In this document: positions 1 through 50,533 of the stretch, piece by piece
How the letters are laid out: each line of letters opens with the position of its first letter
How positions within the stretch are numbered: position 1 is the stretch's first letter
Assembly (NCBI GenBank): GCA_902984215.1
Contig: CADWAF010000514.1
Span: forward strand, 1-50,533
Source of the DNA: Willaertia magna
Taxonomy: Eukaryota > Heterolobosea > Eutetramitea > Acrasida > Naegleriidae
Direction: 5' to 3'
DNA: 50,533 bases
Program-made: the position numbers and the translations under genes
Notes under the pieces: model-generated
What the model saw: only the letters and a program-made list of their open reading frames with translations
Database searches by the model: none
Told to the model about the DNA's origin: nothing

Positions 1-1
1 A

Positions 2-3000
2 ATGTCGGATTCATCGAATAATAGTGGAGAACAAATTATACAAGGTTCCCCTTCATCTTTAGAAAATATAATACAATCATATGGGTATGGTATAAGTAGA
101 GGACAAGGTATAGAACAAGAAAGAATAGAAACAATATTAGAAGGTTTAAAAGATGATAGCAATGATATAAGACAATTAGATGCAGTATCCGAACTATGTA
201 ATTTAGTCTCCGTTTCAAATGAATCAACTTTAAGTAGGATGCAAGTTGATAAATTTGTCCCGCCATTACTTGATTTATTACAAAGAATGGAAAACTATGA
301 TTTAATGGTATTTAGTGCAAGAACTTTAAATTTTTTGATGGATATCTTTCCAGCAAGTTGTAGTTATGTAGTTTCTGGTGGAGGTATCAATGTTTTAGCA
401 AGTAAAATTTTAGTAATTGAATATATTGATTTAGCAGAGATTGCTTTACAATGTATTGAACATTTATCACATCAATATGCACAAGCTTTATTACAAGAAG
501 GTGTTTTAATGGCATCTTTAACTTATATTGACTTTTTTAGTATGAGTATGCAAAAGAAGATTTTAAAAATTGCTTCAAATTTATGTAAAGCAGTTAAAAA
601 TTCAAATTATGATATGATATGTGATGTACTTCCATCTATTTCACGTTTTTTATCTAGTTCAGAAACTCCAATGATTGAAAATGCTATTGTATGTTTAACT
701 CGTATTGTAAATCCATTTGTTCATGATGAAGATAAATTAGAACAGATTTGTAATAATTCTTCATTAATTGAACAATCTGTAGAATTATTATCAAATGATA
801 AACTTCCAAAATCAACAATTAGTCATGTACTTAGATTATTAAAGACTATTGCTTATTCTAAAAAGACAGCTATTAATTTACATGAAAAGGGAATAGTAAT
901 GCTACTATCAGGTTTAATTTCACAAGATAGAAGTTATCATGATTATTTACCTGATATTTTATCACTATTACAGGCTTTACTTCCAAGAATACCTAGAACT
1001 CATGAACTTGTATGTCAAATGTCTCATGCCAATAGAAAGAAATTATTAGCTAGAATGACTGGTGTAAAACCACCAAATAGTGATTCTATTCCTGAACCAC
1101 CACAAAACTCTAATGAGGGAGGGAAATTGGCAAGTGTTTTTGAAGAACAACCATATTTATTACAAAACATGTCAGAAGTTATTCTTGAACCTTTAATTAC
1201 ACTTTTTTCATCAAATCACAATGAACACATTGCCGGTACCATTTTACAAATAATAGGTACTATTCTTCATTATTCGTCACCAGAAGTATTAACAGAAAGT
1301 TTAAGGAATATTCCATTTTCTACATTTTTAGCTTCATTATTAGCTAGTGATGATTTATTGAAAGTTGGAACTGCTTTACAAATGGTAGAAACTTTATCTA
1401 TAAAATTATCAGAAATATTTGATTCCTACTTTTTAAGGGAAGGAGTTATTAATCAAATAAAGAAAATTGGAGGAAGAGAACCTCATGATCAAAAAGAAGA
1501 GTTAATGTTAGAAAAGATGAAAAAGAAGATTAAGGAAGCTTATCAAAAGGCTGAAAAGGAAAGAAAGGAAAAGGAAGAAAAGATGAAGAAGGACGCTATT
1601 GAAAAGAATAAAAGAATTCAAGAAAAGAAAGAAAAGGTAAATGTCAAGGAAGAAAATAGTAGTAGCAGTAGTGAAGAAGAAACAATAGTTGACCCAGAAA
1701 CAATTAGCGTTGCATGGACTGAGCCTTATGTGGAACCACCAAAGGTTCCAAAGGCTTCTAAATATTCTGGTAAACAAAAATCTAATTTAAAGAATTTTGA
1801 ATTAGTTTCATTTGTTGTTACCAAAGCACAACTTCTTTTAGATGAGTATACTGATAGAACAAAAGAATCTAAGATGGAAAGTCCTAATGCTTTGAAATTA
1901 AAGGATATTGGTCAAAAATTGGTAGACTTTGTTGAAAATCCTTCTATTGTTGAGGAAGAAGATATTATTAAGGATTTGAGAGAAGTTATATTTGAAGGAG
2001 TGTCGAATTATGAGTTATTGAACAGTAATATTATTCATTCTATTTTAGTTTATCTATCAAAGATTAATGGTAAAACAACTAGCTCCATAAGAATGCAAAG
2101 AATTTTCCTATTTTGTAAATTATTTGATTCAGAATATAAAGGGAAGATTTCAATATCTCCTTACAGAAGAAGAAGATCCTCTGTTTCAGAATTAGCAACG
2201 TTTATAAGCACTAATGACATTGACCCAACAAAGGTTACTTATTTAGCAGAGTTCGTAAGAAAACTACAAGACGTTTTAACTTCAGTTGAAAACTTCAATT
2301 TAAATGTATCAGAGACAAACTCTTTAATTACTGGTATTTCCACCGTTTTAAATAAGCTTATGAAAGGATTCACATTATCTCTTACAAATAAGGATACAAA
2401 TCAAACAGTTCAAATAACAGTATATCCTCTTAACACAGTTAAAGAAGTTTGTTCAATGATTGAAGAGTCACTAGCTAAACAAAATAACGAAAATAATGAG
2501 GAAACTGTAGAAACTACAACAAGAAACGATACAAGTTATTTCCATGTCGACGAAAGTGAGGAAGATGATTATGTAGGTCCAAATAATACAGTAGAAATTG
2601 AGACACCACAACAAGAAAGAAATTATGAATTTTTAAACAATGCTGAAGTAGATGAGGAAGAAAAAACAGAAGATGAGAAAACCGAATTTGAATTATTATA
2701 TAATGGAAAGAAGTTACTTGGTGATATGTACATCTTTGAAGCTTTCTTTAAGTTTTCAAACCACCAACACCCTTCTTCCCTCAATTTATGGGATAGTACT
2801 CAAAACATGAATTTCGTAAAGAAAGAAAGCACCAATGACATGGATACTAGTGAAGATAATATTTCTACTGAATCTTTATTAAACAAAACAAAAGAAGAAA
2901 TTGTTTTGGAAAGAATTTTAGATTTTAATTTCCTTTTATTATTTAAAAAAGAAGAAGGTATTGACAAAGATGCAATAGAGATTTTAGAATTATTAAGGAT

Positions 3001-4555
3001 TATGCATGGATTATCTAAGAATGCGCCTACTCTTCCACATACTGAAGGTGTACTCAAACCTTTACTTCCACCAAGAGAATTTATTAATCCTAGATTAGCA
3101 TCTAAACTTGTAAGATTTATTCAAGACCCATATTATTTATTTGGACATTGTTTACCTGATTGGATATCTGTGCTCATGGAGCATTGTCACTTTTTATTTA
3201 CAACAGAGATTAGAACTTTATATTTCGATTTGACAACAAAAGGAATTGCTCGTGCTATACAAACTATTCAAAGTAGACAAACTAAAACTAATGATTTAAT
3301 TAATCATCATCAAAGAAGAGGAAGACTCATCCACATCAACAAGCAAAAGATTAAACTTGCAAGAGAACCTAATTTATTGGAAAGTGCTTACAAGGCCTTA
3401 ATACATGAAAATCCAACAAAACGTGTTCTAGAATTTGAATTTAAAGATGAGATAGGTACTGGACAAGGACCAACTATGGAATTCTTTACAATAGTTTCTA
3501 AAGAATTACAACTTGTTGGTTTAGATATTTTCAAAGATGATTTTGTAGGAGAGGTAGATATTAAGAGTGACAATGAAAGACTTGTTGAGACAAAAACTGG
3601 ATTATATCCAAAATTAAAAAAATATAATGATGGAAAGATTGACACTAAAGATTTTAATGTATTTTACTTTATGGGCAAATTTATTGGACGTGCTGTTTTA
3701 GATGGTAGAATTCTTGATTTACCATTTTCGGATGCTTTATTAAAGTTAATGAGAGGTGATGAATTAACGTATTATGATATTGAGAATATAGATCCAACAT
3801 TATTCCAACAATTAGAAAGATTGAATAAAATGATTAAGAGATATAAAGAAATTAAGACTACAGTTGATGATATTGAAGAACAAAAGAAATTAATTGATGA
3901 AATGACATTAGACAATGATGGAAAGACAAAACTTGAATATTTGTGTATGACGTTTACAGTAATTGGTACAGACATTGAATTGGTTGATGGAGGAAAAGAT
4001 AAAGAAGTAACTATTGAAAATTTAGAAGAATACTTAAATTTATTGATTCGTTTTATTACAAAAGATGGTGTAATACAACAAGTGAATGCATTAAAATCTG
4101 GATTTAATTCTATCTTCCAAAATGATGGTCTTCAAAAATTACGTATTTTCACTATTAAAGAGTTAAGTGATTTATTAGTGGGATGTGATGAAGAATGGAC
4201 AGAAGAATTATTGTTGGATGCTACCAAATCAGACCATGGTTATACCCATTCCTCTAGAGCAGTTAAATTATTATTTAAGGTAATGTTAACAATGACACCA
4301 ACAGAAAAGAGGGATTTCTTGAGATTTGTAACTGGTGCACCTCGTTTACCAGCTGGAGGAATTAGAAGTTTAAGACCTAAATTAACTATTGTTCTTAAGA
4401 AACCAGAAAGTGGCAAATCACCAGATCAATACTTACCAAGTGTTATGACTTGTACTAATTACTTGAAATTACCAGAATACTCAAATGAACAAGTATTGAG
4501 AGAGCAACTATTTAAGGCAATTTCTGAAGGTCAAAATGCATTCTTGTTAAGTTAA
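2..4555 (+). CDS. HECT-type E3 ubiquitin ligase, UFD4/TRIP12-like
   Basis: This protein of 1517 residues should take ubiquitin from an E2 onto a catalytic cysteine and pass it to substrate lysines. The N-terminal third (about 40-480) is a helical ARM-like repeat region of the kind seen in UFD4/TRIP12. A highly charged Lys/Glu stretch follows at about 500-550, then acidic linkers. The HECT domain runs from about residue 1120 to the end and is recognisable by the GTGQGPTMEFF motif, the late TCTNYLKLPEYS motif with catalytic Cys1484, and the usual short tail after it. The ORF is intronless and ends in TAA. The ATG is the second base of the window, so an upstream exon cannot be excluded. ARM repeats plus HECT favour UFD4/TRIP12 over HUWE1 or NEDD4 types, since there are no WW or C2 domains. 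The 3' end converges on Rab21, about 200 bp away. Confidence 0.93.
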   Translation: MSDSSNNSGEQIIQGSPSSLENIIQSYGYGISRGQGIEQERIETILEGLKDDSNDIRQLDAVSELCNLVSVSNESTLSRMQVDKFVPPLLDLLQRMENYDLMVFSARTLNFLMDIFPASCSYVVSGGGINVLASKILVIEYIDLAEIALQCIEHLSHQYAQALLQEGVLMASLTYIDFFSMSMQKKILKIASNLCKAVKNSNYDMICDVLPSISRFLSSSETPMIENAIVCLTRIVNPFVHDEDKLEQICNNSSLIEQSVELLSNDKLPKSTISHVLRLLKTIAYSKKTAINLHEKGIVMLLSGLISQDRSYHDYLPDILSLLQALLPRIPRTHELVCQMSHANRKKLLARMTGVKPPNSDSIPEPPQNSNEGGKLASVFEEQPYLLQNMSEVILEPLITLFSSNHNEHIAGTILQIIGTILHYSSPEVLTESLRNIPFSTFLASLLASDDLLKVGTALQMVETLSIKLSEIFDSYFLREGVINQIKKIGGREPHDQKEELMLEKMKKKIKEAYQKAEKERKEKEEKMKKDAIEKNKRIQEKKEKVNVKEENSSSSSEEETIVDPETISVAWTEPYVEPPKVPKASKYSGKQKSNLKNFELVSFVVTKAQLLLDEYTDRTKESKMESPNALKLKDIGQKLVDFVENPSIVEEEDIIKDLREVIFEGVSNYELLNSNIIHSILVYLSKINGKTTSSIRMQRIFLFCKLFDSEYKGKISISPYRRRRSSVSELATFISTNDIDPTKVTYLAEFVRKLQDVLTSVENFNLNVSETNSLITGISTVLNKLMKGFTLSLTNKDTNQTVQITVYPLNTVKEVCSMIEESLAKQNNENNEETVETTTRNDTSYFHVDESEEDDYVGPNNTVEIETPQQERNYEFLNNAEVDEEEKTEDEKTEFELLYNGKKLLGDMYIFEAFFKFSNHQHPSSLNLWDSTQNMNFVKKESTNDMDTSEDNISTESLLNKTKEEIVLERILDFNFLLLFKKEEGIDKDAIEILELLRIMHGLSKNAPTLPHTEGVLKPLLPPREFINPRLASKLVRFIQDPYYLFGHCLPDWISVLMEHCHFLFTTEIRTLYFDLTTKGIARAIQTIQSRQTKTNDLINHHQRRGRLIHINKQKIKLAREPNLLESAYKALIHENPTKRVLEFEFKDEIGTGQGPTMEFFTIVSKELQLVGLDIFKDDFVGEVDIKSDNERLVETKTGLYPKLKKYNDGKIDTKDFNVFYFMGKFIGRAVLDGRILDLPFSDALLKLMRGDELTYYDIENIDPTLFQQLERLNKMIKRYKEIKTTVDDIEEQKKLIDEMTLDNDGKTKLEYLCMTFTVIGTDIELVDGGKDKEVTIENLEEYLNLLIRFITKDGVIQQVNALKSGFNSIFQNDGLQKLRIFTIKELSDLLVGCDEEWTEELLLDATKSDHGYTHSSRAVKLLFKVMLTMTPTEKRDFLRFVTGAPRLPAGGIRSLRPKLTIVLKKPESGKSPDQYLPSVMTCTNYLKLPEYSNEQVLREQLFKAISEGQNAFLLS

Positions 4556-4759
4556 GGTTCATTTGACTTCGAGTTGGTCAATTGGTTGGATAAGGAATAA
4601 ACAGAACTCCATTTGGGAAGAAATAGATTGTTACAAAAAGTTCAAAACAATAACTTGCATTAATAAATAAATACACAAAACTTTGTCTAATAAATTTATC
4701 AGATTTTCATAAATATACATAAATAGTTGACAAAATGTAAATAAAAATAGCTATTAAAC

Positions 4760-5473
4760 CTATTTACAACATTTTCCGTTATTGTTATTGTTCTTGTTTG
4801 GTTCAGTATCTTGTTCAATAACTACACCTGTAATTCTAGAACTTGATCGAACATGATTATTATCATTTCCTCTAATTGAATTTGTTCTTGATAACGGTGA
4901 TTGATCTTTCATCTTCTTTTCTATAATTCGTTTCGTTAAATCTAAGAAAGATTCCGTAACATTTTTATTTGCTTTAGCACTTGTTAATAAATGTGTTGCT
5001 CCAACACTTTCTGCATATTCAACTGCTGTTTCTTCCGAAACTTGTCGTTGTTTAATCATATCACATTTATTTCCGGCAATTGTAATAACAATATCATCAT
5101 TTAATACTTTCTTTAATTCCTTCACCCAATTCTTTGCTCTTTCAAAAGTATCTTGATCTGTTATATCATATACTAATAATGCTCCATCTGCATTTCTATA
5201 ATAAATTGGTCCTAACGCATGAAATCGCTTAAAATTAAATTAAATAAATGATAAATAAATTAAAAAACCTACTTCTTGTCCTGCTGTATCCCAAACACTC
5301 AAAGTTACATTTTGTTCTCCTATTTTAATATCTTTTTGTAAATATGTAGCTTGTATAGTGGAAGGTTGTTGTCCGTCGAATATATCCTTTATAAAACGTA
5401 AAGTTAAAGATGTTTTACCAACTCTTCCTTCTCCTAATAAAACGATTTTAAAATTTTGTTTTTTATTACTCAT
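4760..5473 (-). CDS. rab21: Rab21-like small GTPase (two exons)
   Basis: This is a small GTPase of early endosome and phagosome traffic. Exon 1 is 5473-5273 and exon 2 is 5227-4760, joined across a 45-bp GT-AG intron (5228-5272) that falls exactly between DTAGQE and RFHALGP, giving 222 residues. The P-loop GEGRVGKTS, switch [20 protein letters not shown], base-recognition motif NKCD and SAK motif are all intact. The RFHALGPIYYR and WVKEL..YAESVGA signatures are those of Rab21 rather than Rab5 or Rab22. The tail is Asn-rich and ends GKCCK, so two cysteines are available for geranylgeranylation in a slightly unusual CCx position. The gene converges on the HECT ligase gene. The subfamily call rests on motif recognition, without a tree. 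Confidence 0.9.
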
Positions 5474-5972
5474 TCTTCTTGTTTTTCTTACTTTCTTGCT
5501 GTTGTTGTTTCAAAAGGCTTGTTGTTCAAGAAGGCTTCTAAATAAAAAATTTACGGAAAAAAAAATTTGGCCCAATAAACGATCTAGATTTTTTTTTTGT
5601 AATTTTTTTTTTAATTTAAAAAAGAAAGACCGGAGAGAAACCCCTTGTTGCCTGACAGTCAGCCAAATAGCAAGCTGGATGTTTCTTTAACCACGTAACC
5701 TATTGATATTTAAGAATTAGGTCGCTTTGGAACTTCTATTGCAACGATATATATGTTAATAAGATGTGATTAATAATTCCAAAAGCCTTTTATTTATTTA
5801 ATAATTATGTTTATAATTATTATTGTAATAATTATTGTACCAAAAGCCTTTTATTTATTTAATAATTATGTTTATCAAAGTTATTTTAATTGTTAAGAGT
5901 GTAAAAATGGCTTTTACAATTATTATGGTTTTTAATTATTATAATTATTATTGTAATAATTATTGTAATAAT
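5474..5972. other. Intergenic region upstream of Rab21 with short tandem repeats
   Basis: About 500 bp lie between the Rab21 start and the end of the next gene. The region contains T-rich runs at about 5590-5620, a short palindrome CTGACAGTCAG near 5651, and the two repeat families listed separately. No ORF with coding character or RNA gene was seen; the longest open frame only runs antisense through Rab21 exon 1. Confidence 0.6.
5779..5875. repeat. 36-bp perfect direct repeat, two copies
   Basis: A 36-bp unit beginning CCAAAAGCCTTTTATTTATT occurs at 5779-5814 and again, identical, at 5840-5875. The spacer is a 27-bp AT-rich palindrome-like stretch (5813-5839) that itself recurs perfectly at 5941-5967. 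The arrangement suggests recent slippage or duplication in non-coding sequence. No function is evident. Confidence 0.85.
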
Positions 5973-7526
5973 TTATATAACTGGTTTCATTTTAAAATGT
6001 TGTAAATGATAAAATCTTTTTCTAATATAACATTCAAATAATTTTACAATTTTCTTTTCCAATAAAGTTAAATTATTATCTTTAAATTTTTCCAATTCAA
6101 TCATCTCAATAGTTTTATATTTAATTACTATTGAATAAATATTTTTATTTTCAATTAATAATTTCTTTAAAGGTGATTTTTCTTTTTTACAATAAATTTT
6201 AAATTTCTTTTCAAAAGCAAAATTATTTAACTCATATTCTTTAAATAAATCTAAAAAAGAATCTAAAGTTGGTTTAAAATATTTTGTTGGTCTCCAATGT
6301 AATAAACCTTCATGAATAACTAATTCTCTTAAAGATTTCATTTGCGTTAAAATTTTTAAGAAATCAAATTTTCCCGCCAATGTAATAAAATTAGATTTAG
6401 TTAACATTAATTTATAAATATTTGATTGTAATAATAATTTTTCTGATCCTCCAATTAACATAAAATCACCTTTTAAATATTTTATACCTGTTTGTATAAT
6501 TTGTTTTAAAAGACTTTCTTTATCAAAAACAATACTTAAATTACTACATGGTTGTGGTATAATTTTAATACTTTTTAATTTACTAATTTTTTTATTTAAT
6601 TCTTGTAAATGTGGTACACCTAAACCAAAACTATTAGATGAATCAAATTGATGATTATTTTTATAAATTTTATCATTTAAATAAATAACTAAATTTCTTA
6701 AAAATTTAAATTCTTTTAATAAATTTGTAATTGAATAATGTGTATGATATCCACCACGTATCTCAATTGAATAAATTTTAGGTAAATATTTTTTAAATAA
6801 TTTAATTAAATCATCTAATTTTTCATTATTATTTTCTATAACAAATGTTAAATGTTTTATATTTGGAAAGAATGTAAATAATTGAAATATTTGTTCTCTT
6901 TCTTGTATCGTTTTTTCATGAAAACAAATTGATTTTATTAAAGATCTTAATTGTTGTGATTTTATTGTATCTTTAAATATAGAGATACCATATTTATATT
7001 CCTGGTTTGTAAAGAAGTTAAAGAAATAATTATATGTATTTTCTCTTAATGGTAATTTATGTAAATAAATACTTTCTAATTCTTTACCAAATAAAGAATT
7101 TCTTTTTATAAATGTTTCATTTAAAAATCTAAAATTATTTAAAAAACTTTTAGAATTAAAATTAAATTTTAAAATATTTAATTTAATAAATGTGACTTTA
7201 AAAAATAAATCATTCATTAATAATTTATAATAATTTAAAAAATAAATTTCATCAATTGAGTTTTCTAAATAAAATTTACAAATTTTAATATTTGGATAAA
7301 TCATTATTAATTTAGAAGTTATATTTTCCTTTTTAATATTCTTTTTTCTTGCAAATATTTCAAAAAATAATGATACCTTAGTTTTTATATTTGTTTTATA
7401 TAAAATATTATCAAAATATTTGTATGATTCAGCAATCTTAATTTCAAGATAGGGTTGAAAATACAAAATGCGTTGTATTAATTCTTGTGGTAAATCGGAA
7501 AAGGTAAAATGTTTCCTACGACTCAT
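5973..7526 (-). CDS. F-box-like/leucine-rich protein, function unknown
   Basis: The protein has 517 residues and starts MSRRKHFTF. Residues 8-30 (FSDLPQELIQRILYFQP) look like the first helix of an F-box, which would bind Skp1 in an SCF ubiquitin ligase. The rest is rich in Leu, Phe, Asn and Lys, with irregular leucine-rich segments (for example LKSLRELVIHEGLLHW-like strands near residues 385-405) but no clean repeat period. No enzyme motif, signal peptide or membrane segment is visible. It is intronless. The divergent neighbour 335 bp away is also an F-box/LRR protein, so the pair may derive from one expanded family. The F-box assignment is by motif and is moderate; the substrate is unknown. 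Confidence 0.7.
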   Translation of the reverse strand: MSRRKHFTFSDLPQELIQRILYFQPYLEIKIAESYKYFDNILYKTNIKTKVSLFFEIFARKKNIKKENITSKLIMIYPNIKICKFYLENSIDEIYFLNYYKLLMNDLFFKVTFIKLNILKFNFNSKSFLNNFRFLNETFIKRNSLFGKELESIYLHKLPLRENTYNYFFNFFTNQEYKYGISIFKDTIKSQQLRSLIKSICFHEKTIQEREQIFQLFTFFPNIKHLTFVIENNNEKLDDLIKLFKKYLPKIYSIEIRGGYHTHYSITNLLKEFKFLRNLVIYLNDKIYKNNHQFDSSNSFGLGVPHLQELNKKISKLKSIKIIPQPCSNLSIVFDKESLLKQIIQTGIKYLKGDFMLIGGSEKLLLQSNIYKLMLTKSNFITLAGKFDFLKILTQMKSLRELVIHEGLLHWRPTKYFKPTLDSFLDLFKEYELNNFAFEKKFKIYCKKEKSPLKKLLIENKNIYSIVIKYKTIEMIELEKFKDNNLTLLEKKIVKLFECYIRKRFYHLQHFKMKPVI

Positions 7527-7861
7527 TTTTTTTTTATTTAATGCATTGTTTTATTATTCTTCTTATCGGAAGCTTGCAATTTTAAGAGGATGATGGATCA
7601 AGCCTTGTTGTTCTTTCCCGCTCTTTTTGAAGTGTTTTTTAAAACAAAAGCAGTAAAAGAAGAAAAGAATGCGTTTGACAGTCTGTCAAATGCTTGTTTG
7701 TTTCATTATTTACAGACTAATGTTATTTGATGGTATTAGGAACTAGCTTTAGGATTTGGATTCCTGGATTCAATAGGAGTACTGTTTTAATGGAAAATGT
7801 TACCTGTCGTTATCATTAATCCATCTATCAACTCTTTCAAAAACAAGCAACAAAAAAAATA
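7527..7861. promoter_or_regulatory. Divergent promoter region between two F-box genes
   Basis: This 335-bp spacer separates two divergently transcribed F-box-like genes. It holds a TTTCCCGC element (7614-7621), which resembles an E2F site. It also holds a near-perfect inverted repeat at 7671-7693, with arms TTTGACA and TGTCAAA around GTC. No coding sequence is seen. Promoter function is inferred from position only. Confidence 0.4.
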
Positions 7862-9403
7862 ATGCCACTAGTATTCCTATTGACATCTCTTCTTTTAATT
7901 GTCTTTCCTATCTGTTTTCTATTCTATTTATTTAAAAGTAGAAATAAAAAACCAATTAAAAACTATTATGCATTACAACTTTGTGATGATGAATGGAAAC
8001 ATATCTTTAGTTTCCTAAATGTAAGAAAAGATAACACAATCGCTTTAACTTCAAAACATTTTAAATCTTTATTTTATCAATTACCTGAATGGAAAAGATT
8101 ATTAAATTCACTTTCCTGTTCTCAATATAGACATTTATTAGATTGTGAAAGATATAAAAATAAATTATCTTCTATTGATTTATTTGTAGATAAAGAACTC
8201 AGAAGATGTATTCAATTAGATGATAATAATAATTTAAATAGTAGTAATAATAATAGCGATGTTTCTATTGATAATTTTTTACAAACAATTATTCATTTTT
8301 CAAAATTATTTCCAATTAGAGAAATGAAAATTACGATAAATATGTCAAATGTTAATAAAATTAAACAATTTTTTAGTTTATTTCAAAAATTTACAAAATT
8401 AAATAAATTAACAATTATAGAACCAACGTTTCAATCTTTAACAGAAATATCAATGGTTCAATTTATGAAATATTCATTATTACCTTTAATGGAAGATGAA
8501 CAAGATAAGAAGAGTAATTTACATAAACCTTTTCCAATTATTCCTTCTTTAAAATCTTTAAAAATTAATGGATTTTCATCAATTATAAGGAATGAAACTT
8601 TACAAAATTTATTTTATAGTAAAGAAAGTAAATTAGAAGATTTAGATTTAACAATGTGTTCGTTATTATCAGATCAATTATTTAAAAGTACAGTGGAGTT
8701 AAATCCACAATTTTTTAAACATTTAAAAGTACTTTCTTTAAATGGTTGTGTTAATATAAGTTTTCAATCGATTGCTTTAATTTTAACTTGTTTTTCTAGT
8801 AATTTAAAAGTATTGGATTTAAGTGGCGTAGGTTTTAATGATATTGATAATAATCAACTTGCAAAGATGGAAAGAAATTATTTATTTTTCCCATTATCTT
8901 TACAGAGTTTATATTTAGCTAGTTGCCATCCTTTAATTTATTATAAACATAATATTAAAGATTTAAAACATTTAATTTATTTAGATCTTTCACATAATTC
9001 AATTACAAATGAAATATTAATTGAAAGATTTTGTTATGAACATCAACATTGTCACAACATGATGATTGACGATTCTAACAATGATAATACCGATCCTACA
9101 ATTATCATGTTAAAAGGATGTGATAAATTTGATTTTGAAACACTAGAATCTCAATTTAAAAGGAAAGTATGTCTTTACTCTCAATTTATTAATTATGACG
9201 AATGGAACTCAGGAAGTAATAGAAATAAATTATTTGGTGACGATGATGATATTTCAATTAATCCATGTTATATCGTGGTTTATCAATTTGATGATAAAAT
9301 TATAAAACAAAATATAAAAGCACCAAAACCAAGCTTTGAAAGAAAACGTTTATCTCAAAAGAATAAACGTGTTTCTGCAAATTTAAATAGATCATTTCCT
9401 TAA
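7862..9403 (+). CDS. Membrane-anchored F-box/LRR protein
   Basis: The protein has 513 residues. Residues 1-25 form a very hydrophobic segment followed by the basic stretch KSRNKK, typical of a signal anchor that leaves the rest cytosolic. Residues 38-75 (LCDDEWKHIFSFLNVRKDNT...LTSKHFKSLF) match the F-box pattern. About five leucine-rich repeats of RNI/F-box-LRR type follow, such as LEDLDLTMCSLL, LKVLSLNGCVNIS, LKVLDLSGVGFND and LIYLDLSHNSIT. An SCF substrate receptor tethered to a membrane is the simplest reading. The C-terminal 60 residues are basic and low-complexity. The gene is intronless with a TAA stop. The substrate and the identity of the membrane cannot be told from sequence. Confidence 0.75.
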   Translation: MPLVFLLTSLLLIVFPICFLFYLFKSRNKKPIKNYYALQLCDDEWKHIFSFLNVRKDNTIALTSKHFKSLFYQLPEWKRLLNSLSCSQYRHLLDCERYKNKLSSIDLFVDKELRRCIQLDDNNNLNSSNNNSDVSIDNFLQTIIHFSKLFPIREMKITINMSNVNKIKQFFSLFQKFTKLNKLTIIEPTFQSLTEISMVQFMKYSLLPLMEDEQDKKSNLHKPFPIIPSLKSLKINGFSSIIRNETLQNLFYSKESKLEDLDLTMCSLLSDQLFKSTVELNPQFFKHLKVLSLNGCVNISFQSIALILTCFSSNLKVLDLSGVGFNDIDNNQLAKMERNYLFFPLSLQSLYLASCHPLIYYKHNIKDLKHLIYLDLSHNSITNEILIERFCYEHQHCHNMMIDDSNNDNTDPTIIMLKGCDKFDFETLESQFKRKVCLYSQFINYDEWNSGSNRNKLFGDDDDISINPCYIVVYQFDDKIIKQNIKAPKPSFERKRLSQKNKRVSANLNRSFP

Positions 9404-9442
9404 GTTATTATATTCATTACTAGCTTTAAAGAAAATTTAAAA

Positions 9443-9452
9443 TTTTCCCGCC
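9443..9452 (+). promoter_or_regulatory. E2F-like element TTTTCCCGCC upstream of the ARL6-like gene
   Basis: The sequence TTTTCCCGCC matches the E2F/DP consensus TTTSSCGC and lies about 28 bp upstream of the ATG in an AT-rich leader. A four-codon upstream ORF (ATG at 9462, stop at 9474-9476) follows it. Binding is inferred from the match and from similar sites in other promoters of the window. Confidence 0.35.
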
Positions 9453-9479
9453 ACTGTAGAGATGGAAAAAATATGAAAA

Positions 9480-10202
9480 ATGAAAATGCCCTTCTTTGAA
9501 ACGGTGTTGAAGAAAGTGGGATTGAGGAAACAAACATTGAGGATAATAGTGGTAGGCTTAGATGGTTCAGGGAAAAGTTCTATAGTAAGTTTTCTTTTGC
9601 TTAAATGATTTTTAGAATGTAGATGTTGAAAATTGTAGATAAACTTTTTAAAGCCTACTCATGAACAAGAATCAAATATTTTACCAACTGTAGGATTTAA
9701 AATTGAAGAATTTGTAAGAAATAACGTAAGTGTTATTTGCTTGTAGGAATGAGTGAACCAATATTCATAATTGAAGTATAACTGTAGAATATGCGATCTA
9801 GGAGGAATTGGGAAATACAGATCTATGTGGAAATACTTCTTTGACAAAGTAAACGGTATTCTATTTGTTATTGATTTTACCGATAAAAAAAGATTATGTA
9901 CAGCAAGAGATGAATTACATGAGTTATTAAAGAGTAAGAAATTACAAGGAGTGCCTGTATTGATATGTATAAATAAGATTGACCAAAAGGAAAATAATAT
10001 TTCGATTTCACAAATACAACAAATACTATCGATTGATGAACATACACAATCAAGGGAATGGAAAGTTGAAGGTACAAGTGCGAAAGAAGGAACAGCTGTA
10101 GAGGAGGCATTTCACTGGTTGGTTAATAGTGCCGCAACCTTTTTACAAAAACAAAAAGATGCAAAGAGAGAAATCATTGTAAATAATGAGATCACGAATT
10201 GA
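9480..10202 (+). CDS. ARF-like GTPase, ARL6/BBS3-like (three exons)
   Basis: Exons are 9480-9584, 9639-9725 and 9777-10202, joined across GT-AG introns of 54 and 51 bp, giving 205 residues. The P-loop is GLDGSGKSS, followed by IINFLKPTHEQESNILPTVGF, which closely parallels the ARL6 effector region (IINxLKP...ILPTxGF). ARL6 recruits the BBSome coat to ciliary membranes, and a flagellated amoeba would use it. Switch II reads CDLGGIGKYR, so the glutamine that normally follows GG is isoleucine, and intrinsic hydrolysis should be weak. The base-recognition motif is NKID and the SAK loop is present. There is no N-terminal glycine for myristoylation, as in ARL6-type proteins that use an amphipathic helix. 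The acceptor of intron 2 was chosen at 9776 because it restores the family spacing. ARL13 is an alternative. Confidence 0.75.
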
Positions 10203-10281
10203 ATCATTAACACAAGAACCTTAGTAAATAGTTAATTTGAGGCTTAAACTTTAAGTTTACAATGAAAACAACATTAAAAAA

Positions 10282-11034
10282 ATGCTTTTAGAGGTTTGCG
10301 TGGATGACTGGGAACAAGCAGTAACTGCAGTAAAAAACGGAGCAAAAAGATTAGAAGTATGTTCGGATCTAAATGATGAAGGTTTCACTCCATCAATAGA
10401 AATGACAAAAAAGATATTAAATGAAATACCAAAAGATATTTTAGTTCACATAATGATAAGACCTAAAAGTTCAAAGAAAGAAAATATAATTAATTCTTTT
10501 TTTTATTCAAACGAAGAATTAACTGAAATGAAAAATCAAATAACAGAATTTAAGAAAATTAACAATCCAAATTTGGTGGGATTTGTTTTTGGTTGTCTCA
10601 AAAAAGAAGATAATTTAATTACTATTGATTTGAATGCAATTAATGAATTAATTGGTTGTGCAAAAGAAAATAGTTCAAAGCTGTATAATATAACATTTCA
10701 TAAAGCTTTTGATTTAATTACATGCCCTCCACTCCACGCCTTAGAATCTTTGGTTGATGTTGGTGTTAATAGAATATTAACAAGCCTTTCATTTCAAAAT
10801 AGGGATTTAAAAGGAAAAGTAATGGATTCTTTTCAAAGTGAAGAAAATCAAATATTATTAAAACAGTGGTTTGGAAAAGTAGTAGAGTTAAACTCTATGA
10901 ACAGTCCCATGATCCTTTTATTAGGAGGTGGGGTAAGAAAAGAAAATTCAGAGAAAATAATTAATTATATGGAACAATTTATAGACACTTCAAATTATGA
11001 ACTTCATTCTTCTACTTCCTTTCACATAAATTGA
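10282..11034 (+). CDS. cutC: CutC family protein
   Basis: The protein has 250 residues and a TIM-barrel fold of the CutC family. The family is linked to copper handling, though its biochemical reaction is still unsettled. Family signatures are LEVCVDDWEQAVTAVKNGA at the start, RLEVCSDLNDEGFTPS, HIMIRP, VGFVFGCL, ITFHKAFD and LLLGGGV near the end. The length equals the usual 240-270 residues and there is no targeting signal, so it is cytosolic. It is a single exon ending in TGA. It is transcribed in the same direction as the ARL6-like gene, 80 bp downstream, and converges on the F-box/GTPase gene. Confidence 0.93.
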   Translation: MLLEVCVDDWEQAVTAVKNGAKRLEVCSDLNDEGFTPSIEMTKKILNEIPKDILVHIMIRPKSSKKENIINSFFYSNEELTEMKNQITEFKKINNPNLVGFVFGCLKKEDNLITIDLNAINELIGCAKENSSKLYNITFHKAFDLITCPPLHALESLVDVGVNRILTSLSFQNRDLKGKVMDSFQSEENQILLKQWFGKVVELNSMNSPMILLLGGGVRKENSEKIINYMEQFIDTSNYELHSSTSFHIN

Positions 11035-11152
11035 GAGTTGGGGTTGTCACAAATATTGTTGTAATTATTTTATTTTATTGTAATAAAAGCACAGTAAATC
11101 GTATGATTCAAACAACATTTTCAAATAACAATATTTATATGCTTAAATTGCT

Positions 11153-12211
11153 TTAATCTAAGTAAAAGTAGTTTGTTAAAAAATAAGAATAAAATAATAA
11201 TGCATTAATATTCTTAAATTCTATAGCACTAACTTTCAAATAAGGCATTAAATATTCTCTTGAAATTTCCTCCAATTCATCATCAGTAATCTTCATTAGA
11301 TTTTCGTTCTTGTCGTCACACTTTAACACTAATAAAATAAATTCCACTAATAAATTATATTCTTTAATATAATTATCACAATTTAGTTTCCACTTTTTAA
11401 AACTTTGTAAACTTTCTCTATTTGTCAAATCTATACACAAACAAATAATTTGTAATGATTCTTTTGAACCTCTTAAAAAACTTTTACACAAATCATTAGG
11501 TCCAAAATAACTTTCTTGACCACTGGTGTCCCATAATTCCATTTTAATATCTAAATTATTTTTATTTTTAATTGAAATAGTTGGCCAATAACAAAGAATT
11601 GTAATTTCAGATAATTTTGAAATGTCATTGGTTTGATTGGTTAGCGCTTTAATATAAAAAGTTTTCCCAACTTTGTAATCTCCTAAAAATTTTAAACAAA
11701 CTCTAGTATTGTAATAATTATAAGTGTTTGAAATTGCTTTGGACTTATCATTCAAATTATTTGTAAAAAACGAAGAAAAATAGTTAAATATATTATTAAA
11801 GAAATTTGATTTTTCAGTTGATACTTGTGGTAATGGTGGTTCGTTTATTTGTACAACATTTATTTCTAATTTTTTTTTAATTGGTTGATGTTCTTGTAAT
11901 AAATTAAGAGACGGTTGTAATTTTAAGGTATATTCATTATTATTAATTTTATCAAAAAAGTCAATTTTTGTAAAATAGCCATACTTTTTATTACATTCTT
12001 GTTGTAAAGTTGATAAAACTAAATGATTTAAAATAAAATGTTTAATTAAATAATTTAAATTAAAAGTTTTATATTTTTCATTAAAATATGGAATAACTAC
12101 ATTATTTCTAAATTCTTTATTTAATAATCCGAATAATACATAAATTTCTAAATCTGATAAATATTTCATTACATATTCCACTATCTCTGCTGGAAAGTAA
12201 TGTGTTGTCAT
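11153..12211 (-). CDS. F-box-like domain fused to a degenerate Ras-like GTPase domain
   Basis: The protein has 352 residues. Residues 5-45 (FPAEIVEYVMKYLSDLEIY...NKEFRNNVV) resemble an F-box. After a linker of about 120 residues comes a Ras/Rab-like domain at 170-352. Its P-loop GDYKVGKT (177-184) and switch II WDTSGQE (227-233) are good. The guanine-recognition motif is weakened to LKCDDK (296-301) and the SAK loop reads SAI. An insertion lengthens the region between P-loop and switch II. There is no C-terminal cysteine for prenylation. A GTP-switched SCF adaptor is one possibility, but both domains are divergent and function is unknown. The gene is intronless. Confidence 0.75.
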   Translation of the reverse strand: MTTHYFPAEIVEYVMKYLSDLEIYVLFGLLNKEFRNNVVIPYFNEKYKTFNLNYLIKHFILNHLVLSTLQQECNKKYGYFTKIDFFDKINNNEYTLKLQPSLNLLQEHQPIKKKLEINVVQINEPPLPQVSTEKSNFFNNIFNYFSSFFTNNLNDKSKAISNTYNYYNTRVCLKFLGDYKVGKTFYIKALTNQTNDISKLSEITILCYWPTISIKNKNNLDIKMELWDTSGQESYFGPNDLCKSFLRGSKESLQIICLCIDLTNRESLQSFKKWKLNCDNYIKEYNLLVEFILLVLKCDDKNENLMKITDDELEEISREYLMPYLKVSAIEFKNINALLFYSYFLTNYFYLD

Positions 12212-14039
12212 TTTTTTTGTAATAAATTAAAAAGTTCAAAAAAATGACCAATAAAAAAAGATCCAAGAAGTAGAACTAATCTTTTCAAAATAATAACAAC
12301 TTTAGTCCTATGCTTAAATTTATTATAGCAAATAAATAAATTCACAAAAACATCTATAAATTTATACTCTTTTTCAAAATATTTAGTAAAAATTTTTTTT
12401 ATATTTTTTCATTTTTATTTTACTATCATTTATTTGATAGCATAAAATGAAATTTTATTAATTCTTTATAATTTAAATAAAATAAAATTTAAAAATTAAA
12501 TATAAAAAACAAACTAATAAAATAAATTTAATAAATTTTTGAAAGATTATAAATTTATATAATTTTTAATAAATAAATGTAATTTAAATTTTTTAAAAAA
12601 TAGATTCTAAATAAATATTTTAAAGTTATTTCTTTTTAAATTAATATTAAAACTATTTTTTTTATAAGCAAAAATATTAAGTATAATAATTTTTAAGTAT
12701 TTTAAAAATATAATAAAAGTAATAAAATAATATTTTTAATTTTTTAAATTTATTGGTTTTATATAATATATAATTTGTATTTATAAATATTAATATTAAA
12801 ATTATTTTAGTTTTTTAAAGTAAGTAAAAATATTATGTTTTTAAATTAATTTAATAAAATTTTTATTTTTTTTTATTAAAAATAATTTATTATTTAAAAA
12901 ATATATTTTTTTAAAATTTATATATAATAAAACATTACATTTTTTATTTAATAAAAAAATTATTTAGATAAATTTTATTATAATATTAATTTGAAATATT
13001 TTTTAATTAAATTATTTTTTCTTTTTTTTAATAAACTTTTTTTCTTTATCCAACATAAGAATTTTAAATAATTTTTTAAATATTATTATACTTTTATTAA
13101 AATTAAAATAAAAATTTTTATTTAGAAGTTTATTTTTTAAAATTTTATTATTTATATTCAAAAAACAAAAAATCATTTTTTCATTATATTTTTTATAATA
13201 AATAAAAAAAAATTTTGGGTTTTAAATAATAATTTAATAATTTTTTCAAAATATGTTATTATTTATTATATAAATATTATAAAATTTTTTATTTTTAACA
13301 TTAAATCAAACTAATATAAAATATAATCATTATTAATTTTTTTAAAATAGTTTATTAAATTAATATTTATAAAGTCTTTATTCAATAATAAAATAATCTT
13401 ATTTATTATATTATATATTTAAAATTTTGAAATATTAATTTTTAATTTTTTTATAACTTAAATCAATATAACATTAATAAAACTATATCTTCATATAACA
13501 AATTAAATAAAAAATATAAAAAATAACTCCGTAATTACAAAAATAAATATTAATACTAAAAATAAAATATTTAAAATAATTTATAATATAACAAAAATTA
13601 ACAAACTATTAACTGTTAATTATTACAAAAAAACAATAATAATTATACAAATAATTTAAAAACAAACAAAAACAAAGTACAAAAAATATTTAATTATAAA
13701 GAAAAAAAAATATTAATATCAAATCCACTAATAAATACAACAACACAAATAACATAATGTCAAGCAGTCAAAATAATAGTAAAAAAAAGAATTAAAACTT
13801 AAAAATGATCTTTGAAAATTAATTTTGAATCAAATTTTAAAAATCTAATTTATGATTAGATTTTTATTAAAATTAAGAATTACTGTAAGAATTAATAAGT
13901 TTCAAGTAAAAAATAGGTTTATTTTTTGATTATAAAAACAACAGTAAAATCTTCAGCTTGAAGGTTGTATGTAAAGTAGATTATTATATAAAGTAATAGA
14001 ATCATTTATGAAAAAGACATTCCTATTATATAAAATATT
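12212..14039. other. 1.8-kb gene-free island of nearly pure A+T
   Basis: This is the longest stretch without a gene. Sampled lines hold only 2-7 G or C per 60 bases, far below the flanking genes. It consists of A/T runs and short imperfect repeats without a clear period. Small hairpin-forming segments occur, for example arms CTATCA/TGATAG near 12423-12440 and CTTCA/TGAAG near 13961. No ORF, tRNA-like or transposon-like structure was found. The last 300 bp (about 13740-14039) are slightly richer in G and C. Confidence 0.8.
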
Positions 14040-15341
14040 TTAAAATTCCTTAATTTCACAAGTCCATAAATCTCTATAAATTTTTGTATTTTCCCATCCA
14101 CTCACACCACTCATTACATAAAACCTTAATGAATTTCCATCATCACCACTTTCCGTTATTGGAAATAATCCAGAACCTAATCTTATTGGAATAATTTCAC
14201 TATTTTCTTCATTACTATTTTCAATCTTCTTCCATACATTAGTTCTATAATTAAACTGCCAAATGTCATTTAAACCAATTGTATCTATTCCTTCACCACC
14301 AAATATATAAAATACATCTTTTCTATATTTAAAAATATTATTTCCAGATCTTGCAGGTGGCCAGCTACCGTTATTATTATTCTTTACAATACGTGTCCAA
14401 ACTCTTTCCTCAAAAGAAAACTTCCATAAATCATCTGAATTAAATGTATTACTATCATTCTTTACATATCCTCCAAATAAATATAATTCCTTATTATTTT
14501 CACTTGTAATAATAGGTGTATACATTCTAGGTAAAGGTTTTAACATACTTCTTGTTGGTTCTATCTTAGTCCAAACCTTAGTATCAACTTGATAAGTATA
14601 AATATCATTACTAAAATCACCATTCTTTAAAGTTCCTCCAAATAAGATAATTATTTTATTATCATAACAAAGTAAAGAATGTCCTGCACGTCCAATAATT
14701 TCGTTTTGAGTAAATGTTTGTTTATGATTTTCGTAATGATTGCTAGTATTATGGTTTTTTTCAATCATTGAAGTTAAACTTTCATTAGTCCAAATTCTTT
14801 TGGTAATATTATATTTCCAAAACTGTTCGACTACTTGTTTCTCATTGTTCATCCCGCCAATTAAATAAAATGCATTTCCACAAATGACGGCACTCGCGTC
14901 TTTGACGGACGTTGGCCATTGTTGTTGTTGTTTTTGATCATTATTGTTTGTTGTTGGATGGATTTGTTGGAAAGTATTAGATTCATGATGGAATAGCCAG
15001 AATTCATTAGATGTTTTCCAATTAGAAGTGGTTCCACCATAGATGAAGGTATAGGAAGAGATGGTATCATAGGCAAAATCGAAACGATTAGAGATTGGAA
15101 GGGTTTTTTCTGATTCTAATTGTTTCCATATTGATTTTAAAGAAGAAATATTACTGTCATCATTATATTCGTAATTGTTGTTGTCAGTTAGTAATTGATG
15201 TTGTTGTTGTTTCTTTGCATTGACAACACTGCTTAGTATCGGAGAGTCATTAGAGTCAACCATCATTTTATTTATTTCGTTTGTGAAAATGAAAAATGCC
15301 AGAAGAAACAACAGAAATAGTAGAAGAACATTAATGGACAT
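14040..15341 (-). CDS. Kelch-repeat protein with N-terminal signal peptide or anchor
   Basis: The protein has 433 residues counted from the ATG at 15341; the frame is open further upstream but only with a TTG. Residues 1-20 (MSINVLLLFLLFLLAFFIFT) are a strong signal peptide or anchor. After a Gln/Asn-rich spacer come five to six kelch repeats, marked by double glycines and distant Tyr/Trp pairs: FIYGGT, YLIGGM...W, ILFGGT...W, YLFGGY...W, YIFGGE...W. They should form a beta-propeller for protein or sugar binding in the secretory lumen or outside the cell. No BTB, RING or other domain is attached. No intron is seen. The specific ligand cannot be predicted. Confidence 0.85.
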   Translation of the reverse strand: MSINVLLLFLLFLLAFFIFTNEINKMMVDSNDSPILSSVVNAKKQQQHQLLTDNNNYEYNDDSNISSLKSIWKQLESEKTLPISNRFDFAYDTISSYTFIYGGTTSNWKTSNEFWLFHHESNTFQQIHPTTNNNDQKQQQQWPTSVKDASAVICGNAFYLIGGMNNEKQVVEQFWKYNITKRIWTNESLTSMIEKNHNTSNHYENHKQTFTQNEIIGRAGHSLLCYDNKIIILFGGTLKNGDFSNDIYTYQVDTKVWTKIEPTRSMLKPLPRMYTPIITSENNKELYLFGGYVKNDSNTFNSDDLWKFSFEERVWTRIVKNNNNGSWPPARSGNNIFKYRKDVFYIFGGEGIDTIGLNDIWQFNYRTNVWKKIENSNEENSEIIPIRLGSGLFPITESGDDGNSLRFYVMSGVSGWENTKIYRDLWTCEIKEF

Positions 15342-15848
15342 TTTTTTAGAAGTGGAAATATCTTTTAATGGAAGAATTACATTCAGCAAACTTTACTGTC
15401 ATGTGAAAAGGAGTGAAGAAAAACAAGAAGGTGTTGGATAAAAACATCTCCTTTTATAAAAGAATTGCACGGAAAATATTAAAATTAAATTTCACCCATA
15501 ATAATCAGCATTTTTTTGAAGCAAAAATCTGTCAAAAAAATAAGACTAAGTAAAGCGTGATGACAAACAACCAATTACTGAATAAGAGTGAAGACTAATA
15601 TAACTTGCACTACCCGCTGACAATATCAAAACAAATCTCTTTTTTTTGATTGAACTATTTTAAAGCATCCCATCGCAAGTACTTACCACCACAAACAACA
15701 AACAGATCCAAAACACAAACCGACAAAGGAACAGAGATGATTGTCAGCAAGCAGCACATCAATGTGAAAAAGAACCTTTACCTTAAAATTAAAAAGTCTT
15801 ATTTGATCCTCGCCGATTTTTTAAATTTTAATTAAAATATTGAAAAAA
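15342..15848. promoter_or_regulatory. Divergent promoter region, kelch protein / dihydrolipoamide dehydrogenase
   Basis: About 500 bp lie between two divergent start codons. The kelch-proximal 130 bp are open in the plus direction only as an antisense shadow. The rest is AT-rich with a few GC-richer patches (about 15540-15760). No conserved motif, RNA gene or convincing ORF was identified; an open frame at 15650-15835 starts with TTG and lacks coding character. Confidence 0.4.
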
Positions 15849-17452
<1,604 letters not shown>

Positions 17453-17620
17453 ATTATACATAATAAAATTCAGAATTCTAAAATAATTTTTGTAAATTAA
17501 CAAAATAATTCTTTCAAAAAAGCAAGTATGCAACAATGGCCACTACATTCTAGAATTCTAAATTGTCTAATAAAGACAGCAAAGCGCGGTATAATGTCTT
17601 AAATTTTCATAAAAATAAAA

Positions 17621-20329
17621 ATGTCTGATAGAGGAAGAGGAGGATATCGAGGAGGTGGACACTCTGACCGTGGTGGAGGTAGAGGTGGAAGAGGAGGCTT
17701 TTCCGATAGAGGTGGTTATCAAGGAGGAAGTGGTGGTAGAGGTTCGTCATCTTCCGAGAGAGGTGGATACCAAGGAGGAGGTCAAACAGAACGTGGAGGA
17801 TATCAAGGTGGTGGAAGAGGAAGAGGAGGAACATCTGATAGAGGAGGAAGAGGAGGATATTCCGATAGAGGAGGTGGAAGAGGTGGATTTAGAGGAGGTT
17901 TTCAACAAAGAGGAGGATTCCAACAAGGAACGTCAACATCTAGAGAATATTTAAAAAACGTTAAAATTGAATCAATTAAAGTAGATGAATTGCCACAACC
18001 TAAAGAAGTAGTAACATCAGTTCATGTAGTAAAAACTACAAAGACAGGTACCTCAGGAACAAAAGTATCTTTATTAGCTAATTATTTCCCTTTACAATTA
18101 CCTGAAGGTCCTTTCTATCAATATGATGTTAAAATTAGACCTGAAGTTGAAAATTTTCGTTTAGCATCTTATATTGTTGCGCAATGTTCTAATTTAAAGG
18201 AAACACCTTACGTTTTTGACGGAAATGCAGTTTTATATACTAAAGTACCTTTATTTAAAAAGGAAACTGATAAATTAGAATTTATTACAAAATTAAATAG
18301 TGGAGAAGAATATCAAGTAATTATTTCATGGGCTTGTAATATTACTTCTAAATCAATTACAACAGCTGTTTTACAATTATTTAATATTATGTATAGAAGA
18401 GCATTAAGACATTTAAAATTACAACAAATTGGACGTCATCACTATAATATGAATGATAAAGTAGTTGTAGATGTTCCTCAACATAAAGTTAAGATCTTAC
18501 CTGGTTTTATTTCAACAACTTATGCTAGTTCTAGAGGAGTATTATTTAATGTAGATGTTATTTATAAAACATTAAGAACAGATAGTGTATTATCTACAAT
18601 TATTGAATTAAGAGAAAAATTCGAGAAAATGCAAAGACATGAAAAGAAAATTAAAGAAGAATTAAGTGGAACCATTGTTTTATGTAACTATAATAATAGA
18701 ACAGTACATATTGACGATGTTGATTTTACTAAAACACCTAGAGATACATTTGAGAAGAAAAATAAAGAAAAGATTACTTACGTAAATTATTTTAAGCAAC
18801 AATACAATGCAACTATTACTGATATGAATCAACCTTTATTAGTTCATAGAAATAAGAATGACCCACAAAGAATTGAATATTATGTTCCTGAATTATGTTC
18901 ATTAACTGGATTGACAGATGAAATGAAAAAAGATAGAAATGTAATGAAAGATTTAAAAGAACAAACTGGTTTATCACCTAACGATAGAGCTAGACAAATC
19001 TCTCTATTTGTTAGGGAAGGAAATGAAAATGAAGAATTTAATAAGGTTTTAGCTGATTGGGACTTTAAATTAAGTACAAAACTATTAGAAATACCTGGTA
19101 GAGTTCTTCCATCAGAAGTTATTAAATTTGGTGATAAAAAAGAAACCGAAGTTTCTTCTAAAGCTAGTTGGGATATTCGTGGCGATAAATTATTTAAAAC
19201 TGTTACTGTTAATAATTGGATTGTTTTTTATCCAAAAGCTAGTAGACAAGAGGTTGAGAATTTCTTAGATATTTTCTCACAAGTTTCTAAACCGTTAGGA
19301 GTGGTGTTTGGTCAACCAACAACTATTGAGGTTCATGATACATCAGCTGATGGTTATTGTAAGGCAATTAGAGAGAAGATTAATGCAAATGTTGGGTTAT
19401 GTTTAGTAATTTTACCAACTGATTTAAGAACTACTTATGATAGTGTTAAGAAGGTTTTATGTAATGAATATGGAGTACCTAGTCAATGTGTTGTTAGAAA
19501 AACTATTTCTAATCCAAAAGGTCTTCATTCTAAAGCTACAAAGATTGTTGTACAAATTTGTAGTAAGTTAGGAGGAGCCCCTTGGACATTACAATTTAAA
19601 TTCCCTGGACCAACTATGTGTATTGGTTTGGATGTTTATCACAGTGGAGAGATTTATAAGAGAACAAAGGCATCAATTGTTGGTTTTGTTGCAACTATGA
19701 ATGCTACTTTAACATCTTATTATTCAAGAGTAGTTATTCAAAAACCAGGTCAAGAAATTGTAGAGGCCCTAGCACCATGTTTAAAGGATGCATTAGAAAA
19801 GTTCCATGCTTTGAATGGTTGTTATCCTAAACATATATTATTCTACAGAGATGGTATTGGAGAGGGTCAAGTCTCTCACGTTTTAGAAAAGGAAATCAAG
19901 AATTGTCAAAGAGTTATTAAGGAATTGAATGCTGACACTAAGTTATGTTTTATGGTTGTTTTGAAAAGAATTCACACCCGTTTATTTGCTCAAGATTCAA
20001 CTGATTTATCAAATCCTGTTCCAGGTACTGTAGTTGATACAGATATAACAGGCCCTGAAGCTCTTGAATTCTTCTTGGTTTCCCAACACGTCAATCAAGG
20101 CTCAGCAACACCAACCAGATATCAGTGTATTGTAAACGAATCTGCATTTTCTGCTGATTATTTACAAACATTGACTTACAAATTATGCCACTTATATTTC
20201 AATTGGTTTGGAACTATTAGAGTACCTGCACCATGTCTATATGCGCATAAGATTGCATTCTTAGTTGGCCAAAGCACTCACAGCGAGGATGAAGAAAAAC
20301 GTTTGAACAACAGATTATTTTACTTATAA
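17621..20329 (+). CDS. piwi: Piwi-clade Argonaute with RGG-rich N-terminus
   Basis: This small-RNA-guided protein has 902 residues. Residues 1-105 are a Gly/Arg repeat (RGGYRGGG, DRGGGRGGRGG and similar), a candidate for arginine methylation and Tudor or RNA binding. N and PAZ domains follow (PAZ about 300-410), then MID, then PIWI from about 640. PIWI contains IGLDVYHSG, QEIVEAL, FYRDGIGEGQ and YAHKIAFLVGQ. The catalytic tetrad is complete: Asp671, Glu712, Asp744 and His876, so slicing is expected. YAHK and FYRDG are Piwi-type rather than Ago-type signatures. The gene is intronless, unlike several neighbours. It converges on the LRR gene 129 bp away. Targets such as transposons are not shown here. 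Confidence 0.95.
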   Translation: MSDRGRGGYRGGGHSDRGGGRGGRGGFSDRGGYQGGSGGRGSSSSERGGYQGGGQTERGGYQGGGRGRGGTSDRGGRGGYSDRGGGRGGFRGGFQQRGGFQQGTSTSREYLKNVKIESIKVDELPQPKEVVTSVHVVKTTKTGTSGTKVSLLANYFPLQLPEGPFYQYDVKIRPEVENFRLASYIVAQCSNLKETPYVFDGNAVLYTKVPLFKKETDKLEFITKLNSGEEYQVIISWACNITSKSITTAVLQLFNIMYRRALRHLKLQQIGRHHYNMNDKVVVDVPQHKVKILPGFISTTYASSRGVLFNVDVIYKTLRTDSVLSTIIELREKFEKMQRHEKKIKEELSGTIVLCNYNNRTVHIDDVDFTKTPRDTFEKKNKEKITYVNYFKQQYNATITDMNQPLLVHRNKNDPQRIEYYVPELCSLTGLTDEMKKDRNVMKDLKEQTGLSPNDRARQISLFVREGNENEEFNKVLADWDFKLSTKLLEIPGRVLPSEVIKFGDKKETEVSSKASWDIRGDKLFKTVTVNNWIVFYPKASRQEVENFLDIFSQVSKPLGVVFGQPTTIEVHDTSADGYCKAIREKINANVGLCLVILPTDLRTTYDSVKKVLCNEYGVPSQCVVRKTISNPKGLHSKATKIVVQICSKLGGAPWTLQFKFPGPTMCIGLDVYHSGEIYKRTKASIVGFVATMNATLTSYYSRVVIQKPGQEIVEALAPCLKDALEKFHALNGCYPKHILFYRDGIGEGQVSHVLEKEIKNCQRVIKELNADTKLCFMVVLKRIHTRLFAQDSTDLSNPVPGTVVDTDITGPEALEFFLVSQHVNQGSATPTRYQCIVNESAFSADYLQTLTYKLCHLYFNWFGTIRVPAPCLYAHKIAFLVGQSTHSEDEEKRLNNRLFYL

Positions 20330-20458
20330 TTTATTTAATAATTAATTTACTTTCACTATACCACAGCCCCATACAAATTAGTTTAATTTCACAATGAAGC
20401 ATTACCATAAATAATCGTAACATCTACTTTTAATAAAAAGTTATTCACAGTTATTTAT

Positions 20459-22390
20459 TTAATCTTCCACTATTTCAAAGTCACTTTCATTCTCCTCTCC
20501 ACTTTCAACGTAATCATCATCTTCTTCATCGGATAAAGTCCCAAGGGAAGACAAGGCATTATCTAGTATTAAGTCATACGTCATTGAGGTTAACCCTAGC
20601 AGTTTTTCATTTTCATCTTTGTCTTGGGCTATTTCATTATGGGATAGATTAAGTCGACCAGTAAAGTACTCAGTGAATTCTTTAAGATTGTCGATTCCAT
20701 TAATTGAAATCGAATTGTGTGACAAATCTAGTTCCTGTAAATTTGTTTGTTTTTTAATTGATAGTGAACCGAATATAGACTTAGAGCCATCATCATTTAT
20801 GACATTCCGAGATAATTTTAGACGTTTTAAATCATTCACATTTTGTAAAAAATCAAATAATTCTTTACCATTTAACTCACATTCTTCTAAACTTAACTCT
20901 TCAATAAGACAAAGTTCACTTTCTTTAGAGTATAAAGTTAATAAATTACTAATTAACTCCTGATCCATAGAATCCAAAGTTAAATTTCTTAGATTTTTTA
21001 ATTTTAATAATACACTTAAATCATCCAGTCCACCATTCCCAGATAAATCTAGGCTTGTTAATTGTTTCGCTTTTTCTACTAATAATTCCAATGAAACTAT
21101 TGTTATTTCATTATTTTCCAAATCTAAAATATTTAAATTATTTAATTTTTCTACACTTTTTAAAAATAACTTAATTTTGGAATCTTTTAAATTTAAATCA
21201 TTTAAATATAATTGTTTTAAACTACTTAAATTACAAATATATTCTAAATTATTTCCAGAAATAGTAGTGTTCCCACTAATATCCAAAATCTCTAAATTCT
21301 TTAAATTTTCCAAAATTTTTATAAATTTACCATTTAAATTTGATTGATTAAATGAAATACTAAAAGTTTTTAAATTTCTTATAGCTTCATTCTCTAAAAT
21401 CATTTCTAAATCTTTTTCTTTTAAATCACAATTTTCAAAAACCAATTCTGTTAAATTGCATTTAAATAGTTTTTCAAATGTAAATTTCTTTTCAAAAATC
21501 ACATTATTAAATTCAAGTATTTTAATTGTATTACATAAATGGATATTTTTAGATAAAGAACCATTTTGTAAACGTATCATTTCTAATTGTTTAAAATGTT
21601 TACAAAGAGAAGAAAAATTTAAATTAAAATTTCCATCAATAAACACTTCTGACAATTTATCATTTAAATTTTTAATATCTAACATTGATTCCGAGATAAA
21701 TACATTTTTCTTTTCTTCTTCTTCTTCATTTAAATTATTATTTTCTGTTTGTTTACAAATAAATATAAATTTTTTAAGGTTTTGTAAATTCTCTACAGTT
21801 TGTAAAATTTCTTCAATTTCTTTTATTTCAGAATTATTTATTATTAATTCATTTAATTGTGGTAATTTTTTACAATTATTATTAAAACCTAAATTTGTAA
21901 TTAATGTTTCACTTAAATTTAAATAATTTAAATTTAAACATTTATTATTTAAAATATTTTCTAATAAATTATCTGAAAATTGTTTATTCCAACTAAAATT
22001 TAAATAAATAGAATTTAAAAAAGGATTTATAGATTGTTTATATTGAACATAAACCCAATAATGTTGGTAAGAATGTTTCATTGAAAAAGAATGATATAAT
22101 TTATAAATTTTACGTTCACTATCTTTTTTAAAATATCCAAATAACATATTTATAAAAATTTTATCGTTATGAGTTTTAAATAATTCAAAAGTTAATCTAT
22201 TAAAAGGAAAGATATAAAAAGATAGAATTTGAAGAATATTTGTTATATCTAAATTTACAAAAGAAATTATATTTTCAGTTTTTTGTACTTTTAATGAAGG
22301 TTCTTGGTCTTCATCATTTATTAAAGGATCCAAAGTCTCGGAAGATGATGAGCTTTTTTGCTGTTGTAAGGCTTCTTGGTTTCTCTTCAT
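20459..22390 (-). CDS. Leucine-rich repeat protein, RNI-like, acidic tail
   Basis: The protein has 643 residues. A Ser/Gln-rich start (1-45) precedes a helix-rich segment (45-110) that could be a degenerate F-box. From about residue 125 to 600 there are roughly 17 leucine-rich repeats of ribonuclease-inhibitor type: LNYLNLSETLITN, LEILDISGNTTIS, LKQLYLNDLNLKD, LNILDLENNEIT, LTSLDLSGNGG, LKRLKLSRNVI, LQELDLSHNSIS and others. The last 25 residues are strongly acidic (SDEEDDDYVESGEENESD). It probably acts as a protein-binding scaffold in cytosol or nucleus; no catalytic domain is visible. The gene is intronless and divergent from the kinesin gene across only 70 bp, so the two share a promoter region. 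The partner is unknown. Confidence 0.82.
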   Translation of the reverse strand: MKRNQEALQQQKSSSSSETLDPLINDEDQEPSLKVQKTENIISFVNLDITNILQILSFYIFPFNRLTFELFKTHNDKIFINMLFGYFKKDSERKIYKLYHSFSMKHSYQHYWVYVQYKQSINPFLNSIYLNFSWNKQFSDNLLENILNNKCLNLNYLNLSETLITNLGFNNNCKKLPQLNELIINNSEIKEIEEILQTVENLQNLKKFIFICKQTENNNLNEEEEEKKNVFISESMLDIKNLNDKLSEVFIDGNFNLNFSSLCKHFKQLEMIRLQNGSLSKNIHLCNTIKILEFNNVIFEKKFTFEKLFKCNLTELVFENCDLKEKDLEMILENEAIRNLKTFSISFNQSNLNGKFIKILENLKNLEILDISGNTTISGNNLEYICNLSSLKQLYLNDLNLKDSKIKLFLKSVEKLNNLNILDLENNEITIVSLELLVEKAKQLTSLDLSGNGGLDDLSVLLKLKNLRNLTLDSMDQELISNLLTLYSKESELCLIEELSLEECELNGKELFDFLQNVNDLKRLKLSRNVINDDGSKSIFGSLSIKKQTNLQELDLSHNSISINGIDNLKEFTEYFTGRLNLSHNEIAQDKDENEKLLGLTSMTYDLILDNALSSLGTLSDEEDDDYVESGEENESDFEIVED

Positions 22391-22460
22391 TTTTTATAAA
22401 TTTACGTTATTTTTTTTATAAATTTAGCAGTAACAGAAGTACTAAATTTACAGAAATAAA

Positions 22461-23878
22461 ATGGCGGAAACAATAACACCACCTACCCCCTTGTCGATGG
22501 ATGTAACACCTTCGGATGGAGATGAAACTGGGATTAAGGTATGCGTAAGAATTAGACCAATGAACGATAGAGAATTAAGAGTGGGCGCTAAAGCGTGTTT
22601 GAGTGTAAATAAACCCACCAGTCAAGTGATAATGAAAAGAAAAGATAAGGAAGATAAATCGTTTTACTTTGATGCTGTTTTTGATAATAATTCATCTCAG
22701 CAAGAGGTCTTTGAAGGAACTGGTCAAAAAATTGTTGAGAGATTTACCTTTGGCTTCAACGTAAGTACCACATAACCAAGGGATTTGATTTTAAGTCCGT
22801 TACAAAGGCTTGTATATTTGCCTATGGCCAAACGGGTTCAGGAAAAACTTGGACAATGGAAGGAAAGAAAGGAGACACTCTTCAAGAGGGAATAATGACA
22901 CGTTTTACAAGAGAATTATTTGCTTATGTGAAAAGAGAACAAGACAAAACAGAAATTACAATGAAAGCCTCGTATTTGGAGATATACAATGAAGGTATAC
23001 TTGATTTGTTAAACAGTAGAAGCAATAAACATGATTATGATATCAGAGAAGATAAAGTGAAAGGAATTTATGTCACTAACTTAATTGAAAGACCTATAGA
23101 TAGTGAATCTGACCTCAACGATATTTTGGACGAAGGAACTTCAAGAAGAACAGTGGGAGAAACGAAAATGAATGCTGTATCAAGCAGATCACATGGTGTT
23201 TTAGTGTTAAGTATGGAACAAAAAGATAAAACTGACGAAGAAGGGTTTAGCATGAGGTCCAATAAGATACATTTAATAGACTTGGCTGGAAGTGAAAGAG
23301 CCTCAGCAACAGAAGCTGTAGGAGATAGATTAAAGGAGGGAGCAAAGATTAATTTATCTTTATCTAGTTTGGGCAACGTAATCAACGCTCTTGTGAAGAA
23401 GGCAAACTTTGTTCCTTATAGAAATTCAAAGTTGACCAGATTGCTGAAAGACTCTATTGGAGGCAACAGCTATACGCTGTTAATTTCTTGTATTTCACCA
23501 GCTGACGTGAATGCAGAAGAAAGTTTATCTACATTATATTTTGCAGACCGCTGTAAGCAGATCAGAAACAAATTAAAGGTTTCGAGAGGAGATCCAAAGC
23601 TAGAAAAGATAGCAGAATTGTTAGAAATTGAAAAACAATTAAGAGCAAGGATTGCAGAACTGGAAAAAGAATTATCTAAATATGCAAAGGTCCCTCCACC
23701 ATCCAACCCACTGGTTGACGTGAAATCATCGACAGAAGAAATTGAGGAATACGTTAAAAAGGCCTCTGTTTACTTAAATACTGCACTATCACCCAGGCAA
23801 ATAAGGCCAGCCGTTACTGTACATGTTCAAACTGATGAAAGTGGAGACACAAAAGGATGTTGCTGCTTAATTCAATAA
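22461..23878 (+). CDS. Short kinesin with C-terminal CaaX box (two exons)
   Basis: Exon 1 is 22461-22760 and exon 2 is 22796-23878, giving 460 residues. The motor domain (about 25-390) is complete: P-loop GQTGSGKTWTMEG, switch I NAVSSRSH, switch II LIDLAGSERA, and LSSLGNVINAL / VPYRNSKLTRLLKDSIGGN. It is N-terminal, so plus-end movement is likely. Only about 30 residues of coiled coil follow (IAELLEIEKQLRARIAELEK), then a short tail ending GCCCLIQ. The last four, CLIQ, fit a CaaX box with Gln in the X position, the kind preferred by farnesyltransferase, and the two cysteines before it could be palmitoylated. The intron of 35 bp (22761-22795) is the shortest here; an in-frame acceptor at 22780 also exists. 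The stop lies one base from the stop of the next gene on the other strand. Confidence 0.9.
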
Positions 23879-23879
23879 A

Positions 23880-24578
23880 TTATGTTTTAATTATTTCCTC
23901 AATTTTTGGTCTCATACTTTCAGGGTGAACCTCAGCATTAAATGACTCTATCAAATTTCCATGCTTGTCAACTAGAAATTTATCAAGAGGTTTAATTTCA
24001 TTTCTTCCACTTTTTTTCATTAACCATTCTATAACAGGATCTCTTTCACTTAACTCAATCTTGTCAAACAAGTAATATCCAGGATCACCATGGTTTACCA
24101 CAAAGCTGTCTCTAATTTCATTGGTTGTTTTAGTTTCATCTTTAGTTGGGAATAACAACACTTCCAATCCCCTTGCTCTAAAATCATAATACAATTTATT
24201 CAATTGATGAATCTGATCTCCTACATTAGGGGTGTCGAAAGTAAATGGGCATAGGATACAAACTTTATCTTTTAATTGTCTAAATCTAAAATCATGACCA
24301 TTAATGTTTCTTGCCTGAAGTAAGTGGAAAAAAGAGGGTCTAAAAGTTGGTAAGGGTACAATAGCATTTACTCTGCTATTTCCTTTGCTCCTAATGGATC
24401 TTCTATTTCTTTCTCTAATTCTATCCCATTTCATATGCTTTTGGACTTCCTTTTGTTTATTTGTAAATAAAGTAGAATGATAGTATGAAATTGCCACAGG
24501 TGAAATTAACTGTTCTACATGATGAAATAAATTCTTCTTTGACAGAATACTTGAATATTGTGTTGCCAGTCTTTTCAT
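23880..24578 (-). CDS. Glutathione-peroxidase-fold protein without peroxidatic cysteine
   Basis: The protein has 232 residues from the ATG at 24578; the frame is open upstream only with TTG. The first 75 residues are basic and Ser/Arg-rich (MKRLATQYSSILSKKN), resembling a mitochondrial presequence. The thioredoxin-fold region keeps the GPx framework: INGHDFRFRQLKDKV, LNKLYYDFRARGLEVLLFP, KFLVDKHGNLIESF and HPESMRPKIEEI. Where GPx has NVASxCGxT, this protein has PFTFDTPNVGD. Where GPx has FPCNQF, it has FPTKDE. The peroxidatic Cys and catalytic Gln are therefore missing. It is probably not a peroxidase but a binding or assembly factor. An AhpC/TSA or SCO-like relative is the alternative. It lies 71 bp downstream of the preceding minus-strand gene. 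Confidence 0.65.
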   Translation of the reverse strand: MKRLATQYSSILSKKNLFHHVEQLISPVAISYYHSTLFTNKQKEVQKHMKWDRIRERNRRSIRSKGNSRVNAIVPLPTFRPSFFHLLQARNINGHDFRFRQLKDKVCILCPFTFDTPNVGDQIHQLNKLYYDFRARGLEVLLFPTKDETKTTNEIRDSFVVNHGDPGYYLFDKIELSERDPVIEWLMKKSGRNEIKPLDKFLVDKHGNLIESFNAEVHPESMRPKIEEIIKT

Positions 24579-24649
24579 TTTGTTTTTAAATTTAACTAGC
24601 CATAAAAAGAAAATTAAAATAAATCCATCCAAACTAAATTTAAATTTGG

Positions 24650-26071
24650 TCAACCATCTAGTGTTTTGTATGTTCTTGTAAAGCGAGTATTCTTACCATT
24701 ATCATCCTTACTTGTCATTAAAAGCTTGGGAGGTGAAGGTATTACAAAAGAGGAGGAGGAATTTGATTTTCTCATCTCTGGAGGTCTTGGTGTGTACTTT
24801 GTCATATCATCTTCGTTAGGAGTTACAATTGTAGTCAAGGAAAGTTTCTTTGTCTTCAAGAATTTTCTGCCATTCTTTGAAATTGAATGTTGAATATTAT
24901 TATTATTCCATTCCTTATCAATCTCTTCTTTATTAATAACAATAGGATAACTATTGTAAAAAGATTGTGATATAATATCTAAAGTTTCATTAAAACAATT
25001 TAAAAAATCTTCAGTAACAATCTCTTTCATATTGACAATCTCATTAATTTCTAAAGAAGAAATAAACTCTTCATTATTCTCTTTTCTAAAGGGAATTGTA
25101 AACCTATTGGTTGAGACATCCAATTTATCATGGTAATAATAAATTAAAAGAAATGTAAAATGATCCTTTTCTAATTCAACCATTCCAATAAATATTGATA
25201 AGTCATCGTAAATATTAAAACCAGCAATGTTATTTACCTTAATATTGTATTGAATATGTTAAAATGATTTACAATCAACTTACACCATTGCTATTAAAAT
25301 ATTCTTCGTAAAAATAATTACAACAAGCTGAAATGTATAACCAAATATATTGATTAAAATCAATTTTTTGGTCTATACAAGAAAATATAATTGGATTATT
25401 ACAAAAAGATAAATTAACCTTTTTCAATAAAATATTTAAGGTTGAGCTGTCAAGTAATAATATCTTAACAATATTATTTAATTTAAAAGACATTAACGGT
25501 GACAACCAAACCTCTTCCAATGAAGGTGAATTGACTGTAAAAGCTACATAATCTTTAAATACTTCAAAAACAGAGTACCTGTTTATCATTAACTCATCCT
25601 TCTCTTCATCTTTTAATTTAAATACATAACGTTTCATTTCTTGAATTAATAACTCTTTCTCCAATCTCAATATAGTTGTAATAGGTCTGCAAAAATAGAA
25701 CAAAAAAACGTTCAGCATTTGCTTCAATTTCTTGTTGGGATAAAATAAAATGGAAAAAATATTTTCAGGCCAAAAACAAGCCTTCAGTTAAAACTTACTA
25801 GTTTGATGGAAGGAATAGCAGATGGGTTAATTTCTGGTTTGAATAGAGATATAATGATATCAGACCTATCTGCTGTTACGACATTGTAATTATGAAATCT
25901 TAGAGTACTTGAAAATGAGTGTCCGTTGAATTGCTGTAAAGTACACAATAGTGTACTGAGCTTTGAAATATTTAATTTACAAGTACTTGCGTAACAATCA
26001 TCTTTATAATCTAACGGTATATAAAGTAAACATTTTCCTAAATTTGTTGTTATTAAACAAAATTCTTGCAT
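24650..26071 (-). CDS. Uncharacterised three-exon protein, possibly longin/Fuzzy-like
   Basis: Exons read as 26071-25799, 25730-25284 and 25237-24650 (introns 68 and 46 bp), giving 435 residues. The first acceptor could instead be at 25722-25724. The start MQEFCLITTNLGKCLLYIP resembles the first strand of a longin domain, and KLSTLLCTLQQFNGHSFSS...ADRSDIIISLF fits the next helix and strands. After exon 2, FNIYDDLSIFIGMVELEKDHFT suggests a second longin-like unit. Size and layout recall the MON1/CCZ1/HPS/FUZ family of tri-longin proteins, FUZ (about 420 residues) most of all. The last 80 residues are basic, low-complexity and probably disordered. The family call is a guess from pattern and length. 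It is divergent from the next gene across 110 bp. Confidence 0.6.
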
Positions 26072-26181
26072 TTCAAAAAACAAATACTAAAGATCCGAAC
26101 AAGTTAAACTTTAGGAATCCATTTGTTTATTTTTTTTAAAAAAAATAAAAAATTTTACAGTAAATATTAACGAGGAAAGGA

Positions 26182-28799
26182 ATGATGGATACCTCGGGTT
26201 CATCATCATTTATTGCTCCAACAATAAAAGAGTTAGATGAAGCCTTAATGAATGAAAATTGTTTGGATGATGAAACAAATTTAGGAATTTGGATTAAGGA
26301 AGTTGAAGATCAGTTAAATCAATCCGAAACTAAATTAATTGGTAGTTCCATAATGTTACCTGCTTGTGATAGTAAGTTTTCATAATACAATTTTAAGGAA
26401 TTCTATGAAACAATAGGCTTAATAAATTTTGGGGTGGATGAGAAAGATAATAATACAACAGAAAATGTAGGTTCTGACTGCTTTATATAAAATTTAAAAC
26501 CTATATAGCCTAAGAAACTAAACTTATCTATTTACAATGTGGAACAATTTAATATAGATTTAATAGCTGTACTTTATAGTTTAAACCTTAAAGATTATTA
26601 TAAAAGTTTAATACATTTAAAAAAAATCAGTGACAAATCCAATAATTTCAAATTAACCTGCCTTACAGCCTTACAAAACGAAGATGAATATGCCAAATAC
26701 TCGGTGAATAAAGAAAGTGGTATTGTAGATAGTATCACACCACTTGGACAAGAAGATTTAAAATATATATATCTTTACAATATTATTTCACACTTAGTTA
26801 AAGATTTATTTGACACCCACCCTTCCAAGGATATAGAGAAAAGAAAATATTTATTATTGAATTTAAATTATATCTTTAACAAAGAAGAGCTTATAGAATA
26901 TTATGTAACTTTAAGAGAAAAAGAAATTTATGATTATGTTCCAGAATTTAGGGTGGATCTTACTTCTGAAAACTTTTCCCAGTTGTCAAAACAGCTTGTT
27001 GATATAATGAGAGAGGATATTTATTTGACAAACGAAATACTTGATAGAGAGATAATAGTTTCTCTTTTCACACAACTTTATCTTAACAAATATATATCAC
27101 TATTCACAGATAAATGTGAATCTCTTATACGAAATTATTTCAAAGAACACAACGTAAATGGAAAACAATGTAGTAATCTAATGGATGACCAATCAATTGC
27201 GATAATGGAAAGTATTTTGTTTGAATATATTCCCACAGCTCAAAAGTTTCAAGATAATGTCATTTTCATTATTGACGTTTACTTAAAGTTGTTTGAGAAT
27301 GATAACAACGAGTTGTCTGTTCCTCTTTCCCCCAACTTACAAGATCGAGGTTCCTTACCATTCGTTCCAGAAGGGATAACCAATGACATGAAGTTCTCTT
27401 TTAATTTAAACCCAACCAATATAATTGATGACACCCAATACAACAACTTTGTGTCTGAAAGCATTAAAGGTATTGAAAACGAAGTGTTGGTTCCAATAAT
27501 AATAGAAGGAATAAATACCACCTTTTTTGGGGATGTGGAGTTAGATATTTTCATTAAGATTGAGGAATATTACATTTTCCAATGTGTGAAACAAATATTG
27601 GACCAAATAGAAAAGATCTATGTTGCGGTTAAAAGGAATAACCTAAATAGTAAGTAAGAAAACACTCTATATTAACCTTGTTTCGAGTTGTAAAGAGTGA
27701 AATCACAAAACCATTATACATTGGATTCAGTTCTATACTACCTAAATTTGAAGTGCTTTGCGCCAATATTGACCAAGATCTGTCAAATATTTATTTAATA
27801 TATATTGGTTTGTCAACATTGCTCTATTGCATTAACAAATTGAATACTCTTAATCAAGGAGCAAAACTACTAGAAGAGGAATCACTTCCTAGTATTGAGG
27901 TAGTAGATCTATTCCCAATTATTAGAAACTTTTACATAACTTTAAAAAATTATGAGATTGGTGTAAAGGAATTTCATTACAATATTATTTCCTCTTTTTT
28001 TGTTCCGGATATTAAGTACTTAATGGAATGGGAATCTTATAAAAAGTTTCAAAATGAAGAAAGATGTAGTTATGGTTTGCAGATGTGGTATTATTATATG
28101 AAAGGTATATGTTATGATATTTTCAAATATTTGCCTCACGACAACGCCTCTATTTTATTAAGCGAAATTTTATTGAAAAGTGTGACCAGTTGGAAAGAAA
28201 CCTACACTAATATTTTCCCGACATCCAAAAGGAAAACAATACAGTATAAAGGAGACATAACCTGTCTTGTGATGTTTGTGAGATCTTTTAGATCTGTAAC
28301 ACATTTACGGTACCTTTCAGAAATTACACAACAATTACTGAAGCTTTTAGTTTACATGTCTTTAGCCTGTTGTTCCCTTACGTCATTAATTTCTTTTATT
28401 AAGAATACATTTGAAGGAGACAACACTGTATTGTATGCCCAGTTTTCCTCATTGTTTACTCAAGCCAAGACCTTAAATTACATTAAAGGTATTCCAATTA
28501 TTGTTTGGAACACGGCAAAAGTAGAACCATTTCCAGACTCCTTCTCTTTTAATGAGTACTCAACATTTGGATCTGATAAATCACAAGAAAGCAATAATCA
28601 GTTGGAATTTACAGAAATCAAAAATGTATCTTTTGAATTTGACACCTTACTTTACGGTTGTTATATTTGCGGGATTGGTATAGAGGAATTAATACGATAT
28701 TGTCTTCTAAGATGCGAATTTAATGACTATCCAGCACCAAGTGAAGAAGAAAAGAAAAACAGACAACAACTTCTAAATCTATGTCTAAAACGAAAATGA
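26182..28799 (+). CDS. Large helical protein of unknown function (four exons)
   Basis: Exons are 26182-26371, 26417-26466, 26509-27649 and 27688-28799 with introns of 45, 42 and 38 bp, all GT-AG and frame-preserving, giving 830 residues. The 50-bp second exon was placed because it alone links the flanking frames without a stop. The protein is predominantly helical, with no signal peptide, no clear membrane segment and no catalytic motif. The N-terminus (1-65) is acidic and Ser-rich. The overall character (long amphipathic helices, scattered aromatic residues) is like helical tethering or scaffold proteins, but no specific family was recognised. It ends in TGA and shares a 110-bp divergent promoter with the longin-like gene. 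Confidence 0.7.
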
Positions 28800-29136
28800 G
28801 AAAACGAATTCAGTTTTTGCATAATACTATTCAACACAATAATTTTATTTACAGAAATCTAGCCTTCCTTAATAGATTCGTCTTCCATATCCACCCTAAA
28901 GAGATTTTTTTTATTAGATCGCTGCTTTTTGATAATTATACCCCAATCGTAATTTTTTCTCGGATCGAAGGAATTATTTTTTGTCAGTGAATTAAAAGCC
29001 GTTTCGCAGGTAAAAATTCTCTATGTTTCCTTTATTTGTATTTGGATGCCGATTGATCTCGCAGTTCTGCTACCGTATAAAAAGGAAGCATTCATTGGTA
29101 AATTAATTAAACACTTTAGATAAAAAAAACATAGAC
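28800..29136. other. Intergenic region, nothing recognised
   Basis: This 337-bp spacer separates two plus-strand genes. An open frame at 28781-28990 overlaps the end of the upstream gene in another frame and lacks coding character. The remaining sequence is AT-rich with a few CG dinucleotides. No RNA gene or clear element was found. Confidence 0.5.
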
Positions 29137-29523
29137 ATGGCCATCAGTAAATTAAACACAGAAATCAAGAAGAGAACAACAAAGGTTGATAGAACAACAA
29201 CTTTGCACTCTAACTTATTGCAAAGATTTGTTTCTTTTACAAAAGAAATAGAAACTTTACCAACTTTATTGCAAACACCTATTCCAAATGAATTCCAACA
29301 ACATTTAGTAATTTGCCACAATATTTTAGAGAAAATTAATAGAAATATTCAATACTTACAACATTTTATAACATTACTTATTGGAAATTACTCTCAATGT
29401 AAACCATATATGAAAAATTTAGACAAACATTTACAACCAGCAATTAATAGAGTAGAACAATTAATTTCATTATATAAAGCTTACTGTAATTTGATTACAT
29501 CTCAAATTACAACTACCCAATAG
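29137..29523 (+). CDS. Small helical protein, unknown
   Basis: The protein has 128 residues (MAISKLNTEIKKR...). It is rich in Leu, Ile, Gln and Asn, with two or three long amphipathic helices (about 1-45, 52-85 and 93-120) separated by short breaks with proline. This architecture is common in small subunits of multi-protein complexes such as BORC, BLOC-1 or Mediator, but no family signature was recognised. There is no signal peptide, membrane segment or cysteine motif. The frame is intronless, opens after a run of A and ends in TAG. Even helix-forming periodicity and sensible codon use make it a likely real gene. Confidence 0.6.
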   Translation: MAISKLNTEIKKRTTKVDRTTTLHSNLLQRFVSFTKEIETLPTLLQTPIPNEFQQHLVICHNILEKINRNIQYLQHFITLLIGNYSQCKPYMKNLDKHLQPAINRVEQLISLYKAYCNLITSQITTTQ

Positions 29524-29681
29524 ATGTCTACTATAACATCATTTATTGATAAAGTGATGAGGAATCAATTACTAGTTTAATTGTATGATGGTTGTTGGTT
29601 TGTATTGAGCCTTGGAATCAGAAATGAGCTTAAAAAAGAATCTTTATTTACAACATTACAAATACAAAAAAACTAAAAGGT

Positions 29682-30553
29682 CTATTTCTTTTTTGGAACG
29701 TTATTAGTGACTTCAATTTTGTTAGAATTCCTTATAAAAGAGTCAGCAACAGAACCAAATATGGATTGAAATGCTTTTAAAGAATTCAAAATAAAAGTAC
29801 AAATAAATAAAATTAATTAAAATTAAACTTACGTTTCTCTAAATTAATATTATTCTTTGCACTACATATAAAATGTTCATAACCCAATTCTTTTGCTAAT
29901 TTTTCAGCTTTTGAAATAATTACTTCACTATGTTCTGCATCACATTTATTTCCAATGATTATACCTCTTAAAGGTTTATTATTATTTGATTGTTGATTAT
30001 TATTTTCTAATAAACTATTCATCCATAATTCTAAATTATTTAATGATTCTTTTGATGTTAAGTCATACACTAAAATAACACCATCTGTTCCTCTATAATA
30101 AGATGAAGTTATTGATCTATACCTTTCTTGACCTGCAGTATCCCACTAAAATTATAATTTCAATAAATTATTATAATAATAATTAACATACTATTTGAAC
30201 TTTAAATCTTTTTTTTTCGAATTCAATAAATTTCACTTGAAAATCAATTCCTATTGTTGACAATTGACTAAAATCAAATTCTTGATAAACCCAACGACTA
30301 ACAATAGATGTCTTTCCAACTCCTAATGAATTTTCAACAACAAATAAATTATTATTTACTAACCTGAATCTCCCAACATTAATAATTTTACAACAATATC
30401 AATTTTATCCGATTTAGCAATAGTATTTGAAATATCTTGAAAAGAAGACATATCAACAACTTTCATTGTGTCATCATTCTCTCTTTCTTCACCAATAATA
30501 TATTCTGTTGTTTTATTATTCGAACTACTACAACAAGAGGATGCAATACTCAT
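29682..30553 (-). CDS. Rab-like GTPase lacking a prenylation motif (four exons)
   Basis: Exons are 30553-30364, 30322-30192, 30145-29833 and 29773-29682 with introns of 41, 46 and 59 bp, giving 241 residues. The G domain is complete: P-loop GDSGVGKTS (split by intron 1), TIGIDF effector region, [23 protein letters not shown] and CSAK. These are signatures of the Rab1/8/10-like group. The tail ends NNVPKKK and has no cysteine, so the usual geranylgeranyl anchor is absent. The protein carries an extra 50-residue N-terminus that begins [11 protein letters not shown], where the two cysteines could be palmitoylated. A longer upstream frame begins only with TTG. It is divergent from a protein kinase gene 141 bp away. 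The subfamily is uncertain. Confidence 0.85.
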
Positions 30554-30694
30554 TTTTTTAAAGTGACTTTCATTTTCGAATATGACGATGACATCTTGAT
30601 GCTTTCCAATTGTACTAAAGCATCCCTTGCGGCAGCTAAACAAAGGGTTTGAAAATAAATGTTAAAAAAAAAAATTATAATTTTTTAAAAAAAA

Positions 30695-32280
30695 ATGATT
30701 TCTGGTAATAATAGTGATTATTTTGATTCATCGCCATCATCTAATAATGTTGATTTAAATAATAATATTGATTATTTTTCACAGATAAGACCTGTTCGTT
30801 TTGATATCTCTACATTTATGGGTAGTGTTCCTGAAAGTGAAATGGGAACTGGTTTTTATACACAAACTATTCCTACTGAAACACCAAATAAAATTGACAA
30901 ACAAGAAAATGATACACGTTATCAAATATCTGATCAAGGAGTTGAAAAGATATTTTATTTAATTAATAAAGAAACTCAAGAATGGAAAGAAATTCCATTA
31001 CAAAAGAAGGAATTTTTTTTTAATGATTTAGTTAAAATTGGTTTCTTAGGGAAAGGACATTTTGGAAGTGTAACGTTAATGAAAAATAAATTAAATGGAA
31101 AATATTATGCAATGAAGAAAATTCCATTAAGAGATGTGAAAAGTGCTTGGAGAGAGTTTCATGCAATGTATTCAAGGTAAGTTTTTATTTGTTATCTGAT
31201 AAAATGACATTTGAAGTGATTCAAATTATATTGTGAAGGTATATGATTGTTTTATTAGGGATCAACAATTTAATTTAATTTTAGAATATATGGATGAAGG
31301 GACTGTTTTAGAGTTAATTGAAAAATTAAATATTTTAAAATTCTTTACTGCATTATTAAATAATAAATTAATGGATGTAAAACATTATTCTTGGATGAAT
31401 GATAAAGAATTATTTGTAAATGTAAATAGGGCAATCAATCAATATTATCACGAAAATATAACGGAAAAGTCATATGTCACATTTTTATTAGATGAAAAGG
31501 GAATTCCAAGTGATCCAATTAACATCAAAAAGAATATAGTTTTTGAAAAGACTAAAATCAATTTAAATTTACTTGAAATTAGATTTAAAAATGGTCATTT
31601 ATTAAGTGAAATTGAATGTGGAATAATTGTTTATTCTATATTAAAAGGATTACATTATACAAGAAAGAAACATTGTATTCATAGAGATACTAAACCATCT
31701 AATGTATTATTAAATTCAAAAGGAGAAGTAAAAATATCTGATTTTGTAAGTATTTATTTCTTTAGTATATATTATTAATAATTATTGTTAGGGCTTGGCT
31801 AGAGTAAAAGATGAAACTGTAATAAATGTAGGAAATGAAGAAACACTTTATCAAACTATTTGTGGTAGTAGTAGATATCAAAGTCCAGAAAGAGTTGAAG
31901 AACAAACATATTCATATAATTGTGATTTGTGGAGTTTAATAATATTAGCTATTGAATTATTTACTGGAAAACCATCAATTTATATTCATCCTTACCCTTG
32001 GGATAAGGTTTCTTTTAATGAAACTTCATCACAACATTTTGTACAAGATCATTTACAATGTTTAAAAGAATATGGAGCTTCAGAAGAGTTTCTTTCGTTT
32101 TGTAAAAAGTGTTTAATTGTTGATAGAAACAAAAGACCTGGTTTAGATAGTAATTTGTTTAAACTTCCTTTCTTAAAGAAAATAGATTCAATAGAGAAGG
32201 AAAAGAGGGATGAAATTATTGAAAATTTATTATTATTGATTAGTGAATGCTTCCCAAAAGAAAAGACCAATTTTAACTAG
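30695..32280 (+). CDS. Protein kinase, MAP2K/STE7-like, with an insert in the kinase domain (three exons)
   Basis: Exons are 30695-31176, 31217-31745 and 31792-32280 with introns of 40 and 46 bp, giving 499 residues. Residues 1-110 are Asn/Ser-rich and disordered. The kinase domain (about 112-470) has the glycine loop GKGHFGSV (119-126), AMKK with Lys141, HRDTKPSN (316-323), DFG (336-338, interrupted by intron 2) and SPERV. It is predicted to be active. The HRD-x-KPSN and SPER combination is typical of STE/MAP2K kinases. The region between the alphaD and alphaE helices carries about 80 extra residues (about 200-285). The S/T phosphorylation pattern of MEKs in the activation loop is not obvious. 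Mitotic or other specialised kinases with similar inserts are alternatives. Confidence 0.85.
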
Positions 32281-32295
32281 ACCAAGTTACAACAC

Positions 32296-32304
32296 TTTCC
32301 CGCG
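32296..32304 (+). promoter_or_regulatory. E2F-like element TTTCCCGCG
   Basis: TTTCCCGCG matches the E2F/DP consensus and lies about 107 bp upstream of the next plus-strand ATG, just after the kinase stop. It is one of several such GC-rich octamers standing out in AT-rich intergenic DNA of this window. Binding is not shown. Confidence 0.35.
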
Positions 32305-32410
32305 TTCTGCAAATCTACAAGTAAAAAAGACCTTAATAAATTTTTTTAAAAAAATAAAAAAAAATATTAAAACTGTCTCTGTATTTTAAGTTATTTTTTG
32401 ATGCTAAATA

Positions 32411-33898
32411 ATGGAACTAGCAATTGATACTACAGGGAATCAAAACTCAATTCCTTCTCAATTATTATCGGTTTCGCCTATGAAAGTTCAAAAGAATGAT
32501 GTACATAACAATAACATTTCTTCAGGAAATAATAGGATAAAAAAGACTATGGGTGGAGGAGGTGGAGTATTCATGACTGAGGTTATTATTAAAGAATATC
32601 AACCAAATGAAACAGCAAATCATCTACCCTTAGATAAACCAATACCTGTACATAAAGAAGTACCTACTGCACCTCAACAAGATTATACTAAGTTTACACA
32701 ACAGGCTTCAATAGCAAAGAAAATAACAGGGTCTACTTTTCCACCTGTACAGAATTTAACTCAAACTTCAAGTATACTGCAAAAAAACAATTTAAATAGG
32801 GTGCCTTTCCATAACGCAATTGATCACAAACTGGGAAGATCAATTGTTGTTCATAATTTAAAGGACTCTCAATTTACAAATGGAAACAGAAATTTACCTA
32901 AGCAGAGAGCTGATGCTTACAAAAACTTTAAGAAAGTAAATAACATGAAGACTATAGAACAACTTGCAGAGGAGTTAAACAAAAAGGATAATTTCGAACA
33001 TGATTTCTCTCAGCATTCTTTGGAGAAGGGACAAAGCTCCACCAAAAAAACCACTAGAAGCCTTCAATTACTCAATAAAAAGATAGAACATGATTTAATG
33101 AGTGACGCTATCTCAGTTAAAAGTAGTTCTACACTGAAACTGGAAAGTAATGATGACACATTGTCTACTACTTCCTCAAGGAAGAGCAACAGATCTCGTA
33201 AGTCTGAGTTTTCAATAGGAAGTGACGCAGATAGTGATAGAATTCGCCAACTTGAATCGTCTTTAAGAGAAGAAGAAGAATCAAGGAAGAACGTAATGAA
33301 GACGTTAGAAGAAATCCAAAAGAAACAAGAGTTTCTTCTAAGTAAATTAAGTTCTGAGGAGAGGGAGCATTTTGAAAACCAATTTGATGAAATGTCAACC
33401 TCCAACATTCTGATGGCCAGTGAAAATAACGAAAATACTGCTCCAACACAGCCTTTTAAAGCAGAAAACATCAATTTAGAAACAAATGTAATAGAACACC
33501 TACCTTTAATCGAAAAAACAATTCCTGAAATACAAAATGTTGGAGAAAACAATAAGGTTGTCGAAGAAGAGGTGGCAACAAAGTCTGTAAGGTCATATAA
33601 ATCTTCAAAATCAGGCAGGTCCTCCAAATCTAATGGTTCGTCCACGTCGAATTATAAACACGAGCAAAAATTAAGGAAATTAATTAAGGATATGTTCCAC
33701 ACTATTATTAAAACAGATTCCATTATCACTACAGACCAATCTCAACAATTTGCCCAGTTAATAGAGAAGTACCCACATTTAATTAGCGAGCAAGATAAGG
33801 AATTATTTTATCAAAAACATAACGATCCAAGATTTAATGGTCACAGTTTCAGAACTCTATTTATTACAGACCACAAAGGCAACATTATATTCCAATAA
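32411..33898 (+). CDS. Low-complexity Ser/Lys-rich protein with a short coiled coil, unknown
   Basis: The protein has 495 residues. The first 230 residues are hydrophilic and Asn/Thr/Gln-rich with a MGGGGG run. Residues 270-320 (SDSDRIRQLESSLREEEESRKNVMKTLEEIQKK) form a coiled coil. Residues 395-420 are a Ser/Lys-rich stretch (VRSYKSSKSGRSSKSNGSS), a likely phosphorylated or RNA-binding linker. The last 75 residues, from about KLIKDMFHTIIKT onward, look folded and contain hydrophobic helices. No known domain was recognised. It is intronless and has an E2F-like element upstream. Its stop lies 22 bp from the stop of the convergent membrane-protein gene. Confidence 0.7.
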   Translation: MELAIDTTGNQNSIPSQLLSVSPMKVQKNDVHNNNISSGNNRIKKTMGGGGGVFMTEVIIKEYQPNETANHLPLDKPIPVHKEVPTAPQQDYTKFTQQASIAKKITGSTFPPVQNLTQTSSILQKNNLNRVPFHNAIDHKLGRSIVVHNLKDSQFTNGNRNLPKQRADAYKNFKKVNNMKTIEQLAEELNKKDNFEHDFSQHSLEKGQSSTKKTTRSLQLLNKKIEHDLMSDAISVKSSSTLKLESNDDTLSTTSSRKSNRSRKSEFSIGSDADSDRIRQLESSLREEEESRKNVMKTLEEIQKKQEFLLSKLSSEEREHFENQFDEMSTSNILMASENNENTAPTQPFKAENINLETNVIEHLPLIEKTIPEIQNVGENNKVVEEEVATKSVRSYKSSKSGRSSKSNGSSTSNYKHEQKLRKLIKDMFHTIIKTDSIITTDQSQQFAQLIEKYPHLISEQDKELFYQKHNDPRFNGHSFRTLFITDHKGNIIFQ

Positions 33899-33920
33899 AA
33901 TTAATAATGGAATATACTCA

Positions 33921-35486
33921 TCATTGTAAATCTTCTCCAGTCTTTCTTAATCTACTCTTGGCAGCTAATACAGCTTGTAAACTTATTCCTGATGTTGGTT
34001 TCTTATCTTTAGAATTGTCAACAGTTACTTTTGGTTCTTCGGTTTTCTCTGACAATTCTTTTTCCTTTTCTTCTCTCTTCATTTGTAGGGCACCCTCTAC
34101 ACCATGTTTCTTCTCTAACTTTGCAAATTCCTCTAACTTTTCAAAGTTATCTTCTTTTGGAACATCTAATTTATTTAAAGTATCCAAATTATTAATTAAA
34201 CCAACAATATTACTTTCTTTAGTTGTCTTTTTTCTAACATTTCTTTTAATATTCTTTCTTCTTTCCAATATTTCTTTGTTAGACTTTTCAATTACTTGAT
34301 TGGATACTTTGTTATTGTTACTTTCTTTCTTCAATCTTTCTCCAATGATACCAGTTGCTTCTTCTGAAATTTCTTTCTTTTCATATTTTGGAACAGATGG
34401 AGTAATTGTATTTTGTTTTGTTGATTTAGAAACATTTCTTACAATAGCAGAAGGTGATAATATTGTATTTTGCTTTTCTTCTGGGAAAGAAATAATTCCC
34501 TTTGTATTTTCTAAATTCTCTTTAATATTGACTTTAGCAATAGTTTCATTTAAAACATCTTTGTTAGGAGTCATTTGTCTTACTAAATTACTTGCAGAAA
34601 TATCATCTTTTTGAACCGGTGGTAACACTACTTTTGGAGTTTGAATAGATTCCACTTTCTTCTTTTGAATTGGTTTTTTAACGCCAGTTGATGTACTAGT
34701 GACAGATGAAATTTTATTATCCTTTGTAAAATTAATATTTACATTCTTCTTAAATAGTTTTTGTATTAATTGTTTTTGTACAAATGGAATTAATAATAAT
34801 TGTGAAATAATAAAAAATAAACTTTTTAAAATAAATGGAAAGTAATTATTAAAAATATATGTAAATATAAAACTTGAAATTAAATAAAAAAATAAAACTT
34901 CTTTTGTCATTAAAAATACATTAAAAGTAAATAATTGTAAAGATTTTGTAATTTTAATTGAATTATTAATCCATTTATTATTATTTTTTAAAAGTAATAA
35001 ATTTGGATGTAATACAGTAAAATAGAAAAATATAAATCTTAATAAACATTGTGAAATAAATAAATACAAAAATAAATATAATGTTGGTACCATTTGATTT
35101 TGTAAAGATATAAAATAATATCCATCAATAATTACACTATCTACAATTTGATAAATAAATAAAATATAAAATGACATTTTACTTTCTTGATAATTATTTT
35201 GTAAAGGTAATGGCGGTGGTCTAATTAAAAAATAAATACTTGTTAAAATTAAATAACAACCAATAGATATAAATAATGTTCCTAAAAAATAATTTAAAAT
35301 TATTTCTAAAACTATTTGAAATAATATTGGTGATAAAATTGTAAAAAATTGTTCATCTGTCATTACTTTAACTGATTTACTGTAATGAACGAGAAATGAA
35401 TAATATTTATAGTAAAATGATGTACAGTGTAGAAGATGGGGTAGTAATAGATTTAACATTTTTTTTTGAAGGATTAATTCGATCAT
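33921..35486 (-). CDS. Multi-pass membrane protein with basic cytosolic tail, unknown
   Basis: The protein has 521 residues from the ATG at 35486 (the frame extends two codons further with TTG). An in-frame ATG at residue 42 (MTDEQFFTILSP) is another possible start. Residues 45-245 hold about six hydrophobic segments (LFQIVLEIILNYFLGTLFISI, MSFYILFIYQIVDSVII, LYLFLYLFISQCLLRFIFFYF, FFYLISSFIFTYIF, LKSLFFIISQLLLIPFV). The remaining 270 residues are hydrophilic, Lys/Glu-rich and partly helical, ending SGISLQAVLAAKSRLRKTG. This split between membrane domain and charged tail fits an organelle membrane protein with a cytosolic binding tail. No transporter or enzyme signature was recognised. It is intronless. 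Confidence 0.7.
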   Translation of the reverse strand: MIELILQKKMLNLLLPHLLHCTSFYYKYYSFLVHYSKSVKVMTDEQFFTILSPILFQIVLEIILNYFLGTLFISIGCYLILTSIYFLIRPPPLPLQNNYQESKMSFYILFIYQIVDSVIIDGYYFISLQNQMVPTLYLFLYLFISQCLLRFIFFYFTVLHPNLLLLKNNNKWINNSIKITKSLQLFTFNVFLMTKEVLFFYLISSFIFTYIFNNYFPFILKSLFFIISQLLLIPFVQKQLIQKLFKKNVNINFTKDNKISSVTSTSTGVKKPIQKKKVESIQTPKVVLPPVQKDDISASNLVRQMTPNKDVLNETIAKVNIKENLENTKGIISFPEEKQNTILSPSAIVRNVSKSTKQNTITPSVPKYEKKEISEEATGIIGERLKKESNNNKVSNQVIEKSNKEILERRKNIKRNVRKKTTKESNIVGLINNLDTLNKLDVPKEDNFEKLEEFAKLEKKHGVEGALQMKREEKEKELSEKTEEPKVTVDNSKDKKPTSGISLQAVLAAKSRLRKTGEDLQ

Positions 35487-35759
35487 CTTCAACTTGTCAA
35501 TTGTGAAAAGATGACGAATGGATAAGCTTATAAGGATCTCTAACTTTCACTTAGGGAACAGTTGTAAAACATTGCCAATAATTTGTTACACAAACAACAA
35601 TTTTCTTACTCGTTGCTTGTTATTTATTATTCAGTTGTGTAGTACTGAACCAATTACTAGACAACACCCTTAACAGCTTTGCAAAGGATTTGACTGCATG
35701 CTTCATTACAGAAACAAAAAGATCAGAATATCTTTCCTGTCAAAACTCAAAAAATTAAA

Positions 35760-37389
35760 ATGGGAAACTCACCATCTGCGTCACCAAGTAACCAATCCTT
35801 GTTAGTAAACACCAAAACATCATCACAAGATGGTTCTAATGATAATTTAGAACAACCACTAACACCAAATACACATAGTAGAAGAATTGAAAATTTTCTT
35901 GTTGACACTACCCACTCACAACAAAATGAACATAAAGTTAAAATACTTCTTCTTGGTATGGGATCTTCAGGAAAAACTACAATAATTTCCAAACTAAAGA
36001 AATACATCTCGGAACAATCTAACCAAGATAGTTTGAAAGAGGGTTTGGAAGATAAAACTTTTTTTAATAAAACGTTTACTGATATGTATGTTTTTATAAT
36101 TATAATTATATTTAATGAAATTTAAAAGTATTCATTTTCATGCTTTGAATGGAATAAAACAATTGATATTAGCTTCAGAGAAATTAGATATAAGTATTAT
36201 ACCAAGACATGGAAATCAAAAGGAAGCAATTGAACAAGCAATTCTTAAACTGAGAACCTTAAACTTTTGTTACGGAGAGAGTGCTTTAAATAGAGAAATA
36301 GCCTCCCAAATGACATTACTTTGGAATCAAAAAGTAAGTAATTATCTTCCATTCAACGTTTACCAAAATCTAACGCATTATCCTTATTTTTTTTTGGCGG
36401 TAAAACCTCTTTATCTACGATTATTTTAAAAAGGGATCTCAAGAGATTTATGAAGAATTTTTAGCCTTTAAAGAAAAGAATAATAATAATGGAGGTATCG
36501 GAATTAGTAAACATCATAAGAATGATGATGATATAAAGAATGTAAGCGCTGGAGAATTTAGTTGTTTTACCATTTATAAAGATTTATATACATTAAAATA
36601 TTTTATGGATAACATTGATAGAATATCAGAAAGTGGATATATACCAAGTGATGAAGATGTAGAGTATTGTCAAAGACATTTAAGAGAAGATAAAAAAGGT
36701 ATTGAAGAAATTGAATTTGAATTTAGTGGATCAAAATTTATAATTTATTGTGTTGAAGGACAAAATAATGATGGTCGTAAATGGCTTTTCTTATTTCAAG
36801 GTGTAGATATCGTTTTATTTTTATGTCCAATAGGTGATTATGATTTAGTACCTGAAAATTTGGATAGACAAAATATTGTTGTAGAAAGGTAAGTATATTT
36901 TAATTAATTTTAATTTAATTTATTGTTTAATTTAGTTTAAATTTCTTTAGTAAAATGTGTAATTCAAAATGGTTCAGAACTACTCCAATTATATTATTAT
37001 TAACAAAATGGGATTTATTTCAAGAAAAAATTTCAAAAACTAGCATAAATGTATGTTTTGAAGATTATGCAGGTGGATGTGACTATTTACAAAGTTTAAA
37101 GTTCATATTGAAAAAGTTCAATAAGGTAAGAGAAGATTTGGGAGAAGAAACAAATACAAATATTTATCAACAAGTTGTAACAAAAGATATTTCTTACAGT
37201 GACTTGGCAAATAATATTGGGGGATGTTTGAAATCAATTCTTTACGAACAAAAATCATTAAAACCAAAACAACATAAAGAACTAACAAGTCCTGAGGTAC
37301 AACAGCACAACACTACAATACAGTCACCAAGAAACGGAGAGTTAAAGAACAAATTATTTTCTGGTTTAATTAAAAAACTGAAAAAGTAA
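35760..37389 (+). CDS. Divergent heterotrimeric G-protein alpha-like protein (four exons)
   Basis: Exons are 35760-36085, 36129-36333, 36434-36888 and 36951-37389 with introns of 43, 100 and 62 bp, giving 474 residues. MGNSPSAS at the start fits an N-myristoylation site. A 55-residue disordered extension precedes the P-loop GMGSSGKT (66-73). The helical domain and the GRKWLFLFQGVDIVLFLCP segment (Galpha: RKKWIHCFEDV..IIF) identify the family. Switch II reads YCVEGQN where Galpha has DVGGQ, so the Mg-associated aspartate is lost while Gly-Gln remain. The base-recognition motif is TKWDLF instead of NKxDLF. Receptor and beta-gamma coupling are therefore doubtful. It is longer than the usual 350-360 residues because of the N-terminus and insertions in the helical domain. 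Confidence 0.8.
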
Positions 37390-37449
37390 TTTTGTAAAAA
37401 TTTTGTAAAATTTATTGTGTAGTTTATAAATATACAAGTATTATTTTCC

Positions 37450-39027
37450 TTAATCCTTTAATTTTTTATGTGATGGCTCTAGCAAATCTTCATCATCCTC
37501 AAATCCTTTTCGCTTATTAGAATTAGAACAGTGATTATGTACAAATTGATTAATAGAAGAATCGAACAAAGCATCCCCTATCATCCATTGGTCTTGATCT
37601 GAATCATAAATTTTATCAAAAGCATCACCACAAATAGCACATTCTTCTTGTTGATTTGTTAATGGTATATAATTATTATTTTGTTTTTCTACATTGTTAT
37701 TAGATACGGAGTTGTTAACAGACTCCCCAAATAAAATTACACCTGGGCATTCTACAGCAGTATCTATGGTTCGTTTTGTGTCTGAAAGGATCCAATCATC
37801 TTCACTCACTCCCCACTTTCTTGATAAAACTTCGTTCTTGGCTAAAAATTGATTATTAAATTGGTGTTCATCTAAATGTTGATTCAATTGTTTCATAGTT
37901 GGAAAACGAGCCCCACAAACACTACATTGCTTTGGAATTGCATCGTACAACTTGCTTACACTTGTAGGACGAATATAATTGGTAGGTTGTGGTAATGAAA
38001 TATTTAGAGTGTTGGTGGTAGCAGTGGTGATTGGTGGGTTGTTGGTTTTATTAAGAATTTGTACCAGCCAATCAATGTTAGCTGGTTGTGTATTGGTAGT
38101 ACTACTTGTATTAGTGGTAGTTACTACAGGGGCATGCACATTCCTATTAGAATTATTGCTGCTGTAAGGAGAGATCATCGAAGCCTTTTGAACATTTTGT
38201 TGTTCCATCGCTCCAAGCTTTCCAGTTAATTGCTTTAATAAACCTGCAGTTTCATCTTGCATTAAAATATCAACCTTCTCAGGATCTTCTAATGACTTTG
38301 TTAATTTTAAAAGTAATTCCTTAGTTTCCTTTTCAAAAGAGAAATTAGAATGATTATTCAACAATAAATGATCCACCGTCATAGTTGTATTATTATAAGC
38401 ATTAATAAAATCAAATGTACTAACCTCTGAAGGCTTGAACTTGTTTGGATTTACATAAATTTGAGGGGAAGATTCAACTAATTGTTTATATGCTTTACTT
38501 TGATATGGTCCATAAGCTGGTATTTTTCTAATCTTTTGTTCAATTTCATTAACTAGATTGGCTCCGAAGAATGGAATCCAAGTTTTTAAGAGTTTTAGAT
38601 ATTTGGCTTGAACAGAGACATCAGTTTGAGCCTTAAAAGCATAATAAAAGATATCTACAATGTTTTTAGAGAATTCAGTTAAATATACACCTCCAATGTT
38701 CTTTATTATTGAATCTAATAGATATAAGCAAGGAAGTTTTATATTATTTGGTGCGGTTTTTATTCTTACTTCAATTACTTTTGCAATTTGTTTATAATAT
38801 TGAATTTCTTCCTTTGCAATAGTTGTAAGATTTTGTATGTGGGGTAAAGAATTAAAAGTTAGATCTCTTTGGAGTGCTTGAGCATATTCTTTAACACTAT
38901 CGGGTAGAGTTTTACTATTAGAAGATTTTTCGGAAAGTTTGCTTGAAGAAGAAGCTTTACCCACACTGCTAGCAAGAGAATGATTGTTAGAAGAATACAA
39001 AGTAGAGTTTATTTGATTTTGTAGCAT
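37450..39027 (-). CDS. PCF11: Pcf11-like pre-mRNA cleavage factor subunit
   Basis: The protein has 525 residues. A CTD-interacting domain spans about 45-170 (VKEYAQALQRDLTFNSLPHIQNLT...PCLYLLDSIIKNIGGVYLTEF), which binds the phosphorylated tail of RNA polymerase II. A C2H2-type zinc finger (CSVCGARFPTMKQLNQHLDEH) and a second zinc-binding module (CAICGDAFDKIYD...HNHC) follow, the arrangement of Pcf11 in cleavage factor IIm/IA. It should act in 3'-end cleavage and transcription termination in the nucleus. The linker is Asn/Thr-rich, and the C-terminus has a basic nuclear signal (SNKRKGFEDDEDLL...SHKKLKD). The gene is intronless and somewhat shorter than yeast Pcf11. It is divergent from the START gene across a promoter with a GGCGCC palindrome. 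Confidence 0.9.
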   Translation of the reverse strand: MLQNQINSTLYSSNNHSLASSVGKASSSSKLSEKSSNSKTLPDSVKEYAQALQRDLTFNSLPHIQNLTTIAKEEIQYYKQIAKVIEVRIKTAPNNIKLPCLYLLDSIIKNIGGVYLTEFSKNIVDIFYYAFKAQTDVSVQAKYLKLLKTWIPFFGANLVNEIEQKIRKIPAYGPYQSKAYKQLVESSPQIYVNPNKFKPSEVSTFDFINAYNNTTMTVDHLLLNNHSNFSFEKETKELLLKLTKSLEDPEKVDILMQDETAGLLKQLTGKLGAMEQQNVQKASMISPYSSNNSNRNVHAPVVTTTNTSSTTNTQPANIDWLVQILNKTNNPPITTATTNTLNISLPQPTNYIRPTSVSKLYDAIPKQCSVCGARFPTMKQLNQHLDEHQFNNQFLAKNEVLSRKWGVSEDDWILSDTKRTIDTAVECPGVILFGESVNNSVSNNNVEKQNNNYIPLTNQQEECAICGDAFDKIYDSDQDQWMIGDALFDSSINQFVHNHCSNSNKRKGFEDDEDLLEPSHKKLKD

Positions 39028-39084
39028 TTTTTTTTGAATTTATTTTTAAAAAAGATTTTTTTTAAATTTATTATAACAAAAAAT

Positions 39085-39098
39085 AAATGGCGCCATTT
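39085..39098. promoter_or_regulatory. 14-bp palindrome AAATGGCGCCATTT in a divergent promoter
   Basis: A perfect palindrome centred on GGCGCC lies in the 109-bp spacer between the Pcf11-like and START-domain genes, roughly midway. In an AT-rich spacer this is conspicuous and symmetrical for both genes. It resembles a dimeric E2F/DP-like or other factor site. Function is inferred only. Confidence 0.4.
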
Positions 39099-39136
39099 TT
39101 TTTATTGAAGTTGAATTCCCGAAATTTGATGAAAAA

Positions 39137-40050
39137 ATGTCCAAGAATTTATTTCAAACACCAAACCTTACAGAGATAGTTTCAAACTCTTTTGATAAAT
39201 TTGAGAATTATGGATTTACACTGTTGGAAGAAAAGGATTTTGAACACCTTGAAAGTGAAATAAATGATGAAAAGAAAGAATATGAATTATTATATTCACA
39301 AGATAATGATAATAGAGTAATGTGGAAAAAGATGAAAGGAGAAGGAAGTAAGCATGATGAAGATAATTCTGGATTAACGATTAGACATAAATATAAAATG
39401 GTAGTTCCATATAATTCACAATTATTTTATGATGTTTTACGTTCATATGAACATCGTTATCTTTGGGTGAGTAAAAATAATATATCACAAAATAATTATT
39501 AACTTTAAATAATCTATTTTACAACAAAAAGGATGAACGAGAGGGAGGAAGAGAAATTTTACAAATTTTTAATGTTCCAAACAAACCTCAAAATCAAGTT
39601 GTAGAATATTTAGTAAAGAAAGGTAATTTATTAGTAGCAACAAGAGATTTTGTAACAATTAATGCTGAGAAATATAATGAAGAAGATAAATCTTATTTAT
39701 TAATTGGTAAATCAATAGATCAATATCCAAAAGAATCAAAATATCTAAGGTCTACAATTTTATATTTAGGAATGAAAATTGTACCAATTAATGAAAATTC
39801 TTGTGAATTTTATTGTGTAACTCAAGTTCACCCTCGAGGCTGGATTCCACTCTGGGTTTATGAATGGGTTTTACAATTTTTACCAAAAGAATTTCATCAA
39901 CTTACGACAAAAGCTTGTCAATTAAGGATTGAACAAAACTATCCTTCTTTTATAAATTACTATCAACTCTACAACAAACCCAATAACAATACCCAACCAA
40001 ATAATGCCACTAGTACTTGTGACAACAACGATAACAACATTGAGCAATAA
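39137..40050 (+). CDS. START-domain lipid-binding protein (two exons)
   Basis: Exons are 39137-39466 and 39532-40050, with a 65-bp intron that starts GTGAG, giving 282 residues. The middle (about 55-240) matches the START fold: VMWKKMKGEG, TIRHKYKMVVPYNSQLFYDVLRSYEHRYLWDE, NLLVATRDFVTIN, SYLLIGKSID, CEFYCVTQVHPRGWIPLWVYEW and FHQLTTKACQLR. Such proteins bind a sterol, phospholipid or sphingolipid in a cavity. No targeting sequence is visible, so a cytosolic carrier is likely. The C-terminal 30 residues are Asn-rich. The next gene starts 59 bp after the stop on the same strand. The ligand is not predictable. Confidence 0.85.
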
Positions 40051-40109
40051 ATTAATGCTAGCTCGCACTCTTGAAAATACATCAATCCATTCGCCAGTCA
40101 TCAAAAAAA

Positions 40110-40889
40110 ATGTTTTTTCAATACCCAAAAAGAAAAACATTATCCATTCTAAAGAAAAATAATCATCTGTTAAAAAATTTATTTAACAATTTTAACATCA
40201 ACAATAATTATCAAAAAAAACAAATGTCCATGTCCTCCGATAGTATGAACAATAATATGGTTCCATCTTCTTGGTTTACACCAACTCATGCAAAGAATTT
40301 AATTCAATTCTTAAAAATTGTTGGCAAATTAAAACATACTTTACGTACAGGATGGGTTGATTATAAAGTTGAACATCCAGAATCAATTGCATCTCATATG
40401 TATAGAATGAGTATAATTTCGATGTTTTTATTATCAAATAAACAACAATTAGGAGATATTGATATTACAAAATGTTTAAAGATGACATTAATTCATGATA
40501 TTGCTGAATCTATTGCTGGAGATATTACTCCACATCAAGGTGTCTCAAAAGAAGAGAAATTTAAATTAGAAAGTGATGGAATTGAAACTTTAAGGAAAAC
40601 TTTATTAAAAGATATTAATGATGATGAAATAAATAAAGATTATATACAAACTGTTAATGAATTATTAAATTTATGGTATGAATATGAAGAAGCTAAAACT
40701 AAAGAAGCAATTATTATTAAAGATATTGATAAATTTGATATGGTTCTTCAAGCTTTAGAATATGAACAAAATCAAAATAGAACTTTAGATACTTTCTATG
40801 AAACAACTAGAGGAAAGTTTGAAACTGGTTTAGCTAAAACTTTAATGGAAGAAATTTATAAAGAAAAGGAAGAACAATCTAGAAAATAA
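40110..40889 (+). CDS. HD-domain phosphohydrolase, HDDC2/YfbR-like 5'-deoxynucleotidase
   Basis: The protein has 259 residues from the ATG at 40110; an in-frame ATG at 40224 would give 221. The HD domain keeps the metal ligands: ESIASHMYRMS (His), MTLIHDIAES (His-Asp) and IKDIDKFDMVLQALEYEQN (Asp). This set is typical of the HDDC2/YGK1/YfbR family, which removes phosphate from deoxynucleoside monophosphates. Length and motif spacing fit the family. The extra N-terminal 38 residues are basic and lack acids (FFQYPKRKTLSILKKNN), as in a mitochondrial presequence. A 36-codon upstream ORF (40055-40162) overlaps the first start and ends before the second, so leaky choice between two forms is possible. 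It lies downstream of and very close to the START gene. Confidence 0.85.
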   Translation: MFFQYPKRKTLSILKKNNHLLKNLFNNFNINNNYQKKQMSMSSDSMNNNMVPSSWFTPTHAKNLIQFLKIVGKLKHTLRTGWVDYKVEHPESIASHMYRMSIISMFLLSNKQQLGDIDITKCLKMTLIHDIAESIAGDITPHQGVSKEEKFKLESDGIETLRKTLLKDINDDEINKDYIQTVNELLNLWYEYEEAKTKEAIIIKDIDKFDMVLQALEYEQNQNRTLDTFYETTRGKFETGLAKTLMEEIYKEKEEQSRK

Positions 40890-40935
40890 ATCTTCTAGGT
40901 AAGCCTAGTTAATAAAATTTATATTTTGTAAAGAA

Positions 40936-40945
40936 TTGGCGGGAG
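40936..40945 (+). promoter_or_regulatory. GC-rich element TTGGCGGGAG upstream of the GCKR-like gene
   Basis: TTGGCGGGAG lies about 33 bp upstream of the ATG. It is one mismatch from the E2F-type TTGGCGGGAA, in either orientation of the consensus. It is listed as a weaker member of the same motif group. Confidence 0.25.
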
Positions 40946-40977
40946 TTTTGTTAAAACATTATGGAATTTAAAAAAAA

Positions 40978-42819
40978 ATGTCTAGAATTACAGAAAGGTC
41001 CAATGTTATTACCAAAGACATTGATATTGTCAATGCAGAAGAGATGATTAGATTACTTAGACAAAGTGATAGTCAATTATTTACAGGATATGATGTCTAT
41101 CCTTCTATTTTTGATAAATTAGATGATTGTGTTAAAATTTCTAATACTTTGAAAGAAATAATTCTTTCCAATCAACAAGTGATTTTTAGTGGATGTGGAA
41201 CGAGTGGAAGATTAGCATATTTTTGTGCAAAGAATTATAATTATTGTTTAAAACAATTATTTCCAAACAATGAATCACTTCATTCTTGTTTTAAATATTT
41301 AATTGCAGGTGGAGTGAATGCACTAGTCACACCGCAAGAAGGTGCAGAAGATAATCCAATTAAAGGTAAATCAGATGTAGAAGATATTATAAATAATGAT
41401 AAAAGAGGAGGTCTCTATGTTGGAATTACTTGTGGATTGTCTGCTGCTTATGTTGCTGGACAATTAATGTATTTAAATGAAAACAAGGATAATGTAAAGA
41501 TGGATTCAGTCCTATTAGGATTTAATAATGAAGATTCTGCACGTGATTCACCAATAGAAGGTTGGAAAGATAATTTATCTTTTAAGAAAGTTGTTGAAAT
41601 TATTAAACAAAATGATTCTGAATTTATTGTGTTAAATCCAATAGTTGGACCTGAAGGAATAACTGGTTCAACAAGAATGAAAGGAGGAAGTGCTACAAAG
41701 ATTTTATTAGATGTAGTTTTTGCTGGTGCTGTTTTAGCGGTTTTAAATGATAAATTAAACATGAGAGACGTTTTATTTCAATTGTTGAGTGGTTTTGAAC
41801 AAACTGTTAGAAGTACTTATGATAATTGTAGAATGAATAATGTAAATGGTTTACCTCAATTAATAGAAATGGCAGCCCAAAGCTTAAAACACCAACAAAC
41901 ATCTGGTGATATAAGAAATGAAACAGAGGTCGGTCATATTTATTATGTTGGGTGTGATAATGCTGGCACTTTAGGATTTATAGATGCCTCAGAATGCCCT
42001 CCAACTTATGGAGCCCACGAGTTGGATGTTAGAGGTTTTTTACATAGTGGATGGAAGGATGTGTTTTGTGACAATGGTGAGGATAGAAATTTGGAAATGT
42101 CAAAGAATGGTGAATGTTTCAATATTTCATTCAACCATTTAACAAGTAATTTATTGCCTCATTTGAATGAAAAAGATTCTGTTTTCTTTATAGCGATCGA
42201 TTATTTATTGAACGAAGAGAAACTTATTGATATGACAGAAGTTTACAAGAAAGTAAAACAAAAAAACTCCAAAACTTGTTGGATTGTGATTTCTTCCCCA
42301 AAACTTGGTTGTATGTTTAATGACAAGAATAATTTACAATGTGGAAGTGTAATTTCCAAAATAGAAAATATAGGTGACAAAATTGTTACTGTGAACCTTC
42401 CTCACTTGTGCCTTTTGCCTCATTTGTTTGGCTTTGCTGAGTTGAGTTTAAAATTGGTATTAAATTCTATCACAACAGGTGCCCACGTATCCAAGGGTAT
42501 GACTTATGGAAATAGAATGATAAATCTTAAAGTTAGTAATAACAAATTATTTTTCAGGGCGGTTGGAATAGTTTCAAGTATTATGAATGTTGATGAAAAG
42601 AAAGCTCAAGAATGCCTTCTAAGGGCTATTTACGACGACAATCTACCAACGATGGATCTGGTTTCTATGCACATCAAAAAAGCTGTCACAGTAAGTAAGG
42701 TAGTGCCAATAGCTTTACTACTTGCTAGTGGTAATGTATCTAGTGTTAATGAAGCTAGGGAAAAGTTAAACAAAGAACCAGTTGTACGAAATGCCATTTT
42801 GCTTTGTAAAAAGAATTAA
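40978..42819 (+). CDS. Glucokinase-regulatory-protein/MurNAc-6-P etherase-like double-SIS protein
   Basis: The protein has 613 residues with two SIS sugar-phosphate-binding domains. The first (about 50-290) carries the family signatures FSGCGTSGRLAYF, EGAEDNP, VGITCGLSAAYVAGQL, DSPIEGW and LNPIVGPEGITGSTRMKGGSATKILLD. Conserved Glu and Ser/Gly residues of the MurQ active site are present here. The second SIS domain (about 310-500) and a helical C-terminal domain follow, the layout of animal GCKR. It might bind fructose phosphates and regulate a hexokinase, or cleave MurNAc-6-phosphate derived from eaten bacteria; both fit a bacterivore. Cytosolic or nuclear, no targeting signal. It is intronless. 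Its stop codon overlaps the stop of the coiled-coil gene on the other strand. Confidence 0.88.
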   Translation: MSRITERSNVITKDIDIVNAEEMIRLLRQSDSQLFTGYDVYPSIFDKLDDCVKISNTLKEIILSNQQVIFSGCGTSGRLAYFCAKNYNYCLKQLFPNNESLHSCFKYLIAGGVNALVTPQEGAEDNPIKGKSDVEDIINNDKRGGLYVGITCGLSAAYVAGQLMYLNENKDNVKMDSVLLGFNNEDSARDSPIEGWKDNLSFKKVVEIIKQNDSEFIVLNPIVGPEGITGSTRMKGGSATKILLDVVFAGAVLAVLNDKLNMRDVLFQLLSGFEQTVRSTYDNCRMNNVNGLPQLIEMAAQSLKHQQTSGDIRNETEVGHIYYVGCDNAGTLGFIDASECPPTYGAHELDVRGFLHSGWKDVFCDNGEDRNLEMSKNGECFNISFNHLTSNLLPHLNEKDSVFFIAIDYLLNEEKLIDMTEVYKKVKQKNSKTCWIVISSPKLGCMFNDKNNLQCGSVISKIENIGDKIVTVNLPHLCLLPHLFGFAELSLKLVLNSITTGAHVSKGMTYGNRMINLKVSNNKLFFRAVGIVSSIMNVDEKKAQECLLRAIYDDNLPTMDLVSMHIKKAVTVSKVVPIALLLASGNVSSVNEAREKLNKEPVVRNAILLCKKN

Positions 42820-45800
42820 TCCATTAATCCAGAGTAATCCTCTTGTGTACTTGTTGTAGAATCTTTATCACTCATTTCTTCCAAAGCCCTTATTTTTTCT
42901 ATTTCTCCTTTTAGCAAATTGATTTGGCGTTGACTGAGTTCATAAAGTTGCTGCGATTTAAGAAGGGCATCTTCTGTTTTTTTCTTCTCAGTTTCAAGCT
43001 GCTTCAACTGTTCCTCATATTTCAATGATACAGGTTGTTCGTCCGTTTTAGCTAATTCATCCTCTAAGGTTTTCTTTTCTTTCATAAGTCTAACGACCTC
43101 TTTGTAAACAGGTTGGAACGAAGCACTCATATCATCAAGTACAATTTCTTGGAATTCTTGGTGCACTTCTTTAAGATTAATCATTCCATTCTTTAGTCTT
43201 CCTAACTCCAACTTTAGTGATAAGAGGTTTCTTTGGAGTAAATTCTTAGAATTTTGGAGCTCTATTATTTCTTTTTCTTTTGTGTCTACTTCAGCTTCCA
43301 ACTCTTCTATATACTTTAAATAAGTATTTTGGTCCAAAAGGGTCCCATCTCGACGATATATTTGATTTTTGAGTTCACCTATTGCCTTATCTTTCATCAT
43401 TAATTGAGTTTCGTAACCCTTTTTAAGGCCGTCTATAGTCAACAATAAATTTTTCTTCTCTTCAGAAACTTCTTCTATTTCTTCCTTCAAACTTGTTATT
43501 GAAGTATTTAAGGTCTTGATTTCCTCTTGTTGCCTTTGAATTGAAGTTTTACTTTGTTCTAGTAAAACTGAGGATTGTTTCCTTACACCTTGTTTTTCCT
43601 GTTCAATAAATTTTATTTCTTCTTCTTTCTTAGCTTTCTCTACCTCTAATATGTTTAATTGATTGGATAGTAGTTTCTGGGCTTGTTCATAATCTTCTTT
43701 CATGGTAAAATATTCCATTTCCAAATCTTTGTATCTTACTTTAAATAGTTTCAATTCTGACTCAGCTTCTGAAAGCTGTTTTTCTAAATTTGTTTTAGCA
43801 GAGGTAATTATTGAAACCTCTTTTCTCAATAACGCAATTTCATTAGCACTAGCCTTGCTCATATTTACTAATTTTTCTGATTCAATCTTTAATTTTGATT
43901 GTAATTGTTCTAATTGACTGTTTAAGTCTTGTTTTGACGAATTAAGGCTCTCTATCATTCTGTTTTTTTCATCCAATAAATTTTCTAGTTCTTTTATGTG
44001 TAAACTTTTATCTGTTTCTACTCTTGTTCTAAGGTCTTGTAGTTGCTTGAGGTATTGCTCTTTTGACTCTTGTACTTGTTGAACCAATTGTGCATCCTTT
44101 AGCTTCATCTTTTGCTCAATTTCTTTGTATCTCTTTTCCCATTCAGCTGCTGTATCCGAAAGCTCCATAGTTTTCATTTTAAGACCATCTATTGATTTGT
44201 CTCTGACCTCAATTTCAGTTTGAAGGTGCTTAGCTAATTGTTCTTTTTCTTTTTCCACTCTTTCAAATTTCTGTTGTAGTATGAGACATTCTTTTTCAAA
44301 GGTCTGAAGTTTAATCTCTTTTTCTTGTACAGTGCTGTTCAATTGGCTGTGTAAACCTTCATTGTTGCTCTGGAGGGTGGAGAGGTTATTCTTATACTTT
44401 GTAAGCTTTTTTCTAAATTTTTCTAATAAAGCGGATTTTTCGTTCAATTCATTCTTCAGTTGGCCAATATTTGTACCTAGTTCTGAATCGACTTTTTTCT
44501 TCTCCTCTAATAAATCATCAAGTTGCTGCCTTATATATATAATTTCATTTCTTAATTGATCTCTTTCACTTGAAATATTTTTGGTCGTGTTTAAAAGATT
44601 TTGATACCTCTCTTCGGTTGTCCTTTCTCTTTCTTTGTTTTCCTCTACCAACATTTTATATTTTTCTTCGGCCTCAATTTTTTGTTGAAGAACTTTGTCA
44701 ATTTTAGATCTAACTTGTAGTTGAAATGCCTCAATTTGTTGGTTTTTTGATTCTATTATTTCCTTGTATTTGTCGACTACGGCCTGTTTTTCCTCAATTA
44801 TCTTTCCAAAGTTTCCAGAGTCTGTCTGGAGCTTTTTGGCTAATTCCTTCTCTCTTATTCTTACCTCTTCTAATTCCTTCTTTAGCAAAATTCTTTCTTT
44901 TTCTATTTCTTTCTCACTAGTTAATTTCTCCAAGCTTAATTTGTGAAGCTGAGAAACTTCTTGAGATAATATTTCATTGTTATTCCTTAAAGTTCTATTT
45001 TTCTCCTTTAAATTAGAAACACTGGTCGTCAATTCATCACAAGTTTCCACTACTAATTTCACTTTTCTTATCAAATCAGTTTTTGGGTCACTGTAAAAAT
45101 TTTTAATAGGAGAATTGTTGACAAGCCCACTCGTTTCATTGACTATCCTTTCTAGCTCAGTTAAGGTTTTTTTGTTAGATTCTAGCTCTGTGTTCATCAT
45201 GCAATTAAGGCTTATAGTGTATGCAAGTGAATCCTCTAATTCTTTTTCTCTCTCAAGTGAGGAGTCTAATAGTTGTTTAAGTTTGTCAAAATCTTGATTG
45301 TGAGAAAAGCATACGGACTCCTCGTTCTTGAGGACAGTATTTAATTCTTCGTAATCTTTAAATATCCTTGTATAAAGTTGAGAAGCCTTTGCAATGTCTT
45401 CTAGAGAAGGAATTTTTGATCTGTCACAATTCACCACCCTTTCCAGTTCCTCAAATATTACTTTTTGCCTTGAAACTACACTAGTTATGTTTTCTATGAC
45501 CGATAGTGCTTTAAAATGTTTTTGTTTTGACTTACACAACTCGTCTCTTAGTTCATTTATTTCCGGAATTGAATTTTCTCCAGATTTCAATTTTTTGAGT
45601 TCAGTATTAACATTCGATATCTTCCTTTTTAAGTTGTCAACCTCTTTTTGATAATTAGCAGTTATCTTTCTTTTTACTTTTTCTCTTTCTTTCTCAATTA
45701 GCTTTTCTAAAACTTGTTGAGACAATTCGCTCTCTTCGTGTCTTTTGGATAATTCTATTAATTTTGTTCTAAGGGATTTGATTTCATCTCTTAATAACTC

Positions 45801-46375
45801 TCGTTCTTTTACAACCTTTTCGTTTTCTTCTTTCTTCTTGGCTAAATCGTTTTGTAATTTTGAAGTTATTTTTTCTGCCTCTAATTTTTCTTTTGTTGAC
45901 TTTTCAATCAACTTTGCTTTCTCATTTATATTTTCTTCAACTTTAGACTCTAAAATATTAACTGTTTCAATATACTGTTTATCAGAGATAATACTTTTAG
46001 GAATCCTTAATGGAGAAATTGATATATCAACTGTTTTTGCTAGTAAAAAAGTTTTCTTCAAAACTTACATTCTTTGGTTTCTTTGATTGAGGAGGTTGGT
46101 GCTAAAAAATTCTTAGTTACATCTTGCAAATCTTTTATCTCCCTAGATAAATTTTCAATGTCCTTCTTCTGTTGTTTTATCTTTCTTTTAAGCCTATCCT
46201 CATCCCTACATTCTTTTTTATCCTCATGATCGGACATAGACTGTAGTTTTAATTTTAATTTTTTCAGTTTATCATCTAATGTTTCACTTGGTTTTATTTG
46301 CTTAACAATGTCTATATCTTCTCCTTTAGATATTTCCTCTCTTCCCGAATATTTATAAAGGGGCTTGTTGGGCAT
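42816..46375 (-). CDS. Long coiled-coil protein, 1173 residues (two exons)
   Basis: Exon 1 is 46375-46069 and exon 2 is 46030-42816, joined across a 38-bp intron. Frames match only with this splice, which also removes a TTG-start artefact. The protein is almost all coiled coil from about residue 110 to 1140 with heptad-like Leu and Lys/Glu pattern. Short breaks occur near 200-215 and 430. The N-terminus (MPNKPLYKYSGREE) is not hydrophobic, and there is no motor, GRIP or other recognisable domain. A centrosome/basal-body, Golgi or nuclear-lamina structural role is plausible for this architecture. Specific family assignment is not possible from coiled coil alone. It is divergent from PCNA across 143 bp with an E2F-like site. 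Confidence 0.85.
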
Positions 46376-46408
46376 TTTTATTGATAAAGTTGTAACTTTA
46401 ACGTTATG

Positions 46409-46417
46409 TTTTGGCGC
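46409..46417 (+). promoter_or_regulatory. E2F-like site TTTTGGCGC in the coiled-coil/PCNA promoter
   Basis: TTTTGGCGC is a full match to the E2F/DP consensus TTTSSCGC. It lies in the 143-bp divergent promoter, 34 bp from the coiled-coil ATG and about 102 bp upstream of the PCNA ATG. PCNA genes in animals and plants are classical E2F targets, so the position fits S-phase control. Binding is inferred. Confidence 0.5.
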
Positions 46418-46518
46418 TATTATATAATATTAATCTTCCTTAATTTTAAGACAGTTTTGAATGCATAAGTATTTTCAATTAAAAGAATTTACAGTACAAA
46501 AAACTACACTTACCAGTG

Positions 46519-47368
46519 ATGTCTTTCAACTTGAGATTTTGTAATCCAACCCTTTTTTCAAAGGTAATTGACCTATTGGTACATTTTACAGATATTGTTC
46601 AGTTTAAGGTATCCAAAGAAGGACTTACTATCCATGCTATGGATACTTCTCAAGTAATGTTATTCGAATTAAAGTTAATTGCTAGAAAGGCTTTAACATT
46701 TGTAGGGAACAAACCAACCAGAGAAATGATATTTGGAGTGAATTTAAAAGTAAGTACATACCTTCAAGCCTTACATAATCACTTAGCTACTCAACCAAGC
46801 AACAAAAGACTTAAAACAAAATGATGAATTGGGAATAACATTCAAAGAGGACCGCATTACTCTGACGATATTGAAATTCTGTCCAAAACGGGAACTAACC
46901 TATAACATTGCTTTGTTTGACATAAATTCAGATGAATACGCAATTGAGCATTATGATAATAATGTTGAGGCAGAATTATTATTTAAAACCTCAACATTAA
47001 GTGACTTGATATCTGAGTTGAAAGGAATCGGTGAGAAAATTAGATTTTCAATTAACAACCAGAACGATATTCCATCCCTTATTGTAGAAGGTAGTAATGA
47101 ATGCATATCAGCTAAAGTAGAAGTGCATCATGACGAAAACCACTTAACAATAAGTATGAGAAATTCAGGGGATGGCCTTGTTGGTAATGTTTTTTCAGCC
47201 AAAATACTTGGTGCCATAGTGAAAACAGGTAAGATATCGGAAAGTGTGCTTGTGCAACTGTCTACGGATGCTCCCTTGAGTGTGATTTATCTATTAGAGG
47301 ATTGTGTGGGTAGTTTTAGATATTACATTGCCCCATTCTTAGAAGATAATGAAAGTGATGATGAATAA
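46519..47368 (+). CDS. PCNA: Divergent PCNA sliding clamp (two exons)
   Basis: Exons are 46519-46749 and 46787-47368, with a 37-bp intron, giving 270 residues, the normal size. The start chosen is the ATG at 46519; the codon before it is GTG. Recognisable parts are FSKVIDLLVHFTDIVQFKVSKEGLTIHAMDTSQV (PCNA: ..GFSLQAMDSSHV), FGVNLK, DELGITFKEDRITLTI, ISELKGIGEKIRFSI (PCNA: LSSIGDTVVISV) and the C-terminal FRYYIAPFLEDNESDDE (PCNA: IRYYLAPKIEEEE). A homotrimeric clamp for DNA polymerase is expected in the nucleus. The sequence is more divergent than typical PCNA, and the interdomain loop is altered. It may be a paralogue rather than the only clamp; a 9-1-1 component is less likely because of the intact C-terminus. 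Confidence 0.85.
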
Positions 47369-47441
47369 ATAGGTTTATCAATATATTTCAGTTTATTTCC
47401 AATAACCAATGATGTTTTACGTAAAGCAGAATGTATTGGTA

Positions 47442-47509
47442 TTAACGGTCGTCATCATCATTTACCATTAGAGCTAATTATCGATCGTCATCGTCATTCA
47501 CCATTAATA
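47442..47509 (-). repeat. Tandem duplication of a terminal exon (36-bp unit)
   Basis: The two 32-bp coding segments (47509-47478 and 47473-47442) begin 36 bp apart and each is preceded by an AG acceptor. Codon by codon they read TTA/CTA, ATG/ATG, GTG/GTA, AAT/AAT, GAC/GAT, GAT/GAT, GAC/GAC, GAT/GAC, CGA/CGT, TAA/TAA. Five differences in ten codons are all silent on this strand. Confidence 0.85.
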
Positions 47510-47794
47510 CTTTATTAACAATAAGTGAAAGAAAATAAATATTTACGTACCCAACATTTGTCGTATTTGAGTTGATGATAAATGTGAAACATTTACTTTC
47601 GGAATTACAGAAGAAGAGTCTTTTGAAGTTGTAAAATTATTACTTTGTATAACACCATTACTATTATTATTTAAAACAAACATATCAGAACTAAAACATC
47701 TCTTTCCGCTATTATTAGTTGTTATCAAAGATTTGTTGTTCTTTTTAACACTACGACAAATACCGCTGATGGCACGAGAAGTTATTCTATTCAT
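47442..47794 (-). CDS. Small mitochondrial-type protein with two alternative terminal exons
   Basis: Exon 1 is 47794-47551 and encodes 81 residues starting MNRITSRAISGICRSVKKNN, a basic, Ser/Arg-rich mitochondrial presequence with RCFSS as a likely cleavage region. Without splicing the frame ends MLGT-stop. A GT donor (GTACGT at 47550-47545) can join two acceptors. The first gives exon 47509-47478 (intron 41 bp) encoding V-LMVNDDDDR-stop. The second gives exon 47473-47442 (intron 77 bp) encoding A-LMVNDDDDR-stop. Both proteins are 91 residues. The two exons are tandem duplicates, 36 bp apart, that differ only at synonymous positions apart from the first residue. Function is unknown: the acidic tail (NDDDDR) may contact a partner. 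The gene converges on PCNA, 73 bp away. Confidence 0.65.
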
Positions 47795-47862
47795 TTTTAT
47801 TTTATTACATTTTATTATTTGTGGACCTTACTATTACAATTTTCAATAATTATTATTTACAC

Positions 47863-48848
47863 TTAATTACATTCTTCTTGTTTAGCAACAAGTAATGAAT
47901 TAATAAAATTTATAAAATTAGAAGCAACTTGTTCTCTTGGTAAAATAGCCTCTTCCTTACTTATAGTGACCCAAGACTCTTTTGGTTGTTTGTTAATGTT
48001 TAAAGGTCTTCTACACATTGGACAAGTACAATTTCTCTTATTCCATTCTTTTAAACATTTCTCACAAAATTGGGAAGAACAACAACCTGTTATTATTGTT
48101 GGTTTAGCATCTAAACAAATTGCACAAACTTCCTCTTCTCCTGTGGTCAATTGACTATCTGTTAATAAGCTACTTTCTAATAGTTTACTACTACTTTTAG
48201 AAAGATTATTACTATCTACAGTTTCAAGCAATAAGCTACTTGAAATATTTTCTCTATTAAATTTATTTGCTTGTTTCTTTTGGTCTTCTTCCAACATTAA
48301 TTGATGAAGATGACATTCTTTTTTCGCCTTTGAAAATAACACGTAAAATGATTTTACATTTAAAATCTTCCATATTTTACATCTTTCTTTATTTTCCATT
48401 ATATCTTTTGGTAAAACAAAGTTAGAAATTGTCTTTTCATTGTTTTCTGAAGAATGTTTGTCTTCGTTTAAACTTGTTGTTGCGAAGTGATTATAAAAAA
48501 TTAATAATTGACGATGTTGTCTTAATTGATCTTTGTTTTGATATTTAATTCTATATAAACGTATTTTAATATAATCTGAAGGGATATATTGAATTTCTTC
48601 TTGTGTTACATTTTCAAAGAAATCTCTATTATCTAATTCGAAATATAAATAGTAGTGCGGCTACAAACATTTGTAAGTTAAACGCACAACTTTTAATAAA
48701 TACTTACTGTATATAAACAATGAATTGACAAATAATTTAATAAATTTATATCTTGTAATAATTCCCCAATATTATCAGCTATTTTAATTCCCTTTGAATA
48801 AGCATTTACCATCAATTCTTGTTGAATGCTTGCTACTACATTACCCAT
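47863..48848 (-). CDS. RNF141-like RING protein (two exons)
   Basis: Exon 1 is 48848-48708 and exon 2 is 48660-47863 (intron 47 bp), giving 312 residues. It begins MGNVVAS, a good N-myristoylation site as in RNF141 (MGQ). The first 150 residues form a helical region with FELDNRDFFENV and SDYIKIRLYRIKYQN. The RING is CAICLDAKPTIITGCCSSQFCEKC...NCTCPMCRRP (about 215-260), followed by KESWV and an IL/VASNFINF helix that parallels the end of RNF141 (ESWVV...YIL). The histidine ligand of RING-HC is replaced: the ligand row reads CCSSQFC instead of C-x-H-x-FC. It is predicted to be a membrane-attached E3 ligase; activity is uncertain. A shorter start at 48399 lies inside exon 2. Confidence 0.82.
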
Positions 48849-49130
48849 CTTCAAACAATTCAAGTTGCTGTTCTTTTTTTAAAATAGAATTTGTTCGTTT
48901 TTCTTGGCGTTTTGGGCTTTTTAAATCGATTTCATTTTAGAAGATTTCTTTTTGTTTTAGAGAATACTTATTAGAAACAGAGAAAAAGGCTGGTTGAAGG
49001 ACAGTGCAACACTGAAAAGAAGGGTTTAGTTTTTATTGGAAAGGGGAAGAAGAAGGCACTCTACTTTGCAAGAAATAATTTACATAATGGAATGAAAAGA
49101 AAGGTTGTTTTTACAATTGTTAAATAAGTT

Positions 49131-50411
49131 TTAAAAGAGATGTCTTTGATGAAGTGGTATTCCAAGTTGGCTTATCAACTTGGCATTATTCTCAACAAAT
49201 GTTTCAGTACCACAAAGTAAACAAAAATCATCTTTTGTTAAATGTTTTTTAATTAGTTCGTCATCTATCTTTCCACTACTGTAATGCAGGGTTGGTAAAT
49301 TATTGTTTAATTTTCTACTTTTTTCTTCATGTGACAGTATTAACGTGTCATCAAACTCTCTACTTAATTGATAATATATGTGTAATTCAATTCCACAATC
49401 TGATAGGTATTGTGAAAATAAATTTAACTCCTTTTCTAGAATTATATCTTTAATAGTTTTACAACCATAGAGTAAAACAACTTTATGTAAAACTTCTTGC
49501 TTTGGCTCATTTGAAATTGTTTTCAATAATAAATCATTGTAATAATTTGAATAGTAATTAATTATTTGAAACATCGGTGTTATCCCACTACCAATACAAC
49601 ACATAAATAATGATTTATGTTGGTTTATTCTCTCAACTAAATTATCAACGCCAAATGGACCTCTAATAAATAATTTATCACCAATTTTCATTTTGTCTAA
49701 TTTTTGCGATAGTTTACCATTCTTATACAGCTTGAATGTAAGTTCAAAATATCCTTTTGCTTCAATATTTGTTGGTGTGAATTTACGAACCATTAATTCT
49801 CCATTTTCTTCAGTGAAACCAATTTGAATATGTTGACCTGGTTTGATGTTTAAAGATTTTGTTTTAGGTAATCGCATTGAAAAAACTTTTGTGTCATGTG
49901 TAACATGTTTAATCAAAATAATTTTAAATTCCTTGAATTCTTCTGTATCTAAAATTGGTTCCTCAATATTTGGCTGAATAGCTTTTTGTAATTTATTATT
50001 ATCAACAACAGGTACTTTAAATGCATTCTCTCTTTTCTTTTCATATGGATTAACAACATTTCTTGGAAAAGAGTTGCAAAAAGGTGATAAGAAATTCGAA
50101 GAAAATCCATTATTGCGTGCAAATTTAGAGATAATGTTCTTTTCATTTGAATTTTGGTTTTTTTCATTTAATATTCCAATTAAATACTTTTCCAAAATAT
50201 TTCTTGCCTTGTGGGAATGGTACATTGCTTCAAAACTTGAAGTACAATCTTTCCCTGCGTCTTTAAGAATTAGTTTAATTCCACCTGGATGTTCTGATAA
50301 ATAATTTGTTAAATTATAAACTTTTTGGTGGCATATAACCCAACAATCGGATTCTGAATTGTGTTTCGCCACATCGTCTCTTGTCATTAAAGGCAAATTG
50401 GTTGCAGACAT
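49131..50411 (-). CDS. Cytochrome b5 / cytochrome b5 reductase fusion (NCB5OR-like)
   Basis: The protein has 426 residues from the ATG at 50411; the open frame extends three codons upstream with TTG. Residues about 8-85 are a cytochrome b5 domain with the heme ligand motif HPGG and a second His in MYHSHKA. A linker of about 80 residues follows. The C-terminal 250 residues are a b5-reductase module: FAD-binding MVRKFTPTN (RxYTP-type), GPFGVDN, NADH-binding GSGITPMFQ, VLLYGCKT and LCGTETFVEN. It should pass electrons from NAD(P)H via FAD to heme, supporting fatty-acid desaturation or sterol steps. It has no membrane segment, so it is a soluble type. The CS domain found between the two in animal NCB5OR is not evident. 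It is intronless. Confidence 0.9.
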   Translation of the reverse strand: MSATNLPLMTRDDVAKHNSESDCWVICHQKVYNLTNYLSEHPGGIKLILKDAGKDCTSSFEAMYHSHKARNILEKYLIGILNEKNQNSNEKNIISKFARNNGFSSNFLSPFCNSFPRNVVNPYEKKRENAFKVPVVDNNKLQKAIQPNIEEPILDTEEFKEFKIILIKHVTHDTKVFSMRLPKTKSLNIKPGQHIQIGFTEENGELMVRKFTPTNIEAKGYFELTFKLYKNGKLSQKLDKMKIGDKLFIRGPFGVDNLVERINQHKSLFMCCIGSGITPMFQIINYYSNYYNDLLLKTISNEPKQEVLHKVVLLYGCKTIKDIILEKELNLFSQYLSDCGIELHIYYQLSREFDDTLILSHEEKSRKLNNNLPTLHYSSGKIDDELIKKHLTKDDFCLLCGTETFVENNAKLISQLGIPLHQRHLF

Positions 50412-50470
50412 TTTTTTCAATTTGCGTTATCATTAACCCTTACAGTGTACAAAAAAAAATTTAACAAAAA

Positions 50471-50480
50471 CCGCCAAAAA
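50471..50480 (-). promoter_or_regulatory. E2F-like element TTTTTGGCGG (minus strand)
   Basis: Reading toward the cytochrome b5 gene, TTTTTGGCGG lies about 60 bp upstream of the ATG in otherwise AT-rich DNA. It is similar to the PCNA-promoter element but ends GG rather than GC. Confidence 0.3.
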
Positions 50481-50533
50481 TTTTGATGATTTTTGATTAT
50501 TTATGGGAGCAGGCAAAATTTTTTCATTTTACG

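What the first reader, a model, noticed from the sequence alone, without database searches (positions are those of the whole stretch)
47442..47794. Tandemly duplicated terminal exon kept by synonymous change only
A 36-bp unit holding an intron acceptor and a full terminal exon occurs twice, back to back, on the minus strand. Spliced from the same donor (47550), either copy ends the protein with x-LMVNDDDDR-stop, with Val or Ala at the junction. The copies differ at five of ten codons, and all five changes are silent, including a Leu TTA/CTA first-position change. Non-coding repeats would not show this. It implies an old duplication with both exons still translated, so two alternative acceptors give nearly the same protein. 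Such redundancy is unusual in a compact genome; it may protect against acceptor loss or allow regulated 3' ends.
Basis: partly seen in the sequence, partly recalled or inferred. Interest (0 to 1): 0.8.

Follow-up and report, generated by a model that had tools for sequence, protein, structure and literature searches.

The report
Duplicated last exon, silent differences only
A small amoeba gene carries two back-to-back copies of its tiny last exon that spell the same amino acids with different codons, which suggests that both were kept because both were translated; a public gene model uses the second copy, and use of the first is unproven.

Summary
On the minus strand, exon 1 (47794-47551) can be joined from donor 47550 to an acceptor ending at 47510 or 47474. 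Both products are 91 aa and end LMVNDDDDR-stop, with Val or Ala at the junction. The two 30-nt cores match at 25 of 30 positions and all 5 differences are silent. Five simulated neutral changes are all silent with probability about 2e-5 to 3.6e-4. The 6 nt before each core share only AG, the acceptor. The organism is very probably the free-living amoeba Willaertia magna: NCBI protein ABK040_009798 equals the Ala product letter for letter, so that model uses the distal acceptor, and ABK040_009799 is the neighbouring RING gene at 100% identity. I read this as an old tandem duplication of acceptor plus terminal exon, both copies translated for a long time, the distal one now the main form. Present use of the proximal copy is not shown, and no second species could be compared. 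Tandem duplicated C-terminal exons are a known class; the 36-nt spacing without a separate intron and the unchanged peptide are the unusual parts.

The parts
47551..47794 (-). Exon 1 of the small gene (81 codons plus 1 base); N-terminus looks like a mitochondrial targeting sequence (by eye, from recall, not tested)
   Evidence: P0001 residues 1-81 match exactly
47474..47550 (-). 77-nt intron of the public gene model (GTACGT ... TTAG); it contains exon copy 1
   Evidence: only single-intron GT-AG solution in this stretch that gives P0001 exactly
47510..47550 (-). Alternative 41-nt intron (GTACGT ... AAAG), proximal acceptor
   Evidence: no transcript evidence
47478..47509 (-). Terminal exon copy 1 (proximal): V-LMVNDDDDR-stop
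47472..47477 (-). 6 nt between the cores (TTAGCT), holding acceptor 2; compared with the 6 nt before copy 1 only AG is shared (2 of 6)
47442..47473 (-). Terminal exon copy 2 (distal): A-LMVNDDDDR-stop; the copy in the public protein
47392..47397 (-). AATAAA downstream of both stops, possible poly(A) signal
   Evidence: motif match only

Best explanation
A segment of about 36 nt (AG acceptor plus a short terminal exon) was tandemly duplicated in a small gene of Willaertia magna. One donor (47550) can be joined to either acceptor, and each choice ends the protein in the same nine residues. For a long time both choices gave working protein, so selection removed amino-acid changes and acceptor loss in both copies while silent sites and the linker drifted. 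Today the distal acceptor (77-nt intron) is the main one, and the proximal copy is probably used in a minority of transcripts as a near-neutral alternative 3' splice site. Shown: anatomy, silent-only divergence, public protein equal to the distal product. Inferred: age, proximal use, order of events.
For: 5 silent changes on 5.5 synonymous sites and 0 on 24.5 non-synonymous sites; P(all silent) 2e-5 to 3.6e-4. AG lies at the same place before both cores although the rest of those 6 nt differs. Both products keep the frame and are 91 aa. P0001 is identical to the Ala product and fixes donor 47550 and acceptor 47474. Rough intron set from coding signal only, 20 introns of 39-153 nt with acceptors AAG 9, CAG 4, TAG 4, GAG 3; in the 9 with a single fitting acceptor AAG 3, TAG 3, CAG 2, GAG 1 and 39-118 nt: 41 nt with AAG and 77 nt with TAG both look ordinary. 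The neighbouring RING gene matches a public W. magna protein at 100% with a 47-nt TAG intron.
Against: The only public model uses one acceptor and no Val isoform is listed. The 36-nt spacing is a multiple of 3, which the alternative-acceptor model does not need and a former in-frame protein repeat does. Only ten codons are compared, four of them Asp. Silent-only stretches occur at about 1% of near-repeats here (3 of 308). My own ab initio gene finder did not settle it: its first pass left the intron in (gene ending at 47543), its second chose 47550-47474 but inside an implausible merged gene. No second species was available.
Confidence: 0.6

Rival explanations
1. Former in-frame protein repeat: exon 2 once encoded both copies in one protein, which diverged silently while both were translated; a later stop at the end of copy 1 and use of a chance AG between the copies gave today's arrangement.
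For: The copies are in one frame, 36 nt apart, and the stretch between holds no other stop: reading on from acceptor 47510 gives VLMVNDDDDR*LALMVNDDDDR*. It explains silent-only change in both copies without alternative splicing.
Against: The AG before copy 2 sits at exactly the place of the AG before copy 1 and is the acceptor of the public model, which this rival leaves to chance. No protein holding both copies was found.
Confidence: 0.17
2. Dead proximal copy: only the distal exon is used; copy 1 is an intronic relic that was inactivated recently, or whose silent-only pattern is luck.
For: The public gene model treats copy 1 as intron. In 214 kb, 2 other near-repeat stretches also show silent-only differences in some frame.
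Against: Silent sites look saturated with no amino-acid change; P at most 3.6e-4 for five neutral changes. The AG, frame and stop of copy 1 are all intact.
Confidence: 0.17
3. Nucleotide-level constraint or artefact: the repeat is a low-complexity GAT/GAC run, an antisense or RNA-structure element of the convergent PCNA-like gene, or an assembly error.
For: The core is rich in Asp codons; the plus-strand PCNA-like reading frame ends at 47368 and a plus-strand AATAAA lies at 47534, so the two transcripts may overlap here.
Against: The stretch folds no better than shuffles (z 0.00; 95 of 200 shuffles fold at least as well). The differences follow minus-strand codon positions. Copies that differ at 10 of 36 positions are not a simple assembly duplication.
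Confidence: 0.06

Closest known systems
Tandem duplicated exon substitution events (mutually exclusive exons), including C-terminal ones
   Same: Homologous adjacent exons, one used per transcript. In human GENCODE v40, 77 of 236 such events swap C-terminal regions (PMC9741552, passages read), so terminal duplicates are a known class.
   Different: There the isoforms differ in a homologous region said to fine-tune function (PMC9741552, passages). Here the copies encode the same nine residues, lie 36 nt apart with no separate intron between them, and expression of both is not shown.
Alternative 3' splice sites (tandem acceptors of the NAGNAG type; recalled, not from a call)
   Same: One donor, two nearby acceptors, products differing by one residue (Val or Ala).
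   Different: The acceptors are 36 nt apart and each brings its own stop codon, so the product length stays the same instead of changing by 12 residues.

Membership tests
Tandem exon duplication | Adjacent exons with significant sequence similarity | tested here: met
   25 of 30 core positions identical, 36 nt apart; the two repeat finders did not list the pair at their thresholds
Tandem exon duplication | Each copy preceded by its own AG acceptor in the right phase | tested here: met
   AG ends at 47510 and 47474, both give 91-aa products; sequence only
Tandem exon duplication | Both copies under protein-level constraint | tested here: met
   5 of 5 differences silent, P at most 3.6e-4; ten codons only
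Mutually exclusive / alternative splicing event | Transcripts that use each copy | tested here: inconclusive
   Public protein equals the distal product only; no reads are held here, so nothing for or against the proximal copy beyond that model
Mutually exclusive / alternative splicing event | Conservation of both copies in related species | not testable with these tools
   No homologue outside W. magna found; no DNA of related amoebae was available (no relatives held)

The most novel reading that the evidence does not exclude
A protist keeps two redundant copies of a terminal exon, acceptor included, for robustness: whichever AG the spliceosome picks, the same functional C-terminus and a stop result. 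Selection has then preserved a spliced backup rather than a diversified isoform.
Probability: 0.3. Interest if true: 0.6.

Novelty: new variant of a known kind. Interest (0 to 1): 0.42.

Why it matters
Tandem duplicated exons are usually explained by new protein variants. A pair kept silent-only would be a clean case of selection for splicing redundancy, in a heterolobosean amoeba. It can be settled with RNA-seq of one species.

Tried and rejected
Pfam scan of the 91-aa and 83-aa products: 0 families at E up to 1. PDB sequence search of the Val form: 0 matches at E up to 5. Protein homologues: only P0001, in both searches. The third search went to the neighbouring RING gene: 2 hits of 296 candidates, P0002 (W. 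magna, 100%) and P0003 (44%, source ENA, no name, 5,590-base contig). DNA of relatives of P0003 and P0001 in viral contigs: none confirmed. Genome search with the Ala protein found only this locus, exon 1. Ab initio intron inference: the first run gave many doubtful long introns and merged genes and I dropped it; it left the intron in at this locus in pass 1 and chose 47550-47474 in pass 2. The strict run (GTA-type donors, introns of about 30-160 nt, intron G+C below 30%) kept 20 introns, 9 with a single fitting acceptor. RNA folding: nothing unusual. The intron-retention product (..QMLGT-stop, 83 aa) is not the public model. Literature: searches showed 15 of 57, 15 of 35, 15 of 56, 12 of 22 and 12 of 14 papers, as titles and abstract starts; none shown was about this gene or, from its title and abstract start, about duplicated terminal exons that differ only silently. 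Passages were read of PMC11702301, PMC6892926 and PMC9741552, and the abstract and section list of PMC9013439.

Full report
What is there. On the minus strand a short gene starts at 47794. Its first exon runs to 47551 and is followed by a GTACGT donor at 47550. Two AG dinucleotides downstream, ending at 47510 and 47474, each restore the frame, and either choice gives a 91-aa protein ending LMVNDDDDR-stop, with Val (proximal) or Ala (distal) at the junction. The two ten-codon ends are 36 nt apart and match at 25 of 30 positions; over the whole 36-nt units 26 of 36 match.

Is it more than chance? All five differences are silent. By Nei-Gojobori counting there are 5.5 synonymous and 24.5 non-synonymous sites, so silent sites look saturated and no amino acid has changed. 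Five simulated neutral changes are all silent with a probability of 2e-5 to 3.6e-4, over two starting copies and three transition biases. The 6 nt before each core share 2 of 6 letters, exactly the AG acceptor, and the 6 nt after share 1 of 6. As a check against cherry-picking I surveyed 214,116 bases of the same genome: beside 308 clusters of near-repeats there were 3 stretches (this one and two in L014) with silent-only differences in some frame of either strand. The pattern is therefore rare but not unique; here the frame was set in advance by exon 1. Neither repeat finder listed the pair at its threshold. In the held 19.24-Mb assembly, which is only part of the genome, just these two places match the motif without mismatch, out of 30 with up to 3 mismatches against 22 for the reversed control.

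Whose gene is it? A search of 5.8 billion proteins returned one hit, ABK040_009798 of Willaertia magna, 91 aa. Its sequence is letter for letter the Ala product, and among the single-intron GT-AG solutions tested in this DNA only donor 47550 with acceptor 47474 gives it. The upstream neighbour, a RING-finger protein, is 100% identical over the 265 residues searched to ABK040_009799, and the whole 312-aa protein is recovered from the window with one 47-nt intron. The window is thus very probably W. magna; an rRNA check did not run. The genome of strain T5(S)44 was annotated with BRAKER2 using RNA-seq and proteins (PMC11702301, passages). That ABK040 is this assembly is my inference from the species and the gene count (18,644); the tag does not occur in the text. 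I could not see the DNA behind ABK040_009798, so that it also holds copy 1 is inferred from the identity of the proteins.

What this says about use. The public model uses the distal acceptor, so copy 1 lies inside its 77-nt intron. No separate Val isoform was in the answer (1 member sequence). The proximal acceptor is not abnormal: in a rough set of 20 other introns AAG was the commonest acceptor (9; CAG 4, TAG 4, GAG 3), and in the 9 with a single fitting acceptor AAG and TAG were equal (3 and 3) with lengths of 39-118 nt. These introns rest on coding signal, not on transcripts. A looser gene finder gave no clear answer at the locus: intron left in on its first pass, 47550-47474 on its second inside an implausible merged gene. 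The RNA around the acceptors folds no better than shuffles.

Most likely account. A segment with acceptor and terminal exon was duplicated in tandem; both copies were translated long enough for silent sites to saturate while the peptide, the AG and the stop of each stayed fixed. The distal copy is now the main one and the proximal is probably a minor alternative. The chief rival is an in-frame protein repeat later cut by a stop: it fits the 36-nt spacing (a multiple of three) but leaves the matching acceptor AG to chance. A recently dead proximal copy is the other rival. RNA-seq junction counts would decide; none were available here.

Comparison. Tandem duplicated C-terminal exons are known (77 of 236 human events; PMC9741552, passages), and tandem exon duplications are reported as abundant in coding and untranslated parts (PMC9013439, abstract). 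What differs here is the absence of a separate intron between copies, the very short exon, and the lack of any change in the nine encoded residues. The protein's role is unknown: no Pfam family, no PDB relative by sequence. By eye its N-terminus (many Arg, Lys, Ser, then RCFSS) resembles a mitochondrial targeting sequence; this is recall, not a test.

Noticed in passing
46483-47368 (+): Divergent PCNA-like gene, convergent with the small gene (PCNA_N, PCNA_C and Rad1 Pfam matches on two reading frames); plus-strand AATAAA motifs at 47364 and 47534 suggest that its 3' end may overlap the duplicated exons in antisense.
   Followed up: partly
47511-47516 (-): An AATAAA hexamer runs into the proximal acceptor AAAG; polyadenylation directed by it could truncate the transcript within or before the terminal exons.
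   Followed up: no
12001-14000: Very A+T-rich stretch (10.6% G+C against 20.0-35.4% in the other 2-kb rows) with many imperfect tandem repeats.
   Followed up: no
17621-20329 (+): 902-aa reading frame with an RGG-rich N-terminus (tandem repeats at 17675-17926); by eye an Argonaute/Piwi-like protein, no family scan made.
   Followed up: no
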